Shown: positions 1 through 64,000 of the stretch, piece after piece
Layout: each line of letters begins with the position of its first letter
How positions within the stretch are numbered: the stretch's first letter is position 1
Origin: Oscillatoria sp. FACHB-1407
Lineage (GTDB): Bacteria; Cyanobacteriota; Cyanobacteriia; Elainellales; Elainellaceae
Direction: 5' to 3'
Assembly: GCF_014697545.1 (NCBI RefSeq)
Contig: NZ_JACJSA010000015.1
Coordinates: 124,001 to 188,000 of the forward strand
DNA length: 64,000 bases
Program-made: the position numbers and the translations under genes
The notes under the pieces: generated by a model
What the model was told of the DNA's origin: nothing
The model's database searches: none
The model's input: only the letters and a program-made list of their open reading frames with translations

Positions 1-2
1 AA

Positions 3-119
3 GCGGCTCAAACGGTGACAGATAACCTCAGCCAAAGCAATGCACTGGCAATGATTCAAGGGTTACAGGCAGAGAATCGAGAAATTTTGCAACTGTTACG
101 TGATTTGAAAAACTCGTAA
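3..119 (+). CDS. C-terminal end of an unidentified protein
   Basis: The window opens inside a gene. Frame 3 is open from the first bases to a TAA at 117-119 and gives 38 residues, hydrophilic and rich in Gln, Leu and Glu, ending in LLRDLKNS. The spacing of leucines suggests an amphipathic helix or short coiled coil. The start and most of the protein lie outside the window, so no family can be named. It is followed by a short gap and then the convergent azoreductase gene. Confidence 0.5.
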   Translation, partial: AAQTVTDNLSQSNALAMIQGLQAENREILQLLRDLKNS

Positions 120-173
120 CCCTCATTCCAGGTATGCAGCGATCGCCTCACCTGATATCAACCTCATCCATCC

Positions 174-827
174 TCATGGGGCGACGGCATGGCTTGCCCC
201 TTCTGTGAATTGGGTGATTTGGTGACGAGCATGGGCGATCGCATTTTCCAAGGTTTTCCCGCCTGCCTCGTCATACTCAACGTCAATAAACGTCACATCC
301 GTGACACCGATAAAGCCAAATACGGCTGCCAGATAGGGGGTTTGATAATTCATCTTTTCGTATTGCCCTCCGGGTCCAAAACCACCGCCCCCACGTGCCG
401 AAATCACAACCATTCTTTTGCCTAGCACAAGTGGCTTGTAGGGGTTGTCAACATCTTCTGCATCAACGGCAAAGGTGCGACCGGGACGCACAATTTGATC
501 AATATAGGCTTTGAGGGTGCTGGGAACGCTGAAGTTGTACATGGGAGTGCCAATGACGTAGAGATCCGCCGCTAAGAACTCGTCCACCAGGCGATCGCTC
601 ATACGAATTGCCTCCCACAACTCTGGAGTACGCAGTTCAGGTGCAGTATAGGCAGCTGCGATCCAGGGTTCATCCACATGGGGAACGGGATCGTGCCCCA
701 GATCGCGATAGGTGACGATGTCGTCTGGATGCACTCGTTTCCATCGCTCAACAAACTCCTGACTCATACGGCGAGAATGGGATCTTGCGCTGCGTGGGCT
801 GGAGTCGATATGCAATATATGTGTCAT
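174..827 (-). CDS. azoR: FMN-dependent NADH-azoreductase (AzoR family)
   Basis: Flavodoxin-fold quinone/azo reductase of about 217 residues; the family reduces quinones and azo bonds with NAD(P)H by a ping-pong mechanism using bound FMN, in the cytoplasm. Visible family marks are the N-terminal MTHILHIDSSPRS phosphate-binding segment (first beta strand plus the FMN phosphate loop, residues 1-13), the GTPMYNFSVPSTLKAYID segment that binds the isoalloxazine ring, and the later SARGGG loop. An upstream in-frame ATG at 845 would add six residues (MHSNRP); the one at 827 fits the family N-terminus, although the purine-rich AAGGGG lies closer to the upstream ATG. It stands alone, convergent with the partial gene at the window edge. 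Confidence 0.9.
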   Translation of the reverse strand: MTHILHIDSSPRSARSHSRRMSQEFVERWKRVHPDDIVTYRDLGHDPVPHVDEPWIAAAYTAPELRTPELWEAIRMSDRLVDEFLAADLYVIGTPMYNFSVPSTLKAYIDQIVRPGRTFAVDAEDVDNPYKPLVLGKRMVVISARGGGGFGPGGQYEKMNYQTPYLAAVFGFIGVTDVTFIDVEYDEAGGKTLENAIAHARHQITQFTEGASHAVAP

Positions 828-992
828 AGGTCTGTTTGAATGCATTTCCCCTTTAGCTTAGGCAAGTGCTTTCGACGGGGCTATCTAATTCCTGTGCCGC
901 TGTCAAAATCTTGCGGATAGTTTTACGAGTTTGAATAGAAGCTATTTCAAAGTGAATACAGGGCATAGGTTTTTCTTACAGATTTTGATAGC

Positions 993-1161
993 TATAGCTA
1001 TAACCACATTTGATGGGGCGGAGGCGAGTCAGAAAGCTTTCCCAGCATCAGGGTTTGAGCCATTGTTATAGAAATTAAATAAGGTGCAATTTTTGTGGAG
1101 GGGTTTGGCATTGCCAAACCCGTACAGTTCAGACGTTGCCCCTGTTATTTAATTAATTTCC
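993..1161. repeat. Two adjacent dispersed repeats (families D and E)
   Basis: Bases about 993-1065 match about 50075-50150 and 63028-63099 and the ends of a composite at about 30522-30647; shared blocks include CCACATTTGATGGGG and TTTGAGCCATTG. Bases about 1069-1161 carry a second repeat, also present at about 62965-63027, with the block GTGCAATTTTTGTGGAG and a near-perfect palindrome (GGTTTGGCA/TGCCAAACC) at 1104-1122. Its outer ends are A+T-rich and roughly inverted (GAAATTAAATAA against TTAATTAATTTC). No ORF is supported in 846-1227. Confidence 0.75.
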
Positions 1162-1227
1162 AGAATCTTCTTAACGATGAGTGTATTCAATTCCAACATT
1201 CAAGTCTGACTCAGATCCCGCAGCTAA

Positions 1228-1325
1228 TACCGATTTAATGTTTGATTGTGGTAGATCATGGGGTAGGGGCGTTTCGCGAAACGCCCTTACGGAATCATGT
1301 GCAGTGAAGCCAATTCAAATTGGTA
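1228..1325. repeat. 98-bp palindromic element, family A (copy 1)
   Basis: Begins TACCGATTTAA and ends TTCAAATTGGTA, so its ends are imperfect inverted repeats; the centre holds the palindrome GGGCGTTTCGCGAAACGCCC. Near-identical copies lie at 14325-14421 (inverted) and 59712-59809 (direct). It sits directly before the ribosome-binding region of the gp5-like gene at 1347. Size, inverted ends and absence of coding potential are typical of a non-autonomous MITE or REP-like element. Confidence 0.85.
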
Positions 1326-1346
1326 TAACATCTACTGGAGACATTC

Positions 1347-1784
1347 ATGCGTCAATTTTTTGGCAAGTATCGCGGCAAAGTGGTAGCCAACAAAGACCCA
1401 ATGCATTTAGGTCGAATTCAAGTGCAAGTACCAGCTATTTTTGGGGCGGGGCATCAGAGTTGGGCACTACCCTGTGTACCTTACGCAGGTTCCGATGTAG
1501 GGTTCTTTGCTATTCCTCCAGTTGGTGCCAATATTTGGGTTGAATTTGAGGGAGGTGACCCCGATAATCCGATCTGGAGTGGGTGTTTTTGGGGACAAGA
1601 CGAACTGCCACACAGGGTAAGGGTAGATGATCCTACCCGTGTGCAGGTGTTTAAGTCTGAGGGGATGACTTGCGTTCTCGATCGCTCCGAAGGTACTCCA
1701 GGCTTCACCATTCAGGTGGAACAACCTATTGTCAGAGGTGTGCTCAAGTTAGTGTTCAACACATCGGTGCTGATTCGGAAATGA
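1347..1784 (+). CDS. Phage baseplate assembly protein V / gp5-VgrG OB-fold protein, probably truncated
   Basis: Encodes 145 residues resembling the gp5/VgrG-type OB-fold domain that forms the spike hub of contractile tails and contractile injection systems. Seen: the N-terminal FFGKYRGKVVANKDP, then LGRIQVQVP, the LPCVPYAG segment, PPVGANIWVEFEGGDP and PIWSGCFWG, which is the usual order in this family. The last 55 residues follow the family pattern into a beta-rich stretch but end abruptly after LKLVFNTS, where related proteins normally continue, so the C-terminal part appears lost. A GGAG sits 7 bases before the ATG. No tube, sheath or baseplate neighbours are present: the gene is an orphan between two palindromic elements (1228-1325 and 1820-1924). 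It could be a relic or a mobile-element-isolated remnant of a CIS cluster. Confidence 0.75.
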   Translation: MRQFFGKYRGKVVANKDPMHLGRIQVQVPAIFGAGHQSWALPCVPYAGSDVGFFAIPPVGANIWVEFEGGDPDNPIWSGCFWGQDELPHRVRVDDPTRVQVFKSEGMTCVLDRSEGTPGFTIQVEQPIVRGVLKLVFNTSVLIRK

Positions 1785-1819
1785 GACCGTTCCCGTATCT
1801 TGCGCCTCGAATTTGAGAC

Positions 1820-1924
1820 AGTAAGTAGGTGGTTTCAAATAAATGTAAGAAGGGGGGTGTGTGGGATACATCCCCCTTCACCCCTTCTTCCCATCCTGCG
1901 TTTAATTACGCCCACCTACTTACT
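1820..1924. repeat. 105-bp palindromic element with 13-bp terminal inverted repeats
   Basis: Perfect 13-bp inverted ends: AGTAAGTAGGTGG at 1820-1832 and its reverse complement at 1912-1924. The interior contains a G-rich run (GAAGGGGGGTG) facing a C-rich run (CACCCCTTC), so the whole unit can fold back. It is non-coding and lies between the gp5-like gene and the TetR-type gene, where it could end transcription from both sides. Mobility is inferred from structure only; no second full copy was recognised in this window. Confidence 0.75.
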
Positions 1925-1945
1925 TGGAAATAAGGCTGTAACTGT

Positions 1946-2938
1946 TTAACTTGATGAGAAGTTATTTGCGATCGCCACGGTTGCTTGATGCACAGCGTCG
2001 GATATTTGCTCTGCTAAGTTCTCATCAGCGACCGCACGAGCCAGCGTTAGCCCTCCAGTCAGTAACGATAGAATTGCCCATGCCAAATCATGCTTTTCGG
2101 ATTCACGCTTTGCTTTAAGTCCTGCTGCAACTGCTCCGTGTAATTTGACCAATTCTCGTTCATAGCCTTTGCGAACGCGATCGCTGGCACGAATGACCTC
2201 TGGCGAGAGTGTTGGGAGCGCGCAGCCACAGGCGATATTTTGGCGATGTTGAGAACCTACGTAGTAATCAGCAAGGGCTGTCACCCACTGTTCTCCATTC
2301 TGCTTACGGAATGTTTCTACACCTGTTCGATATTCGTCCAGTCCTTCAATAACTGCCGCCAAGAATGCCTCTTCTTTGGAGCGGAAATAGCCGTAAAACG
2401 CTCCAGAGGTCACACCCGCATCTTTCGCCAATGCGTCTACTCCAACACCATTGTACCCACGCGAGCGGAAGCCCCGATGGATTGCCTTCATGATGCGCGT
2501 TTTGGTGTCTTCTACTGGAACGTCATCGATAGGCTTGACGGCTATATTTGTTGCGGCAGGAAGCGATTTGGAAACAGGCGATCGATACGCCCCATCGGTT
2601 GTTCGTTCTGTTAAATCGCTTAAAAAAGCATCTAGTTGTATGGAGATTGCTTCTTTAATCCCTTCTGTCAGGCGATCCACAAGGCGATCTTCTAAGGGTT
2701 CTAGAGCATTAATGACACTATCTGATAGTTCCGTTGGAGAGTTTTCGCTTGCATCTTCTACAGACTGACGAAGTAAGTCTGTAATCACGGCACTAAGGTT
2801 GGGCTGTCCACGCTTATCCGATCGCCCCGAAGTATTCACGAATCCCCGTTCTAGTGCCAGGTCATTTATGGCTTGAAGGAGGTCATTGGGCAGACGAATG
2901 CTGATGGCTGTGGAGAGAGAGGAGGTCGGTTTGCCCAT
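1946..2938 (-). CDS. Ribbon-helix-helix / TetR fusion transcriptional regulator
   Basis: 330 residues with two different DNA-binding folds. Residues about 10-62 look like a ribbon-helix-helix (AISIRLPNDLLQAINDLA, then NLSAVITDLLRQSV), the Arc/CopG type. A charged, probably helical segment follows (65-120). Residues about 145-196 form a TetR helix-turn-helix (IMKAIHRGFRSRGYNGVGV, then AGVTSGAFYGYFRSKEEAF), and the rest is a TetR-type ligand/dimer domain with CGCALPTLSPE, as in regulators of the YfiR/AcrR style. TetR proteins are normally about 190-220 residues, so the extra 140 N-terminal residues are exceptional. It is divergent from the tautomerase gene and probably controls it and itself through the shared 225-bp spacer. 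The ligand is unknown. Confidence 0.88.
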   Translation of the reverse strand: MGKPTSSLSTAISIRLPNDLLQAINDLALERGFVNTSGRSDKRGQPNLSAVITDLLRQSVEDASENSPTELSDSVINALEPLEDRLVDRLTEGIKEAISIQLDAFLSDLTERTTDGAYRSPVSKSLPAATNIAVKPIDDVPVEDTKTRIMKAIHRGFRSRGYNGVGVDALAKDAGVTSGAFYGYFRSKEEAFLAAVIEGLDEYRTGVETFRKQNGEQWVTALADYYVGSQHRQNIACGCALPTLSPEVIRASDRVRKGYERELVKLHGAVAAGLKAKRESEKHDLAWAILSLLTGGLTLARAVADENLAEQISDAVHQATVAIANNFSSS

Positions 2939-2983
2939 TTCTAGTAAGACACTATATGACTAAATCAGCCTAGCACGATTGCA

Positions 2984-3004
2984 GAAAACAAATCTTTTGT
3001 TTTC
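2984..3004. promoter_or_regulatory. Candidate operator between the fusion regulator and tautomerase genes
   Basis: Two 9-bp arms, GAAAACAAA and TTTGTTTTC, separated by TCT form a perfect inverted repeat. A second, weaker dyad TAAC-GAGT-GTTA lies at 3071-3082 just after a TTGACT (-35-like) at 3062-3067. Position between divergent genes, one a repressor-type regulator, makes both plausible operators; this is inference from symmetry and position. Confidence 0.4.
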
Positions 3005-3163
3005 AAAAGGGCTTTGTTACGACGTTTTTAGCGATTTAATCTTTTTTTCATAGAGATACTCTTGACTCAATAACGAGTGTTACATTACGGTCTTTATATA
3101 ACGGTTGCAACAAGCGATCGCATTTATCGAAATCAACCCAATCATTCCCTCAGGAGAAGTCTC

Positions 3164-3706
3164 ATGCCCTTGCTACGAATCACTCACCTGGCTGGAGCCA
3201 TTACTCAAGCCCAGAAAGAACAGTTGGCAACCGAACTCGCTAGCGTTCTATTAGTGGCTGAAATTGGTAATGATAATCCCACTGCCCGTTCTCTCGAACA
3301 CATCATTTTTCAGGAAATTGATGCCAAAACGTCCTGGTTTGTGGGCGGTAAATTACAAGCAAGCGTGCCAACGGGCGGTTACTTTATTTTTGACGTGGTT
3401 TATCCGTTTGGTGCTGCTCCCCAAGCAGCCAAAACTCAACTCCACAAAGACATTAACGATGTTGTGGCAAAGGTGTTGGGCGTTGATGGTGCTTTCCCAA
3501 ATCGGGCGGGTGATTGGGTTCTGATCAACGAAATTACCGAAGGAAATTGGGGTGTGAGTGGTGCCACAGTCGGTATTCACGACATTTATGCTGCAACACA
3601 AGGTTCCACAGAGCGCATTCCCTATTTTGAATCGCTCCTGTCGGCTCAGAAGCAGATGTTTGACACCCACCACTATCCAGCGGATGCTCCAGGTCGAGGC
3701 AAGTAA
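3164..3706 (+). CDS. Tautomerase family protein (4-oxalocrotonate tautomerase/MIF superfamily, two-domain)
   Basis: 180 residues. The chosen ATG at 3164 has AGGAG eight bases upstream and gives the N-terminus MPLLRITH: in this superfamily Pro-2 becomes the catalytic amino-terminal proline after Met removal. The length is that of a fused-domain member; no clear second Pro-1-like start is visible mid-protein, as expected for the asymmetric fused forms. Earlier in-frame starts (from 3077) would bury the proline and are rejected. Such enzymes isomerise or hydrate small unsaturated or aromatic acids; the substrate here is unknown. Divergent from the RHH-TetR regulator, which suggests induction by a small molecule. 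Confidence 0.82.
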   Translation: MPLLRITHLAGAITQAQKEQLATELASVLLVAEIGNDNPTARSLEHIIFQEIDAKTSWFVGGKLQASVPTGGYFIFDVVYPFGAAPQAAKTQLHKDINDVVAKVLGVDGAFPNRAGDWVLINEITEGNWGVSGATVGIHDIYAATQGSTERIPYFESLLSAQKQMFDTHHYPADAPGRGK

Positions 3707-3794
3707 GGGTGGGGCGATCGCATCCAATCGGCCATTTCAACGGTGCGATCGCCGCTCTTATTCTCACCTCTGCAAACCATAAAACTACAAACCC

Positions 3795-3947
3795 ATGACC
3801 CAAAAACTGCAAGGAAAGGTTGCGCTCGTAACGGGTGCCTCCTCAGGCATCGGGAAAGCGACGGCTCTGGCTCTGGCGAAAGAAGGGGCAACAGTGGCAG
3901 TAGCGGCTTGTCGCATCGACCGCCTCGAAAAGTTTTGGCAACTGTAA
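3795..3947 (+). pseudogene. Truncated short-chain dehydrogenase/reductase (SDR) N-terminus
   Basis: Only 50 codons, ATG to TAA, encoding the first Rossmann unit of a classical [22 protein letters not shown], with the TGxxxGxG cofactor loop intact, then [23 protein letters not shown]. Full-length SDRs are about 250 residues and contain the YxxxK catalytic pair, which is absent. The sequence after codon 47 (FWQL, stop) no longer resembles the family, so the gene was cut by a deletion or insertion whose junction is near 3930-3950, beside the broken Uma2 gene on the other strand. Confidence 0.85.
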
Positions 3948-3979
3948 TCAGTACATCCAGAAACGCCAACCCACCTTTG

Positions 3980-4374
3980 TCAATAGGCATTCAGAGAATC
4001 CTCTCGTTCGCATTGGACAGCAGCTAACAGCGAGCGATCGCGCTTGAGCGTGCTGTCTACCACCTCAATCAGCAGATACACCTCGCCAGGAGTAGGATGA
4101 TGATCTTCATAGTCCAGGAGAGCGATCTTGACTACCGCTACATCAGATTTCGGCTCCGAATAGTCATTGCGTTGAATCGGATCTTGAAACCGCAAGAGAA
4201 CGCGATTGCCCAATCGAGCTTTTAACACCCGCTCAATTCGAGTTACAGCAGCACTGTGTGCTGTTCCCTCTGCTGTGCAATTAGCTCAACTCGCTCGTCA
4301 GGCGCAATCACACCCGCTTCTATCATGCGGTGATAGTCCTGCACGCTGAGTCAGCGAAGATCTGCAATAACCAT
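3980..4374 (-). pseudogene. Degenerate Uma2-family (DUF820) endonuclease gene
   Basis: Reading leftwards from an ATG at 4372-4374 gives MVIADLR, a TGA stop where Uma2 relatives have Trp, then LSVQDYHRMIEAGVIAPDER-VELI, a typical Uma2 N-terminus. After a second stop the frame changes and 3980-4228 gives RLGNRVLLRFQDPIQ, SEPKSDVAVVK, HPTPGEVYLLIEVVDSTLKRDR, the catalytic-core region of the family (the DIA/DVA and EV motifs of the PD-(D/E)XK-like fold). The C-terminus is missing. Thus at least one nonsense change, one frame loss and a truncation. Uma2 genes are amplified and often decayed in cyanobacteria. Confidence 0.85.
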
Positions 4375-4474
4375 GACTGTATCTTGCTGGTGAATCCCAG
4401 AGTTCAATTTAAAGCATAGCCCGTTGCGCTGATTGAGAGGGATATATGATCGAGAGAAAACCTTTCTAAATCCC

Positions 4475-5209
4475 TTGCAACGTATTACTATCGTCCCCAA
4501 TCAACTGGTAGACAACTGTCTCAACCTGACCTTTGAGCAGCATCACTATCTCACTCGTGTTTTGCGGTTGCGGTCGGGCGATCGCTTCATTGCCATTGAT
4601 GGCGCAGGTCACTGGTGGTTGGCGGAACTTGCCGATTCAGTCTCAGAAGCCCAGCCAGGGGCAACGATATTAGAGGCGATCGCGGCTCAGACGGAGTTGC
4701 CCATTTCGGTGACGTTGCTGATTGCGATGCCTAAAGGCAACGGCATGGATGACATTGTGCGACAGGTGACGGAAGCGGGGGTAACACGAATTATTCCTGT
4801 GGTGAGCGATCGCACATTACTAAATCCCAGTGCTCAAAAGCTAGAGCGGTGGCAGCGCATTGCTCAGGAAGCGGCAGAACAGTCGGAACGGCAGATTGTT
4901 CCGGAGATAACGGCTCCCCTCCCTTTTGTGAAGGCACTCGGTCAGGAAACGACTACAACAAATCGTTACATCTGTGAAGCACGGGGAGACTATCCCCATT
5001 TGCTCAGCCATCTTGCTCGACTGACTCCCGCTACCGCAATTGCCATCGCCATTGGCCCTGAAGGGGGGTGGACGGAAGCGGAGTTACAGGCGGCGATCGC
5101 TCAGGGTTATCAGCCCGTATCCCTGGGGCGACGGGTACTTCGGGCGATTACGGCTCCGCTGGTTGCCGTTGCCCTAATAGCATCCGTATTAGAGTCGATG
5201 CCAGAATGA
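4475..5209 (+). CDS. rsmE: 16S rRNA (uracil-1498-N3)-methyltransferase RsmE
   Basis: SPOUT-class methyltransferase that methylates N3 of U1498 in 16S rRNA using S-adenosylmethionine. The PUA-like N-terminal domain is followed by the SPOUT knot with MPKGNGMDDIVRQVTEAGV, SDRT, ERWQRIAQEAAEQSER and the cofactor loop IGPEGGWTEAEL and RRVLRAITAPL. About 244 residues, the normal length. I chose the TTG at 4475 because relatives begin with (M)QRI; an upstream TTG at 4433 adds 14 residues with no family similarity. Neither start has a strong ribosome-binding site. The TPR gene begins 49 bases after its stop and may be co-transcribed. Confidence 0.93.
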   Translation: MQRITIVPNQLVDNCLNLTFEQHHYLTRVLRLRSGDRFIAIDGAGHWWLAELADSVSEAQPGATILEAIAAQTELPISVTLLIAMPKGNGMDDIVRQVTEAGVTRIIPVVSDRTLLNPSAQKLERWQRIAQEAAEQSERQIVPEITAPLPFVKALGQETTTTNRYICEARGDYPHLLSHLARLTPATAIAIAIGPEGGWTEAELQAAIAQGYQPVSLGRRVLRAITAPLVAVALIASVLESMPE

Positions 5210-5258
5210 ACAAAAGCATTTAAGCTAAATTCAAGACCTCATTCCCACCCCTTTAGCA

Positions 5259-6362
5259 ATGACACTCCAGGCTCAGCTTGAACAAGTGGCGGCAGCATTT
5301 GAACAGCGAGACTACAAGACCGTGGCTCAATTACTCAAACCGTTGATCAAATCTGCCCCCGATCACCCCTGGGTGCAGCTTTACGCCGCTCGATATCAAG
5401 AAGTGTCGGGTAAGCCAGAGGCAGCAGAAGCGGCTTATCGCAAGTTGCTGAAGGGCACGAGCAATCCCAAACTGGCATTGCAGGCTCGACAGGGGTTACA
5501 GCGCATCGAAACTGCGGCACAAGAACGACAGCAGGAGGCTCTCGCCCAGGCAACGGCAGATCCCAACAGTTCGGTTTCTGGGTTTTTAATTGTCGAGCCT
5601 GTCAGCAGTGAAGACCGACAGGCAGCAGCCCAAAACTTTGCCCGCATCATGAAGATTGACCCCTACACCGCACGGGTTCACCTGTCCCAACGCAGTTGGC
5701 GACTCTATCGGACAGGGGCGATCGGGGAATTGCAATTCTACAGTCAACAACTCAACGAGGCAGGCATTTCCTCCTTTTGTGTCCCGTTGCCCGATGTGCA
5801 AAAAATCCGGGTGTTTCGAGTGCAACACCTGCAAGCAGCATCCCCCCAACCGACAATCGTCTGCCTCAATGAAGCCGACCAACTGGGCACGCTTGCCTTT
5901 GATTGGTCAGAGGTGAGTCGGCGGGTAGAGGGCTTGTTGCCCATCTTTGAAGAAGTGATCGATGTGGGAGCCTGGAATAAGTTAAAGCGTCGGGAACAGA
6001 CGCAGGACTACGCCCAATTAGTCGATTTGCATCTGCCGAAACGGAAATGCATTCTGCGGTTTTGCGATAGCACGTACCAATTTCAGCAGGGCATGATCTT
6101 TGACGTGACGCAATCCGACGGGACGCGCATGACCCAAACCACCAACCGAATTCGCTGGAACAATCTGGATAAGTTTCTAACCAGTCGATTGCCCAACCTC
6201 CCGACCTGGTCAGACTTCACGCCCTTTGCTGAAAGCGCGATCGAACATCTGTCCTTAGTCGGCAGTTTTAAGTCGCACATTGATGTGTTTCGTAAGGATG
6301 AAAGCTATTGGGATCAAGCATTTCATCTCTATAGCAGTCTGGTTTTTATCAAAGAGAGTTAG
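5259..6362 (+). CDS. TPR-containing conserved cyanobacterial protein
   Basis: 367 residues. The first about 85 residues form one to two tetratricopeptide-like helical repeats (EQRDYKTVAQLLKPLI, HPWVQLYAARYQEVSGKPEAAEAAYRKLL split in two units). The remainder is a non-repetitive domain I do not assign, with conserved-looking segments such as RIMKIDPYTARVHLSQRSW, WNKLKRREQTQDYAQLVDLH and RIRWNNLDKFL. No signal peptide or membrane segment is seen, so it is probably cytoplasmic. It follows rsmE closely, but that pairing does not reveal a function. Alternative: a cyanobacteria-specific family with a role in protein-protein contacts. Confidence 0.75.
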   Translation: MTLQAQLEQVAAAFEQRDYKTVAQLLKPLIKSAPDHPWVQLYAARYQEVSGKPEAAEAAYRKLLKGTSNPKLALQARQGLQRIETAAQERQQEALAQATADPNSSVSGFLIVEPVSSEDRQAAAQNFARIMKIDPYTARVHLSQRSWRLYRTGAIGELQFYSQQLNEAGISSFCVPLPDVQKIRVFRVQHLQAASPQPTIVCLNEADQLGTLAFDWSEVSRRVEGLLPIFEEVIDVGAWNKLKRREQTQDYAQLVDLHLPKRKCILRFCDSTYQFQQGMIFDVTQSDGTRMTQTTNRIRWNNLDKFLTSRLPNLPTWSDFTPFAESAIEHLSLVGSFKSHIDVFRKDESYWDQAFHLYSSLVFIKES

Positions 6363-6678
6363 CCTGGCAAAAGAAGCAGGTGAATAAATGAGGTAAGGCG
6401 ATTTTCTTGTAGAAGAATCGTTATAAATGTCATGGTTTACTGAAAAAACGAAGCCTAATTTTGCGGAACTTAGCGTAAAAGAAAGCCCTCTTCCAGACAA
6501 CTTATTTAACCTGATTTAACCTGAGTTCAAAATAAGGATTCTGGCAGTTAAAACCGCAGCTACAAAAGCAAAATTGACATGACCAAATATCAAAACAATC
6601 CTTAATCATGGGGCTTGATTGGGGAGCGATGACTGATTTGGTATCAGGACCAGTAACAACTCACTAGAAGCTTTACCA
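6363..6678. other. Intergenic region before the AraC-type gene
   Basis: 316 bases, A+T-rich, with no supported ORF. The stretch near 6540-6570 (GGCAGTTAAAACCGCAGCTA) resembles degenerate versions of sequence near 59575-59610. No strong ribosome-binding site is visible before the AraC-type ATG. Presumably holds its promoter. Confidence 0.4.
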
Positions 6679-7590
6679 ATGCAAATTCAAACGCCCCTAG
6701 ATCTTGATTACTTTCAAGAAGGTGCTACTACACCTCTGCTTCCAAATCCTCCCGTTTTGACCAGTCATAACGTTGGCTGGAACAATATTCAGCTTGCCTT
6801 TCATCGCCAACCTTCCTGGGAAATTCCTGAAGTCTCCGGTTCACAACACATTATTGTGCTTCCAGGTAGTTCGCATGTGGTAGACGTTGAGTTTATTTCA
6901 GATGGACGTTTGCAATACGTCCAATATCATCCGCATCACTCTATCCATGGAGCGATCGAAGTATTTCCTGCAAACTTACCTTATAGTGTGTGTTGGAGTA
7001 ACCAGGTTGAATTTACTCACTGTTATCTTGAGCCTACATTTCTCAACTCGATCGCTCACGAAACGGTTGATCCCGATCGCGTTGAGTTGGAATTAGAGTT
7101 GATGAAAGCCGACCAGCTTATCCATCATCTCATTCTGAATCTCAGAACAGAACTAGAAAATTGTGAGACGAGCGATCGCATCTATATCGACTCGATTGCG
7201 ACATTTTTGTCAGCCCATTTGTTGCGGCATTACACTACATACCAGCAGGTATTAAAGCCATACGAAGATGGCTTACCAAAGTACAAACTTAGACAAGCCA
7301 TCGAATATATCAATGAGCATTTGAGTGAAACCATATCACTCACCGCAATCGCAGATGAGTTGCAAATGAGCAAATATTATTTTTGTCGATTGTTCAAGCA
7401 ATCGACAGGTTTGGCTCCCTATCAATACCTGATTCGGCAACGCATTCAACGAGCGAAACAACTCTTACTTCAAAGCGATCGCAATGTGACTGACATCGCC
7501 TTGGACTGTGGATTTTCTAATCAAAGCCATTTAGCCAGGCACTTTCGCCAATTCACTGGCATGTCTCCTCAACAATTTCGCAAAAAATAG
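6679..7590 (+). CDS. AraC-family transcriptional regulator
   Basis: 303 residues. The C-terminal about 100 residues (from KLRQAIEYINEHLSETISLT) carry the two helix-turn-helix motifs of the AraC/XylS family: LTAIADELQMSKYYFCRLFK, then VTDIALDCGFSNQSHLARHF and the closing FTGMSPQQFRKK. The N-terminal two thirds are a variable sensor region without a recognisable cupin signature; its ligand is unknown. It stands alone on the plus strand, 107 bases before the RTX-like gene, so it could regulate that gene or itself. No signal peptide. Identity as AraC-type is secure; the target is not. Confidence 0.92.
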   Translation: MQIQTPLDLDYFQEGATTPLLPNPPVLTSHNVGWNNIQLAFHRQPSWEIPEVSGSQHIIVLPGSSHVVDVEFISDGRLQYVQYHPHHSIHGAIEVFPANLPYSVCWSNQVEFTHCYLEPTFLNSIAHETVDPDRVELELELMKADQLIHHLILNLRTELENCETSDRIYIDSIATFLSAHLLRHYTTYQQVLKPYEDGLPKYKLRQAIEYINEHLSETISLTAIADELQMSKYYFCRLFKQSTGLAPYQYLIRQRIQRAKQLLLQSDRNVTDIALDCGFSNQSHLARHFRQFTGMSPQQFRKK

Positions 7591-7697
7591 CAAGATCCTG
7601 TTTGCGATCGCAACATCATATTCGCCTGCAATTTGTTAATTGATTACAGTCATCTCAATTGCAGCTAACGTGCATCTTTCACTTGGGAGCATTCACG

Positions 7698-8438
7698 ATG
7701 GGAAGACGAATTTTAGATGATCAGGACAATATCTTTGAGGCGGAGAAAGAGAGACGTTGTCGTATCTGTGTTAGGAAAGTGTGGAAACCTTGGACAATCG
7801 AAGGCAATGGGGGTGATGATACTTTAACTGGGGGAGAAAAAAATGATTTGATATTTGGTGAGGATGGCTGGGATGGGCTGTTTGGTCGGGGAGGCGACGA
7901 TCGCTTATTTGGTGGATCTGGCAATGATAGCCTGACTGGAGGAAACGGTAGGGATATCTTAGATGGTGGATTTGGAGATGATGTCCTCTTTGGAAACGGT
8001 GGCGATGACAGACTGTTTGGAAGCAGTGGCAATGATAGTTTGTATGGTGACTTGGCTAGGGATTCGTTGACAGGGGGTGCTGGGAATGATGCTCTGTTTG
8101 GAGGTGCTAGCAATGACGTTTTACTGGGCGGGCAAGGCGATGATCAGTTGTATGGCTTTGGCGGTGGAATTGAGTTTGATACCTTGACAGGGGGTGCAGG
8201 GGCAGATGTATTCATGTTAGGTGACGGTGATGCTGGAGTTTACTATCGAGGTAATGGTTTCGCAGTCATTTCAGATTATCGGCCTGAATTAGGCGATCGC
8301 TATCAATCTCCAGAGCGGTTGTTTGTCAGCTATGGAAATTACAAAAAAGCAGGTGGGAGAGAGACTGACTCATTTCTTTACCATGGAACTGATTTGATAG
8401 CTGTTGTCTTGGATTATCAAATTTTTGGTCTAATTTAA
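7698..8438 (+). CDS. Small RTX-like (hemolysin-type) calcium-binding repeat protein
   Basis: 246 residues from the ATG at 7698 (TTGGGAGC upstream); an earlier start at 7659 is less likely. Residues about 38-165 hold around ten glycine/aspartate nonapeptides of the GGxGxDxLx type (GGDDTLTGG, GGSGNDSLTGG, GGFGDDVLFGN, GGAGNDALFGG and others), which fold into a Ca2+-loaded parallel beta roll. The C-terminal about 70 residues have VISDYRPELGDR and VVLDYQIFGLI, like the terminal domain of cyanobacterial RTX proteins. Family members are usually exported by type I secretion using C-terminal signals; none of the transport genes is nearby. It lacks any catalytic domain. The basic N-terminus with paired Cys-Arg-Ile-Cys is unusual. 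Confidence 0.85.
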   Translation: MGRRILDDQDNIFEAEKERRCRICVRKVWKPWTIEGNGGDDTLTGGEKNDLIFGEDGWDGLFGRGGDDRLFGGSGNDSLTGGNGRDILDGGFGDDVLFGNGGDDRLFGSSGNDSLYGDLARDSLTGGAGNDALFGGASNDVLLGGQGDDQLYGFGGGIEFDTLTGGAGADVFMLGDGDAGVYYRGNGFAVISDYRPELGDRYQSPERLFVSYGNYKKAGGRETDSFLYHGTDLIAVVLDYQIFGLI

Positions 8439-8471
8439 AACGAGTGCAGATAAGCGATCGCCCTAACTCTC

Positions 8472-8506
8472 CAGATCTTCAACTTCTCTGAGAAGTTGAA
8501 GATCTG
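8472..8506. terminator. Perfect 16-bp hairpin between convergent genes
   Basis: CAGATCTTCAACTTCT at 8472-8487 and its exact reverse complement at 8491-8506 are separated by a 3-base loop (CTG). It starts 33 bases after the RTX-like stop and ends two bases before the stop of the opposite hydrolase gene. No T-run follows on either strand, so it is either a bidirectional, non-canonical terminator or an mRNA 3'-end stabiliser. Confidence 0.75.
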
Positions 8507-8507
8507 A

Positions 8508-9329
8508 CTATAAGGAATCCACAAACGATCGCACCTTAGCCCCATAATCGGCACCCCCCACCAGCACCACATCGTTGTGTCCCGCTCCCTCAACCCACCA
8601 GTGCTGTTTTGGCTCTGGAGCAGCGGCGTAGAGGGTTTCACCATGCCAAAGGGGAATCGTGGTGTCGTCGGTGCCGTGGATGACCAGCATTGGCACTGTA
8701 ACCTGCCGCAAACGAGCCAGATTGGGGAACTTATCAAAGGGAAAGAGGTTGAACGGCAGCACGACGCGAAAGGCACTGGTGAAGGTGCTTTCAAGAATCA
8801 ATCCGGCGATCGCCTGTTGTGATGCGAGATAAACCGAAGGACCACCCCCCACCGATCGCCCATGGATCACAATGCGATCGGACGGAATGCCCAATGTCTC
8901 TCGCAGATAGCGATACGCTGCTTCAATATCGCGATAACTGCCCTGCTCAGAAGGTCTGCCCTGACTGGTGCCATAGCCCTGATAGTCATACGCCAGCACT
9001 GATAGCCCTGTCTGCCGGAGTTGTTCCAGGATGGGGCGGATGATGCCCAAATCCTCGGCGTTGCCGTGACTGTAGAGGAGGGTGTGAGTTGCCTGAGGAT
9101 TTGGCAAATACAGAGCCGTGATCGATACCTGGTCACTGGTTTGTAGCGTTACCAGACCGGACATCTGGCTGTAGGTGGCAGCAGGAGGCAGGAAGATTTT
9201 GCGATCGGCAGTGAACCAGATGTAAAGACAGAGGATCAGGTAGATCAGCAGGAGCGATCGCCCCAGTCGCCACCAAGACCACGACCCTACGATCCAACGA
9301 TTTAGCAATGCCGTTTTTTGAGTGCCCAT
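8508..9329 (-). CDS. Alpha/beta hydrolase, membrane-anchored (BEM46/ABHD-like)
   Basis: 273 residues. An N-terminal hydrophobic segment (residues about 23-40, LGRSLLLIYLILCLYIWF) should anchor it in the membrane. The hydrolase core shows the oxyanion region LLYSHGNAED, the YDYQGYGTS strand, the nucleophile elbow GRSVGGGPS (Ser), the acid in VIHGTDDTTIP and the histidine in EGAGHNDV, so the catalytic triad is complete. These proteins are serine hydrolases of small esters or acyl groups; the substrate is not predictable. The gene is transcribed toward the RTX-like gene and shares the strong hairpin at its 3' end. Start ATG at 9329 is the only sensible one. Confidence 0.9.
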   Translation of the reverse strand: MGTQKTALLNRWIVGSWSWWRLGRSLLLIYLILCLYIWFTADRKIFLPPAATYSQMSGLVTLQTSDQVSITALYLPNPQATHTLLYSHGNAEDLGIIRPILEQLRQTGLSVLAYDYQGYGTSQGRPSEQGSYRDIEAAYRYLRETLGIPSDRIVIHGRSVGGGPSVYLASQQAIAGLILESTFTSAFRVVLPFNLFPFDKFPNLARLRQVTVPMLVIHGTDDTTIPLWHGETLYAAAPEPKQHWWVEGAGHNDVVLVGGADYGAKVRSFVDSL

Positions 9330-9483
9330 CTGGAATTGATATGACTGAGTTGTTTCTAAAGAATTAGGAGGGCGATCGCATCCGATACTCCGATTATGAT
9401 GCAGTCTAGATGCAGTACAATCCCTTACTAAAGAAAGTCATTTAAAGCTTCCCGCCTACCTACAAGACCTACCTGAGGTTCTC

Positions 9484-10389
9484 ATGCTCCACTGTTGGAT
9501 GTCAGTTTGTAAACGGCTACTCACCACCAAAACTGCCCGCCGAGCCATACTCATCAGCACGGCATCGTTACTGTCCTTAATGGTGTCAAAATCATCAGCC
9601 CAGTCTCAAGTGCCCGCAGAGATCGGGCTTGTGTTTGAGGGGGTCCGCGAGATGAATGACATCACGTTAACAACCTTTCAATACACGGGAGAGTGTCCCG
9701 GACGGGTCAACCCAGAAGTCACAGCCTGGTTTAAATCTGAACAAACTCCTCCCGGAAGACGGCGACGGGTAATCATCCGCAATGTCACTCCAGGGGTTAG
9801 ACCCAGTGAGCAACCCTTCACCAATCGCGAGTATGACGAGGGCACTATTTCAGAGTCATTCTTGATTGAGTTTGGCACATCCCATAGCAACCGACGATTC
9901 CGTGTTTTAGAAGGTGAAAATGAGTTTCAGTATGAGATTCTTGAGCGACGCAATGTGATCGAATCGGGTCGTTTTTATGCGTATTTTGAGAACAATGTTC
10001 AGACTCAAGCAAGAAACTCCACCTTTCAAACCCAACAAGTCTGCGCGAATGCTGCCGTTCCGATTGGAGCCTGTGCCGATGTTCGCACATTGAATCGCTG
10101 GTCATGTCCTGATGGCAACATTGTTCGTCAGGAGACGATTCCTCAAGGTCCAACTCGGACGACCATTTCAAACCAGATGTTTTATGCGGTGAGTTATGAA
10201 GTGGGAGGTCGCATCTATCGCCTGCAACCGGGAGATGAGCAAGTTTTAACTGGAAATAATTTCAGTTCTATTGTGATTATCCATCCTGAGACGGGCGTGA
10301 CCGCTACTCGCCCTCTGGCTCCCGGAGCGCGATATCGCTTTACCAGCAACGCCAGTGGACCGACGTTATCAGAGTGGTATAACCGATAA
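9484..10389 (+). CDS. Secreted protein of unknown function
   Basis: 301 residues with a signal-peptide-like N-terminus (basic KTARR, hydrophobic AILISTASLLSLMV, then SKSSAQS, cleavage probably after Ala-Gln-Ser or nearby). The mature part contains several cysteines (GECPG, QVCANAAVPIGACADV, WSCPDG), consistent with periplasmic disulfides, and a C-terminal segment (FYAVSYEVGGRIYRLQPGDEQ, GARYRFTSN) that looks beta-rich. I do not recognise a named family. Convergent with the GH13 amylase and separated from it by a palindrome. Start could be the internal Met at codon 6; the signal is preserved either way. Confidence 0.7.
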   Translation: MLHCWMSVCKRLLTTKTARRAILISTASLLSLMVSKSSAQSQVPAEIGLVFEGVREMNDITLTTFQYTGECPGRVNPEVTAWFKSEQTPPGRRRRVIIRNVTPGVRPSEQPFTNREYDEGTISESFLIEFGTSHSNRRFRVLEGENEFQYEILERRNVIESGRFYAYFENNVQTQARNSTFQTQQVCANAAVPIGACADVRTLNRWSCPDGNIVRQETIPQGPTRTTISNQMFYAVSYEVGGRIYRLQPGDEQVLTGNNFSSIVIIHPETGVTATRPLAPGARYRFTSNASGPTLSEWYNR

Positions 10390-10405
10390 ACAAAAAATAA
10401 AGGAT

Positions 10406-10433
10406 GAAGGGGCACGATTAATCGCGCCCCTTC
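10406..10433. terminator. 28-bp palindrome between convergent genes
   Basis: GAAGGGGC and GCCCCTTC arms surround a GATTAATC core, with one mismatched pair. A related palindrome with the same core (CGCGATTAATCGCG) lies at 14466-14485, so it is also a dispersed sequence. It sits 17 bases after one stop and 17 bases before the other gene's end, so it likely terminates both. Confidence 0.65.
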
Positions 10434-10449
10434 TTTACCAGTATCCTTT

Positions 10450-12378
10450 CTAGGATTCTCGTCCAGATGCCCATACATCGCGCCATTTGACGGTACCTTC
10501 GCTGGCGACAACCCAACGACGAGCAACGATATTTTCGCGCAGGGGCGATCGCCCCTCCCTGAGCATGGCGTATTTGTAGCTCACGGGCTTGCCTGCGCTC
10601 TCGTTAAAGGGAATTTCTCCAAACCAGGTGTTGGTATTCACATATTCCAGTGGATACGCCTTAGCAATATCCCAATTGCCCAATTCCGGGCAATCGCCTA
10701 TGACGACAACGGTTTCACCGGGTTGGGTCTGCACGCCGTTAAGTTGCACTCGGACGATCGTTTGTCCCTTGACCCGCTCTCCCACATGGCTAAGCACAAC
10801 CACACCTCGTTCTTCGAGTTCCAGGTTGTAAATTTTGCCATCCTCTACGGTGTATTTGTTGCGCGTCACAACACAGGTGTGCTCTCCGTCCGGCAAGTCG
10901 GTCTGCACTTCTGGAATGAGGGTTGTGCCGCCACGGTTGAGCGCGACAAAGCAAAGGGAATCACGATAACGGCGGTTATAGCAATAGACATCCGGAGTAA
11001 GATACTTTTGCCACTGGCTTCCCATCGCCAGAGAGGGGTTGAGTCGGCGCACACCAGACAGGTGGCGGATCATACGATACAACTCGGTGTCGGCATCCCA
11101 TTGAGTCATCATGGGGCGATTGTAGGGATCATCTCCTCCATTTGTGTCGTCGTGCAGATATTGCTCGGTGCCGTAGTAGATGCAGGGAATGCCACGACTC
11201 GTCATAATTAGGGCGATCGCCACTCGCAGCATGGCGGGATCAGGGTTCAACGACTGAAACCGGGGCATATCATGGTTGTCGATAAAGGTCACCAGTTCAG
11301 TCGCACCAAAATAGCGGTGATCCTCATCAAAGATGTCTTTTACCAGGTGAAACCCAGCCTCGGCTCCTTTTGCCAGTGCCTCTCGAATGGCAACACACAA
11401 GCCAAAGTCCAACATGGACATGCCAGAGTGGTTGGCAAACTCAACGGAGCGATCGTCTAAGGGATGGCTGTAGATCCACTCACCAAAGATAAACACATCA
11501 GGGCGATGCATTTGAATATCCCCAGTGAATTCTTGCCAAAACCAGATTGGCATGTGCTTCACGGTATCAACTCGCAATGCATCTACACCGCGATCGAGCC
11601 ATTGTTTGATCGCCGCTTTGATGTAATTGCGATACTGGGTATTGTTTTCATTAAAGGTCGCGAGTCCCGATAGTTCGCAATTTTGTACCTGCCAGTCATC
11701 CTCCCAATCCTGCACAGGACCGTAATGGTGATACCAGTGGTCTTTGTCGTCGTTGAAGTCTGCAATTTTAACCCCATCGTCGTATAGCTCGCCTTTTTTA
11801 CCGCTAAAGTCGGGGTTGCTGTGGTTACAAACGATGTCGAGCACCAGCTTCATTTGCCGTTTGTGCAATTCCTCAATAAGTCGATCAAAGGTGGTATTTC
11901 GAGTGTCTTGAGTGGCATTTAGAGACGGGTTTTCATCCTTTGCAATAAAGCGAGGATTGATGCGTTTGAAGTCTTTTGTCCAATAACCATGAATGGCAGC
12001 TTGTTCTACAAACAAAGCCTCGACCTGCTCAAACAATGGAGTTAACCAGATTGCTGTCACTCCCATATTTTTCAGGTAATCGAGTTTGTCGATTACTCCC
12101 TGCAAATCACCGCCCCAGTATTTGCCCCAATCTTCCTTATTCGAGTCGTACAGGTCTGGGTTCGGTCCTTCGCTGTTCTCTAGATCGCCATCGTGGAAGC
12201 GATCGACCACGATGAAATAAATGGTTTCCTGGCGAAACTCGATATCGCGTGTATAGAGAAACTCTAAGTCAATATCAGTATCAGTTTTTTGATCAGTTGT
12301 AAGCTGTTGAATTTCAATTTCTGGATTGGTAGTTTCGTATTGATCCGCTGAAATTTGGGCAGGTGAATTAGCTACCAT
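10450..12378 (-). CDS. GH13 alpha-amylase-family protein with C-terminal CBM20
   Basis: 642 residues. The (beta/alpha)8 domain spans about 45-450 with all GH13 regions: DIVCNHSNP (region I, 181-189), ALRVDTVKH with nucleophile Asp-271, FIFGEW with acid/base Glu-300 and FIDNHD with Asp-370. A beta-sandwich domain follows, then a starch-binding CBM20 (about 540-640: VRVQLNGVQTQPGETVVVIG, LGNWD, WFGEIPF). This domain order resembles GH13 subfamily 2 (cyclodextrin glucanotransferase/maltogenic amylase group), although shorter. There is no signal peptide, so it probably acts on intracellular glycogen or its dextrins. Exact reaction (hydrolysis or transglycosylation) cannot be decided by eye. The N-terminal about 45 residues are polar and unassigned. 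Confidence 0.92.
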   Translation of the reverse strand: MVANSPAQISADQYETTNPEIEIQQLTTDQKTDTDIDLEFLYTRDIEFRQETIYFIVVDRFHDGDLENSEGPNPDLYDSNKEDWGKYWGGDLQGVIDKLDYLKNMGVTAIWLTPLFEQVEALFVEQAAIHGYWTKDFKRINPRFIAKDENPSLNATQDTRNTTFDRLIEELHKRQMKLVLDIVCNHSNPDFSGKKGELYDDGVKIADFNDDKDHWYHHYGPVQDWEDDWQVQNCELSGLATFNENNTQYRNYIKAAIKQWLDRGVDALRVDTVKHMPIWFWQEFTGDIQMHRPDVFIFGEWIYSHPLDDRSVEFANHSGMSMLDFGLCVAIREALAKGAEAGFHLVKDIFDEDHRYFGATELVTFIDNHDMPRFQSLNPDPAMLRVAIALIMTSRGIPCIYYGTEQYLHDDTNGGDDPYNRPMMTQWDADTELYRMIRHLSGVRRLNPSLAMGSQWQKYLTPDVYCYNRRYRDSLCFVALNRGGTTLIPEVQTDLPDGEHTCVVTRNKYTVEDGKIYNLELEERGVVVLSHVGERVKGQTIVRVQLNGVQTQPGETVVVIGDCPELGNWDIAKAYPLEYVNTNTWFGEIPFNESAGKPVSYKYAMLREGRSPLRENIVARRWVVASEGTVKWRDVWASGRES

Positions 12379-12726
12379 ATTGAGATCTTGTTTTGAAATG
12401 ATTTAAGGGTAAAGTTAATGATTTAGAGGCACCGAAAAATTGCTCCAACAAACATTCCAAGGTGAAATCGGGAGCAAAAAGAGGAGTGCAAATCTGAAGT
12501 TTATGAATTAAACTTATTAGAATTTTATGGAGCATTTCTTTACTTGGCTATCTAACTTTAGATAGGAGTTGAGATTGGAAAGGGGTGTTACGTGATGCGA
12601 AGCCATTCCTCCTGAAATGGCGGGCACCCGCAGGGGCGTTTCAGCGTCCCAAGATCGTTGAGTTGTCGATCCTGACGTAACCTCAACCTGTGAGAAATCG
12701 TATAGAAGAGTGGTAGTTACAATTCG
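12379..12726. other. Divergent promoter region, GH13 and GHL10-like genes
   Basis: About 350 bases without a supported ORF. Contains a hairpin at 12548-12565 (CTATCTAA-CT-TTAGATAG). The opposite-strand frame over 12517-13011 is open only as a shadow of the next gene. Promoters for both flanking genes must lie here; no clear operator is seen. Confidence 0.45.
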
Positions 12727-14253
12727 ATGAAATTTCTGCGTTCGTTCTCTCACCTGCAACCCAGTCGGCTCCAACGCCATCTTGTCACCGCTCTCATTAC
12801 CACCAGTTTGGTTAGCTCTTTGGGATGGAGCAAAACGGCTCAAGCTCATACGGCTCCCTATTGCCAACTCACTCCCGCCGAAATAGCCCAAACCGATGCC
12901 CTGCGACAGGCAGCGATTCAGGGCGATCGCACCGCTCAAAATCGTTACCGAGAGTTGACCAGACAACACGCCAACACCCTGCGCCAGTGTCGCCGCCAAA
13001 ATTGGCTCCAAACGCAGGCAATCTGGCTACGCCTCTATCCCTGTGATGTCCGTCCTGGCGCACTCGAAGAGATCTTAGACAACATCGTCAGTCGGGGCTA
13101 CAACCAGGTTTATGTCGAAGTGTTTGCCAATGGGCAGGTGCTCTTGCCCCAAAGCGACAACAATACATCGTGGGTGTCGATGATTCGGACTCCCGGTTAC
13201 AGCGATCGCGATTTGTTAGCCGAGGCGATCGCAAAGGGTCGAGAACGGGGCTTACAGGTCTATGCCTGGATGTTCACCATGAATTTTGGTTACACCTACA
13301 GTCAGCGTCCAGGGGCAGATCAGGTGTTAGCCCGCAATGGTGCCGGACATACCAGCCTGACGTTTCGCACCGATGGCGGGGCAAATGCTGACTTTGGCAG
13401 CGTCAACGCCGATGAAACGTTTATTGATCCCTACAATGTTCGCGCCAAACAAGACTACTATGCCCTTGTACAGGCGATCGTCCGTCGGCGTCCGGATGGA
13501 GTGTTGTTTGATTACATTCGTTATCCCCGTGGTACGGGTGCCGCTTCCGTTGCAAGCCGTGTAAGTGATTTGTGGATCTATGGCTCGGCAGCCCAAAATG
13601 CTCTGTATGAACGTGCCCTCAACCAGAGTGGACGTGAACTGATTCGTCGCTTTATTAGTCGCGGTTACATTACCGCTGGCGATGTTGCCAGTATTAGAAG
13701 CCTGTATCCCCAGGATGGCGAACCACTCTGGCAGGGGTTGAATCCCAACGGTAATACAGCAATTACTCCAGAGCAGGCGCAACCTTACCTGCAACAGGAG
13801 TTGTGGCGTTTGTCGGTGGGTCATGCCATTCAAGGCGTATTGGATTTTCTAAGTATGTCGATTCTTCCGGTACAACGGCAGGGAATCACCGCCGGAGCGG
13901 TTTTCTTTCCTGATGGCAATTTGGCGATCGGGCGAGGATATGATTCTCGTTTGCAACCCTGGGATCGCTTCCCCAACAACATTGAGTGGCATCCGATGTC
14001 CTATGCCATCTGTGGCACTCCCGATTGTATTGTCGCCCAGGTTCAACGTGTTTCTACTCAGGCTCCGGGAGGCACTAAAGTGATGCCCGTGCTGGCAGGG
14101 ACGTGGGGACGAGCCGCCAACGGACGACCGTCTCTAGAGGCACAAATGCAAGCGATTCATCAAGCCGTACCCCAGATCACCTCTATCAGCCACTTCGCTT
14201 ATTCCTGGCAGTTCCCTCAAGCAGATCAGCAACGCAAATTCTGTCGGCTGTAG
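12727..14253 (+). CDS. Secreted family-10-like glycoside hydrolase (GHL10/DUF4015-type)
   Basis: 508 residues. The first about 40 residues form a signal peptide (RHLVTALITTSLVSSLGWS, ending KTAQA before HTAPY). The mature protein has a TIM-barrel-like sequence typical of GHL10-type proteins: AIWLRLYPCDVRPGALEEIL, GYNQVYVEVFANGQVL, GLQVYAWMFTMNFG, FIDPYNVRAKQDYYALV and the strand PDGVLFDYIRYPRG. These are thought to be glycosidases of extracytoplasmic polysaccharides, with conserved Asp/Glu in such strands, but the substrate is not established. Divergent from the GH13 gene; no functional link between the two is shown by the sequence. Downstream lies a repeat cluster (14325-14780). Confidence 0.85.
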   Translation: MKFLRSFSHLQPSRLQRHLVTALITTSLVSSLGWSKTAQAHTAPYCQLTPAEIAQTDALRQAAIQGDRTAQNRYRELTRQHANTLRQCRRQNWLQTQAIWLRLYPCDVRPGALEEILDNIVSRGYNQVYVEVFANGQVLLPQSDNNTSWVSMIRTPGYSDRDLLAEAIAKGRERGLQVYAWMFTMNFGYTYSQRPGADQVLARNGAGHTSLTFRTDGGANADFGSVNADETFIDPYNVRAKQDYYALVQAIVRRRPDGVLFDYIRYPRGTGAASVASRVSDLWIYGSAAQNALYERALNQSGRELIRRFISRGYITAGDVASIRSLYPQDGEPLWQGLNPNGNTAITPEQAQPYLQQELWRLSVGHAIQGVLDFLSMSILPVQRQGITAGAVFFPDGNLAIGRGYDSRLQPWDRFPNNIEWHPMSYAICGTPDCIVAQVQRVSTQAPGGTKVMPVLAGTWGRAANGRPSLEAQMQAIHQAVPQITSISHFAYSWQFPQADQQRKFCRL

Positions 14254-14324
14254 CTAGTGAGGACTGAGGGCTGAGGACTGAAAGGCAGGCAGGACATCAC
14301 GTTCAAACTTGAGAGATGTCCTAA

Positions 14325-14421
14325 TACCAATTTGAATTGGCTTCGCTGCACATGATTCCGTAAGGGCGTTTTGCAAAACGCCCTACCCAGTGATCTGCCA
14401 CAATCAAACATTAAATCGGTA
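14325..14421. repeat. 97-bp palindromic element, family A (copy 2, inverted)
   Basis: Reverse-complement copy of the elements at 1228-1325 and 59712-59809, from TACCAATTTGAA to TTAAATCGGTA. The central palindrome is slightly altered here (GGGCGTTTTGCAAAACGCCC), with compensating changes on both arms, so the hairpin is preserved. Confidence 0.85.
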
Positions 14422-14465
14422 TATAGCTGTAGTCACCTCAGTTAAGACAAGGCACTCAACAGGAC

Positions 14466-14485
14466 AGACGCGATTAATCGCGTCT
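14466..14485. repeat. 20-bp perfect palindrome
   Basis: AGACGCGATTAATCGCGTCT reads identically on both strands. It shares the CGATTAATCG core with the palindrome at 10406-10433. Non-coding; may be a REP-like unit or a transcription-ending hairpin. Confidence 0.7.
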
Positions 14486-14561
14486 CTCTCAGCAGGACTC
14501 AAATTCAATGTCCTAATGGTTTTGGCGATCGCTATAACAACTCGTTCAGTTGCCTCGGCCT

Positions 14562-14652
14562 TCTTCTATCACTCGTTCTACGAACAAATCTTATCCAACC
14601 CCTGTTTCCAGACTCTTGACTGGAAATGGAGTAACAAAGCCTCGTCTGTGTA
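14562..14652. repeat. Dispersed repeat, family G (copy 1)
   Basis: Shares CTTCTATCACTC, GTTTCCAGACTCTTGACTGG and GGAGTAACAAAGCCTCG with copies at about 16616-16712 and 19340-19462. The inner part forms an imperfect hairpin (TTTCCAG.CTC against GACTGGAAA). Non-coding. Confidence 0.65.
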
Positions 14653-14653
14653 A

Positions 14654-14778
14654 TACCGACTTAAATGGTTTTCGTGCAAATGCGAACACTCGTAGGGGCG
14701 GGTTAGCTATTTACTGATAGCAAACCCAAGAACTTATCTGCAAAACCCGCCCCTATCCACTATCGAACTGATTTAATT
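14654..14778. repeat. Palindromic element, family B (copy 1)
   Basis: About 125 bp starting TACCGACTTAAATGG and ending CTGATTTAATTCC, with inner blocks GTAGGGGCGGGTTAGC and CAAAACCCGCCCCTA that pair with each other. An inverted, diverged copy lies at 59280-59417. Its termini resemble those of family A (TACCGATTTAA), suggesting both groups are moved by related machinery encoded elsewhere. Confidence 0.8.
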
Positions 14779-14870
14779 CCCATCCCGTACTGTTCTTCTC
14801 AGCCTTTTCTCATCTATCTTTCGCTATATTATTCGCAATGATTGAACCTTTTGAACTCTTGTGAAGCCGT

Positions 14871-16610
14871 ATGAACGCATCGCCCGACTCATCCAACGAA
14901 GCGAATAGCCGAATTGATGGCAGACTTTTTCGACAGTTTTGGCAAATCGCCAAACCTTACTGGTTTTCAGAGCAACGCTGGAAAGCGAGAGGATTACTTG
15001 CACTCCTGCTGATCATGTCGGTAGTTGTGAACGGGTTGAACGTGGGTATCAGTTTTGTATTCCGCTTTGTCGATACGTCACTGGCTGAAAAACAAGCAGA
15101 TACCTTTTGGCGATACATCTTTATTTACATCGGCATTTTGATTTTAGGGACACCTATTGTGGTGCTCTATGGCTTTTTGCGCGACAAACTGGGGCGGTTT
15201 TGGCGCGAATGGTTGACCAAAGATTTTCTCGATCGCTACTTCCGCAATCGAGCCTATTACGAAATCAATCAAAACACCGACTTAGATAACCCTGACCAGC
15301 GAATTTCAGAAGATATTAACTCTTTTACTGTTACCAGTTTGCAGTTTTTGCTGGTTGTATTAGGTGCCATCATTACGCTCTTTTCATTTACGGGTGTGTT
15401 GATCTCCATTTCGCTGCCCCTGACGGCAACCTTACTGGTGTATGCCATCGGTGGCACAATTATCACTACCTTCATTGGTAAGCGATTGATTGCAATCAAC
15501 TTTAATCAACTACGACGCGAAGCTGACTTTCGCTATGGATTGGTGCATGTGCGGGATAATGCCGAGGCGATCGCCTTCTACCAGGGTGAAGATCGAGAAT
15601 CGTTGTCTGTTAAAGACCGCTTTATGCAAGCCATTCGCAACTACGATTTGTTGATTGGTTGGCAACGAAATCTAGACTTTTTTACCACCGGATATGGATA
15701 TTTGGTGGCAGCCTTACCCTATCTGGTCGTTGCACCCATTTATTTGTCGGGACAGACTGACTTTGGCACGATTACTCAAGCCGCGATCGCCTTTCGCCAA
15801 ATTTTTGGGGCACTGTCCATCATCGTGACACAGTTTGAAAAATTAACGGCGTTTGCAGCGGGGATCAAGCGTCTGGGGGCATTTCGCGAAGCCCTTGATC
15901 AAACGGATATGCCCGCTCAACACTCCACAATCGATACTGTCAACGCGGATGTGCTGTCACTGCATCATGTGACACTGCAAACGCCTAACCGGATGTCTAC
16001 TTTGGTTAGCGATCTCTCGGTTGAACTTCAACCTGGAGATGGTCTGCTCATTGTAGGTCATAGTGGTTGCGGCAAAAGCTCTGTTCTCAGGGCGATCGCC
16101 GGGTTGTGGAACTGTGGCACGGGCAAGATCACACGTCCCAATCTAGAAGAAATGCTGTTTTTACCGCAGCGACCTTATATGGTGTTGGGCACATTGCGAG
16201 AACAGCTTTTGTATCCCAACGTCCATCAGAGTGTGGATGAAAATCAACTGCGTCAGGTCTTACAACAGGTCAATCTGGCAGATCTACCAGAGCGGGTAGG
16301 CGGTTTTGAAGCAGAACTTGATTGGGCAAACGTTTTGTCTTTAGGGGAACAGCAACGGTTGGCGATCGCTCGACTCTTGATGACAAAACCCCGCTACGCC
16401 ATCTTAGATGAGGCAACCAGTGCGCTCGACTGGAAGAATGAAGCTTTGATCTACAAAATCATTCAAGCCTCTCAAACCACCTATATCAGTGTTGGACATC
16501 GCTCTAGCCTACTGAAGTATCACCGCCACGTTTTGAAATTGGAGCATGACAGCCGTTGGAAGGTGCTTCCCGCTCAGGAGTATGCTTTAGAAACAGAGGT
16601 GCTGGCGTAA
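14871..16610 (+). CDS. ABC transporter, fused permease/ATPase (SbmA/BacA-YddA type)
   Basis: 579 residues in one chain: a membrane domain of the ABC_membrane_2/SbmA_BacA type (about 1-330; hydrophobic segments near 42-68, 78-102, 158-180, 185-205 and 265-290; motif YYEINQNTDLDNPDQRISEDI) followed by an ATPase domain. Seen in the ATPase: Walker A GHSGCGKSS, Q-loop FLPQRPYM, signature LSLGEQQRLAIARL, Walker B YAILDEATSALD and H-loop SVGHRS. The EDRESLSVKDRF stretch is the usual inter-domain linker. It should dimerise in the plasma membrane; relatives move peptides, vitamins or very-long-chain acyl groups, and the cargo here is unknown. ATG at 14871 has a weak GTGAAG upstream. Flanked by repeats on both sides. 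Confidence 0.93.
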   Translation: MNASPDSSNEANSRIDGRLFRQFWQIAKPYWFSEQRWKARGLLALLLIMSVVVNGLNVGISFVFRFVDTSLAEKQADTFWRYIFIYIGILILGTPIVVLYGFLRDKLGRFWREWLTKDFLDRYFRNRAYYEINQNTDLDNPDQRISEDINSFTVTSLQFLLVVLGAIITLFSFTGVLISISLPLTATLLVYAIGGTIITTFIGKRLIAINFNQLRREADFRYGLVHVRDNAEAIAFYQGEDRESLSVKDRFMQAIRNYDLLIGWQRNLDFFTTGYGYLVAALPYLVVAPIYLSGQTDFGTITQAAIAFRQIFGALSIIVTQFEKLTAFAAGIKRLGAFREALDQTDMPAQHSTIDTVNADVLSLHHVTLQTPNRMSTLVSDLSVELQPGDGLLIVGHSGCGKSSVLRAIAGLWNCGTGKITRPNLEEMLFLPQRPYMVLGTLREQLLYPNVHQSVDENQLRQVLQQVNLADLPERVGGFEAELDWANVLSLGEQQRLAIARLLMTKPRYAILDEATSALDWKNEALIYKIIQASQTTYISVGHRSSLLKYHRHVLKLEHDSRWKVLPAQEYALETEVLA

Positions 16611-16615
16611 CTCTC

Positions 16616-16712
16616 TTCTATCACTCTCCCCGCAAACCTATCTTCTCCAGACTTCGTTTCCAAGATCCTGCCTAGAAGTGAAGTGCCAGAGGCTCTGCCT
16701 CCTTACCTTTTC
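16616..16712. repeat. Dispersed repeat, family G (copy 2)
   Basis: Shares CTTCTATCACTC, CGTTTCCAAGATCCTGCCT and GAGGCTCTGCCTCC with the copies at 14562 and 19340. Lies between the ABC transporter and marC-like genes; may serve as a transcription end. Confidence 0.65.
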
Positions 16713-16786
16713 ATTCCCTCCATCAGAGCTATTGCAGATGATTGAATTGCGCTACTGTTAGAGCAATCCTTTTCTCACATATCGTA

Positions 16787-17386
16787 GTGAATATCTCAGT
16801 CCTGGTTCAAACCTTTGTCGCTGTATTTGTTTTGGCAGATGCTCTGGGTAATGCTCCTATTGTGGTGTTATTGACAAAGGGCATGGAGGCAGACCAACGC
16901 AATAATGTAATCGACCGTGCAACCCTGGTGGCGACAGCGGTTTTGCTGGTGTTTGCTTTTGCAGGTCAAGCTCTGTTGGACTACTTGCACATCAGCATGG
17001 GATCGCTGCGAGTGGCAGGGGGATTGCTGTTGTTATTGATTGCGCTGGATATGTTGCAGGGCAATCTAGAAACTCCCATTGTCGAGCAAAACCGGGATGT
17101 TGCGATTACCCCACTCGCGTTGCCCCTTTTAGCCGGACCCGGAACTCTGACAACGGTCATGTTGCTAATGGCAGAATCTCCAGAAGCTCAGGTCAGCGTG
17201 GCGATCGGCATTTTATCCGCTATGCTCGTCACCTGGATCATCGTGCGTCAAGCCAGTCAGATCGACAAGTTAATCGGTGAGGAGGGAGCCATTATTGCCA
17301 CGCAGTTGTTGGGATTTCTGTTAGCGGCTCTTGCGGTTGAAATTGGCAGTGAAGGGATTCGGGAGTTGTTTTTGACGGTGACTTAA
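16787..17386 (+). CDS. MarC-family integral membrane protein
   Basis: About 199 residues with six predicted membrane helices. Family marks: the N-terminal FVLADALGNAPIVVLLTKGM, AGGLLLLLIALDML in the middle, and ALPLLAGPGTLTTVMLL, which repeats the first half in the inverted-duplicate manner of the MarC/NAAT family. The biochemical role is unsettled: some members transport small neutral amino acids, and E. coli MarC was once wrongly linked to multidrug resistance. Start is uncertain: the frame is open from a TTG at 16742, but the GTG at 16787 gives a more typical N-terminus. It is not clearly operonic with the upstream ABC gene, which ends 130-180 bases away with a repeat between. Confidence 0.88.
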   Translation: MNISVLVQTFVAVFVLADALGNAPIVVLLTKGMEADQRNNVIDRATLVATAVLLVFAFAGQALLDYLHISMGSLRVAGGLLLLLIALDMLQGNLETPIVEQNRDVAITPLALPLLAGPGTLTTVMLLMAESPEAQVSVAIGILSAMLVTWIIVRQASQIDKLIGEEGAIIATQLLGFLLAALAVEIGSEGIRELFLTVT

Positions 17387-17495
17387 AGGGTCAATAGTCT
17401 AAAGTCCCTCTTAAAAGGGGAAGTGAGGGGTATCGTGCAGAAGATTAGCATCTCAACCGAGATCTGTGTACACGGTAACTCTTTTAAGGGAGCTA

Positions 17496-17575
17496 AGTAC
17501 AATTCGTCGTAAATAGGGGTGGGAATTCGGGGTGAAGGGGTGGAACCCCTTTCAAAACTTATTTTTTGCTGTACT
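17496..17575. repeat. GC-rich palindromic element, family C (short copy)
   Basis: Bounded by AGTAC and GTACT. Starts AGTACAATTCGTCGTAAAT, contains GGGTGGAACCCCT and ends TTATTTTTTGCTGTACT. The left half matches copies at 30680 and 57764-57999 and the right half matches 20968-21076, so it is a hybrid or internally deleted form. It is the main content of the 328-bp gap before mnmE. Confidence 0.75.
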
Positions 17576-17714
17576 AGTGTGAGTTGAAACCATTTTCATT
17601 CTTCGATTTCTTCTACACTCTGTAACGTGTTAAGTATGGGGAACGTGACTGTCGTTGGTAGTTGCAATTAGCAATCGACAATTAATTCTTTCCCGTTTTG
17701 CCATTCTGCCCCTT

Positions 17715-19127
17715 TTATTTACCAATACAAAATCGGCTAAAGATGCGATCGAGCACCGATTCTGTGACTTCTTCTCCAGTGATTTCGCCTAACGCTTGAA
17801 TGGCACTCCGCAAATCAATTGTCCAAAAATCGAGGGGAAGTTGGTTGGCGATCGCCTCTTGCACCTGATACAAAGCGGCTTTGGCACGAGTTAATGCAGC
17901 GGATTGACGTTGGTTGATTGCAACATCAAGGTTGGCGGCTTGCAGAGTTCCCGTTTGAACGGTTGCTAAAATTGCTTGCTCTAGTGCATCAATTCCCTGG
18001 TTCTGAGAAGCAGCAGTTTGAACGACCTGGGCGATTACTCCGAAGGGGGGACTGCTTCGCATCGCGTCAGGGTAGCTCGGTAACGATTTCTCATTTCCTA
18101 ACAAATCCACCTTATTAATCACAAGAATCAACGGACGATGGTTTACCTGGTCGTAAATCATCTGGTCATCATCTGTCCATCCCGCTTGAGCATCGATGGT
18201 GAGCAACACCAGATCGGCAGATTGAGCCACTTGACGCGATCGCTCTACTCCAATGCGCTCCACCTGATCGGTTGCCTCGCGAATGCCTGCGGTATCTAAC
18301 ACTTGAATGGGAATGCCACCCACCACTAATTGCGATTCCACCACGTCGCGAGTGGTTCCCGGCAGGTCAGTGACAATGGCGCGATCGCTGCGGCTCCAGG
18401 CATTGAGTAAGCTCGACTTGCCAACATTTGGGCGACCCACGATCGCCACCTTTAGCCCCGTCCGCAACAGTTCTCCGCGATCGGCAGTGGCTAAGATGTG
18501 TTCAACTGTAGCCAAAACTTGCGTGAGTTGAGCTTTAGTCTCGGCTTCATCCAGTGGTGGCAGGTCTTCCTCAAAATCAATCCGGGCTTCGATCTCCGCC
18601 AAGATATCCAGACAAGTTGCCCGTAGTTGTCGAATCGGTTGTGCCAGTTTGCCTTGAAGCCCTGCTAATGCAGTTTGAGCCGCCTGGGGCGATCGCGCTC
18701 CCACCAGATCGGCAATGCTTTCTGCTTGAGTCAGGTCAATTCGTCCATTCAAAAAGGCTCGCAGGGTAAATTCCCCCGGTTCCGCCAGTCGTGCTCCTTG
18801 CTCCAGACACAACTGCAACACCTGCTGCACCGCCATGATTCCCCCATGACAGTGAAACTCCACGACATCTTCTCGCGTGTAGGATCGTGGTGCCAACATC
18901 AACAGCAGCAACGCTTCATCCACAACTTGATGACTCTGAGGATGGTGTACCTGACCGTAGAGAATGCGATGACTTTCCCAGGGTTGCTGGCCGGGTGCAT
19001 GAAAGAGTTGGTGGGCGATCGCAACTGCCGTTGATCCAGATAGGCGCACGATTCCCACGCTGCCTTGTTGCGGCACAATAGCAGTGGCAATAGCGGCGAT
19101 CGTTTCTCCCTGTAAAATCTTGGTCAT
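17715..19127 (-). CDS. mnmE: tRNA modification GTPase MnmE (TrmE)
   Basis: 470 residues. With MnmG it installs the carboxymethylaminomethyl group at U34 of certain tRNAs. The N-terminal folate-binding domain ([20 protein letters not shown] split over two motifs, [25 protein letters not shown]) leads to a helical region and an inserted Ras-like G domain: G1 [10 protein letters not shown]3 DTAGIRE, G4 NKVD. It ends with the diagnostic CIGK, whose Cys is needed for activity. Full length and intact. The start ATG at 19127 matches the family N-terminus ([15 protein letters not shown]). It is not next to mnmG or rnpA, as usual in cyanobacteria. Its upstream region begins the repeat-rich zone 19130-21300. 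Confidence 0.97.
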
Positions 19128-19223
19128 TCCATTTACGATTACGCAACCCAGATCTCAATTTAACGTGATTGAGGAACAGATAACTTGCTAGTCCTTGGCG
19201 GCGGAAGTCTACCTATCCATTAA

Positions 19224-19243
19224 CAAGGGGCTTAAGCCCCTTG
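19224..19243. repeat. 20-bp perfect palindrome
   Basis: CAAGGGGCTTAAGCCCCTTG is self-complementary. Nearly the same arms (CAAGGGGC/GCCCCTTG) form the terminator at 62259-62284, so it may be a terminator-like unit, here without a T-run. It lies about 100 bases upstream of mnmE on the opposite side of its start. Confidence 0.7.
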
Positions 19244-19339
19244 CCTGAACTCCGTAACTTCCAAAGGTTAGTGAACTTACGCCTTGGTCTACTAGCTCTC
19301 TCAAGAGCTTCAATCCATGATTGAGATGTATCCCTCTTC

Positions 19340-19462
19340 TGTCACTCTCTTCGTCAACAAATCTCATACAAACCTCGTTTCCAAGCTCCTGCTTGGGAAT
19401 GGAGTGACGGAGGCTCTGCCTCCTAAAGCAACGGTTGGAGGCAGAGCCTCCATGCGTACATT
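19340..19462. repeat. Dispersed repeat, family G (copy 3, longest)
   Basis: Contains CTTCTGTCACTCTCTTCG, CGTTTCCAAGCTCCTGCTT, GGGAATGGAGTGACGGAGG and a strong hairpin GGAGGCAGAGCC/GGCTCTGCCTCC formed with the neighbouring inverted copy at about 19408-19452. Matches the copies at 14562-14652 and 16616-16712. The minus-strand frame over 19209-19562 is built from this repeat and is not accepted as a gene. Confidence 0.7.
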
Positions 19463-19564
19463 CCTGGCTAGAAGCTAGAAGGTTTTCGGAAAAATACTCT
19501 CCATCCAACGCGATTAAAGAGGGATAAACGTTAATCAGAATACGAACATTAGCGCACCTCAAAC

Positions 19565-19807
19565 ATGGCTTCCCTGACGCTAACCCTACGCCCCACGTTG
19601 GAACTGATGGATGATCCGTTTGAGCAGATTTGCCGTAGCAACCCAGAGTTGAGGCTAGAGCCTTCCAGAATTTACGTTAGTCCTAGAAGAATTATTAGAC
19701 CTATAAAATTTATTGATGACAGAGAGTATTTCATGGCGTTGCTGATTGAGGATATGAAATCGCGAGCAAGATGCTCGCACTCCCTTGTAATGATCCCGAT
19801 AGGGTGA
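19565..19807 (+). pseudogene. Uma2-family relic (N-terminal fragment)
   Basis: Encodes MASLTLTLRPTLELMDDPFE-QICRSNPELRLE, which matches the typical cyanobacterial Uma2 (DUF820) N-terminus up to residue about 32. The following family block (a glycine-rich loop after ELIIMPPTG-like sequence, then the catalytic domain) is missing; instead the frame runs through unrelated sequence and a dispersed repeat with GCGAGCAAGATGCTCGCA and GAGCGTCTCGCTCA, also seen at 50701-50740. Second decayed Uma2 in this window (see 3980-4374). Confidence 0.75.
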
Positions 19808-19894
19808 GCGTCTCGCTCACGTTGGGAATTTACGTATCATTTGTCATTTCAGCAACGCCTATTTCATGACCGTACAGCTTCAGTGCCCCCGTTT

Positions 19895-20146
19895 GTTAGT
19901 TCTGGAACCTCAATTGTTACTGCTGAGGTCTCAGTTATTAGTTTTGAGATCTTAGTTACTAGTTTTGAGGGCTGGTTTGTTATTCCTGAGGTCTTAGTTA
20001 CTAGTTTTGAGGACTCATTTGTTAGTTTTGAGGACTCATTTGTTAGTTTTAAGGACTCATTTGTTAGTTTTGAGGACTCGTTTGTTAGTTGTGAGGACTC
20101 GTTTATTAGTTTTGAGGACTCGTTTGTTATTCTTACGGTTGCCAAC
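19895..20146. repeat. 21-bp tandem repeat array, 11 exact-length units plus one degenerate
   Basis: Units of exactly 21 bases with consensus GTTAGTTTTGAGGACTCRTTT run from 19895 to 20125, and a twelfth diverged unit reaches 20146. The five left-hand units are much more diverged than the six on the right, as if growth occurs from the right. Because 21 is a multiple of three, both strands stay open: plus (from 19841) gives VSFEDSF repeats and minus (20175 back to 19864, GTG start) gives TNESSKL heptads. Neither has a convincing ribosome-binding site, and changes among units alter residues in both frames, so coding is unproven. There are no spacers, so it is not a CRISPR. Confidence 0.85.
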
Positions 20147-20310
20147 GTTAATTTCATGCCAAACCAACTAACCACCTCAACCAGTCAGTAAAACCACAGA
20201 CAGCCAACTAAACCCTTACGTTGATCATTTAACAAATCCATAAAATCACTCAACTCAAACCAAAAACTGATCAATAGAGTTAGAGAAGATCTTTAGCAAG
20301 GAGCATCTAC

Positions 20311-20745
20311 ATGCCTCTGCAAACTCGCGGTTCTACCGCCCTCGACAAAGCTCAACGTCGTCTTGCTCTATTCAAATCGATTCATGAGCATCTTGACCTC
20401 GGACACGGACTCACGAACGCAGCCTATAGCCGACAGATTGAAATCACCCGTGCTGCCCTTGAAGCTCACAACACACTTTTGTCGAATCTGGATGAATCAC
20501 GCAAAACCCTAGCTCAACTCGATGCAGCCCTTTCAGAATTGTCAGAGCGGATGCTCAGTGGAGTTGCTTCCATCTATGGCAGAAGTAGCATTGAGTATGC
20601 CAAAGCAGGGGGTTCTAGACGTAAGAGCAGTCGAGCAATCCCGACTTCTGTTCAAACAACATTTGCTCCCCAATCTACTCAAGCAACTACACCGACGGAA
20701 TCGACTAGTACCAACGGTAACAGTAAAGCCACATCCATGTCCTAA
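20311..20745 (+). CDS. Small conserved hypothetical protein with helical core
   Basis: 144 residues, with AAGGAG ten bases before the ATG, a strong sign of a real gene. Residues about 10-95 are predicted helical (LDKAQRRLALFKSIHEHLDL, LEAHNTLLSNLDESRKTLAQ, LDAALSELSERML) with leucine spacing fit for a coiled coil. The final 45 residues are Ser/Thr-rich and disordered. No signal peptide, membrane segment or catalytic motif. I do not recognise the family. It lies alone in the plasticity zone but uses codons like its neighbours. Confidence 0.75.
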   Translation: MPLQTRGSTALDKAQRRLALFKSIHEHLDLGHGLTNAAYSRQIEITRAALEAHNTLLSNLDESRKTLAQLDAALSELSERMLSGVASIYGRSSIEYAKAGGSRRKSSRAIPTSVQTTFAPQSTQATTPTESTSTNGNSKATSMS

Positions 20746-20940
20746 TTCATCTCATCGATTGCATCAAACTGATGAATATTAGAGAGCACGGCAATAGCTG
20801 TGCTTTTTTATTGGTTAACGTAACACCGAACCCAATACAGCTAACTCTCTTAAGTGCGATCGGAATAATGTTTGAGCCGAATCACGTCTCGCACCTGATC
20901 GAGCAATTTTTAGGGCGAGGTTGGTCTTCACTCATTATGG

Positions 20941-21253
20941 AAAATCGATCTAATTGGAATATTAGTTTACTAGTGTTGCGAACACAAAGTTCTTCAATGT
21001 AGGGGGTTTGGGGGCTTCGTCCCCAAGCAGGGGTTCCACCCCTTCACCCCTTTCAAAACTTATTTTTTGCTGTACTAGTATGCAAGCAAAGCTCATAGAA
21101 CCAGAAAAAATGCTAGACAAAATCAGCACATTTTCTGAATAGAGATTAATATGCCAGCATCCGAATCCACCTAATATCCCATTTTCCAAATAGAGTGAAA
21201 AAATCATCCTAATGGGTCTACGGGGGTATTAGGTTGCAAAAATCGATCTAATT
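20941..21253. repeat. Region bounded by a 15-bp direct repeat and holding a family C element
   Basis: AAAATCGATCTAATT occurs at 20941-20955 and again at 21239-21253. Between them is a family C palindromic element (about 20968-21076, bounded by TTACTAGTG and GTACTAGTA, with GGGGGCTTCGTCCCC and AGGGGTTCCACCCC inside) and 160 bases of A+T-rich DNA with no supported ORF. The direct repeats could mark an old insertion or deletion. The whole gap 20746-21307 has no gene. Confidence 0.6.
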
Positions 21254-21307
21254 AGACTGTTATGCAGTGGATACCTACTTGCAATTGGTGCTTTCGACCA
21301 GGGCTGA

Positions 21308-22690
21308 TCAAGTTGGTTTGATATTGTGGTTCAAGTGAAAGACGTTTTCCGGGTCATATTGAGCTTTGACTTTTGCGAGCCTTGCATAATTCTCCTGACC
21401 AAGACCCGCCACAACCCGATCCTGGCCCTCGTCGCCGATAAAGTTGAGGTAGACCGCACCGCTTTCCCAGGGTTTGAGATCAGCTCGAATATCGTGAGTC
21501 CACTGCCGAACATGCTGATCATCTGCCGCATCTTGATACAGACCGTAGGGATGAATCAGCCAGGGAGCCTGTCGCCAAGGCAATGGATAGTCGGCGCGCC
21601 CACGTCCTAATGCACCGCCTTGAGGTAAAAGAATATGCTGAGATGCTGAAGGCACAATCATGGTGTTGGCATGGGCACAGAATCGATCAATGGCTTCGTC
21701 TGGGAATGCATCGAGATACTCGACGGAACAATAGTTGCGGTAGCCGGGAGGATCGTCGAGCATACACTGGAGATCGGCATAGGGCATTTCTGAAATAAAC
21801 TCTCCCTGATGTCCCAGTGCCAGCATGGGGGCGGCAACCTGACGAGCTTCGGATAATGGGCCAGCATACGTAACGAGAACGACGAAGGCCAACCTGCCGA
21901 CTAGAGATTCGGGCACAAATTCCTCTGCGGGACCAGTCACAAAGAGGGCACCCCCACCGATTTCGTCGGGGGCTGATTCCATGAAATCTCGGTAGGTGCG
22001 AAGCACGTCTACCCCGGCTTCGGGGGGCCACACCAGCAACATCACGCTTACCGACGACAACTCGTATAACCGTAACGTAAATGACGTGGCGACTCCGAAG
22101 TTACCACCCCCACCGTGGAGTGCCCAGAAGAGTTCTGGGTGTTCGGTTTCGCTGGCACGAATAACATCACCATTAGCCGTTACAAGTTCGACGGAGAGGA
22201 GGTTGTCACAGGCAAGACCAAACTTGCGGTCAAGCCAACCACTGCCCCCTCCCAATATGTATCCACCCACTCCTGTTGTAGAGGCTCGTCCCCCCGTTGT
22301 CGCCAGCCTATAGGGTTCTGTACCCCGATCAAGGTGGCTCATAGTGGCCCCACCCCCAACCGTTACCGTGCGAGCCACTGGATCAACTGAGACGGAATGC
22401 ATTTGCCGCAGGTCGATGACAAGTCCGCCTTCGGTGAGTGCCTTACCCGCAACCCCATGTCCGCCCCCACGAACGGCAATCTCAAGGCCATGCTGACGGG
22501 CAAAGTGAATACTGCGGACGACATCATCTACGCCAGCACATTGAGCAATCAGGCTGGGATGGCGATCGATCATCGCGTTGAAGAGTTTCCGAGCCTCATC
22601 ATAGGTTGGGGCATCGGGCGTGATGATGTTGCCGATAAAGCCATCGCGCAGTTCCTTTAAGGCGACATCGTTGAGAGTGTGAGATGTCAT
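21308..22690 (-). CDS. FAD-dependent oxidoreductase (berberine bridge enzyme-like)
   Basis: 460 residues from the ATG at 22690, which has GGAGGA nine bases upstream; the longer frame from 22732 lacks such a site. The FAD-binding PCMH domain shows AVRGGGHGVAGKAL, where the His is the usual site of covalent 8-alpha-histidyl FAD, then VDLRQMHSVSVDP, GGGATMSHLD, GGRASTTGVGGYILGGGSGW and GGGGNFGVATSF. The C-terminal BBE motif (NFIGDEG, NYARLAKVKAQYDPENVFH) is complete. The usual second FAD link, a Cys in the loop before the C-terminal half, is not seen (YILGGGSGWLDR), so attachment may be single. Substrates in the family are sugars, alkaloids or phenolics. Probably transcribed with the upstream BTAD regulator gene (82-base gap). 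No signal peptide. Confidence 0.92.
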   Translation of the reverse strand: MTSHTLNDVALKELRDGFIGNIITPDAPTYDEARKLFNAMIDRHPSLIAQCAGVDDVVRSIHFARQHGLEIAVRGGGHGVAGKALTEGGLVIDLRQMHSVSVDPVARTVTVGGGATMSHLDRGTEPYRLATTGGRASTTGVGGYILGGGSGWLDRKFGLACDNLLSVELVTANGDVIRASETEHPELFWALHGGGGNFGVATSFTLRLYELSSVSVMLLVWPPEAGVDVLRTYRDFMESAPDEIGGGALFVTGPAEEFVPESLVGRLAFVVLVTYAGPLSEARQVAAPMLALGHQGEFISEMPYADLQCMLDDPPGYRNYCSVEYLDAFPDEAIDRFCAHANTMIVPSASQHILLPQGGALGRGRADYPLPWRQAPWLIHPYGLYQDAADDQHVRQWTHDIRADLKPWESGAVYLNFIGDEGQDRVVAGLGQENYARLAKVKAQYDPENVFHLNHNIKPT

Positions 22691-22771
22691 GGTACGGTTC
22701 CTCCTTGTGGGGCTGCTAACCCATCTCAACAATCATCAAAGATGGCCGTGTGAAGCAGCGTGTGAAACCTT

Positions 22772-24568
22772 TCAGAACTTAATCTGAGCGATGGTGCTGT
22801 GGAGAAAGGGGTTATCGATCGCAGTCGCCATGTCGTGAGCGGTCTCAAACGCACCTGGCTCACCGAGCCGAGCTTTGTGCAACAGTGCCCGAACGACAAG
22901 CTCCCGCATGCCACACCGGGCAGCAAGTGATTCGAGATCCGCAATCCAGCGAGGTGCCGCCTTCTGCCCCTGTGCGATCGCTACCCGACACAGCGCATCC
23001 AGCCCATAGGCCTCAATCCATCGATAGCTATCGGGGAGGCGTCGAGAGATGCGGGGTGCATCGATGAGCATCTGATAGCCCCGGCTGATTTGCCCCCGTG
23101 CGATGGCGACCAGCCCCAGTCCACGCATGGCGATGCTTTCTAAACACGGATCGTCGAGTTGTCGCCCCATAACAAAGGCACGTTCTAACTGGCTCGCGGC
23201 AGTGCCGAGATCACCCGTTAGCAGATGGACCTCAGCAAGAAGAGATTCGGGAAGGGGGGCTAGCGCCATCCAGCAAGCGTGGGCCTCCTGTAGTGCTCGT
23301 TCAAGCACTGACGTGGCCTCAGCAAATTCGCCCCGCAACAGGTGCAAGCGACCGACCCAGCAGCGGGCAAATACTAATGCCTCTGGGGACTCAGTGCGCT
23401 CAGCCCGTTGCACAGCGGAACGGAGTACTGCCAGGGCCTGGGAGTAACAGCCCTGATCGTTCAGACAGGCTCCTTCGATGCACTCAATCCAGGCCATTTC
23501 AGCGTCGTCTCCGGCGGCGAGGCGGGTGGCCTCACCCAAGAGTTCAAGGGCACGGTGATAACGCCCCCGCTCCAGGTCGGCGAAGGCCAGTTCTCGATAG
23601 GCGATCGCAGCGGTACGCTCATCCCCCACCTCAATGGCGCGCGAGACAGCTTCATGCAACGCCGCCCCGCCTTCCTCATCACTCCCCCGACCGACATGGA
23701 CAAGGGCGTGCCCCAGGGCCGCCAGGACCCGAGCTAAGAGTTGATGATTCTGTTCCTGGCGGGCCAGGGTTGCCGCTTCCCGTAGGGTTTGCAAGCCTTG
23801 GCTAATGGCCCCTGCTGCGATCGCAGCCTCCCCTGCCTCAAGCATGGCCTGTAGGGAATAAGGGCGTGTTTTAGATAGATTGATTGTAGGTTGGTGAATC
23901 GCCTCCTGTAGCACTGGGCTGGGTTCCGCACCCAACTCCTGCCGGAAAAGGTCAGTACAGTGCATCGCATGCTTAGCGGCTCCATCATAGTCCCCAGCCG
24001 TTCGAAGACATTGCACCAGCAGAATGTGGTGAGCCTCATCGAGCGGGTTGAGATCCACCAGCCGTGAGGCGCATTTGAGTGCGTCGTTGATGCGCCCTTC
24101 TGCTAAACAGGCTAAGGTCGCCTCATGCAGGATGGCCTCGGTAGCCCCGTTAAGGCGATGTCGTTCGCTGAACAGCCATAGCTCGAATGCAGCACTGCCT
24201 GAAACACTGACACCCGCCAAAAGATCCTGACCCAACCCCCGCAGCTCAAGTGCCTCATCCCAGCGTCCTCGACAAACTAAATCGACATCTACCACAGCGG
24301 TAGAGGGCAGGATCATCACCAGCGGATCGCCAGACAGCTGACAGCCTGAGCCCAGCACACGGCGCAGATCGGACAAGCTCCAACGCAAGGCACCGAGTGG
24401 ATCATCTGCTGCCGGAAACAACAATTCTGCTAATCGTTCACGCGAAATTGGCTGGTTCGCTAGCAACAAATACGCGAGCAGACACCAACTTTTGCGCCCC
24501 CTTGGCTGCCGATTCACAGCGTCGCGCACTACCCGTGGGTATCCAAGTAACTCAATGCTCAAGGTCAT
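22772..24568 (-). CDS. SARP-like transcriptional regulator with BTAD domain and TPR tail
   Basis: 598 residues from the ATG at 24568, which begins MTLSIELLGYPRV, the first strand of the winged-helix domain; six extra residues are possible upstream. The winged helix covers about 1-85 (CLLAYLLLANQPISRERLAE-LLFP, then ALRWSLSDLRRVLG). The bacterial transcriptional activation domain (about 90-235) has LNPLDEAHHILLVQCLRTAG and FRQELGAEPSPVL. From 245 onward are repeated TPR-like helix pairs. No P-loop NTPase lies between, unlike large STAND regulators. SARP/BTAD regulators activate nearby genes in Actinobacteria and Chloroflexi; here the likely target is the FAD oxidoreductase downstream. HIP1 sites are sparser here than in neighbouring genes, a hint of transfer. 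Confidence 0.9.
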   Translation of the reverse strand: MTLSIELLGYPRVVRDAVNRQPRGRKSWCLLAYLLLANQPISRERLAELLFPAADDPLGALRWSLSDLRRVLGSGCQLSGDPLVMILPSTAVVDVDLVCRGRWDEALELRGLGQDLLAGVSVSGSAAFELWLFSERHRLNGATEAILHEATLACLAEGRINDALKCASRLVDLNPLDEAHHILLVQCLRTAGDYDGAAKHAMHCTDLFRQELGAEPSPVLQEAIHQPTINLSKTRPYSLQAMLEAGEAAIAAGAISQGLQTLREAATLARQEQNHQLLARVLAALGHALVHVGRGSDEEGGAALHEAVSRAIEVGDERTAAIAYRELAFADLERGRYHRALELLGEATRLAAGDDAEMAWIECIEGACLNDQGCYSQALAVLRSAVQRAERTESPEALVFARCWVGRLHLLRGEFAEATSVLERALQEAHACWMALAPLPESLLAEVHLLTGDLGTAASQLERAFVMGRQLDDPCLESIAMRGLGLVAIARGQISRGYQMLIDAPRISRRLPDSYRWIEAYGLDALCRVAIAQGQKAAPRWIADLESLAARCGMRELVVRALLHKARLGEPGAFETAHDMATAIDNPFLHSTIAQIKF

Positions 24569-24586
24569 ACCCAGATTTTCCCACAA

Positions 24587-24984
24587 GCCGCAGGCAAACT
24601 ATAAATCGCAACAACTATCTACTCAACTGCATACCACCCTGCTGGAGCGGACTGGCAAAAGCCCTGGGTCAGGTTGCAACGGTTATTTGCAACCGCTCAA
24701 CTGGAACGTGTGCGATTCGTTCATCCTAAATGGATAGCAATATTCAGGGACGGATGGCGAGGGTAGAACCTCGACAACTGAAGATCGACACGAAGCCGCA
24801 TAGATGAAACGGTAGTGTTTCAGATCTGTTGCCACTAACCCCCGGCTGTCGCCGTCCCCCTTGGTAAGGGGGACTACAGGGGGTCTTACAGAGGTTATCA
24901 ACAGGTTTGGAACACCACCTGGGTTTCTCTTGCAGCTGTTCCACCTCATCAGGGCAATGCTTAATGGCGTCAACAAGCCATCCG
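24587..24984. other. Gap between BTAD regulator and cimA
   Basis: About 400 bases. Holds a C/G-rich repeat block (GTCCCCCTTGGTAAGGGGG, near 24855-24880, a self-complementary hairpin) that is a typical cyanobacterial dispersed sequence. Minus-strand frames here, including one that overlaps the cimA 3' end, run through this repeat and are not supported as genes. Promoter for the BTAD gene is expected near 24570-24700. Confidence 0.45.
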
Positions 24985-26703
24985 TCAATTACTAGAGGCG
25001 ACCCTTGCGGTATCGGTTTCACCGCACGCCACCTTCACCTGATCTTGCAACATCAGTCCGTACTCTAATCCCTCGACGACCGCTTGATAGGACGCTTCAA
25101 TGATGTTGGTCGAGACTCCTACCGTTGTCCAGCGTTGATGCCCGTTGCTAGATTCCACCAACACTCGTGTTTTGGCAGAGGTGCCAGCGGTGCCGTCTAA
25201 AATCCTTACTTTGTAGTCGCTTAAGTGGAAGGTGGAAATGATGGGATAGAAGTTGATCAGAGCTTTACGCAGGGCTGAATCTAATGCTGAGACAGGACCG
25301 TTGCCTTCGGCTGCTTCTAGAATGTCGCGATCGCTCACCGTCACTTTCACAGTCGCCATCGCCTGACTACACCCATCATTCACCTCAGGCACCATATTGC
25401 AGGTAATCTGGAAGCCCTTAAGCTGGAAAAATCGGGGACGTTGCCCCAGTGCCTCACGCATCAATAGTTCAAAGCTGGCTTCTGCGGCTTCAAACTGATA
25501 GCCCTGGTTTTCCAAAGTTTTGAGGCGTTGCAAAATTTGCCGACAGGTGGGGTCTTCCTTGTCGAGGTCAATGCCAAATGTACGAGCTTTTGCCAGGACG
25601 TTACTCAGACCTGCCTGGTCAGAAATGACAATCCGGCGACGATTGCCAATATGTTCGGGTTGAATGTGCTCGTAAGTCAGAGGATTGCGCTCGACTGCGC
25701 TAACGTGGATGCCACCCTTGTGAGCAAAGGCAGACAATCCCACGAAAGGCGCGTGATCGTCGGGGGCAAGATTCACCACTTCGCTAATCAGACGACTGGA
25801 ATCAGTTAGCTTTGATAATTGATCGTCGCTAACACACTGAAAGCCCAGCTTCAGTTGCAAGTTAGGAATTAACGTACAGAGGTCGGCGTTGCCGCAGCGT
25901 TCGCCATAGCCGTTAATCGTTCCCTGCACCATGCGAGCACCGCCCATCACCGCAGCGAGGGCATTAGCAACGGCTGTACCGGAGTCGTTGTGGGTGTGGA
26001 TGCCGATGGGAGGGAGCTGAGATTGGGGATGCAGAAAACGGGCATCTTCAGGTAAAGCCCGATTTCTGGCTTCAACGAACTGAAACACCTCCTGCACGAT
26101 CGCACTCACTTCATGGGGCAACGTGCCCCCGTTGGTGTCGCAGAGAACCAGCCACTCGGCTCCTCCAGCGATCGCGGCTTCTAAGGTCTTCAAGGCATAC
26201 TCTGGATTACGTTTGTAGCCGTCAAACCAGTGCTCCGCATCGTAGATCACGCGCCGCTCCTGACTGCGGAAGTACTCGATGGTGTCCTGAATCATCGCCA
26301 GGTTTTCTTCCAGTGTGGTCTTCAGCCCCTCGGTAACGTGCAAATCCCACGATTTGCCAAACAGGGTGATCCAGCGTGTACCTGCCGCCAGAATCGGTTG
26401 CAGCATGGGATCAGTCGCTGCCGTCTTACCGGGGCGACGGGTTGAACAAAATGCCACGATTTCAGCCTGGGTCAGGGGTTCTTCCTTCAATTGCCAGAAA
26501 AACTGCACATCCTTTGGGTTTGCACCGGGCCATCCCCCTTCAATAAACGGAATTCCCATCCGGTCGAGTTGGCGGGCAATCCGCAATTTGTCGTCAATCG
26601 AAAGCGACAACCCCTCACGCTGTGCCCCGTCTCTCAGGGTCGTGTCATAGATCCACAGTGGGCGATTGGGTGCGGTTGAAAACTCGAAGGTATCTAAGGT
26701 CAT
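24985..26703 (-). CDS. cimA: (R)-citramalate synthase
   Basis: 572 residues. Condenses acetyl-CoA with pyruvate to citramalate, entry to a threonine-independent isoleucine route. The HMGL-like barrel has IYDTTLRDGAQREG (metal/substrate residues Arg and Asp), EGGWPGANPKD, VLCDTNGGTLPHEV and the metal-binding HTHNDSG. The C-terminal LeuA-type regulatory domain (about 405-555: LKGFQITCNMVPEVNDG, ATVKVTVSDRDILEAAEGNG, YKVRILDG, RVLVESSNGHQRWTTVGVSTNIIEASYQA) is present. Length and motifs match the TIGR00977-type citramalate synthases of cyanobacteria rather than LeuA. Alone on the minus strand and divergent from the ferredoxin gene. Confidence 0.93.
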   Translation of the reverse strand: MTLDTFEFSTAPNRPLWIYDTTLRDGAQREGLSLSIDDKLRIARQLDRMGIPFIEGGWPGANPKDVQFFWQLKEEPLTQAEIVAFCSTRRPGKTAATDPMLQPILAAGTRWITLFGKSWDLHVTEGLKTTLEENLAMIQDTIEYFRSQERRVIYDAEHWFDGYKRNPEYALKTLEAAIAGGAEWLVLCDTNGGTLPHEVSAIVQEVFQFVEARNRALPEDARFLHPQSQLPPIGIHTHNDSGTAVANALAAVMGGARMVQGTINGYGERCGNADLCTLIPNLQLKLGFQCVSDDQLSKLTDSSRLISEVVNLAPDDHAPFVGLSAFAHKGGIHVSAVERNPLTYEHIQPEHIGNRRRIVISDQAGLSNVLAKARTFGIDLDKEDPTCRQILQRLKTLENQGYQFEAAEASFELLMREALGQRPRFFQLKGFQITCNMVPEVNDGCSQAMATVKVTVSDRDILEAAEGNGPVSALDSALRKALINFYPIISTFHLSDYKVRILDGTAGTSAKTRVLVESSNGHQRWTTVGVSTNIIEASYQAVVEGLEYGLMLQDQVKVACGETDTARVASSN

Positions 26704-26838
26704 GGATGCAAACTAAAGATAGAGATGAGAAACGGAGAACTAGAGAAATTTGAACCAGGGGGAGAGAGCTAATCGTAGACTGTTAAAGGAAGATAAAGGA
26801 ATACAGAGGAACTACAATGGATTGCATCAGGAGTCGCT

Positions 26839-27195
26839 ATGCCTAAAGTAGCAGCCCAAGGAAAAATCATCGACTGTTCCAAGGGGGCTAAATTGCGTCA
26901 AGTGCTCCTGCAATATGATATTGATCTCCACAATGGACAATCTCGTTGGATCAACTGTCGTGGCATCGGTACCTGTGGCACCTGCGCTGTTCAGATTGAG
27001 GGAGCCGTGTCCGAACCCAACTGGCGAGATACAACACGGAGATCACTTCCTCCCCATTCTCTCATGCAAAATCGCCGACTTGCCTGTCAAACTCAGGTTT
27101 TAGGAGATGTGAAAGTCACCAAGTTTGATGGATTTTGGGGACACGGTGACAACCCAGTGTGGACTGCCGAAGGCGAAGGGGGGCAATGTGAATGA
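26839..27195 (+). CDS. [2Fe-2S] ferredoxin
   Basis: 118 residues. Cluster ligands in the order Cys-40, Cys-46, Cys-49 and Cys-83: INCRGIGTCGTCAVQIEG gives C-x5-C-x2-C, and RRLACQTQV supplies the fourth. This spacing is that of adrenodoxin/bacterial [2Fe-2S] ferredoxins, not the plant-type C-x4-C-x2-C photosynthetic PetF. An extra Cys (residue 13) and a C-terminal Cys (GGQCE) are also present. It should donate electrons in the cytoplasm; the partner is unknown. The 3' end overlaps the next gene by 8 bases, so the two are translationally coupled. Confidence 0.88.
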   Translation: MPKVAAQGKIIDCSKGAKLRQVLLQYDIDLHNGQSRWINCRGIGTCGTCAVQIEGAVSEPNWRDTTRRSLPPHSLMQNRRLACQTQVLGDVKVTKFDGFWGHGDNPVWTAEGEGGQCE

Positions 27196-27694
27196 AGTTG
27201 TAATTCGAGCGATCATTTTATTACTGGTGTTTATCCTGGCGGGCTATTTGATTAGCCGAGCCACTAAGGGCTTGATTCGTCTCGTGGTCATTGCCGTATT
27301 GACGGGTCTGTTTTTGATCGCGGCTCGCTCTATGTTTAATCAAATTATGGAGTCGAGAGCTGCAAACACGGTTCCGCAAACTCCACCCCCAGATGTCAAT
27401 ATAACGGTCAGCCCGACCGCTAGCCCAACGGCGATCGCCAGCCCAACCACCTCTCCAACGGCGGCTGCCAGTCCAGCCACAACCACTGACTCTGACACAC
27501 CCCTGCAAGCCAGAATTGGCTTAAGAAATGTTCCAACCTTTGCAGCCTACTACGTCGCGTCCTCCAATGGGCAACCTGCGGCAGCGGCCCCAGCATCTAC
27601 CCCACAAGAGGACTATCAGCCCGACTATCAACCTCCGGCTAACCGAACCACCACCCAACGACCCAGTCAACAACCAATTACTGGCGGATGGTGA
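27188..27694 (+). CDS. Membrane-anchored protein with Pro/Thr-rich tail ending GGW
   Basis: 168 residues from the GTG at 27188, overlapping the ferredoxin stop by 8 bases, with AAGGGGGG just upstream; this start removes a spurious 21-residue extension. Two hydrophobic segments (about 5-19, VIRAIILLLVFILAGYL, and 29-43, LIRLVVIAVLTGLFLIA) are followed by a low-complexity Pro/Thr/Ala/Ser region (SPTASPTAIASPTTSPT) and a tail with PQEDYQPDYQ, RTTTQRPSQQ and a final GGW. No catalytic motif is seen. The next gene (27822) has the same plan and ending. The coupling with a ferredoxin suggests a membrane partner, but this is inference. Confidence 0.7.
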   Translation: MNEVVIRAIILLLVFILAGYLISRATKGLIRLVVIAVLTGLFLIAARSMFNQIMESRAANTVPQTPPPDVNITVSPTASPTAIASPTTSPTAAASPATTTDSDTPLQARIGLRNVPTFAAYYVASSNGQPAAAAPASTPQEDYQPDYQPPANRTTTQRPSQQPITGGW

Positions 27695-27821
27695 CTTTTA
27701 AAGACACTGTAATTTCCTTGAAAAATCTTGCTTGCGAGGGTTAGTTTTCCGATATTCCCTCGCTAAACTGTAAGTTGCCAACTTTGTTCCACGATCTGTT
27801 CAAGTGCAAGGAGGCAGTGGC

Positions 27822-28178
27822 ATGGTTGAGGTACTGGGATTCTTTTTAGTGCTTGCTGCTCTGGCACTGATGGTTGGGACATTGGCACAAGGACCGTTGC
27901 GAGTGGTGGGATTTGTTGTCCTCGTCCTAATGGGTCTAATTGCTGCTGGTCCGATTGTAGACCGAACTCCCCTCTCCGGTTTCTTCAACTCTGGTGCTAG
28001 CCAAACTGATGAAGCAACCGATCCCTACAATCTGCCCTCCAGCCCAGTTCAGCAAGCTCCAGCCTACGGTGGACAACCCGAATCGGGTGCCAACACAAAC
28101 ACAAACACAAACACAAACACAAACACCAATACCTCAAGAGGATCTTCGCGAAACCGGAGTATTCGTGGGGGATGGTAA
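27822..28178 (+). CDS. Small membrane protein with Asn-Thr repeat tail ending GGW
   Basis: 118 residues from the ATG at 27822, which has AAGGAGG nine bases before it. Two hydrophobic segments (LGFFLVLAALALMVGTLA and PLRVVGFVVLVLMGLIAAGPIV) precede a polar tail, TDPYNLPSSPVQQAP, then a run of Asn-Thr pairs encoded by an ACAAAC microsatellite (about 28092-28127), then SRGSSRNRSIRGGW. The final GGW and overall plan match the preceding gene. The microsatellite unit is six bases, so slippage would change length without frameshift. No homologous family is recognised. Confidence 0.7.
   Translation: MVEVLGFFLVLAALALMVGTLAQGPLRVVGFVVLVLMGLIAAGPIVDRTPLSGFFNSGASQTDEATDPYNLPSSPVQQAPAYGGQPESGANTNTNTNTNTNTNTSRGSSRNRSIRGGW
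28092..28127 (+). repeat. ACAAAC microsatellite in coding sequence
   Basis: About six copies of a 6-base unit in the frame that reads Asn-Thr. Being a multiple of three, copy-number changes keep the frame and vary the linker length before the GGW end. Confidence 0.8.
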
Positions 28179-28425
28179 GGGAAGGGGGAAAAAAGAAGGA
28201 TGAAGGATGAAGGATAAAGGATAAAAGGGAAGAGAGAAGAGAGAAGAGAGAAGAGAGAAAAAAGAAGAATGAAGAGGAAAGAGGGAAGAGGGAAAAAAGC
28301 TACTCCTTATTCCTCACTCCCTACTCCCCATTCCCGCTTCTCCACTCCCCACTCAAGATCACCAAACCGATTTAAATTGGTAATAGGTTTAAGCCATTCT
28401 TTGCGGCGATCGCTGCCGTTTTTTC
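28179..28425. repeat. Purine-rich low-complexity tract and collapsed family A end
   Basis: From 28180 to about 28300 the plus strand is nearly all purine, with AGAGAAG units repeated at 28230-28260, then a pyrimidine-rich stretch (CTCCTTATTCCTCACTCC) to about 28355. At 28366-28382 ACCGATTTAA joins directly to AATTGGTA, i.e. the two ends of family A with no interior. No ORF and no TPP-riboswitch-like motif is seen before thiO-thiG. Confidence 0.65.
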
Positions 28426-30462
28426 ATGAACAAAACAAGTGACATTTTAATCGTCGGGGGTGGCGTTGTTGGTCTGGCGATCGCGGTTGAACTGAAGTTG
28501 CGCGGAGCCACTGTCACCGTTCTTAGTCGTGATTTTCAACAAGCGGCAAGCCATGCGGCTGCGGGTATGTTAGCTCCCCAGGCTGAAGGTCTGGAGCCAG
28601 GGGCCATGCTGGAGCTGTCGCTCAGGAGCCGTGCCCTTTACCCTGAGTGGGTCGCCAAGCTAGAAGAGATCAGCGGCACCTCTACTGGATACTGGGCATG
28701 TGGCATTCTCGCTCCCGTTTATACGGCTGAGGCAGACCAGGCAAACTCTCCCAATCCCATCTATACTCAAGCCTCACCTGCTTATTGGCTCGATCGATCC
28801 GCGATTCATCTAGCGCAACCCGGATTAGGGGAAGATGTCATCGGCGGATGGTGGTTTCCCGAAGATGGACAGGTGGATAATCGAGCACTGACGCAAGCAT
28901 TGCGATCGACGGCTCAAATTTTGGGGGTTGATATCCAGGAGGGAATCACCGTCACTGGAATCCAGCAGCAACAGGGGCGCGTCCTCAGTGTGAAGACCCA
29001 GGCGCACGACTGGCAAGCAGATCATTACATTCTGGCGACCGGGGCATGGTCGCAGGAAGTGCTACCCGTTCCCGTTTACCCCAAAAAAGGACAGATGCTG
29101 GCAGTCAGCGTCCCCCCCGGTTACGCCGATGGGTTGCCACTCCAACGAGTGTTATATGGACCTGACAGTTACATCGTGCCACGCCGAGATGGACGGATTG
29201 TAATTGGAGCCACCAGCGAGTCAGTGGGCTTCACTCCCCACAACACCATGGAGGGGATTCAAACCCTGGTGAATGGGGCGATTCACCTCTACCCGACGCT
29301 AAAGCACTTTCCCATTCAGGAATGCTGGTGGGGCTTTCGACCAGCGACTCCCGATGAGTTGCCAATCCTGGGAACCAGTCTATGTGATAATTTGACGCTG
29401 GCGATCGGGCACTACCGCAATGGTATTCTGTTAACTCCAGTGACGGCTCAACTCATTGCCGATCAGGTTTGGCAACAACGTACCGACCCCCTACTCGAGC
29501 ATTTCTCCTGGAGCCGCTTTTATGGGCGATCGCCTCAATTCTCTGCCCAACCTCAGATAACTTCGACAGCGATCGCTCCTGCCGCTCACTCCACAACCCA
29601 TTCTATTCAACTCCAACCCGCTTCTCCCCTTACTCCTGTGCAAACTCTCGAACCTCAAACTCAAACGCTTCAAGATACTCCCCTGGTGATTGCCGGACGA
29701 TCCTTTTCTTCGCGGCTCATGACGGGTACGGGTAAATATCGCAATTTTGACCAGATGCGCCAAAGCATCACTGCCAGCGGTTGCCAGATTGTGACGGTGG
29801 CGGTGCGGCGGGTGCAGACCAACGCTCCCGGACACGAAGGGCTGGGCGAAGCTCTGGATTGGAACCAGTTATGGATGCTGCCCAATACCGCTGGATGCCA
29901 GACGGCTGAGGATGCCATTCGGGTAGCACGGTTAGGGCGCGAGATGGCGAAACTCCTGGGGCAGGAAGATAACAATTTCGTCAAGTTGGAAGTAATCCCC
30001 GATGCCAAATATTTGCTGCCCGACCCGATCGGTACACTGCAAGCGGCTGAGCAATTGGTGAAAGAGGGATTTGCCGTACTGCCCTACATCAACGCCGATC
30101 CACTCCTGGCAAAACGCCTGGAGGAAGTGGGTTGTGCAACAGTGATGCCCCTGGGTTCCCCGATTGGCTCCGGGCAGGGCATCAAAAACGCTGCTAATAT
30201 CCAGATCATCATTGAGAATGCTACTGTTCCTGTGGTGGTAGATGCCGGGATCGGTACACCCAGTGAGGCAGCACAAGCTATGGAAATGGGAGCCGATGCG
30301 CTGCTGATCAATACGGCGATCGCCCAGGCTCAAAATCCTGCGATGATGGGTCGCGCAATGGGTATGGCAACTGAGGCAGGACGCATGGCATACCTGGCAG
30401 GACGCATTCCCGTAAAGGCGATCGCCAGTGCCAGTTCACCCCTCACCGGAACGATCGCGTAA
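28426..30462 (+). CDS. thiO/thiG: Bifunctional glycine oxidase / thiazole synthase ThiO-ThiG
   Basis: 678 residues joining two thiamine-thiazole enzymes. Residues about 6-365 are ThiO: the FAD-binding [75 protein letters not shown] and [16 protein letters not shown] Pro/Thr/Gln-rich linker (about 370-420) joins Thi[28 protein letters not shown] with the Schiff-base Lys, and [30 protein letters not shown]. ThiO oxidises glycine to dehydroglycine, which ThiG combines with ThiS thiocarboxylate and deoxyxylulose phosphate. The fusion is characteristic of cyanobacteria and lets the unstable imine pass between domains. No thiS or thiE gene is next to it. Confidence 0.96.
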
Positions 30463-30521
30463 GACAGGGGTGAATGGGGAGTCGGGAATGGGGAATGGGG
30501 AAGACAGAGGGCGATCGCTCC

Positions 30522-30647
30522 TGTATAGCTGTAGCCACATTCGATAGGTAGGATAGCCGCGAATTCATTCGCCAGGCTCTTAAACCAAACTGGCGTTAGA
30601 TTAGTCCGCAATTCCAAGCGTTCTGACCAAAGCTATAAAACTGTTTT
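30522..30647. repeat. Composite dispersed repeat (family D ends with a GCCGCGAATTCATTCGCC core)
   Basis: Starts TATAGCTGTAGCCACATTCG and ends CTGACCAAAGCTATA like the family D copy near 50075-50173, but its interior is GCCGCGAATTCATTCGCC and AGGCTCTTAAACCAAACTGG, also found at 37325-37355 and 59669-59710. TATAGC occurs inverted at both outer ends. One element appears inserted in, or recombined with, another. Confidence 0.65.
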
Positions 30648-30679
30648 CCTCCAGCTTTCAAAAAGATCCCCGTTTTCTT

Positions 30680-30801
30680 AGTACAACTCGTCGTAAATAA
30701 GGGTGGGAATTTGGGGTGCAGGGGTGGAACCCCTGGCTGGGGGCGCAGCCCCCACAGCCCCCTGGTTTTATTTCCAAACCCTATCTATGAATAGCAGTAC
30801 T
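30680..30801. repeat. 122-bp palindromic element, family C
   Basis: From AGTACAACTCGTCGTAAAT to AGTACT, with the pairs AGGGGTGGAACCCCT and GGGGGCGCAGCCCCC inside, and TTTTATTTCCAAACCCTA near the right end. Inverted, nearly full copies lie at 57764-57885 and 57887-57999; shorter ones at 17496, 20968 and 59503. Non-coding; between the convergent thiO-thiG and ndhB genes. Confidence 0.85.
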
Positions 30802-30847
30802 TAGGAAACCGGGGATCTCAGCTCAGTTAAACCCTCAAGCCTAATTC

Positions 30848-32425
30848 CTACAACTCAAGCTCAGTTTCAACGATGGCTTGAGCCGTGTTTTGAATTGGCG
30901 CAGGTTGCTCTGCCACAGGAGGAGATTGCAACATCGGCGTATGAGTAATGGAGTTATTTGCCAGCGTAAACAGCGGGTTCGAGAGAATTCCCGCCAGAGA
31001 GGTCGCCACAAAGGAAATCACCAGACCCACCTGCAAGGGACGCATTCCTGGCAAATTCCATTGCACTTCAGGATAGTTTTTCACCGCTTCTGACATTTCC
31101 TCTGGCTCTTTGACCACCATCATCTTGACCACACGAATGTAGTAGTAGATGGAAATCACGCTGGTGATCAGACCGATGAGAACCAACCCGTAGGCACCAG
31201 ACTGCCAACCTGCCCAGAAGAGGTAGAGCTTACCGAAGAAGCCAGCCAACGGTGGAATACCGCCCAATGACAACAGACAAATACTGAGTGCCAGTGTCAA
31301 CAGAGGGTCTTTCTGATACAACCCGCTGTATTCACTAATTTCATCGGTTCCGGTTCGCAAGGTGAAGAGAATGACACAGGTAAAGCCACCCAGGTTCATA
31401 AACAGGTAAACCAGGAGATAGAACACCATGCTGGAGTAGCCTGCATCCGTACCAAGAATCAACCCGATCATCAGAAATCCTGCCTGCCCAATCGAGGAAT
31501 AGGCAAGCAGACGCTTCATGCTGTTTTGCGCCAGAGCCACCACATTGCCCAGCACCATACTGAGGATCGCCAATGCCGTCAAAACAAAGTGCCACTGCTC
31601 CGAAACGATGGGGAAAGCGTTGACCAGGAGGCGGACTGCCAGAGCGAACCCTGCGGCTTTTGACCCAACGGAGAGAAACGCCACCACGGGAGTGGGAGAA
31701 CCTTCATAAACATCGGGTGTCCACTGGTGAAAGGGCACTGCCGCAATTTTGAAGGCGATACCCGCAATCACGAAAACCAGAGCAATCACAATCCCCAGAG
31801 AAGGTTCCTGTCCCTCAACAAACAGGTTTTCTGTGATGTAGCTCAGGCGAGTTTCACCGCCCGACAACCCATACAGCAACGAAACACCGTACAAGAAGAT
31901 GGCGGAACTGGCGGCTCCAATCAACAGATATTTCAGGGCTGCTTCGTTGGAGCGGGGGTCGCGCTTCATGTAGCCCGTCAGCAGGTAAGAAGAAATACTG
32001 AGGGTTTCCAGGGAAACGAAAATCATGACCAGTTCGTCTGCTCCAGAGAGGAACATTCCGCCCAGGGTTGCCGTAAGGAGAATAGTAATGAATTCAGCCA
32101 GGGAGGTGCCCGATTGCTCGACGTATCGCACCGACATCAGGATGGTGAAGACCGCCGAGGAGGCAATAATGCCCCGAAAGATGACACTGAAGGTATCGCT
32201 GTGGAAACCACCTAAGAAGGAGATGGGGTTAGCCACATCCCACTGGAAATAGAGGGCAACGATCGCCCCCAAAAGTCCGGCGATCGCCACATAGGGAGTC
32301 CATCGAGCAGACGATCGCCCAACGATTAAATCACCCACCAGAACGACCATCAGGGTTGCAATTACAATTCCCTCCGGTAAAATCGTTCCGGCATTTAACT
32401 GAGCTGCAAGGGTGTCAAAGTCCAT
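30848..32425 (-). CDS. ndhB: NAD(P)H-quinone oxidoreductase subunit 2 (NdhB)
   Basis: 525 residues, about 14 membrane helices, an antiporter-like proton-pumping subunit of the thylakoid NDH-1 complex used for respiration, cyclic electron flow and CO2 uptake. Diagnostic segments include [80 protein letters not shown] with the conserved proton-channel Lys further on ([11 protein letters not shown]) and [13 protein letters not shown]. The length and motifs are those of intact cyanobacterial NdhB. The N-terminus ([19 protein letters not shown]) is typical. Single-gene unit, divergent from topA across a 668-bp spacer. Confidence 0.97.
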
Positions 32426-33093
32426 AAGAATCTGGAAGCTTGAGCGGTCGGCAAAAATAAAGTGAGAGAACTCAGGGGCAGGTTCACTAAAACCCAGAAT
32501 GGATTAATGGGATGAATTATCAAAAAGACATGATAATCACCATTAATCTCATCCCAATGTTGTAAGCACAAACGCTACAACAAATGCAAGATGGAACCGA
32601 GGAGCTTAGGAGCAAAGTCCTTTCGAGAGGGAAAAACCTTCCCAAAATGACGGTTTGAGCTTCCTAAACGCTATCTCAAAACTTGATAAATGTACCAACT
32701 CCGGGTGAAATTCAAGAAATTCGAGATCAGGCTGACAGTTCACATCTCCCAAGCGGGAAAGCTGCACTAAGTGCAATCATACCGCGCCATGCTTCTAGCT
32801 CTGTTGCAAATCAATGAATTCCATCTTTGTTTCTGCCGATATGGTCTATAAGTAGAGATCTATAGACACCACAAACTCACACCAGGGCAAGGAAAACTTC
32901 CTGGTGAATTGTTTAAGTTTAATTAGGATTACTTAGGATTGCTATATTCCATGAGGTTACACTGTTGCATCGAATCGATTCCCTCGCTAGGTTGGAATTT
33001 GAGAGTCTAGAATCATTTGTCAAGTGCTGATCTCACTTTGCTCTCTTGCCTGAATTGCGTAACCAACGTTTCCTTAAAGCGTGACCGAAGCCC
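32426..33093. other. Divergent ndhB/topA spacer with hairpins
   Basis: 668 bases without a supported gene. Two inverted repeats are visible: GTCTATA/TATAGAC at 32844-32867 and a stronger hairpin at 32880-32906 (CACCAGG and CCTGGTG arms plus an inner AAG/CTT pair), the latter about 190 bases before the topA start. These could be in the topA leader or be operators; no known riboswitch pattern is recognised. It is long for a cyanobacterial spacer, so an unannotated small RNA is possible. Confidence 0.5.
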
Positions 33094-35868
33094 ATGTCAA
33101 CTCTCGTCATCGTTGAATCTCCGACTAAAGCCAAAACAATCCGTAACTATTTGCCCAGGGGCTACCGAGTAGAAGCGTCTATGGGTCATGTGCGTGATTT
33201 GCCGCAGTCTGCCAGTGACATTCCGGCAAACTACAAAGGTGAGGATTGGGCAAAGATCGGGGTCAATGTCGATGCCAACTTTGAACCACTTTATATTATT
33301 CCTCAAGATAAAAAGAAAGTGGTCAAATCGCTGAAAGATGCGCTCAAAGAAGCCAATGAGCTAGTCCTGGCGACTGACGAAGACCGTGAGGGTGAAAGCA
33401 TTAGCTGGCACTTGCTTCAGGTATTGCAACCGAAAGTGCCCGTCAAACGCATGGTGTTTCACGAAATCACCGAAGAAGCCATTCAGGAAGCCTTGAGGAA
33501 TTGCCGGACGGTAGATGAGCAACTGGTTCACGCTCAGGAAACTCGCCGCATCCTCGATCGCCTCGTGGGTTACACCCTTTCTCCGCTGCTCTGGAAGAAG
33601 ATTGCCTGGGGGCTCTCTGCTGGGCGGGTGCAGTCAGTAGCCGTCCGACTGATTGTTAAACGAGAGCGCGAACGCCGTGCCTTCCGGAAAGGTACCTACT
33701 GGGATCTCAAGGCAATGTTGAGCCACGACAACACTCCCTTTGAGTCTCGTCTGGTGACCCTCGGAGGAACTCGCATTGCCACAGGCAGCGACTTTGATGA
33801 ATCCACCGGGCAAATTATGGCAGGACGGCAAGTTCTCCTGCTCAACGAAGAAGAAGCCAGGGCATTGCAAGATCGTCTGGCAGACAGCACCTGGACAGTG
33901 ACGAATTTGGAGGAACGCCCCTCCACTCGCAAACCCTCACCTCCCTTCACCACCTCAACCCTGCAACAGGAAGCCAACCGCAAACTGCGTCTATCGGCGC
34001 GGGAGACGATGCGAACCGCGCAAAGCCTCTATGAGCAGGGCTACATCACCTACATGCGAACAGACTCGGTGCATCTGTCGCAACAGGCGATCGCCGCTGC
34101 CCGGAGTTGTGTTGAGGCAATGTACGGCACTGCCTACCTCAGCCCTCAACCGCGCCAATATGCCACCAAGAGCAAAGGTGCCCAAGAGGCACACGAGGCG
34201 ATTCGTCCCGCCGGAAGCACCTTCCGCACGCCGCAGCAAACAGGCTTGAGCGGTCGGGAATTGCAACTTTATGACCTGATCTGGAAGCGTACCGTTGCCA
34301 CCCAAATGGCAGAAGCACGGCAAACCCACGTTACCGTTCAGCTTCAGGTCGAAGATGCTGGGTTCCGCGCCACCGGAAAGCGCATCGACTTTCCCGGTTT
34401 CTTCCGCGCCTACGTCGAGGGGTCAGACGATCCCAATGCGGCGATTGAGAGTCAAGAAGTGATTCTGCCAACCCTAACCGTTGGGGATCACCCCGAATGC
34501 CAGGACTTGGAGGCGATCGCCCACGAAACTCAACCCCCAGCTCGCTACACGGAAGCGTCTCTGGTCAAAACCCTGGAGAGCGAAGGGATCGGACGACCCA
34601 GCACCTACGCCAGCATCATCGGTACGATCATCGATCGCGGCTATGTCCAGATGATCAGTAACAGTTTGGTGCCCACATTCACAGCGTTTGCAGTGACTCG
34701 GTTGTTGGAAAACCACTTTCCCGATCTGGTAGACACTAGCTTTACCGCTCGCATGGAGCAAACCCTGGACGAAATTTCGACGGGTGAGGCGGAGTGGCTC
34801 CCTTATCTGAAGCAGTTTTATCTAGGTAGCTCTGGTCTCGAAACTCAGGTTAAACAGCGTGAAAGCCAGATTGATCCTACTGAGGCACGGGCGATCGACC
34901 TGGAGGGGTTAGACGCCAAAGTGCGGATTGGTCGCTATGGAGCCTACATCGAAGTTGACAATGGTGAGGAGTTGGTCAAAGCCAACATTCCGCAAAACCT
35001 CACCCCATCTGACCTCGACCCTGAACAGGTCGAAGTTTTATTGCGGCAGAAGATCGAGGGACCCGACAAAATTGGCTTTCACCCTGAGACTGGTGAGCCG
35101 ATCTATCAACGCATTGGTCCCTACGGTCCCTATGTGCAGTTAGGAGATGAGACAACCGAGAATCCCAAGCCGAAACGTGCCTCTCTTCCTAAAGGGATGA
35201 ATCCACAGGAGCTCACCTTAGAACAGGCGGTCAACCTGCTCTCACTCCCCCGAACGTTGGGATTGCACCCCGATACCGGGCGCAAGGTGCAGGCAAACCT
35301 GGGGCAATACGGTCCCTACATTGTTCATGACCTGGGCAAGGACGAGGATGGCAAAGTCAAAAAAGACTATCGATCGCTCAAGGGCGATGATGATGTCTTC
35401 ACCATTACCTTCGAGCGGGCATTGGAGCTTCTGGCAGAGCCAAAACTGGGACGGGGTCGGGGCAAAACAGCCACTCCGTTGCGCGAGTTGGGTGCTCACC
35501 CAGAGGATGGTGAACCCGTCAACATCTACAACGGTCCCTATGGTCCCTACATCAAACATGGCAAAATCAATGCCTCACTCCCTGAAGGAGCCAAAGTAGA
35601 GGATATCTCGATGGAGGCAGCCGTCAAAGCATTAGCAGAAAAAGCAGGCACCAAAGGGAAGGGTAGTAAAGCGCGATCGAGTCGTGCTAGCCAGTCTGAG
35701 GCGGCAGGTAAGACCAAAGCGGCGGCAAAACCAAAAGCGACAGGTACGGCTAAAAAGACAGCGGCTAAGAAAACCACTGCCAAAAAGACCACAACTACCA
35801 AAACGACTAAAACCACAAAATCGACTCGTTCAGGGACGAGCCGAAAATCGGCAAAGTCGTCTGAGTAA
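33094..35868 (+). CDS. topA: DNA topoisomerase I
   Basis: 924 residues. Relaxes negative supercoils by transient cleavage of one strand. Toprim domain: [13 protein letters not shown] and the acidic triad [10 protein letters not shown]. The type IA core has [19 protein letters not shown] and [15 protein letters not shown], and the active-site tyrosine is Tyr-320 in [27 protein letters not shown] follows. The C-terminal part lacks the four-Cys zinc fingers of E. coli TopA and instead has several Topo_C repeats ([40 protein letters not shown]), as in cyanobacteria. The last about 65 residues are a Lys/Thr/Ala tail ([18 protein letters not shown]) that likely binds DNA non-specifically. Intact. 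Confidence 0.97.
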
Positions 35869-35966
35869 CAGGATGGGGAGTGGGGAATAGGAAGAAAGGG
35901 GGTTGATTCCAACCCTGTTTATCGACGCCTGGAGGAGGTTTAAGCCTCTTTTGCAAAACTGGTTTC

Positions 35967-36275
35967 TTAGGAGTCCTCTCAGCTCCTTAAATCCTTTAAT
36001 TCTGGGGGACTTTGAGTTCTCCCAAACATCTTGTCACTACCAAAAGCACGCGAACTGGGTACAGATGCGAAGCGCGCCTTTGGGTTAACTCAAACACCTT
36101 CTGCTAGGGGGTTTGGGGGAGGTAGTGGCGTCCCCCAATGGGGGGTTGGGGGAGACTCCCCCAACGCCTGGTTTCAAGCGATTGAAACAACCAAACCTCT
36201 GATTTAGGGAGAAGCAGAGATCTCTATACTCAGTAGCCTTTCTAAGGAGGTTTGGGGAGGGTTGAAGGGTTTTAG
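35967..36275. repeat. About 310-bp dispersed repeat, family F (copy 1)
   Basis: Aligns along most of its length with about 48210-48505. Shared blocks include GATGCGAAGCGCGCCTTTGG, ACACCTTCTGCTAGGGGG, GTGGCGTCCCC, GGGGGAGACTCCCCCAA, GGAAGC-like GAGAAGCAGAGATC and TCTAAGGAGG. The paired G and C runs allow several hairpins. A third fragment (GGGGACTTTGAGCCTTTGTC) is at about 50783-50850. No ORF. Confidence 0.8.
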
Positions 36276-36283
36276 AACACTGC

Positions 36284-36865
36284 CTAGCGATCGCCAAAAT
36301 GCTGTTTACAGGTCGCTAAGATAGTGTGGTCGTTGTCACTTACACTTTCCAGTGAGTGATACCCCGGAATCGTGGTAGTAGCAACGGCTGAACCTTGAGA
36401 GTTTGCTAGGGAGGCGTTGTGTTGCACGGCAACGGTATAGGGGTAACTCTCCTGGTCATAGCTGGCTGCCATGGTCAGTTGCATCTGATTGGGGCGTAAC
36501 TCTCCCTGGAAGCAGTCAAACGACGAAGAGGGCATATAAAACGCGCCCACAATGCGATCGCGATTGACCTCAAAAACCACATACGTAGAACCAATCTGCT
36601 CAGCTTCAGGCGATTGTCCATACAGATAAACACCATCAGGCATAACCGCTTGAGTTGTTGCCTCAACAGAGGACTCAGCAGATGGATGAGATAGATGATC
36701 AGGAACCTCTGCACCCTGCGCCGTGAATCGGGGCACTCCATCAACGGATACCACTAAGGCAATGGTAAAGAGCAAACCAGTTATAGGTTTTTCTAAGCGT
36801 TGCCATAGAGTACGTCTACGAGGAGATGCACAGGGGGTAGATGAGTGACGCGATTGATTGGACAT
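36284..36865 (-). CDS. Membrane-anchored envelope protein of unknown function
   Basis: 193 residues from the ATG at 36865 (MSNQSRH); an upstream ATG at 36898 is less likely. A basic N-terminus (SPRRRTLWQRLEKP) and one hydrophobic helix (ITGLLFTIALVVSVDGVP) point to a type II anchor or uncleaved signal. The rest has the conserved-looking DGVYLYGQSPEAEQIGSTYVV and VGAFYMPSSSFDCFQG blocks, which I believe belong to a cyanobacteria-specific family without known function. Two Cys remain (DCFQG, ATCKQHF) and could pair. The gene lies between repeats. Confidence 0.75.
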   Translation of the reverse strand: MSNQSRHSSTPCASPRRRTLWQRLEKPITGLLFTIALVVSVDGVPRFTAQGAEVPDHLSHPSAESSVEATTQAVMPDGVYLYGQSPEAEQIGSTYVVFEVNRDRIVGAFYMPSSSFDCFQGELRPNQMQLTMAASYDQESYPYTVAVQHNASLANSQGSAVATTTIPGYHSLESVSDNDHTILATCKQHFGDR

Positions 36866-37111
36866 AGCTGTAGTTAAGGGGCATCTGATGTCAATCAATA
36901 TCTCGTGTTTCAGGATAAAGCCTCGTGATTGAAACCCTCTTTGTCTGGTGATCTTTTCACTCTGATTGAGTGATTGAGCACAATATGCAGGAATGATTTA
37001 AATCACAATTAGCTGTAATGAGCTAACGCACACCAATGATGGTACTTACCTCACGTTTGAGATTAAGACTTTGGCAGCTTAGATCGCTGCTATCAGAGAA
37101 ACAATCAATCT

Positions 37112-37297
37112 CTGTCAGTTCAGCCCACAGCAAGGTGATTCCATATACACAAAGAAAAGTGAATTGGAGTTTAATCCCTTAAATCCCCCAACCCTGAGGG
37201 GCTTCAAACCAGTTTCCCCCCAATTTGGGGGGCTAGGGGGGCGAAGCAAAAATTCTTCACCTGTATGAAACCACCCTGCTGTCAGTTCAGCCCACAG
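37112..37297. mobile_element. 148-bp MITE-like insertion with 19-bp direct repeats
   Basis: CTGTCAGTTCAGCCCACAG occurs at 37112-37130 and again at 37279-37297. The 148 bp between begin CAAGGTGATTCCATATA and end, read in reverse complement, CAGGGTGGTTTCATACA: 14 of 17 positions agree, so the element has imperfect terminal inverted repeats. The interior carries GGGGCTTC and a CCCCCCAATTTGGGGGG palindrome. No coding. The flanking repeat is long for a target-site duplication, so the mechanism is not obvious. Distinct from other families. Confidence 0.75.
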
Positions 37298-37552
37298 GGG
37301 ATCATCGGTAGTTTGTGAATCCACTCGCCGGGCTTCCTGACCAAACTGACGTTATTTATTAGGGATTGCCCTAGTATGGAAATCATTTAGTCATCGATCG
37401 TTTAATATTGCTAACTTAAGAGATGTTTCTAAATGTAAAGTTTAAGCCTCTATATTCAGGAACATTCTTCCATGAGCTATCATTCATCATTCAATATTCA
37501 ATACAGTATTCATAACAGTCATAAAAGGCATTCAGGGGAGCGAAGAGGCTTT

Positions 37553-38926
37553 ATGGCGGAACAAGATCGGGAACGCTGTTTGAAAAGCCTGACATGGGCG
37601 ATCGAACAGTTAGAGGGTAAAGCCGACCCAAAGCAACTAGAGAAAATTGCCAATCTGATCATTCAAACCATGACCGGACCCTGGCGATTTTTTCATACCC
37701 CAGAGCATATTTTTGAAGTCGGGGGAGACGAAAATGCCGTTGAGGTATTGGCGGCTTTGTTTCACGATCTGGTTTATGTCCAAGTCGATCAGGGTGTTAG
37801 CGTCAATATCAGTTGCTATATTTCCGCCTTTGTTAAAGAAGAGTCCCATCAATTAATCATTCGTGAGCAAGCCGAACTGCGTCCCGATCGCATGTTTGAG
37901 TTGATCATGGCGATCTTTGGTTTCTCACCCGCTCAAGCCCTCTCACCTATGGCAGGGCAGAATGAGTTTTTGAGTGCAGTCATTGCAGCAAAGGCGTTGG
38001 AGCACATGTTACCCACCTCAGCGATCGCCGAGGTCGCTGCTTGCATCGAGGCAACCATTCCCTTTCGACCCAAATCGGAGGATGGAGTTAGCGCGTGCGA
38101 TCGCCTCTACGAACGTCTCCGCACCACTAACTCAACCTTTGAACTGGGTTGGAGCGATGACAAGGTGATTGAAGTCATCAAACGGGCAGTGCGAGTCGCC
38201 AATCGCGATGTAGAAAACTTCGCCTCCCCCAGTTCAGCCCACTTTCTAGACAACACCTGGAACCTTCTACCCGAAACCAACCATCATCTGGCAACCCCTA
38301 ACTCTTATACCGTTCACGGCTATCGCACCTCCCTACAAAAGATGGAAGGCTTTATGAACTTCCTCAAACCTGAAATCGTATTTCAACAATTTGGCGAGGA
38401 ACCTGCTTCAGAAACCTACCAACGATTGATCGACAATACGCGCAGAAATTTGGAAGCGGCAAAGCTCTATCTAGGTGCAAAACTGGTGTCGATCGCCATC
38501 ATTGAGGCTCTGTCGTTTCGCATCGGACGAGACATCCCCATCTCAACCATGATGGGTGAGTTACCGTCTCCCGAATACTCCACTCCCCAGTTAGAGCACT
38601 TCATTCCAGAAGTCACTCAGCATCATTCACTCAACACTGATCTAGAGCGGGAAGTCTTGGAACTTCTTGAAAAAGGGCGCAGTTCTGACTCTTCCTATGA
38701 TGTGAAAAACTCCCCCATTGCCACCTATGTTGTCAAGCTAGTCGGCTTCAGTGAAGTCAGACAATTAATTGAGCATGCCAAGGACTTCTTCAAGGGCAAC
38801 ATTACAGCGGAAGACTTTCTTGCCCTTTGTAACCCTGACGTGGTGAAAGCCGTCACTCATGGAGTAATTCAACTCTTTAGAAGTCGTGAAGTTGCGCTCT
38901 CTGAGCCTAATCGAGTGTTGGTTTAG
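37553..38926 (+). CDS. Conserved cyanobacterial protein with HD-like N-terminal region
   Basis: 457 residues from the ATG at 37553 (MAEQDRERCL), with GGGGAG and GAAGAGG upstream; an earlier frame from 37472 adds 27 unlikely residues. The N-terminal segment WRFFHTPEHIFEV...LAALFHDLVYVQ has the His...His-Asp arrangement seen in HD-domain metalloproteins, which hydrolyse phosphoesters. The later region (about 190-450) is helical and includes DRLYERLRTTNSTFELGW, RVANRDVENFASPSSAHFLD and GHI-free segments I cannot place. No transmembrane helix or signal. Function unknown; HD assignment is tentative because not all metal ligands can be confirmed by eye. Confidence 0.75.
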   Translation: MAEQDRERCLKSLTWAIEQLEGKADPKQLEKIANLIIQTMTGPWRFFHTPEHIFEVGGDENAVEVLAALFHDLVYVQVDQGVSVNISCYISAFVKEESHQLIIREQAELRPDRMFELIMAIFGFSPAQALSPMAGQNEFLSAVIAAKALEHMLPTSAIAEVAACIEATIPFRPKSEDGVSACDRLYERLRTTNSTFELGWSDDKVIEVIKRAVRVANRDVENFASPSSAHFLDNTWNLLPETNHHLATPNSYTVHGYRTSLQKMEGFMNFLKPEIVFQQFGEEPASETYQRLIDNTRRNLEAAKLYLGAKLVSIAIIEALSFRIGRDIPISTMMGELPSPEYSTPQLEHFIPEVTQHHSLNTDLEREVLELLEKGRSSDSSYDVKNSPIATYVVKLVGFSEVRQLIEHAKDFFKGNITAEDFLALCNPDVVKAVTHGVIQLFRSREVALSEPNRVLV

Positions 38927-39128
38927 AGGGAAAGGATGAAGGGTAAAAAAGAAGAAGGAAAACCGAAAAAAGAATTCAGGAGAGAGCTAAGGGGATCAAG
39001 GATCTAGAAATAGGGGCTAGATCTCTGATTTCTCGTCGAGCATCCTTAAAAGTGTCTAAGTTTTCCATCCCAGAAATTGGGGATTTGGGAAGTCATACGT
39101 GGGTTCATTCCCCTACTCTTCTACTCCC

Positions 39129-39545
39129 CTACTCCCTACTTCCCCAGCAACGATCAGACTCACAAATTGGATAGGTCGGTTGATAGGTGCTACCACGCTT
39201 CCCAAAGATGGCATAACGGTTATCTCGAATGAATTCATAGAGGCGATCGCCCCCCATCTTTAACCCCGGCACCGCCCGATAAGCTGCTACAGCCAGATCT
39301 GCCGCTGGAAACAACCGTCCAATCTCTTCCGCAGCCGCGCTTCCCTGCCAGCGTTGCTCTGGCACATCTGCATTAATCAAGATCATTCCCTGCTCACAGG
39401 CTTCAGGTGTGATCCCCAGGCGATCGAGCATTGCTTCATCTTGCATTGGAGTGTACTGAAACCGCTCTCCTCGATCCAGTGTTTCTAACAACCGAACCAG
39501 ATTGACACACAAATTACAATTGCCATCGTAGACAACGTGATACAT
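39129..39545 (-). CDS. DCC-family thiol-disulfide oxidoreductase-like protein (DUF393)
   Basis: 138 residues. The N-terminus has VVYDGNCNLCVNLVRLLE: the D-x-x-C-x-x-C motif (Asp-7, Cys-10, Cys-13) that defines the DCC family, a thioredoxin-like fold. Further family features are FQYTPMQDEAML and the conserved AVAAYRAVPGLKMGGDRLYEFIRDNRYAIFGKRG. Two extra Cys (PICESDRCWG) near the C-terminus resemble a second redox pair. Proposed to act in thiol redox or as an oxidoreductase with unknown partner. Intact and of normal length. Its neighbour on the other strand ends at 38926, with repeats in between. Confidence 0.88.
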   Translation of the reverse strand: MYHVVYDGNCNLCVNLVRLLETLDRGERFQYTPMQDEAMLDRLGITPEACEQGMILINADVPEQRWQGSAAAEEIGRLFPAADLAVAAYRAVPGLKMGGDRLYEFIRDNRYAIFGKRGSTYQPTYPICESDRCWGSRE

Positions 39546-39887
39546 AAGTAAAGAATTAGTAAGTTATATGAGAACGTCTTATCCTGTCAGGACACACGCC
39601 GATTTCTCCAACTCCTTAATTTTAAGGGATCTTCCATAGAGTGTTTGCCACACTGGGTGAACCAGAGAAACTTAATTCAACCGTTACAATGCGCCTCCTT
39701 TTTTACCTTTGTTAATATCTGGCAAACTATTTTTCAGACGAGTTAGCATTCTTGATGAAACGCTTCATCCGCCAGATCAGGTAAAAAATTTCCAATTAGG
39801 CCGACAAATTGTCCGCTCACTAGACGCACTCGATTGAACACATGCCATTGATGCGTTGCACTTTCAAAAACAATCTTTTTTCGCCGC

Positions 39888-39932
39888 AAACGCTATAGAA
39901 ACAATAGCGTTTTCTTAACCTAGGCTTTACTC
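39888..39932 (+). promoter_or_regulatory. Pho-box-like site and hairpin upstream of pstS
   Basis: CTTAACCT at 39914-39921 and CTTTACTC at 39925-39932 are 8-base half-sites separated by 3 bases, like the cyanobacterial PhoB (SphR) box of tandem CTTAACCT units. Immediately before is a hairpin at 39888-39912 (AAACGCTAT and ATAGCGTTT, 7-base loop). The 70-base distance to the pstS ATG fits an activator site. The site would make the operon phosphate-starvation-inducible. Confidence 0.6.
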
Positions 39933-40002
39933 TCAGGGTGTATTGTTCAACAGGAAACCTTGTGAAATAACCCTCAGAAACTAAGCGAATCAAAGGATTT
40001 TT

Positions 40003-41025
40003 ATGTTGTTCAAGAGTCGTCCAATGCGCCTAGCTTCAACTTTGTCATTAGTTGTTCTCCTAGGAAGTTTAGCCGCCTGTGCCAGCGGTGGAGATCAAAC
40101 TGCTACAACTGAATCACCTGCTGCTACCGACACCGCTGCGTCACCCGCCTCTGACCTCAGCGGCGACATCCTGGTAGACGGCTCCAGCACCGTCTTCCCC
40201 ATTGGTGAAGCAATGGCAGAAGAATTTATGGCTGCCAACCCCAACGTCCGTGTAACAGTAGGAACCTCCGGTACGGGCGGTGGTTTTGAGAAGTTCTGCA
40301 ACGGTGAAACCGTTGTCTCCAATGCTTCCCGTCAGATTAAAGACGAAGAAATTGCACTCTGCCAGGAAAAAGGGGTCGAGTTCATCGAGCTGCCTGTGGC
40401 ATATGACGCTTTAACCGTTGTCGTCAATCCTCAAAACGATTGGGCAACCTGCTTGACCACCGATGAATTGAAGACGGTGTGGGAACCTGGTGCTCAAGGC
40501 ACTGTTACAAACTGGAATCAAGTTCGGGCTGATTTCCCCGATGCTCCCCTTGATCTCTTTGGACCTGGAACTGACTCCGGTACCTTTGACTACTTCACTG
40601 ATGAAATTAACGGTGAAGAAGGTGCTAGCCGGGGTGACTTCACCGCTAGTGAAGACGACAACGTCCTGGTCCAGGGTGTTGAAGGTGACGTAAACGCATT
40701 AGGCTACTTTGGCTATGCCTACTATGCAGAAAACCAGGATCGCTTGAAGGCAGTCGAGATTGACTCTGGCAGTGGTTGTGTTGCTCCCAGCCCCGAAACC
40801 GTTGTAGACGGCACCTATACTCCGTTGTCCCGTCCGCTGTTTATCTATGTCAGCAAGCAAGCGGCTGATGAGCGTCCTGAAGTGAAGGCATTTATTGACT
40901 TCATGCTTGACCCTGCCAACAAAGGTTTCGTCGAAGAAACCGGATACGTACCGATGGCAGACGACATCTATACTCAAGTGAAGGAACGCTTTGAGAAGGG
41001 TGAAACTGGTAAAACTGAAAGCTAG
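40003..41025 (+). CDS. pstS: Phosphate ABC transporter, substrate-binding protein PstS
   Basis: 340 residues. Lipoprotein signal: [10 protein letters not shown] with lipidated Cys-26. The mature protein begins with a Ser/Thr/Ala-rich linker, then the family signature [33 protein letters not shown] (phosphate-binding loops with Thr, Ser, Gly), [13 protein letters not shown] and [13 protein letters not shown]. It captures phosphate in the periplasm and delivers it to PstCA. First gene of pstS-C-A-B behind a Pho-box-like site; a hairpin at 41042-41073 after the stop probably limits readthrough so PstS is made in excess. Confidence 0.96.
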
Positions 41026-41041
41026 TTTCCTTTGAAAGATT

Positions 41042-41073
41042 ATCGAGCCAGTTGTTCGATCATCTGGCTCGAT
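41042..41073 (+). terminator. Stem-loop between pstS and pstC
   Basis: ATCGAGCCAG at 41042-41051 pairs exactly with CTGGCTCGAT at 41064-41073 (12-base loop). No T-run follows, so it is more likely a partial terminator or an mRNA-protecting 3' structure of pstS. The rest of the 339-bp gap to pstC shows no gene. Confidence 0.6.
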
Positions 41074-41364
41074 GCTCTAGCAACTGTTAACCCAGTTGAT
41101 CCAAGGGGGGTGGGAGACTTCCTTTCCAATGCAACCCCTCCTAACGAACCATTCAGTTGCTGGATTCCATTTTTTTAGAAGTTAAGACACACTGATTGGG
41201 TCAGAGCGTTCAGATCCTCAGGATTTTTTGACAAACCTCTTTTTATCCGTTAAAGCGACCCAAATCACGCTTCAACTTCTATTAGAATGTAACGGTGTAT
41301 ACATAAAAACGTCAGGATAGCTCTAAATGCGTCCACGACACTACACATATTTAGGCTTGTTGAT

Positions 41365-42306
41365 ATGACTGACGGTCTTCTTCCCTCGTCGCAACAGTCG
41401 TCTGAACTATGGCAACCCAACCGATCGGCGAGTGAGTGGTCACAGCGGATCGTCAAAGTTATTTTTGGGACTTTTGCTTTTTTGTCAATCGGTACCACGG
41501 TTGGCATCGTTCTGACACTGGTTTACGAGACGTATGAGTTTTTCAAGTTAGTTCCCATCTGGCGGTTTTTGACTGACCTCCAATGGACTCCGCTCTTCAC
41601 CGACTCCCAGTATGGAATTCTGGTTCTAATCAGTGCTACCTTCCTGACCTCTTTCATCGCTCTGGTCATCGCCATTCCTCTAGGTATTCTAGCGGCAGTC
41701 TGCCTAAGTGAATATGCTCCTAGAGGCATAAGAAAGTGGTTAAAGCCAGCACTCGAAATTTTGGCAGGGGTGCCAACGGTCGTGTTTGGCTATTTTGCTC
41801 TACTATTTGTGACTCCGATTCTGCAAACCTTTATCCCTGGTATGGGAGCCTTTAACGGGCTGAGTGCCGGGTTGGTGTTGGGAATCGCAATTTTGCCGAC
41901 GATCGCCTCTTTAAGTGAAGACGCGATTTACGCGGTTCCCCAAAGTTTACGCCAGGGTTCCTATGCGTTGGGAGCCACCAAGCGGGAGACTATTACGAAC
42001 GTTGTGTTACCTGCCGCTTTGTCAGGCATCGTCGCCTCGTTCATTCTGGGTGTAGCGCGTGCTGTAGGGGAAACGATGATCGTAACTCTGGCAGCGGGTC
42101 AAAACCCGAGGCTAACCCTCGACCCACGGGTGTCCATTCAAACCATGACCTCCTTCATCGTGCAGGTGACTAAGGGAGATGCCCCAGTCGGTTCGATTGA
42201 GTTTTTGACCATCTTTGCCGTAGGGATGACCCTTTTCCTGATCACCCTGGCATTAAACATCTTTAGTTTCTGGTTTGTTCGCCGTTTCCGGGAGAAGTAC
42301 GAATGA
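41365..42306 (+). CDS. pstC: Phosphate ABC transporter permease PstC
   Basis: 313 residues with about six membrane helices. The EAA-type loop of ABC permeases is seen as AVPQSLRQGSYALGATKRETITNVVLPAALSGI. Other PstC marks are LEILAGVPTVVFGYFALLFV and GVARAVGETMIVTLAAG. It forms the membrane pore with PstA. The N-terminal about 28 residues are hydrophilic and precede the first helix. Its last four bases overlap the pstA start (ATGA at 42303-42306), so translation is coupled. Confidence 0.96.
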   Translation: MTDGLLPSSQQSSELWQPNRSASEWSQRIVKVIFGTFAFLSIGTTVGIVLTLVYETYEFFKLVPIWRFLTDLQWTPLFTDSQYGILVLISATFLTSFIALVIAIPLGILAAVCLSEYAPRGIRKWLKPALEILAGVPTVVFGYFALLFVTPILQTFIPGMGAFNGLSAGLVLGIAILPTIASLSEDAIYAVPQSLRQGSYALGATKRETITNVVLPAALSGIVASFILGVARAVGETMIVTLAAGQNPRLTLDPRVSIQTMTSFIVQVTKGDAPVGSIEFLTIFAVGMTLFLITLALNIFSFWFVRRFREKYE

Positions 42307-43229
42307 CAACCGTTAATCCCAGTCCACTATCTGACTCCTCTGATCAACGGTTCAGCCCCAACCTGACGGGTCGATACAAGGTAGATCAGATTTTCAAAAT
42401 TGCCAGTTGGGTCGCTACGTTTATTGGGCTCATCGTGTTGGCAATTCTCGTCCTTGATGTTCTTGCCGATGGTATTTCCAGCGTGAGTTGGGATTTTATC
42501 TCCCGATTTCCATCTCGTCGAGCTGAAAACGCAGGTATTCTCTCCCCGTTGGCGGGTACAATCTGGCTTCTCCTGATCACGGCATTCTTCGCATTTCCTA
42601 TTGGTGTGGGGACGGGGATTTATCTAGAGGAGTTTGCAAACGACTCATTGTTTGCTCGCATCATTGAGATCAATATTGGTAACCTGGCGGCAGTTCCCTC
42701 CATCATTTATGGTTTATTGGGACTGACAGTGTTTGTCCGACTTCTGGAGCCCCTAACAGGTGGACGCAGTGTTTTAGCAGGGGGGATGACCCTCGCATTG
42801 CTGGTGTTACCTACTATCATCGTGGCAACTCGTGAAGCGTTGCGAGCGATTCCTGACAGTTTGCGCTTAGCAGGTATGGCACTTGGCTCAACTCGCTGGC
42901 AAGTTGTGAGAGAGCACGTTCTGCCTCAGGCATTTCCAGGAATTTTAACAGGTACGATTTTGGCATTGTCACGGGCGATCGGGGAAACAGCTCCTCTCAT
43001 CGTGGTTGGGGCTCAAACCTTCGTTGCCTTTACGCCTGAGCTATCATTAGAGGGTTTCCATTCGTCCTTTAGTGCGTTGCCAATTCAGATTTTTAACTGG
43101 GTATCTCGCCCTCAAGAAGAATTTCATTCGATCGCAGCAGGCGCAATTATTGTGCTGCTGATTGTGCTGCTGATCATGAACTCTGGTGCCATTTATTTGC
43201 GAAATAAGTTCCAATCTACTCGCGCTTAA
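42303..43229 (+). CDS. pstA: Phosphate ABC transporter permease PstA
   Basis: 308 residues. EAA-type loop: AIPDSLRLAGMALGSTRWQVVREHVLPQAFPGI; other motifs are VGTGIYLEEFA, NIGNLAAVPSIIYGLLGLTVF and SRAIGETAPLIVVGAQTFV, typical of PstA. Pairs with PstC in the inner membrane. The start codon overlaps the pstC stop by four bases. Complete; pstB follows after 89 bases with no terminator. Confidence 0.96.
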   Translation: MTTVNPSPLSDSSDQRFSPNLTGRYKVDQIFKIASWVATFIGLIVLAILVLDVLADGISSVSWDFISRFPSRRAENAGILSPLAGTIWLLLITAFFAFPIGVGTGIYLEEFANDSLFARIIEINIGNLAAVPSIIYGLLGLTVFVRLLEPLTGGRSVLAGGMTLALLVLPTIIVATREALRAIPDSLRLAGMALGSTRWQVVREHVLPQAFPGILTGTILALSRAIGETAPLIVVGAQTFVAFTPELSLEGFHSSFSALPIQIFNWVSRPQEEFHSIAAGAIIVLLIVLLIMNSGAIYLRNKFQSTRA

Positions 43230-43318
43230 GCGTGACTGGACGGGTGTCGTGACGCGATCGCGACACCTCGGTCTATGCTCCACTATTTCTTACTTATTTG
43301 ACCTAAAGGGACAATCCC

Positions 43319-44125
43319 ATGCAAGCCAACACTTCCGCGCCCGCAACGACAGGGGTCGCCTTTCACGTTTCAGGTGCGAACTACTTTTACGGTTCTAACC
43401 TGGCAGTTCGGGATGTGACGATGGACATTCCTGAAAAGAAAATTACTGCTTTTATTGGACCTTCTGGTTGCGGTAAGAGTACTGTTCTCCGTTGCTTCAA
43501 CCGTCTCAATGACCTGATTCCCGGTGCTCGTGTTGAAGGCACGATCACCTATCACGGTGTAAATCTGTACGACAAACGAGTTGACCCGACTGAGTTGCGT
43601 CGCCGCATCGGGATGGTGTTTCAAAAGCCCAACCCTTTCCCTAAGTCCATCTATGAAAACATCGCATTTGGTGCCCGGATTAACGGCTACAAAGGCGACA
43701 TGGACGAGTTAGTCGAGCGATCGCTGCGGGGTTCGGCTCTGTGGGATGAAGTTAAAGACAAACTCAAAGAGAGCGGTTTGTCAATCTCTGGAGGTCAACA
43801 ACAGCGGTTGTGCATTGCTAGAGCGATCGCCATTGAGCCTGAAGTGCTGTTGATGGACGAACCCTGTTCTGCTCTTGACCCCATCTCAACCCTGCGAATT
43901 GAAGACTTGATGCATGAGTTGAAGCAGCGATTCACCATCGTGATCGTGACTCACAACATGCAACAAGCTTCTCGCGTGTCAGACATGACTGCTTTTTACA
44001 ACGCTGAAGCCACTGAGAAAGGCGGAAAGATGGGTTATCTGGTGGAGTACGCACCAACTCAAGTCATCTTCAACAACCCTTCTCAAGTTGCCACTCAGGA
44101 CTATGTCAGCGGACGTTTCGGTTAA
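43319..44125 (+). CDS. pstB: Phosphate ABC transporter ATP-binding protein PstB
   Basis: 268 residues. Walker [11 protein letters not shown]-loop [20 protein letters not shown] (the PstB-specific PNPFP), signature [18 protein letters not shown], Walker [14 protein letters not shown] and H-loop VTHNMQQA. Powers phosphate import through PstCA. Closes the operon; the normal phoU gene is not found next to it. The 3' hairpin at 44141-44173 probably ends transcription. Confidence 0.97.
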
Positions 44126-44140
44126 TTGAATGGGTTGATC

Positions 44141-44173
44141 AGAAGTCGGAGTTTTCTCAAAACCCCGACTTCT
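44141..44173. terminator. Hairpin between pstB and the M48 protease gene
   Basis: AGAAGTCGGAGTTTT at 44141-44155 faces AAAACCCCGACTTCT at 44159-44173, with one mismatch and a 3-base loop. On each strand it is bordered by T-rich or TTTT arms, so it can serve both convergent genes as a Rho-independent-type terminator. Confidence 0.8.
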
Positions 44174-44184
44174 TGCGTTTGAGG

Positions 44185-46083
44185 TCATTTCTCGTCCGCT
44201 TCCTCTAGATTCTGCATCTCTTCAGATCGCTGCATCAACGATTGCACCCGCTCCTGAATGGCTAAATGCCGCTCTACCCCCTCATAAGCGTAGCGGTTGT
44301 AGCCGTTTTGCTCGATTTGCAGTTCCATTGCGCGGACGCGATCGCCCGTGTCAGGGTGAGTCGAGAGCCATTCAAATGGTGGGGAGCCTTCTTCCTGCTC
44401 TTCCAACGTCACCATCAAGTTGCGGAGTCCATCAGCAGCAAAGCCAGCACTGGCTAACATTCGAGTGCCCAAGGCATCCGCCTGACGTTCCATATCGCGG
44501 CTATAGCTGAGCACAGCTAAGTCAGTCACGATGCCACCGTAGGGCACAATATCGAGCAAATTGGCCGTTGCGCTGCCTTGCGTCATGAGTTGAAATCCGT
44601 GGGACAGAACGGCATGAGCCAACTCATGAGAGATCAATCCGGCAAGCTCTGCCTCCGAATTTGCCTCCAGAATGGCTCCCGCATTGATAAAAATCTTGCC
44701 TCCCGGCAAGGCAAAGGCATTCAACTCGTCATCCTGTACCACATAAAAGCGGTACTCAAAGTCATTGCGACCAGAAACCCTTGCCAGTCGTTGCCCCAAT
44801 TCGTTGACATAGGTTACGACTTCTTCATCTTCGACCATCTCAAGTCGTTGAGAAATACGCTCTGCGGCTCCTTCTCCGACTGCTGACTCGCCCCGCAGGA
44901 GCACAACACTGGTTTGAATGGCAGACAGGGGACCCAAAAATCCTCCTGTGAGAGCATAGCTGAGAGCACCCGTGAGCACGTTGGCGATCGCATTACCCGT
45001 AATACGACGACGCATCCGCGATTGAAATGCTTGTAAATTCTCATCGGCTAACTGGGTGAATTCAGGCGCATCCGGTGCATCAGCATTCAACAAAGCATAC
45101 TGGCGAGCCGCGATCGAGGCTTCTAAGTGCTGCTCCTGCTCTGCCAGAGCAGCGACTCTAGCTCGAATCAACGCTGGTTCATTCGGGTAGAGTGTGGCTG
45201 CCCGCTCCAAAACCCGCAACGCCTCGTCGGGCTGTTCCTGCTCGACCAGCACTTCCGCATAGAGGATATTGCCGGGAATGAATTGGGGATATTGCTCCGT
45301 CAACAACTCCAACGGCACCATTACACGAGTCACCAGATTTGTACCGCGTCCAGCTTCTGCCTCCCGCCAATAAACCCGTGCGGCGGGAGAAAGTTGCTCA
45401 GGATCATAGATTGGGTCGGGGCGATCGCTCACCGAGACGGATTGAAAGGGGTTCTTTGCCTTGCGATAAAGAAATTCTGCGTCTTCGCGTCGCCCCTGAA
45501 GCCACAAGCGATCGCCTTCAATCAAAAGTTGCTGTCGCTGGTTAGGGTCTAGATCCGTTGGGCGATCGGTTAACGGTGCATCATCTGGGCTAGCTTCATC
45601 GGGCTTAGCTGTGGGTTCAGCCGTGGGTTCAGTTGTGGGAGCCGTCGTCTCTGGAACGTCGCCTGTCGGTGCAGATGCGTCATCCGAGATAGGAGCTTGA
45701 TCGGACGGGGCATCGGCTTTTAAGTCAGACGGTGACACTTCAACAGTTGAGGGATCTAGAGTCGTCGCTTCGGGAACCTGAACGGTGGCAATCGCTTCAA
45801 TCTCAGGAAGAGCAATAATCCCAGAGGGGGAACTATTTCCCAGGCTCTCAACGGTAAGATCAAGCGTCGTGATTTGCGCTTCTCCAGCAACTTCTGAAGC
45901 TGAAATTGCCGAAATTCCCTCGACTGACTCTGTTTCTGAAGTCGTAACAGGCGTATCTTGAACCGTCGTTTCAACCACTTCAGCCAGAGCAGGCGATGCA
46001 AACAGCAATACACTGAGGGGCATGACTGACAACAGGGTACGAACCCACACAAACCGACCTAAACTATTCCCTGAACCATTCAT
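44185..46083 (-). CDS. M48-family zinc metalloprotease with TPR region
   Basis: 632 residues. A signal peptide (TLLSVMPLSVLLFASPALA) sends it across the membrane. The next about 130 residues are an acidic, Pro/Thr/Ser-rich linker (VPETTAPTTEPTAEPTAK). A helical TPR-like region follows (LWLQGRREDAEFLYRKAK, EQPDEALRVLERAATLYPNE). The C-terminal third has the peptidase: VVQDDELNAFALPGGKIFIN, zinc motif HELAHAVLSHG and a third ligand in YSRDMERQADALG, all typical of BepA/LoiP/HtpX-related M48B proteases that clean up outer-membrane protein assembly. Complete. The acidic linker in front is longer than usual and may be lineage-specific. Confidence 0.92.
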   Translation of the reverse strand: MNGSGNSLGRFVWVRTLLSVMPLSVLLFASPALAEVVETTVQDTPVTTSETESVEGISAISASEVAGEAQITTLDLTVESLGNSSPSGIIALPEIEAIATVQVPEATTLDPSTVEVSPSDLKADAPSDQAPISDDASAPTGDVPETTAPTTEPTAEPTAKPDEASPDDAPLTDRPTDLDPNQRQQLLIEGDRLWLQGRREDAEFLYRKAKNPFQSVSVSDRPDPIYDPEQLSPAARVYWREAEAGRGTNLVTRVMVPLELLTEQYPQFIPGNILYAEVLVEQEQPDEALRVLERAATLYPNEPALIRARVAALAEQEQHLEASIAARQYALLNADAPDAPEFTQLADENLQAFQSRMRRRITGNAIANVLTGALSYALTGGFLGPLSAIQTSVVLLRGESAVGEGAAERISQRLEMVEDEEVVTYVNELGQRLARVSGRNDFEYRFYVVQDDELNAFALPGGKIFINAGAILEANSEAELAGLISHELAHAVLSHGFQLMTQGSATANLLDIVPYGGIVTDLAVLSYSRDMERQADALGTRMLASAGFAADGLRNLMVTLEEQEEGSPPFEWLSTHPDTGDRVRAMELQIEQNGYNRYAYEGVERHLAIQERVQSLMQRSEEMQNLEEADEK

Positions 46084-46250
46084 AGAGCGATCGCCTCACA
46101 CTAAAGGAAACCCAGCGTAGAGAATCAACACAGATCTTAGGTCAGGAGTCCTACTCTTGCCATTTTGTTCCCCTTCAGAACAATAAGTTTGTTACAAAAC
46201 CGCTATCTCGAAATTTGTAGAACAGGTTAGAACTAGAGTTAGGTGTAGGC

Positions 46251-46796
46251 ATGAGTATTCCAACTATGACCAACGTTGGCACAAGTTACCTCTTATGGTT
46301 GCTCTGGTTGTTTGGCGGGGCGGGGTTTCATCGCTTTTATAACCGCAAATTTTTTACAGGTTTCTTGTGGTTGTTCACATGGGGCTTATTTGGAGTCGGG
46401 CAGATTATTGACCTGGCGTTGATTCCTCACATGGTTGAAGAAAATAACCTGAAAGCGAGAGTGCGTCTGGGTCTTAGCCCTACTGGTCTGCCACTCAATC
46501 AAGCTACGATCGAAGTGGTTGTGCGCGATCGCTCCTTAACTCCCATGACTGAAGTTGCGACTGAAGCGCAAGTCGTTCTCCCTGCAAAACCAACACAAGA
46601 AGAGTTGATGTTAAAGCTGCTCAAAGCCGCTCAAGCCAGAGGAGGAAGGATTTCTGTGACTCAGGGCGTGTTAGACACAGAATCTGGATTTGCAGAGGTC
46701 GAAGCCACGCTACAAGCCATGGTCAAAACGGGATACGTCACGGTGTGCAACGATCCCGCTACGGGCATTGTGGTGTACGATTTTGTCGAACTGTAG
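46251..46796 (+). CDS. TM2-domain protein with C-terminal winged-helix-like region
   Basis: 181 residues. TM2 domain (about 9-62): two helices LLWLLWLFGGAGFHRFYNRK and FTGFLWLFTWGLFGVGQIIDL, with the HRFY and G-x-G-x-x-D signature between and after them. The C-terminal about 80 residues (PTQEELMLKLLKAAQARGGR, ISVTQGVLDTESGFAEVEATLQAMVKTGYVTVCNDP) resemble a small winged helix with a beta hairpin, as in proteins that respond to or bind partners at the membrane. TM2 proteins have no proven general role in bacteria. The gene is convergent with ndhA with a gap of six bases. Confidence 0.82.
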   Translation: MSIPTMTNVGTSYLLWLLWLFGGAGFHRFYNRKFFTGFLWLFTWGLFGVGQIIDLALIPHMVEENNLKARVRLGLSPTGLPLNQATIEVVVRDRSLTPMTEVATEAQVVLPAKPTQEELMLKLLKAAQARGGRISVTQGVLDTESGFAEVEATLQAMVKTGYVTVCNDPATGIVVYDFVEL

Positions 46797-46802
46797 CGAT
46801 CG

Positions 46803-47924
46803 CTAACCTCCAAAGACACCAGGAAAGGCTAATTTAAGACCAGCTGTCACTAATAAATTAACTAGACCCACTGGAAGCAGAAACTTCCAACCCAGGTCAA
46901 GAAGTTGGTCAATGCGAACACGAGGCACTGTCCAGCGCATCAAAACTGCGATAAAGATCATCACATAAGCTTTGAAAAGGGTCATGGTAATTCCCAAGCT
47001 ACCTGCGATTAGCTGCACCCAGGGAGCACTCTCACTGACATTGAGCCAATCTGCCAATAAACCAAGGGGAATGGGTGACTCCCACCCACCTAAGTAGAGC
47101 ACCGCCACGAGGAGAGAGGACAGCACTAAGTTGGCATAGGACGTACCGTAAAACAGCATGAAGCGTACAGCGGAATACTCAGTTTGATGTCCGGCGACTA
47201 ACTCCTCCTCTGCTTCAGGGAGGTCAAAGGGCAACCGTTCCGCTTCTGCCAGGGCTGCAATCCAAAAGATGATGAAGCCCACGGGCTGCCGCCAGACATT
47301 CCAACCCAAGATGCCGTATCCCGACTGTTGATTGACGATATCGATCGTGCTCAGGGAGTTGGACATCATGACGATCGCCAAGACTGCCAATGCCAACGGA
47401 ATTTCATAGCTGATTGATTGGGCTGCGGCACGTAATCCACCCAGCAAGGAATATTTGTTATTCGAGGAATATCCCGCCATCAATAACCCAATCGGCGCGA
47501 TGCTCGACAGAGCAATCCACAGGAATATCCCAACCCCAATGTCGGTAATGACGATGTTTTGTCCAAATGGCACAATCAAAAACGACAAAAAGACGGGCAC
47601 AAATACCAGGATCGGTGCCAGTGAAAATAGCCAGGGATCGGAGTTGTAGGGAATAATACTCTCTTTGACCAGCAGCTTGAACACATCCGCAAACGGAATC
47701 AGAACTCCCAACGGGCTGACAAATTCTGGACCAATGCGCTGTTGTGCTGCCGCCGAAATTTTCCGTTCTAACCAGGTTGTGATTAATGCTAAAAACGTTG
47801 CTGCTGCAATCACCAGCACCATCGGTAGCGGCATCCATACCACTTTTGCGGCTCCGGTTGGTGCGCCCAACTGTTCAAGAAGGTTCACGAAACTACCTTG
47901 CAAATCAATTCCAGAATTCATCAT
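46803..47924 (-). CDS. ndhA: NAD(P)H-quinone oxidoreductase subunit 1 (NdhA)
   Basis: 373 residues, eight or nine membrane helices, the quinone-site subunit of NDH-1. Diagnostic segments: [78 protein letters not shown] and [17 protein letters not shown]. Intact, with ATG at 47924. In most cyanobacteria ndhA is followed by ndhI, ndhG and ndhE in one operon; here the next gene on this strand is absent and the TM2 gene converges six bases away, so these subunits must be encoded elsewhere. Confidence 0.97.
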
Positions 47925-47970
47925 ATGAATCGTCCGTTGTGGTAGTGAATGGTTGATAGGGATGGGGGTC

Positions 47971-48075
47971 GTGGTTAGTGGTCAGTGGTCAATAATTATT
48001 GGTCAATAGTCAATAGTTAATGGTCGGTGGTCGGTGATTGGTGGTTGGTGGTTAGTAGTTGATGGTTAATGGTCG
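47971..48075. repeat. Heptanucleotide tandem repeat, 15 degenerate units
   Basis: From 47971 to 48075 the sequence divides exactly into 15 seven-base units of the form RTGGTYR (GTGGTTA, GTGGTCA, ATAATTA, ATAGTCA, ATGGTCG and others). This matches the short tandemly repeated sequences known from filamentous cyanobacteria. It lies upstream of ndhA and away from any ORF. Confidence 0.8.
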
Positions 48076-48209
48076 TTTACACCATTACACTTCGGCTCCT
48101 TCCTTCTACTTTTTTTCTGTTTCCTCAGGACTTACGCAATTAGATCCCTCAAACTCCCTTAGAAAGAGGGCTTCCGGAATTCCCCCCTTTTCGAGCTACC
48201 GTGTACACA

Positions 48210-48620
48210 CAGGTCTTCATAGCCCCCTTAAATCCCAAATTCTGGAAGACTTTGAGCCTTTGTCAAGGGTCTTGACTCAATCAGAAGCACCCGTACTTGG
48301 AACCGATGCGAAGCGCGCCTTTGGGTGAACCGAAACACCTTCTGCTAGGGGGGTTGGGGAAGGCAGTGGCGTCCCCAAATGGGGTTTGGGGGAGACTCCC
48401 CCAATGCCTGGTTCTCACACACTTGAAACAAGCATGCATCGAATTTGGCAGGAAGCGGAGATCGGTATACACGGTAGCTTTTCAAGGGAGGCTAAGGGGG
48501 GATCAGTAAGGTTTAGGCTTTGAGTGCGTAAGTCCTATTCCTTCTTCTCTTTGCCTTTTTCCTTTTTCCCTTTTCTTTTTTCCCTTCTTATCCTTCATCC
48601 TTCATCCCCTTCTTTGCCTC
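48210..48620. repeat. Family F repeat (copy 2) and pyrimidine-rich tract
   Basis: 48210-48505 aligns with about 35967-36275 (shared GATGCGAAGCGCGCCTTTGG, GGGGGAGACTCCCCCAA and GTGGCGTCCCC). Then 48540-48620 is nearly pure pyrimidine (CTTCTTCTCTTTGCCTTTTT and similar), like the purine tract at 28190 seen from the other strand. No gene. Confidence 0.7.
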
Positions 48621-48721
48621 CCCCAATGCGATCGCCCAGTTGGGTTACCCGGCTAGATGAAGTTGGATGAAGAGAGCTGTTTTACGCTAGTGCTACTGAA
48701 ATCTTCACGAAGGCACACACG

Positions 48722-49273
48722 ATGACAATGCAGATCCAACGCTATGCCCCTGCGGCTCTTGATCACAGAGCAACCTTTATCGAACGTCACACGTTGTTGC
48801 ATCACAGAATCACCATTCGCCCAGTCGCGATCGCAGATGTGCCCGCAATGCAGGATGTCATTCGGCGATCGTTTCTCGTGGGATATGGACGATTTGTGCC
48901 CTGGAAGGCGGTTCAACACTGGGTCGCAACCGACATGGGCGGGCAGATGGTCGCTCAAGAATGGGAGTCGTTTACCGTAGCGGAGGTGGCAGGTCACATT
49001 GTCGGTCTGGTGCAACTCAAAGAAAATTTTGTGCATGAGCTGTGGGTTGACCCAAGCTACCAGCGACACGGTGTTGGCAAGGCACTGTTAGAACATGCGG
49101 AAATGGTGTCATTGCAAGCAGGCTATCTTGCTACTAAAGCCTCTGTCTTTGCAGAAAACCTGAATGCGCTGAAATTTTATCTCTCCCAAAACTGGGAGCC
49201 TGTCGGCGTACCAGAGCCTTTGGAGCTAGTACCGGGTGTGGTGCTGCATGTGCAAAAGTTGGTCAAGTTTTAA
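48722..49273 (+). CDS. GNAT-family N-acetyltransferase
   Basis: 183 residues. Core: ITIRPVAIADVPAMQDVIRRSF at the N-terminal strand and helix, then motif A EVAGHIVGLVQLKE...HELWVDPSYQRHGVGKALLEHA, where the Q/R-x-x-G-x-G/A loop binds the pyrophosphate of acetyl-CoA, and ATKASVFAENLNALKFYLSQNWEPVG (motif B). Substrate unknown; small-molecule or protein amino groups are both possible. Start ATG at 48722 is uncertain because the first 28 residues lie before the family's first strand. Alone, following a repeat. Confidence 0.88.
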   Translation: MTMQIQRYAPAALDHRATFIERHTLLHHRITIRPVAIADVPAMQDVIRRSFLVGYGRFVPWKAVQHWVATDMGGQMVAQEWESFTVAEVAGHIVGLVQLKENFVHELWVDPSYQRHGVGKALLEHAEMVSLQAGYLATKASVFAENLNALKFYLSQNWEPVGVPEPLELVPGVVLHVQKLVKF

Positions 49274-49306
49274 GAGAAGGGTACGAGATACCTGCAATTT
49301 ACGCGA

Positions 49307-50041
49307 CTAGTAAGGATAAAAACCGGGAGGTCTGAGCAGGGCACGTTGGGACTCTGTCAGTTGAGGGTAATCGTCTGGATTGTAGTAAATCCGATACCAG
49401 GCAGATGGATAGGGCGAGTATTTGTAGAATAGGGTGCGGCGATCGCTCTGTCCTGTCCAGGGTAGGGTGCCATGAGTCAGTGCCTCGGTAAAAATGATTG
49501 CACTGCCGGCTTTAACGGGTAAGGCTTGCAAACAGGGGTGGGGTAAGTCCAGATAAGCCAGTTCTTTAGGTAAGGAAAGATTACTTTTGTGGCTACCGGG
49601 GATATAACCAAATCCACCTTCTCCCGGCAACACGTCCGTCAAGTTATAGGCGATCGCAGTTAGCCCGTTGTACATACGCCCACTTTGATAGTGGTAATAC
49701 TGACAGGGATCAAAGGGAGTGCCACCTCCATGAATGACTGAATCGGTATCCCGACACCCCGGACGCAAAATGTGAGCATATTCGTGATCCAGACGAAACT
49801 TGTCACCCAACAACTCCAATAAGTAGGGAGTCACTCGCGGATTGTCAATCAGGTGCAGAAACGGTTCTCCAAAGGGTAAGAGGTGATTAAACCGAATGAA
49901 CAGTTGCTCTGGTGAAGCGTTGAATTGATTAACTTGATGGGCGATCGCCTCATTCAACGCACTGACTTGTTCTAGAGTCAATGCATCTTCAACAACAATA
50001 AAGCCCCAGAGATCAAATAAATAACGCTCAATTTCGGTCAT
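49307..50041 (-). CDS. Phytanoyl-CoA dioxygenase (PhyH)-like 2OG-Fe(II) oxygenase
   Basis: 244 residues from the ATG at 50041 (MTEIERYLFDLWG), which fits the family N-terminus; 16 extra residues upstream are unlikely. Seen: the ligand strand region AHILRPGCRD and IHGGGTPFDP, the middle AIAYNLTDVLPGEGGFGYIPGSHKSNL, and the distal His-Arg pair in ALTHGTLPWTGQSDRRTLFYKY. The first two iron ligands (H-x-D in the family) are not obvious because the HGG...FDP stretch replaces the usual pattern. So the fold is clear, but full catalytic competence is not shown. Small-molecule hydroxylation is expected; the substrate is unknown. Confidence 0.8.
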   Translation of the reverse strand: MTEIERYLFDLWGFIVVEDALTLEQVSALNEAIAHQVNQFNASPEQLFIRFNHLLPFGEPFLHLIDNPRVTPYLLELLGDKFRLDHEYAHILRPGCRDTDSVIHGGGTPFDPCQYYHYQSGRMYNGLTAIAYNLTDVLPGEGGFGYIPGSHKSNLSLPKELAYLDLPHPCLQALPVKAGSAIIFTEALTHGTLPWTGQSDRRTLFYKYSPYPSAWYRIYYNPDDYPQLTESQRALLRPPGFYPY

Positions 50042-50074
50042 ATTTTTTGCAATTTCAACCCGAAAAATCTCGAT

Positions 50075-50173
50075 TATAGCCGTAGCCACATTTGATGGGG
50101 CAGAGGCGAGTCAGGAAACCTTCCCAGCATCGGGTTTGAGCCATTGCCTTAAGCTTTCTGACCAAAGCTATAA
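50075..50173. repeat. Dispersed repeat, family D (longest copy)
   Basis: TATAGCCGTAGCCACATTTG to GACCAAAGCTATA, with TATAGC inverted at both ends. Shared middle blocks AGAGGCGAGTCAGGAAA and GGGTTTGAGCCATTG match 993-1065 and 63028-63099. The left end begins 34 bases upstream of the PhyH-like start. Confidence 0.7.
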
Positions 50174-50251
50174 ACTACAGCGATCGCCCTCCTGATCGCC
50201 GTGTTTTTTAGGCTTTCACATCACAATTTAAGATGTCATTTAAAGCCCAAT

Positions 50252-50482
50252 TTAAGAGTCAGTTGTCAATTGTTCACGGCTTTGTTTCAACTTTTCCCAC
50301 AACAGTTCAATTTGGTTATAAGCATCCTTGGGTGTAATTTTGCCACCTGTTTCTAAACAACAAATAAAGCTGACTCGTTGAGCAAATTCTTGAAGATTGG
50401 CATTAAACACCAAATTATCAGGGTTGATTTGACCGTGATAGCGAGAGTGAGGATACAGAAAATCATTGAACGGGGCTTTCAT
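50252..50482 (-). CDS. Small conserved cyanobacterial protein (DUF7219-like)
   Basis: 76 residues from the ATG at 50482 (MKAPFNDFLYPHSRYHGQ). The blocks FLYPHSRYHGQINPDNLVFNANLQEFAQRVSFI and GGKITPKDAYNQIELLWEKLK are, as I recall, characteristic of a small soluble family widespread in cyanobacteria that is labelled DUF7219 in current domain collections. No signal or membrane segment. Function unknown. A longer frame from 50518 adds twelve residues with no family similarity. Confidence 0.7.
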   Translation of the reverse strand: MKAPFNDFLYPHSRYHGQINPDNLVFNANLQEFAQRVSFICCLETGGKITPKDAYNQIELLWEKLKQSREQLTTDS

Positions 50483-50662
50483 GACGATCTCCATCAGATA
50501 AACGGTAGAGCCATCCAAAGAAGGGCTAGATCTTTTACCTCGATGTCAAGCGAACTGATTCCGCAGCAGGGTTAATCAATGGGGCAAATTTCACCCATTT
50601 GTAGGAGCACCTAACACCCATTAGAACCTGCGTAGTTAGCTGCCGGAATTCTCTCTTCAAAG

Positions 50663-50771
50663 CTAGTGCAGCGTCACACCTTATTTTTAGGATTGTTGGT
50701 TTGAGCGTCTCGCTCACGGCACGAGCAAGATGCACGCACTACCCTAACTTTTAACTGTGACGCAGCACTAG
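50663..50771. mobile_element. 109-bp MITE-like element with 16-bp inverted ends
   Basis: CTAGTGCAGCGTCACA at 50663-50678 and, reversed, CTAGTGCTGCGTCACA at 50756-50771: 15 of 16 positions agree. The inside has GAGCGTCTCGCTCAC and GCACGAGCAAGATGCACGC blocks that also occur at 19765-19815. No ORF. If the outer CTAG is the target duplication, the palindrome makes that ambiguous. Confidence 0.8.
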
Positions 50772-50896
50772 CGTGTTTAAACAAATTCTCTCAGTCCCCT
50801 AAATCTCCAATGCTGGGGACTTTGAGCCTTTGTCAAAGGCCCTGCCAAGATCTTGGGCAATGATATACCCATCCTTTGCTCCATGTCCTCTATCTT

Positions 50897-53800
50897 TTAA
50901 TCCTCATTCACTAGCCAATGAGGGTGTTGGGTTAACAAATTTGCCACTTCAACACTCGTTAACGGTTTCGCAAAGAAATAGCCCTGACCATATTCGGCAT
51001 TAAGCGATCGCAACAAGTTCATATGCGTTTCGGTTTCAACTCCCTCCGCGACAATCTCCATTCCCAGGTTGTGTGCCAGCATGACGATCGCCCGGACAAT
51101 CTCATCACTCTCACCATCGGCTCCCAATCTGCCTACAAAGGATTGGTCAATCTTAACCACATCAAAGGGGAACCGTTGCAAATAGCTGAGGGACGAGTAT
51201 CCAGTGCCAAAGTCATCAATCATGAGTTGCACTCCCAACTCTTTCAGTTGCTTAAGCATGGCAGTGGCTTTATCAGGGTTCTCCATGATTGCGCTCTCCG
51301 TAATCTCTAGCTTGAGGTTGAGCTTGAGATCGCCTTGCCGCAGGTGCGTCTCCCGGAGGATGTAGCTGATCTGCTCAATCAGGTCAGGTTGGGAAAACTG
51401 TTTGGTTGACAGATTCACACTGATGGATAGGGGCAACTTTTCAGGAAACTCGTGGTGCCAGGTGTTGAGTTGGTGGCAGGCTTGGGACAAAATCCATTGC
51501 CCCAACGGAATGATGAGTCCGGTATCTTCAGCAACGGGAATAAACTCACCAGGGGAAACCCAACCTCGTTCAGGGTTTTGCCAACGAATTAAAGATTCAA
51601 ATCCGGTAATCTTGCCCGTTTTGAGGTTGACGATGGGCTGATAGCGCATTTGAAATTCTTGACTGGGACTGTTGATGTCAGTTGCAGCGATCGCCCGCCG
51701 CAGGTCAGTCTCCATTTGCAACAGCGCAACTGCCTTGACATGCATGGCACTGTTAAAAATCTCGTGCCGTGCCCGTCCCAACGCCTTCGCACGATACATC
51801 GCCGTATCCGCATTTCGCAACCAGTCTTCGGGGCGATCGCACCCTGCATCACTCAAAGCAATGCCGATGCTAACCGTGGTAAAGACTTCTTGCCCGTTAA
51901 GGTTGAAGGGTGATTCCAGTTCTCGGTGAATTTGTTCTGCCAGACGGGTCGCGTCACTGATATCTCTGACGTCTTCCATCAGGATCGTGAACTCGTCCCC
52001 ACCTAGCCGTGCAAAGGTATCTCCAGCCCGCAAACAGGGTTGTAAACGACGGGCGATCGCTACGAGCAACTGATCCCCAACGACATGTCCCAGGCTGTCA
52101 TTCACCACTTTGAAGCGATCGAGGTCGAGGAACAGGACTGCAAACTGGTGATCGGGTTGTCGCTTTGACCATTCGATCGCCTGTCCTAAACGGTCTAAAA
52201 ACAGCGCACGGTTCGACAAGCCAGTCAGTCCGTCGTGCAGGGCATCATGCAACAACTGTTCCTCGGCTCGTTTGCGTTCTGTGATGTCGGTCTGTGATCC
52301 CGCCATCCGGTAAGCTTTTTGCTCCTGATCACGCACCGCCAGACCCCGTGTGAGAATCCAGCGATAGGTGCCATCTTTGTGCAACATGCGATGTTCAATC
52401 TCAAAATGCAGGGTCAAGCCTTCCAGATGTGCTTCTAGCTGTGCCTGCAACCACTCCAACTCCTCTGAATGAACCCGGTTAAACCACTCTTCTGGGGTGT
52501 TGCCGATCGCCTTATCATCGTAGCCCAGCATTTCCTTCCAGCGAGGAGAAAAATAAATTTCGTTGGTTCTCAGGTTCCAGTCCCACAAGCCATCATTTGC
52601 CCCCTGTACAGCCAGGGCATACCGCTCCTGGCTTTCCCGTAGTGCCTCCTCAAATTTGCGGCGGTCGGTGATATCGATCCCCACAAACACAGCCGCTTGA
52701 TCGTGGGCATATTTTTGCGCAACCACCAGATAGCTGCGATCGGAGCCATCCACCCTGGCAGCAATTTCAACGGAGCTTTCCTTGACCGGACTGACAATAA
52801 ACTCCCGCACAAACTCAGCAAAACCAGGGCTAGATTCCATAAAGCCAAGTTTTTTGCCAATAAAATCCTCTGGGCGCACCTTAAAGGTTGCAGCCAAATA
52901 GCGGTTGATCCCTAAGTATTCCAGATCAGAACTAAACCACGACACACAACCGGGCACCGCATCCAACACTGCTTGAAACTGGTCTTTGGCAACCTGCATC
53001 GCTGCTTCTGCCCGTTTGCGATCGCTGATGTTTCGACCGAAGACGGCAACCCCCGTAATGCTCTGATCGGCAGTGACAATGGGGCTAAAGGACACCTCGA
53101 TATCAGAGGGTAAGTTGGGCAGATCATAATGAAGCTCAACAACAAACCGCTCTCCTCGCAGGGCGCGATCGTAGTAGCCAATCCACGTCGGTTGCAACTC
53201 GACTGGCAAGCACTCAACCAGGTTCAGGTTAGGTTGCAGTTCAACGCCATAGGCAGCTTGAAACTGGCGTTTAAACACAGCGTTAAAGACAACCACTTTG
53301 TAATGCAGGTCGATCGACCAGACCGCATCTTCTGTGTTTTCAATAACTGCTGAAAGGTTGGCTTCCCGCTCTTGCAATCGTTGCATTAGAGGCACTTCGA
53401 TGGCAGACTCCTTAAAAAGACCATCGACATGAGCCGTATAGTCAGCCTCCATATTGACCGTTTGAGGAACACTCACTGTGTCTGAGGCATCATTTGGGGC
53501 GTTAGCTGAGACTTTAGACACGTTGGTGTCCTCACTAGGATTGTCGGAAACTACAAGGAAGGGAATCGTAATTCCGCGCTCTTGCAGCAATTTACGGGCG
53601 GTCGCGGCACTGAAGTTTGGTAGCTGAGAGTTAGCAATAATCATCTGCCAGGGGTGCTGCTCCAGTGCAGCAAGCATTGCTTCAGCCGTATCAACCTGCT
53701 TAACCACTGGGCTATAACCGTTTTGCTTGAGTTTTTGAGCGAGCCGTGCCGCATCATCAACAGAATGTTCAACAATCAGCACATGCAGCAATTGGCTCAC
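50897..53800 (-). CDS. PAS-sensor GGDEF/EAL cyclic-di-GMP protein with degenerate receiver
   Basis: 967 residues in order: receiver-like domain (about 1-120), low-complexity linker, PAS domains at about 145-265, 270-385 and 390-525, GGDEF (about 530-695; LGGDEFTIL intact), EAL (about 715-960). The EAL signature reads ESL (GFESLIRW) but the other metal and catalytic residues are seen (NLSTKQF, LEITES, DDFGTGYSSLSYL, AEGVET). It may make and break cyclic di-GMP. In the receiver, the phospho-acceptor Asp is replaced by Asn-57 (QMIIANSQLP), and the acidic pair is only partly kept (EHSVDD), so it is probably not phosphorylated. No histidine kinase is next to it. Cytoplasmic. Confidence 0.9.
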   Translation of the reverse strand: MSQLLHVLIVEHSVDDAARLAQKLKQNGYSPVVKQVDTAEAMLAALEQHPWQMIIANSQLPNFSAATARKLLQERGITIPFLVVSDNPSEDTNVSKVSANAPNDASDTVSVPQTVNMEADYTAHVDGLFKESAIEVPLMQRLQEREANLSAVIENTEDAVWSIDLHYKVVVFNAVFKRQFQAAYGVELQPNLNLVECLPVELQPTWIGYYDRALRGERFVVELHYDLPNLPSDIEVSFSPIVTADQSITGVAVFGRNISDRKRAEAAMQVAKDQFQAVLDAVPGCVSWFSSDLEYLGINRYLAATFKVRPEDFIGKKLGFMESSPGFAEFVREFIVSPVKESSVEIAARVDGSDRSYLVVAQKYAHDQAAVFVGIDITDRRKFEEALRESQERYALAVQGANDGLWDWNLRTNEIYFSPRWKEMLGYDDKAIGNTPEEWFNRVHSEELEWLQAQLEAHLEGLTLHFEIEHRMLHKDGTYRWILTRGLAVRDQEQKAYRMAGSQTDITERKRAEEQLLHDALHDGLTGLSNRALFLDRLGQAIEWSKRQPDHQFAVLFLDLDRFKVVNDSLGHVVGDQLLVAIARRLQPCLRAGDTFARLGGDEFTILMEDVRDISDATRLAEQIHRELESPFNLNGQEVFTTVSIGIALSDAGCDRPEDWLRNADTAMYRAKALGRARHEIFNSAMHVKAVALLQMETDLRRAIAATDINSPSQEFQMRYQPIVNLKTGKITGFESLIRWQNPERGWVSPGEFIPVAEDTGLIIPLGQWILSQACHQLNTWHHEFPEKLPLSISVNLSTKQFSQPDLIEQISYILRETHLRQGDLKLNLKLEITESAIMENPDKATAMLKQLKELGVQLMIDDFGTGYSSLSYLQRFPFDVVKIDQSFVGRLGADGESDEIVRAIVMLAHNLGMEIVAEGVETETHMNLLRSLNAEYGQGYFFAKPLTSVEVANLLTQHPHWLVNED

Positions 53801-54231
53801 TAAAGCTCACCTCCAAATAACACGATTGACAGACCACTACACCCTGATTCTTCCGTTGATGGCGACAGAATTACTTAAGAAGACAAATGAGAGCTATTCG
53901 TACGGAATAAAACTTATACCGTTGGTGAAACCCCTTAGAGGCATTGTAACCAGAAGGTTAATTTTCCAAAAGCCTTGTAACGGCTCGTTTGTGTTGATTT
54001 GCTTAAGGAAATATTTAATTTTTCTGATTTATCTACTATCAAAGGAATGGTTATCGGAGGATGAGCATGACGAACAGGTTGCGATTTCAGTCAGGCGGTG
54101 ACAGATAAATTTCTGAAAAGCGGTATAACCCTTACCAGACAATGAAATCCGACCTGACCCCAACAAAGTGGTCATTAAAATTTGTTAAAGTTTAGACGGA
54201 TCACTCTGTCCTCAACCACACACCACACCCC
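53801..54231. other. Divergent spacer between the PAS/GGDEF/EAL and ABC-F genes
   Basis: 431 bases, A+T-rich, with no supported gene. A frame at 53826-54101 is open but lacks a plausible start and resembles no known protein. Should contain promoters for both genes; no operator symmetry is evident. Confidence 0.4.
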
Positions 54232-55938
54232 ATGCTTCGACTGGAACACATCAGCAAAATTTATCCCACTGGCGAAGTCTTAAAAGATGTTAACTGGGAG
54301 GTCAAACCAGGCGATCGCATCGGTCTGGTGGGTGTCAACGGAGCAGGCAAATCGACTCAACTGAAGATCATCGCTGGTAAGGTTGAGCCGACCAGCGGCG
54401 AGATTATTCGTCCTTCAGGGTTGCACATTGCCTATCTGACCCAGGAGTTTGAAGTTGATCCCGGTCGAACCGTACGGGAAGAATTTTGGCGGGCGTTTGA
54501 TGAAGCCAACCGAGTGCATGAAGCCCTGACCGAAATTCATCGCCAGATGGAAACGGCTGACCCTGAGAGGTTGGACCAGTTAATCCACAAAATGGATCGC
54601 CTACAACGCCAGTTTGAAGCCCTGGATGGCTACTCGCTGGATGCTCGAATTGAAAAGATTTTGCCGGAACTGGGGTTTGAGCTAGAGGATGGCGATCGCC
54701 TGGTCGATTCTTTTAGTGGCGGTTGGCAAATGCGGATGAGTTTGGGCAAAATTCTGCTGCAAGAACCCGATTTGCTGCTGCTGGACGAGCCGACAAACCA
54801 CCTTGATCTGGAAACTATTGAGTGGTTGGAAACCTATCTCAAAGGATTGACTACACCCATGGTGATTGTCTCCCATGACCGGGAGTTCCTCGATCGCCTC
54901 TGCACCCAGATCGTTGAAACCGAACGGGGCGTTTCTACGACCTATTTGGGCAACTACAGCACTTACCTCCAGCAAAAAGAGGAAAACCAGCAGGCACAAC
55001 TCAGTGCCTATGAGCGGCAACAGAAGGAACTGGAAAAACAACAAGCTTTTGTCGATCGCTTTAGAGCCAGTGCTACCCGTAGCACTCAGGCCAAAAGCCG
55101 CGAGAAACAACTGGAAAAAATTGAGCGGATCGAGGCTCCAACAGCAGGACTCCGAACGCTGCATTTCCGCTTTCCGCCCGCCCCCCGCAGTGGTCGCGAA
55201 GTGGTCATCATCAAGGATTTGACTCACGCCTACAATGACAAAATTTTGTTTTTAGGGGCTGAGCTGTTAATCGAACGGGGCGATCGCATCGCAGTTCTTG
55301 GTCCCAATGGAGCAGGCAAATCGACTCTGCTGCATCTGATTATGGGAATGGAGCAGCCGACCGAAGGGATCGTAAAGTTAGGGGATCATAACGTAATCCC
55401 CGGATATTTTGAACAAAATCAAGCGGAAGCGTTAGATCTAGAGAAGACGGTCATGGAAACCATCCATGATGAGATGCCCGATTGGACAAATGAGGAAGTG
55501 CGAACATTGCTAGGGCGGTTTCTCTTTGCTGGAGATACTGTTTTCAAAAAGGTAGAGGCACTCAGCGGTGGCGAAAAAGCCCGTCTGGCTCTAGCAAAGA
55601 TGCTGCTCCGTCCTGCCAACTTGTTAATTCTCGATGAGCCGACAAATCATCTGGATATCCCCGCTAAAGAGATGCTAGAGGAGGCAATTCAAAACTATGA
55701 CGGAACGATGATCATTGTGTCTCATGACCGATATTTCATCAGTCAAGTAGCGAATAAAATTGTTGAAATTCGAGATGGAGAATTTCGTCTCTATCGTGGT
55801 GATTACCACTATTACATGGACAAAATTGCGGAAGAAAAAGAGAAAGTTAGACTAGAGGCGATCGAGGCTGAAAAAGCGGCTAAAGCGGCTGCTAAACGTG
55901 AAAAACAAAAACAGAAAGAGAAAGCCCGAAAAGGTTAA
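54232..55938 (+). CDS. ABC-F family ATPase
   Basis: 568 residues with two ATPase domains and no membrane domain. First: Walker A GVNGAGKST, signature SFSGGWQMRMSLGKILL, Walker B LLLLDEPTNHLD. An inter-domain linker with a helical charged region (KEENQQAQLSAYERQQKELE) precedes the second: GPNGAGKST, ALSGGEKARLALAKML, LLILDEPTNHLD and SHDRYF. The C-terminus is lysine/glutamate-rich (AEKAAKAAAKREKQKQKEK). ABC-F proteins act on ribosomes in translation, some giving antibiotic tolerance; whether this is closest to EttA, Uup or YbiT types is not settled by eye. Intact. Confidence 0.93.
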   Translation: MLRLEHISKIYPTGEVLKDVNWEVKPGDRIGLVGVNGAGKSTQLKIIAGKVEPTSGEIIRPSGLHIAYLTQEFEVDPGRTVREEFWRAFDEANRVHEALTEIHRQMETADPERLDQLIHKMDRLQRQFEALDGYSLDARIEKILPELGFELEDGDRLVDSFSGGWQMRMSLGKILLQEPDLLLLDEPTNHLDLETIEWLETYLKGLTTPMVIVSHDREFLDRLCTQIVETERGVSTTYLGNYSTYLQQKEENQQAQLSAYERQQKELEKQQAFVDRFRASATRSTQAKSREKQLEKIERIEAPTAGLRTLHFRFPPAPRSGREVVIIKDLTHAYNDKILFLGAELLIERGDRIAVLGPNGAGKSTLLHLIMGMEQPTEGIVKLGDHNVIPGYFEQNQAEALDLEKTVMETIHDEMPDWTNEEVRTLLGRFLFAGDTVFKKVEALSGGEKARLALAKMLLRPANLLILDEPTNHLDIPAKEMLEEAIQNYDGTMIIVSHDRYFISQVANKIVEIRDGEFRLYRGDYHYYMDKIAEEKEKVRLEAIEAEKAAKAAAKREKQKQKEKARKG

Positions 55939-56147
55939 AAGCCTGCTAAGATGCATTTTGCTATTATCAATTGGGTACTCTTTACGGATGAACGATAGTG
56001 AATTTGAGTGAGTATATAAACTTAATTTATGATTCATCAATTCACAAACTTTGCTATCTATTAGGCAAGTTCATCCGGTAATGTCAAAAGCCTGAATGGT
56101 ATCATTACTAAAAAATTACTTAATCATTTAGTGGAAGGGCTATCTGC

Positions 56148-57746
56148 ATGGCACAAGCGCCGATCTCTCCAGTGGTGCTAGTCATCCTAGACGGGTGGGG
56201 TTACCGTGAAGACACAGATGGTAATGCCGTCGCTGTCGCCGACACGCCAATTATCGATAGCCTTTGGGCTGCTTATCCAAGAACCCTGATTCGCACATCC
56301 GGCAAAGATGTTGGTTTGCCTGACGGACAAATGGGTAATTCCGAGGTGGGACATCTCAACATCGGTGCGGGGCGGGTTGTTCCTCAAGAATTGGTTCGTA
56401 TTAGCGACGCCGTTGAAGATGGAACGCTACTTAGCAACTCTGCTCTTGTCAAAGTGTGTCAAGAGGTGCAGCGCAGTGGTGGTAAGTTGCATCTGGTGGG
56501 CCTGTGTTCTGAAGGTGGGGTTCACTCCCATCTCAATCACCTACTGGGCTTACTGGATCTGGCAAAAGATCAACAATTGACCGATGTCTGTATCCATGCC
56601 GTGACCGATGGACGCGACACAAAACCGACGGATGGGCTGGAGGCAATTCAACGCATTCAGGCTTACACCGAGAAGATCGGCTTGGGCCGCATCGTTACTC
56701 TGAGCGGTCGCTACTACACCATGGATCGGGATCATCGTTGGGATCGGACTCAAAAAGCCTACGAGACGATGGTTCAAGATGGAGCAGGTAGCGGCATTTC
56801 AGCATTAGAAGCGTTGCAAGCCTCTTACAACGAAGGTGTGACTGATGAGTTTGTCGTGCCTACTCGTTTGGCTCCTGGTGCTGTTGAACCGGGTGACGGA
56901 GTCATTTTCTTTAACTTCCGTCCTGACCGTGCCCGTCAGTTGACTCAGGTGTTTGTCGATCCCAACTTTAAGGGCTTTGAGCGGGAACAGATCACACCTC
57001 TCACCTTTGCAACCTTTACCCAGTACGATCCCAGCTTGCCCGTGTTAGTGGCATTTGAGCCACAAAACCTCAACAACATTCTGGGACAGGTGATTGCCCA
57101 ACACGGGTTGCGCCAATTCCGCACGGCTGAAACTGAGAAATATGCCCATGTTACCTATTTCTTTAACGGCGGTATTGAGGAACCCTTTGAGGGTGAAGAT
57201 CGGGAACTGGTCATGAGCCCAATGGTGGCAACCTACGATCGCGCTCCTGCCATGTCAGCCGATCAGGTTACCGATGTGGCGATCGCTGCTGTTGAAAAGC
57301 GCATCTATTCTCTGATTGTGATCAACTACGCTAATCCTGACATGGTGGGTCACACCGGACAGATGGATGCCACTGTGACGGCACTGGAAACGGTCGATCG
57401 CTGTTTGGGTCGATTGTTAGACAGCATCATCAAGGCAGGGGGCACAACCCTGATCACGGCTGATCACGGTAATGCGGAGATCATGTGGGATGAGCAGGGC
57501 AACCCCTGGACAGCACACACGACAAACCCCGTCCCCTTTATTCTGGTTGAAGGCGAAGGGCGTAAGATACCCGGACATGGCACAGAAGTCGTATTCCGGT
57601 CTGATGGGCGGTTGTGTGACATTGCTCCAACTATCCTGGAGATCTTGAAACTGCCTCAACCCGCTGAAATGACAGGGCGATCGCTCCTGGAGCCTGTAGG
57701 GTTTGATGTGCGGGCAAACCGTACCCCCGTACGTTTGTCTCTGTAA
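56148..57746 (+). CDS. gpmI: 2,3-bisphosphoglycerate-independent phosphoglycerate mutase
   Basis: 532 residues. Interconverts 3- and 2-phosphoglycerate using Mn2+ and a phosphoserine. Alkaline-phosphatase fold: VLVILDGWGYRED (metal Asp), MGNSEVGHLNIGAGR with phosphorylated Ser-65, TDGRDT, SGRYYTMDRDHRWDR, FFNFRPDRARQLT, and the metal cluster NYANPDMVGHTG and TADHGNAEIM. Complete and of normal length. The 5' leader between 55939 and 56147 has no structure that I can name. Not in an operon. Confidence 0.97.
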   Translation: MAQAPISPVVLVILDGWGYREDTDGNAVAVADTPIIDSLWAAYPRTLIRTSGKDVGLPDGQMGNSEVGHLNIGAGRVVPQELVRISDAVEDGTLLSNSALVKVCQEVQRSGGKLHLVGLCSEGGVHSHLNHLLGLLDLAKDQQLTDVCIHAVTDGRDTKPTDGLEAIQRIQAYTEKIGLGRIVTLSGRYYTMDRDHRWDRTQKAYETMVQDGAGSGISALEALQASYNEGVTDEFVVPTRLAPGAVEPGDGVIFFNFRPDRARQLTQVFVDPNFKGFEREQITPLTFATFTQYDPSLPVLVAFEPQNLNNILGQVIAQHGLRQFRTAETEKYAHVTYFFNGGIEEPFEGEDRELVMSPMVATYDRAPAMSADQVTDVAIAAVEKRIYSLIVINYANPDMVGHTGQMDATVTALETVDRCLGRLLDSIIKAGGTTLITADHGNAEIMWDEQGNPWTAHTTNPVPFILVEGEGRKIPGHGTEVVFRSDGRLCDIAPTILEILKLPQPAEMTGRSLLEPVGFDVRANRTPVRLSL

Positions 57747-57763
57747 TCCCTATACATCGACTT

Positions 57764-57999
57764 AGTACTGTGATTCACACATAGGGTTTGGAAATAAAAC
57801 CAAGGGGGTATGGGGGCTTCGCCCCCAGTCAGGGGTTCCACCCCTGCACCCCGAATTCCCACCCCTATTTACGACGAGTTGTACTTAGTACTGTTTAGGG
57901 TTTGGAAATAAAACCAGGGGGATGTGGGGGCTGTGCCCCCAGTCAGGGGTTCCACCCCTGCACCCCAAATTTCCACCCTTATTTCCAGCGAGTTGTACT
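57764..57999. repeat. Two tandem palindromic elements, family C
   Basis: Two units, 57764-57885 and 57887-57999, follow each other in the same orientation, each bounded by AGTACT and GTACT and each with TAGGGTTTGGAAATAAAACC, a GGGGG/CCCCC pair, AGGGGTTCCACCCCTGCACC and a final GAGTTGTACT. They are inverted relative to the copy at 30680-30801. Non-coding; they fill most of the 450-bp gap before secG, so they may form hairpins at the end of the gpmI transcript. Confidence 0.85.
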
Positions 58000-58198
58000 G
58001 AGAAATACATGGACTGAGGGGCAGGTTCGGCTGAAAAACCGTGACTATGGGTAACTAATGAGTTACCTCCCCTATTGCTCTGTCTGCCCTGGAACTGTTC
58101 AATTGATATAAAATCATTGAATAATGGAAGGGAGAACCTGGGCTTCAGTTACCGAGCGTTCCATTCCCCTTGATTACTCCTTATTCGCGTTCAAAGCT

Positions 58199-58438
58199 AT
58201 GACCCTTATTACCATCCTTCGTACTATTTGGGCGATCTCAGCCGTATGTTTGATCATCGTGGTGTTGCTTCATAGCCCCAAAGGTGATGGACTGGGCGGA
58301 TTAGGAGGACAAGCACAACTCTTTACCAGCACCAAGAGTGCCGAAACGACATTGAACCGAGTCACCTGGATTCTCACAATCCTCTTTATTGGTCTGACGA
58401 TTCTGATGAGTCCTAAGCTCTTAGGTCAGTTGGGTTAA
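58199..58438 (+). CDS. secG: Preprotein translocase subunit SecG
   Basis: 79 residues from the ATG at 58199; the longer frame from 58124 has no family similarity. Two membrane helices (ILRTIWAISAVCLIIVVLLH and VTWILTILFIGLTILMSPKL) flank the cytoplasmic KGDGLGGLGGQAQLFTSTKSAETTLNR, the conserved SecG loop. Part of SecYEG, it aids protein export across the plasma or thylakoid membrane. The next gene starts two bases after its stop and may be translationally coupled. Confidence 0.93.
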   Translation: MTLITILRTIWAISAVCLIIVVLLHSPKGDGLGGLGGQAQLFTSTKSAETTLNRVTWILTILFIGLTILMSPKLLGQLG

Positions 58439-58440
58439 CC

Positions 58441-59199
58441 TTGCGGCGTTGGTCACGGTTGACACGATTTTGGCTAGGGCTGGTTTTTACAGCCCTGTTT
58501 ACAGTTTTAACGGTAGGCTGGCTGAATGCCTCAGGTATTGCGCAGGAGTCATCCGCACCCTCTACTCCACCCCTTCCTCCCCTACAGGTTCATCCACTGC
58601 CCGTCTCTCTAGCTCAATGGCAGGATGATACCCAACAGGGGAACTATTTTTTGCAGGTGAGCCCTACTGAAGTCGGTTATTTGATCTGGTCGCGTTTTCC
58701 AGTGCGGGTATTTGTTGAACCTGTTGATACAGCTTCGTCTGAAGCGAATCGCGATCGCGCCCAACACTGGGTTAATGCCGTCACTGAAGCCGTACAGGAG
58801 TGGAATCGGTATTTGCCTCTGACCATGGTTGAGTCAGCGGACAATGCTGATATTACTGTTTGGCGGCGATCGCCCACCCTCCAACAAAGTAATGGCACCT
58901 TGCGTGCTCGCTCCGCAGAAACTCGCTACACTCTATACATCGAGCGGAGTGAGAGTGCTCCACCGAAATTAGTTCATCGCTTCACGATTGAGTTGCGTCC
59001 CAGTCAGACCACTGATTACATTCGAGCGTCAGCCCGTCACGAATTAGGACACGCTTTAGGCATCTGGGGACATAGCCCCCTACAAACGGATGCCCTGTAC
59101 TTTTCTCAAGTTCGCAATCCTCCGGGGATCTCCGTGCGAGATGTGAATACCCTGAAGCAGATCTATGAGCAACCCACTCGCCTGGGATGGCAACTATAG
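58441..59199 (+). CDS. Secreted or membrane-bound metzincin-like zinc metalloprotease
   Basis: 252 residues from a TTG at 58441, two bases after the secG stop. A hydrophobic N-terminus (FWLGLVFTALFTVLTVGWL, then NASGIAQ) is a signal peptide or anchor. The zinc motif is H200-ELGH-ALGIWG-H210, i.e. the HExxHxxGxxH of metzincins (matrixin/M10-like). WVNAVTEAVQEWNRYLPL and ADITVWRRSP are the preceding helix and strand of this group. The Met-turn is not obvious. The peptidase domain is short, so it may be a compact matrixin-like form typical of cyanobacteria. Coupling to secG is curious but may be coincidental. Confidence 0.85.
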   Translation: MRRWSRLTRFWLGLVFTALFTVLTVGWLNASGIAQESSAPSTPPLPPLQVHPLPVSLAQWQDDTQQGNYFLQVSPTEVGYLIWSRFPVRVFVEPVDTASSEANRDRAQHWVNAVTEAVQEWNRYLPLTMVESADNADITVWRRSPTLQQSNGTLRARSAETRYTLYIERSESAPPKLVHRFTIELRPSQTTDYIRASARHELGHALGIWGHSPLQTDALYFSQVRNPPGISVRDVNTLKQIYEQPTRLGWQL

Positions 59200-59279
59200 C
59201 AACTGTCGAGACAAGGATTTTGGCGGTTGAAAGCCCAACTGTCAGAACAAAACCAATCTGCGTTGGTTCGTTCATCTAA

Positions 59280-59417
59280 TACCAAATTAAATTGTGATCA
59301 AGGCAGATATCGGTAGGGGCGGGTTTTGCAGATAAGTTTTTGGATTTGCCGTTAGTAAACAGCTAAACCTGCCCCTACGAGCGTCCGCATCTGCACTGGA
59401 AACCATTTAAATCGATA
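59280..59417. repeat. Palindromic element, family B (copy 2, inverted)
   Basis: Starts TACCAAATTAAATTG and ends AAATCGATA. Holds GTAGGGGCGGGTTTTGCAGA and AACCTGCCCCTACGAGCG, which pair with each other. Inverted relative to 14654-14778. Confidence 0.8.
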
Positions 59418-59711
59418 TAACCCTGAATTATCGGTAGTTTAACGTGAATTCGGGATAAGAATTTCGGCAGTTATAGCCCTACGCATATGCATTAGGACAT
59501 AAGGGGGTGTGGGGGCTGCGCCCCGAGCCAGGGGTTCCACCCTTGCACCCCTTTCTAACCTTAGTGAGTACTGCTATAAAACCACAGCTATAGGAGCAAA
59601 ACCAACCTGCGTCGGTTCGTCAAATCCTGCCTTTTCCGGAGTCCGCGTCGGCGGACTTGGCTCTAGTAGCCGCGAATCTATTCGCCGGGCTCTTAAACCG
59701 AACTGACGTTA

Positions 59712-59809
59712 TACCGATTTAATGTTTGATTGTGGCAGATCAGTGGGTAGGGGCGTTTCGCGAAACGCCCCTACGGAATCATGTGCAGCGAAGCCAATTC
59801 AAATTGGTA
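59712..59809. repeat. 98-bp palindromic element, family A (copy 3)
   Basis: TACCGATTTAA to AATTGGTA, with the intact GGGCGTTTCGCGAAACGCCC centre. Differs from 1228-1325 at only a few positions, including GGTAGATCATGGG versus GGCAGATCAGTGGG and two in the right half. Confidence 0.85.
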
Positions 59810-59869
59810 TTAGTTCGTGAGGGCAGGGTCGGCTTCGGTAACTACGAATTCAGACTCGCCCTGCGAACC

Positions 59870-60772
59870 CTACTCTCCTGTAGAGTAACTGATCTCATTT
59901 GAGTGATATCGAGGTGGTTCGACATGGATGCTGATTCGCACTGGGCTAAATCGTTCTTCAAGATGAGCCTCTACGGCTTCAGTAATCTCGTGTGCCGTTT
60001 CGACATCCGTCGCATCCACAATTAAGTGCATTTCAATAAACACCTGTCGCCCTAACAAGCCTCTAGAGGCGATGCTGTGGCAGTTGAGCACTCCTGGAAC
60101 TTGCATCACCACATCGTGAATTGCCTCTGGGGCGATCGCCACCTCATCAACGAGCCAGGGCAGATTGTCTCGCAATACCGTCCAGCCACTCCAAAAAACC
60201 AGCAGCGCAACTGGGAAAGACAGGACAACATCTAACCACTGAAACCCAAGTGACCAGATACCAATCAAACCTGCCAGCACACTGATCGTGACCCAAATAT
60301 CGCTCATGGTGTGCTTGGCATCTGCCAACAAAATGGGGCTATCGATCCGCTGCCCTACATAGCGTTCATAAAAAGCTACAAAAATATTCACTCCTAAAAC
60401 AACTAACAACAGCCATAGCTCTGAACCTTGGATGCGAACGGGTTCCCCTCCATCGATCAGACGAGCGATCGCCCCTTGTAAAATTTCAAAGCAAGCGATC
60501 CCCAGGAAAGCGGCGATCCCCAAGGCTCCCAATGCCTCAAATTTTTGGTGTCCATAGGGATGGTTGCGGTCGGGTTCAGGGGAAGAGAAATGACTGGCAA
60601 CGAGTCCCAAAATATTATTTGCACTGTCTGTAATGCTATGTAGCGCATCCGCAAGCAAACTCAGAGAACCAGTTACAGTACCCACAAACACCTTCAACCC
60701 CATCACTGCAAGGTTGAGTATGAGGGTAATTATTAAAACTTTGCGGACGGTTGAGCGGCGATCGGCAACCAC
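59870..60772 (-). CDS. Cation diffusion facilitator (CDF) family transporter
   Basis: 300 residues. Six membrane helices with the two tetrahedral site motifs LADALHSITDS (Asp-42, His-45 and Asp-49 in the second helix) and LADAKHTMSD (fifth helix); together these are the Zn2+/Fe2+/Mn2+-proton exchange site of CDF proteins. A His-rich loop, PDRNHPYGHQKFEALG, precedes helix III. The C-terminal cytoplasmic domain (about 205-290; VMQVPGVLNCHSIASRGLLG, FIEMHLIVD, ISIHVEPP) is the usual copper-chaperone-like dimerisation fold. Cation cannot be fixed by eye. Complete; single gene. Confidence 0.93.
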   Translation of the reverse strand: MVADRRSTVRKVLIITLILNLAVMGLKVFVGTVTGSLSLLADALHSITDSANNILGLVASHFSSPEPDRNHPYGHQKFEALGALGIAAFLGIACFEILQGAIARLIDGGEPVRIQGSELWLLLVVLGVNIFVAFYERYVGQRIDSPILLADAKHTMSDIWVTISVLAGLIGIWSLGFQWLDVVLSFPVALLVFWSGWTVLRDNLPWLVDEVAIAPEAIHDVVMQVPGVLNCHSIASRGLLGRQVFIEMHLIVDATDVETAHEITEAVEAHLEERFSPVRISIHVEPPRYHSNEISYSTGE

Positions 60773-61152
60773 GTATTTAACCTGATCATTTCGGTTTCAC
60801 AGCCTCTAGTGTAAAACGTCACCCCCAGCGATCGCACCGACTTTTCCAGAGACTGCTTTTATACAGCATTAACGCCAACAACCTCTTAAAGAGATAAAGT
60901 TTTATTCAAGAGTTAGCGGAGAATTCCTTAAGATACTGCTTTTTAGGCATAGATCCACTAAGAAATCTTCCATCTAGAGATATATTGACGGTGTGTGAGG
61001 CGATCGTGACAAAAAGTGAGGTTAGCCCAACCTTTTTTGGGGAACCATTACAATCAGCATAAATCTCGATGAGTGTGCGGGACTCCTGAACTCTCACCTA
61101 GAAGTAGCTGAATCATTGGCATCTAACTTGCATCTAAACTGAGGATTAACCT
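60773..61152. other. Divergent spacer between CDF and M15 genes
   Basis: 380 bases with no supported ORF; A+T-rich near 60885-60935. No repeat family or operator recognised. Promoters of both genes presumably lie here. Confidence 0.4.
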
Positions 61153-62208
61153 ATGACCAAGCAGGTCTTGAAAATTGTCAAGGATACCCTGTTCAAGCGG
61201 GAACCTAAGCTATCCAGTGAGCTCACTGCTGAACAACTCTGCAAAATTGAGGCTGGAAAGGAATTCGAGATTCAGTCTTATGCCTATGCAGATGGTGATG
61301 GAGATTTTGACGGGCATATCAAATTCGCCCTGTTAAATCAAAGCCTTCAGGGGTTCAATACCTGGTATGCCTACAGCCCGCACATTGAAGTTTTATTTGA
61401 TGGCGAAGTTGTTTATCCACAAGAAGAGCAAGCCTCGCCCCTGGTTCTTGAGATCGATCAAGACACTATCTTAAAGCGTCAACCTGTTGATTCCTCTAAA
61501 CTCCCGGCAAACGAAAAAGTTAACATCAGCAAAGGCAAGGTGATTGAGCTTCACTCCTATGCCTATGCTGACGCCAAGGGCAGCTTTAATAATCACATCA
61601 AATGTGCGATCGCTGATCCCGACGATTACATCAACGGAATGAGCACCTGGTATGTCTTAGACCAACATGCGCATATTGAGCTAAATGACGAATTGGTCTA
61701 TCCATTACCTAAAACGGCGGCTCAACCCGCCACAATTCCGACTCAAACACAACCTGCACAACCCGCAGCAGGAAACTTTACTGGCAAGAAGATTACCCTG
61801 CCAGGTGGCAAAGGAGTTGTCTACACTGACCAACCTGTTGTTCCAGGGGGAGTGTTTACCTGGGGGCAGGTCACCCACGGTGGAGTAAGAATTCCACAGC
61901 AAGCGGCTCACGTTGATAACATGGTCAAACTTGCCACCCAGCTTGAGAAGGCCAGACAGCAGATCGGCAAACCCTTCCGAATCACCTCCTGGTATCGTCC
62001 AGATCCCTGGAATGCTAAGGCAAGAGGGGCAAAAAGAAGTCAACACCTTACGGGTAGTGGAGTTGATGTGGTCGTAGCAGGGTATAGCGGCAGACAACTG
62101 GGTCAAGCTCTTATGTCCTGGTGGCCCGGTGGTTTAGGGATCTATCCCGGTAACCGTAAGCATATTTTGCACCTGGATGTGGGTCCCAAGCGGAAGTGGG
62201 GTTTTTAA
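61153..62208 (+). CDS. M15-family peptidase domain protein with duplicated N-terminal module
   Basis: 351 residues. Two related about 90-residue modules: the first (about 4-85) has VLKIVKDTLFKRE, EIQSYAYADGDGDFDGHIKFAL and FNTWYAYSPHIEV, and the second (about 97-180) has LVLEIDQDTILKR, ELHSYAYADAKGSFNNHIKCAI and MSTWYVLDQHAHIEL. They are probably binding or cell-wall-targeting folds. A Pro/Thr/Ala/Gln linker leads to the peptidase (about 225-350) with WYRPDPWN, RSQHLTGSGVDVVV and HILHLDVG, supplying the His, Asp and His zinc ligands of the peptidase M15_3 type, which cleave D-Ala-containing peptide bridges or similar. No signal peptide is seen, although related proteins act in the envelope, so export is not explained. 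Confidence 0.87.
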   Translation: MTKQVLKIVKDTLFKREPKLSSELTAEQLCKIEAGKEFEIQSYAYADGDGDFDGHIKFALLNQSLQGFNTWYAYSPHIEVLFDGEVVYPQEEQASPLVLEIDQDTILKRQPVDSSKLPANEKVNISKGKVIELHSYAYADAKGSFNNHIKCAIADPDDYINGMSTWYVLDQHAHIELNDELVYPLPKTAAQPATIPTQTQPAQPAAGNFTGKKITLPGGKGVVYTDQPVVPGGVFTWGQVTHGGVRIPQQAAHVDNMVKLATQLEKARQQIGKPFRITSWYRPDPWNAKARGAKRSQHLTGSGVDVVVAGYSGRQLGQALMSWWPGGLGIYPGNRKHILHLDVGPKRKWGF

Positions 62209-62258
62209 GCCAGGCTCCCAAGCCAAACTTCGTATAATTGCAACCAAGTCTATTAGAG

Positions 62259-62284
62259 CAAGGGGCTACAGCCCCTTGTTTTTT
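62259..62284 (+). terminator. Rho-independent terminator
   Basis: CAAGGGGC and GCCCCTTG pair around the loop TACA, followed by six T at 62279-62284. Strong terminator for the M15 gene. It lies 19 bases before the next gene's start. Confidence 0.9.
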
Positions 62285-62302
62285 GTCAATTGGAACCTAG
62301 AT

Positions 62303-62845
62303 ATGCCCCATCCAGATACACAAGCCCTACAAACCATTCTGGCTGATTCCCCAGTAGGTTTAGTGTTACCTGCGATCGCCTCTCTCAAGTTGCCCAATTG
62401 GTGGTTGGCGGGTGGAGCGGTTCGCAATACCGTGTGGCGATCGCTGTTTGGCGATAGTTGTCAGTTAGTGATTAAAGACTTTGATATTGCATTCTTTGAC
62501 GCCCAAGGAGATCGGGAGCAGGAGTTAACCGCCAAGGATGCCTTAACACAACAGTTTCCTACCTATCAATTTGATGTTAAGAATCAGGCAAGTTTTGCCC
62601 GTTGGCGCAATGGGCGTAGACCTTATGACAGTACTGAGGATGGCATTGCTGATTGGCTGCATACTGCAACAGCGGTAGGTGTCCGGGTTGACCTGCAAGA
62701 TCACTGGCAGTTCTTTATGCCCTATGGGTTGGACGATCTGTTTCAGGGGGTGATTCGCCCGACTCCAGCCCACTATCAAGATTCCGCAGCGGAACAAAAA
62801 GCGGCTACTTTTTTGCAGCAATGTCCCAATTTGCAGTTGGCGTAG
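62303..62845 (+). CDS. Nucleotidyltransferase-fold protein (DUF925-like)
   Basis: 180 residues from the ATG at 62303 (MPHPDTQALQ), just after the terminator, so it has its own promoter or is read through. Motifs: WWLAGGAVRNTVWRSLFGD and DFDIAFFDA, the GG...(D)-h-D pattern of the pol-beta nucleotidyltransferase superfamily. NGRRPYDSTEDGIADWLHTATAVGVR matches the DUF925 family (predicted nucleotidyltransferases). Substrate unknown. A longer frame from 62177 is a readthrough of the terminator region. Complete. Confidence 0.87.
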   Translation: MPHPDTQALQTILADSPVGLVLPAIASLKLPNWWLAGGAVRNTVWRSLFGDSCQLVIKDFDIAFFDAQGDREQELTAKDALTQQFPTYQFDVKNQASFARWRNGRRPYDSTEDGIADWLHTATAVGVRVDLQDHWQFFMPYGLDDLFQGVIRPTPAHYQDSAAEQKAATFLQQCPNLQLA

Positions 62846-62889
62846 AGATTACTAAGGAGATTTCTGAGAAAGAATCTACCAGTCGGTTT

Positions 62890-63104
62890 TTGGTAGGGGC
62901 ATTTCGCGAAACGCCCTTACAGGTATTTTGTTTCCTGGAAATCTCCTAAGGATTATGGATTCAATAAAGTGCAATTTTTGTGGAGCGATTTGGCAATGCC
63001 AAACCCGTACAGCCAGGGAGTTGCTGATATAGCCGTAGCCACATTCGATGGGCGGGGGCGAGTCAGAAAGCTTTCCCAGTATCAGGTTTGAGCCATTGCT
63101 TTTA
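62890..63104. repeat. Cluster of dispersed repeats upstream of the SLH gene
   Basis: A short block with GGGGCATTTCGCGAAACGCCC-like palindrome (about 62893-62925, related to family A core), a family E copy (62965-63027, AAGTGCAATTTTTGTGGAG and TTTGGCAATGCCAAA) and a family D copy (63028-63099). No ORF. The remainder to 63260 has no recognised feature. Confidence 0.7.
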
Positions 63105-63260
63105 CCACCGTTTTGTCACTCTAGAGCACTGACACAACTGGCATATCGGTTTCTCACTGCAAAGCAGTGATGCCGATACACTGGTTCTACGGTGGTCTAA
63201 TCAAACATCCACCCTAATTACCGCTCCATTAATTCACTCCTTCGACTCCGTTAGTGTTTC

Positions 63261-64000
63261 ATGCCTGTTAACCGCTTTCTCCACTCCCTCACTCTGTCAG
63301 CGATCGCCACTCTCACCTGCACACTCACCCATTCCAGTGCGCTTGCTTTTTCAGATACCCAATCCCACTGGGCAACCACCTGTATCGACCAATTGGCAGC
63401 ACAGAACCGAGTGAGTGGCTATCCGGATGGCACATTTCGTCCTGAAGCAACGGTCACCCGCACTGAGTTTGCCATTCTCATGCTCAACTCGTTTAGAAAT
63501 GTTGAGCCGACTCGCCCTCTCAGGATGTTTCGAGATGTTCCTGCAAGCTATTGGGGCTATCAAGCTATTCGGGATGCCTATGCACGAGCATTTTTCTCAG
63601 GCTATCCCGATGGAACATTTCGACCTACAGAAGCGATTCCTCGGGTGCAGGCGATCGCCATTCTGGCTAATGCAACTCACATGCATAGTTGGGAAACGGA
63701 TACCGTTCTTCAACAGTACTTTGATGATGCTCAACAGGTGCCAGCGTATGCCAGGAGAGCAATTGCCGCAGGAACGGTGGGGCGGTTAGTAGTGAACTAT
63801 CCCAATGTGCGGCAACTGCGACCCAACCAAGCCATCACTCGTGGAGAGTTGGCTGCATTGATGTGTCAGGCGGTTGGGTTACCTCGAACGGTGCCTTTGG
63901 AGTACATTGCAGGCGATCGCACGCTATTTACCATTCCCCCGGAAATGGGAGGATATGACCGCTTTTCGGAGGGTTTAGCTCCCTTCGCATTCAATGGCAA
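63261..64000 (+). CDS. S-layer homology (SLH) domain protein, partial
   Basis: The frame is open from the ATG at 63261 to the window end (246 codons). A signal peptide (LTLSAIATLTCTLTHSSALA) leads to SLH modules: FSDTQSHWATTCIDQLAAQN-RVSGYPDGTFRPEATVTRTEFAIL, then FRDVPASYWGYQAIRDAYARAFFSGYPDGTFRPTEAIPRVQAIAIL, and a third with QVPAYARRAIAAG...LRPNQAITRGELAALM. SLH modules bind secondary cell-wall polymers or outer-membrane components, and similar proteins in cyanobacteria often have a following domain of unknown function. The C-terminus is outside the window, so the rest is unknown. Confidence 0.9.
   Translation, partial: MPVNRFLHSLTLSAIATLTCTLTHSSALAFSDTQSHWATTCIDQLAAQNRVSGYPDGTFRPEATVTRTEFAILMLNSFRNVEPTRPLRMFRDVPASYWGYQAIRDAYARAFFSGYPDGTFRPTEAIPRVQAIAILANATHMHSWETDTVLQQYFDDAQQVPAYARRAIAAGTVGRLVVNYPNVRQLRPNQAITRGELAALMCQAVGLPRTVPLEYIAGDRTLFTIPPEMGGYDRFSEGLAPFAFNG

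Follow-up and report, generated by a model that had tools for sequence, protein, structure and literature searches.

A cyanobacterial MITE family with ends of an ISAs1-related insertion sequence and probable 19-20 bp target-site duplications

Insertion sequences (ISs) of the ISAs1 family generate target-site duplications (TSDs) of about 8-10 bp. TSD length serves in IS classification, and unusually long TSDs, of 16-28 bp, have been described for one subgroup of the IS1202 family (PMC10132070). Cyanobacteria also carry short, non-autonomous elements with inverted ends, such as the Nezha-type MITEs named in the reference list of PMC10969869; the element described here is likened to these by description, not by sequence, and the available part of that paper gives no TSD length for them. 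Likewise, the accessible portions of PMC3281130, PMC9208149, PMC3542288, PMC9366434, PMC5756416 and PMC10969869 contain no TSD length for an element called ISAs1-family.

In this study, we analyzed a repeat-flanked unit within a 64-kb stretch of cyanobacterial DNA (the window, G000:C15:124001-188000), whose own genome was searched as 8.13 Mb in 66 contigs. The exact 19-mer CTGTCAGTTCAGCCCACAG occurs twice in the window, at 37112-37130 and 37279-37297, with 0 mismatches and starts 167 bp apart, and encloses a 148-bp unit at 37131-37278, just as an earlier note on this DNA had reported. The inverted ends of the unit match at 13 of 17 positions when read from CAAGG/CAGGG; the 14 of 17 given in that note was reproduced by including the AG/CT common to the direct repeat. 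No ORF of at least 80 aa was found inside the unit, which lies between ORFs at 36284-36898 (minus strand) and 37472-38926 (plus strand). Judged from sequence comparisons, 37131-37278 is very probably a MITE of a CAGGGTGGTTTCATA-ended ISAs1-family IS that inserted with a TSD of 19-20 bp. The features of the locus are as follows.

37112-37130, plus strand: left 19-bp copy of the probable TSD, CTGTCAGTTCAGCCCACAG; exact repeat, locus-specific at other copies
37131-37278, no strand assigned: probable non-autonomous element (MITE) of the CAGGGTGGTTTCATA family, 148 bp; own-genome matches and family ends
37131-37156, plus strand: degraded left terminal inverted repeat (CAAGGTGATTCCATATACACAAAGAA), which in inverted orientation agrees with the right end at 18/26 positions
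37176-37242, no strand assigned: interior with C-run/G-run hairpin repeat; partial matches over query 65-131
37253-37278, minus strand: intact right terminal inverted repeat (CAGGGTGGTTTCATA when read from that end); family ends
37279-37297, plus strand: right 19-bp copy of the probable TSD; exact repeat

In the window copy, the left end deviates from the family consensus at 3 of 15 positions, and the right end is an intact CAGGGTGGTTTCATA. The interior hairpin repeat also stands alone in the own genome and in other cyanobacterial genomes. Single-strand DNA folding of the element was unremarkable (z of -0.95, with 37 of 200 shuffles folding equally well), so a structured-RNA reading was set aside; a search against Rfam returned one match, far below the gathering score.

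The window contains other repeats. A 45-bp repeat lies just downstream of the element (37310-37354) and recurs at 30554-30598 (67% identical to the downstream copy) and at 59667-59711 (89% identical to the 30554 copy), where it adjoins the 59711 copy of a 100-bp dispersed repeat. The latter, located at 1227-1326 and 59711-59810 and 95% identical between the two sites, has ends ATACCGATTT/AAATTGGTAT and a GGGGCGTTTCGCGAAACGCCC hairpin, and similar sequence occurs inside an element copy, L009/L089 (loci are designated by L numbers). Repeats around GGGGTTCCACCCCTNCACCCC occur in both orientations at 17493-17581, 21001-21082, 30677-30734, 57782-58002 and 59502-59563, partly in tandem at 57782-58002, and an array with a 21-bp period occupies 19876-20148.

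The direct repeat might have arisen without transposition, by chance or segmental duplication, or might belong to a composite repeat unit. As a rough control, the 64 kb, apart from the focus and the 21-bp tandem array, was cut into 625 overlapping 400-bp windows at a step of 100, and the longest exact close repeat in each was recorded. It measured at most 12 nt in 612 of them, 14-15 nt in six and 17-24 nt in seven. These seven cases, together with the dispersed repeat just downstream at 37310-37354, speak for such an origin. A close 19-mer repeat alone is unusual, not unique, and the decisive evidence comes from the family.

A search of the own genome with the element gave 21 matches including itself, about ten of them near full length. 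The unit thus belongs to a dispersed family, whose other copies the earlier note had proposed to look for. Among ten two-ended copies, seven have a 19-20 bp direct repeat at the same boundary, each of a different sequence: three perfect (L001, L004 and L010, all 19/19), three imperfect (L005, 18/20; L008 and L009, both 16/19), and L002, whose repeat matches at 15/20 positions ungapped, with one indel visible by eye. The remaining three lack a 19-20 bp repeat (L007, 8/8; L006, 12/19; L003, none). Because the repeats are locus-specific at other copies, the 19-mer is a TSD and not part of the element, the latter being a possibility that the earlier note had raised. The element is short, non-coding, multicopy, TSD-flanked and has inverted ends, and is a MITE by these criteria. 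Another dispersed, MITE-like family was also observed, whose ends are GGCGTTGCTGA and whose direct repeat is the 8-bp AATTTTTG (G000:C4, L190 339-476; inside L007/L014). It sits inside one copy of the present element, and elsewhere the present element (L008) sits inside the GGCGTTGCTGA family.

The family extends beyond this genome. Among 388 genomes of the class, themselves a sample of a larger group, 20 contained the pattern GCAGGGTGGTTTCATAYA, own genome included. The pattern was present in at least 119 stretches of the GTDB contig collection; the 80 listed were all cyanobacterial by record title, which does not imply absence beyond cyanobacteria, and all 119 loci entered the scripts. The loci come from targeted searches and are not a census. 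Copies were accepted if both ends had at most three mismatches and one end at most one, which gave 84 two-ended, flank-distinct copies; three nested pairs were dropped and 81 copies counted. L221, with ends CAGGGTGGTTTCAAG and flanks that match at 16/18 positions by eye, was left out by the end criteria.

For each of these 81 copies, the two flanks were compared with each other outward from the element boundary, using 200 random re-pairings of the right flanks as control. Flank identity peaked at 19-20 bp (0.613 for 19 bp, 0.546 for 20 bp), and the re-paired flanks gave 0.340 and 0.344, respectively, with a maximum of 0.378. An anchored direct repeat (passing a score of 5) was present in 59/81 copies; the re-pairings gave 2.9 on average and never more than 10. 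The best length was 19 bp in 29 of these 59, 20 bp in 21, 18 bp in four, and 8, 12, 13, 17 and 21 bp in one each, i.e., it was 17-21 bp at 56 of the 81 copies, and 32 of the 59 repeats were perfect over at least 17 bp. No recognisable repeat was found in 22/81 copies (L003, L006, L147 and 19 others), and the three best at 8, 12 or 13 bp also fall outside the main range. The idea that the flanks are always duplicated over 19 bp therefore holds for most copies and fails for the 22 of 81 and, in the own genome, for three of ten.

Uninterrupted relatives of several targets were identified. The target of L008 is located inside another repeat family; L190, a copy of that repeat in the same genome that has no insertion, aligns with it at 130/145 positions and carries a 17/19 version of the L008 19-mer once. 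For L149, the same genome offers L172 as an uninterrupted counterpart of the target (167/194 aligned), in which the identical 19-mer (19/19) is present once. L292 compared with L333 (97/107) and L328 compared with L296 (71/80) give a similar picture. These empty sites are all paralogous or from other records, not orthologous, and an L081 alignment, being to its own contig, was uninformative. A search of 40 genomes, the own one included, with the left flank of the window copy recovered its own locus and nothing in the 39 related genomes. Empty sites of the kind that the earlier note had suggested seeking were found for other copies, with the repeat present once; for the window copy, no orthologous one was recovered in these 39 genomes. 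Against a chance or segmental origin of the repeat stand the distinct 19-20 bp repeats that border other copies, the loss of the match when flanks are randomly re-paired, and the single repeat carried by uninterrupted target relatives. We regard an origin without transposition as extremely improbable. Of the two alternatives offered in the earlier note, an unusual mode of insertion stands in substance, with 19-20 bp duplicated, and duplication of a short segment is not supported, given the different repeats elsewhere and the single repeat at uninterrupted relatives.

The preferred targets are imperfect palindromes of the form CC[CYY...RRG]GG, in which CCC/GGG half-sites mark the two points of cutting. 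In the 19-bp TSD set (n=29), position 1 is C in 25/29 and position 19 is G in 28/29; outside the TSD, the two preceding bases are C in 26 and 26/29, and the two following bases are G in 25 and 26/29. Self-complementarity of this set about its centre was 0.401, versus 0.247 (maximum 0.297) for random windows of the same loci, and symmetry fell at every tested shift of 1-6 bp. The 20-bp set (n=21) has C at position 1 in 18/21 and G at position 20 in 20/21; its symmetry was weaker, since the value of 0.336 is barely above the highest control (0.317) and a shift of the centre by one base gives 0.338. The target of the window copy fits this consensus partly, having CT...AG followed by GGG, but TCT instead of CCC before it.

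Full-length elements provide a candidate source of transposase. ISs of 1168-1176 bp (about 1170 bp) with the MITE's ends are predicted to encode ISAs1-family transposases. The protein of L147 (1171 bp) matched the ISAs1 transposase with E=5.6e-52 and 176.9 bits (cut-off 70) and contains Pfam DDE_Tnp_1. With the same model, NF033564, and cut-off 70, the ORFs of L223, a Scytonema-type IS, scored 89.2 and 111.3, and L312 scored 129. Seven identical 1174-bp ISs occupy seven different sites, at least five of them in Scytonema sp. NIES-4073, and have repeats of 19/19 (L236, L273, L314, L331), 20/20 (L223, L284) and 20/21 (L232). In total, 9 of 11 two-ended elements longer than 1100 bp have an 18-21 bp repeat, i.e., these seven plus L220 (15/18) and L312 (20/20); the two full-length ISs without a repeat are L144 and L147.

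The transposase gene varies in its organization. In L147, L420 and L426 it is a single ORF. In several cyanobacterial ISAs1-like ISs, it is broken at an A8 tract that follows the second catalytic-D motif (motif assigned by eye) and takes the form of two overlapping ORFs (-1 frame), e.g., L223:2929-3905 and L208:911-2070. This arrangement suggests frameshifting or transcriptional slippage. Compared with L147, the frame of L223 changes once more near residue 332, which makes the autonomy of L223 uncertain.

Because of the TSD length, which agrees with that of the 16-28 bp subgroup (PMC10132070), movement of the element by an IS1202-family transposase was considered first. The transposase family led us to reject it: the ISs that share the ends of the element are predicted to encode ISAs1-family proteins. 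ISNCY model NF033594, which we take to cover the IS1202 group, had no match in G000 and G009 and four below-cut-off matches in G059. The ends here begin with CAGGG, whereas ISAjo2-like ISs have 5'-TGT (PMC10132070). The likeness to IS1202 is thus one of length only, with a different transposase family and different ends, and the available text of PMC10132070 gives no target sequence for its long-TSD subgroup. We consider that an IS1202-type enzyme has next to no chance of being the one that moved the element.

The own genome itself yielded no full-length IS with these ends and no match to NF033564, and a search with the L147 protein returned one chance-like match (E=0.02, 24% identity over 70 aa, three stops). 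For these reasons the window family looks orphaned of its transposase; an IS lost in assembly gaps is possible. With a degraded left end and no such transposase detected in its genome, the window copy is probably a relic. The same lack of an ISAs1 transposase match, and MITE interiors that vary between hosts (e.g., L081 compared with L001), would agree with a different transposase that accepts these ends having moved the element, in which case the full-length ISs elsewhere are not its real parent. However, MITEs and full-length ISs with the same ends and the same TSD length both occur in the target sets described above, and we judge such a separate enzyme very unlikely. An ISAs1-family parent remains the preferred reading.

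We then compared this group with other ISAs1 elements by the same method. Canonical ISAs1 copies (14 two-ended, ends near CAGGGCAAACGCAT) gave a sharp 10-bp peak of 0.643 (control mean 0.307, maximum 0.450), and 8 of 14 had clear repeats of 9 or 10 bp. Canonical ends were also present in 9 of the 20 genomes with long-TSD ends. The present group resembles the ISAs1 family (NF033564) in the above-cut-off transposases of its full-length relatives, in DDE_Tnp_1 and in CAGGG ends like those of canonical copies. In contrast, its TSD is 19-20 bp against 10 bp in canonical copies, its transposases are about 25% identical to the canonical ones, and its target is a CCC/GGG palindrome. With a TSD outside the 8-10 bp of ISAs1, it is a divergent branch of that family and not a typical member.

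Closer relatives are cyanobacterial elements with ends near CAGGGCTRTTTCATTC, which comprise sister and near-sister groups and are likewise ISAs1-family relatives, but have TSDs mostly of 9-12 bp. A repeat was found in 29 of 41 two-ended copies, with best lengths of 11 bp (nine copies), 10 bp (eight), 9 bp (six), 12 bp (four) and 8 bp (one), and one of 40 bp that lies in a repeat array and becomes 11 bp when length is limited to 30. Like the long-TSD elements, the sister subgroup inserts between C-run and G-run half-sites: by eye, a C-run before and a G-run after were present in 14/14 targets of 11-12 bp, which come from three genomes (G172, G326, G322) and at least two of which share one target, and both runs in 0/14 targets of 9-10 bp. 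The sister group with 11-12 bp TSDs corresponds to the CAGGGCTGTTTCATTC transposase elements. In a tree of stitched tblastn alignments, built on fragmentary and partly decayed genes, the 19-20 bp clade (support 0.99) was sister to the clade with 11-12 bp TSD elements (0.88; it includes L207, which has no clear repeat), with joint support of 1.00. L208 and the canonical elements fell outside both clades.

In the open-licence PMC literature, the end sequence CAGGGTGGTTTCATA occurred in no paper, and an ISAs1-related group with 19-20 bp TSDs was not found among the matches listed (ISfinder was outside the scope of this search). Long TSDs are known in the IS1202 subgroup; an ISAs1-related branch with TSDs of 19-20 bp appears to be new.

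The long TSD most likely results from ordinary DDE transposition with an unusually wide stagger. A DDE transposase would act in trans on the MITE and join its 3' ends to opposite target strands at points separated by 19-20 bp (about two helical turns), beside the CCC/GGG half-sites. Gap filling by repair would then produce the long duplication. Going from about 10-12 bp to 19-20 bp adds roughly one helical turn, so that the joining points would stay on the same face of the target. On balance, we lean towards the view that, within one transposase family, sister clades with a common CCC/GGG palindromic target differ in strand-transfer spacing, which changed from about one helical turn (9-12 bp) to about two (19-20 bp).

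TSD length reflects the geometry of the transposition complex. If the spacing shifted in this way, the long-TSD complex would grip two half-sites located two turns apart on the same DNA face, and the 9-10, 11-12 and 19-20 bp groups would form a natural series for finding what sets the stagger of a DDE transposase. MITE finders restricted to short TSDs would be expected to miss such families. Overall, sister enzymes with TSDs of 19-20 bp versus 9-12 bp make the structural basis of stagger testable.
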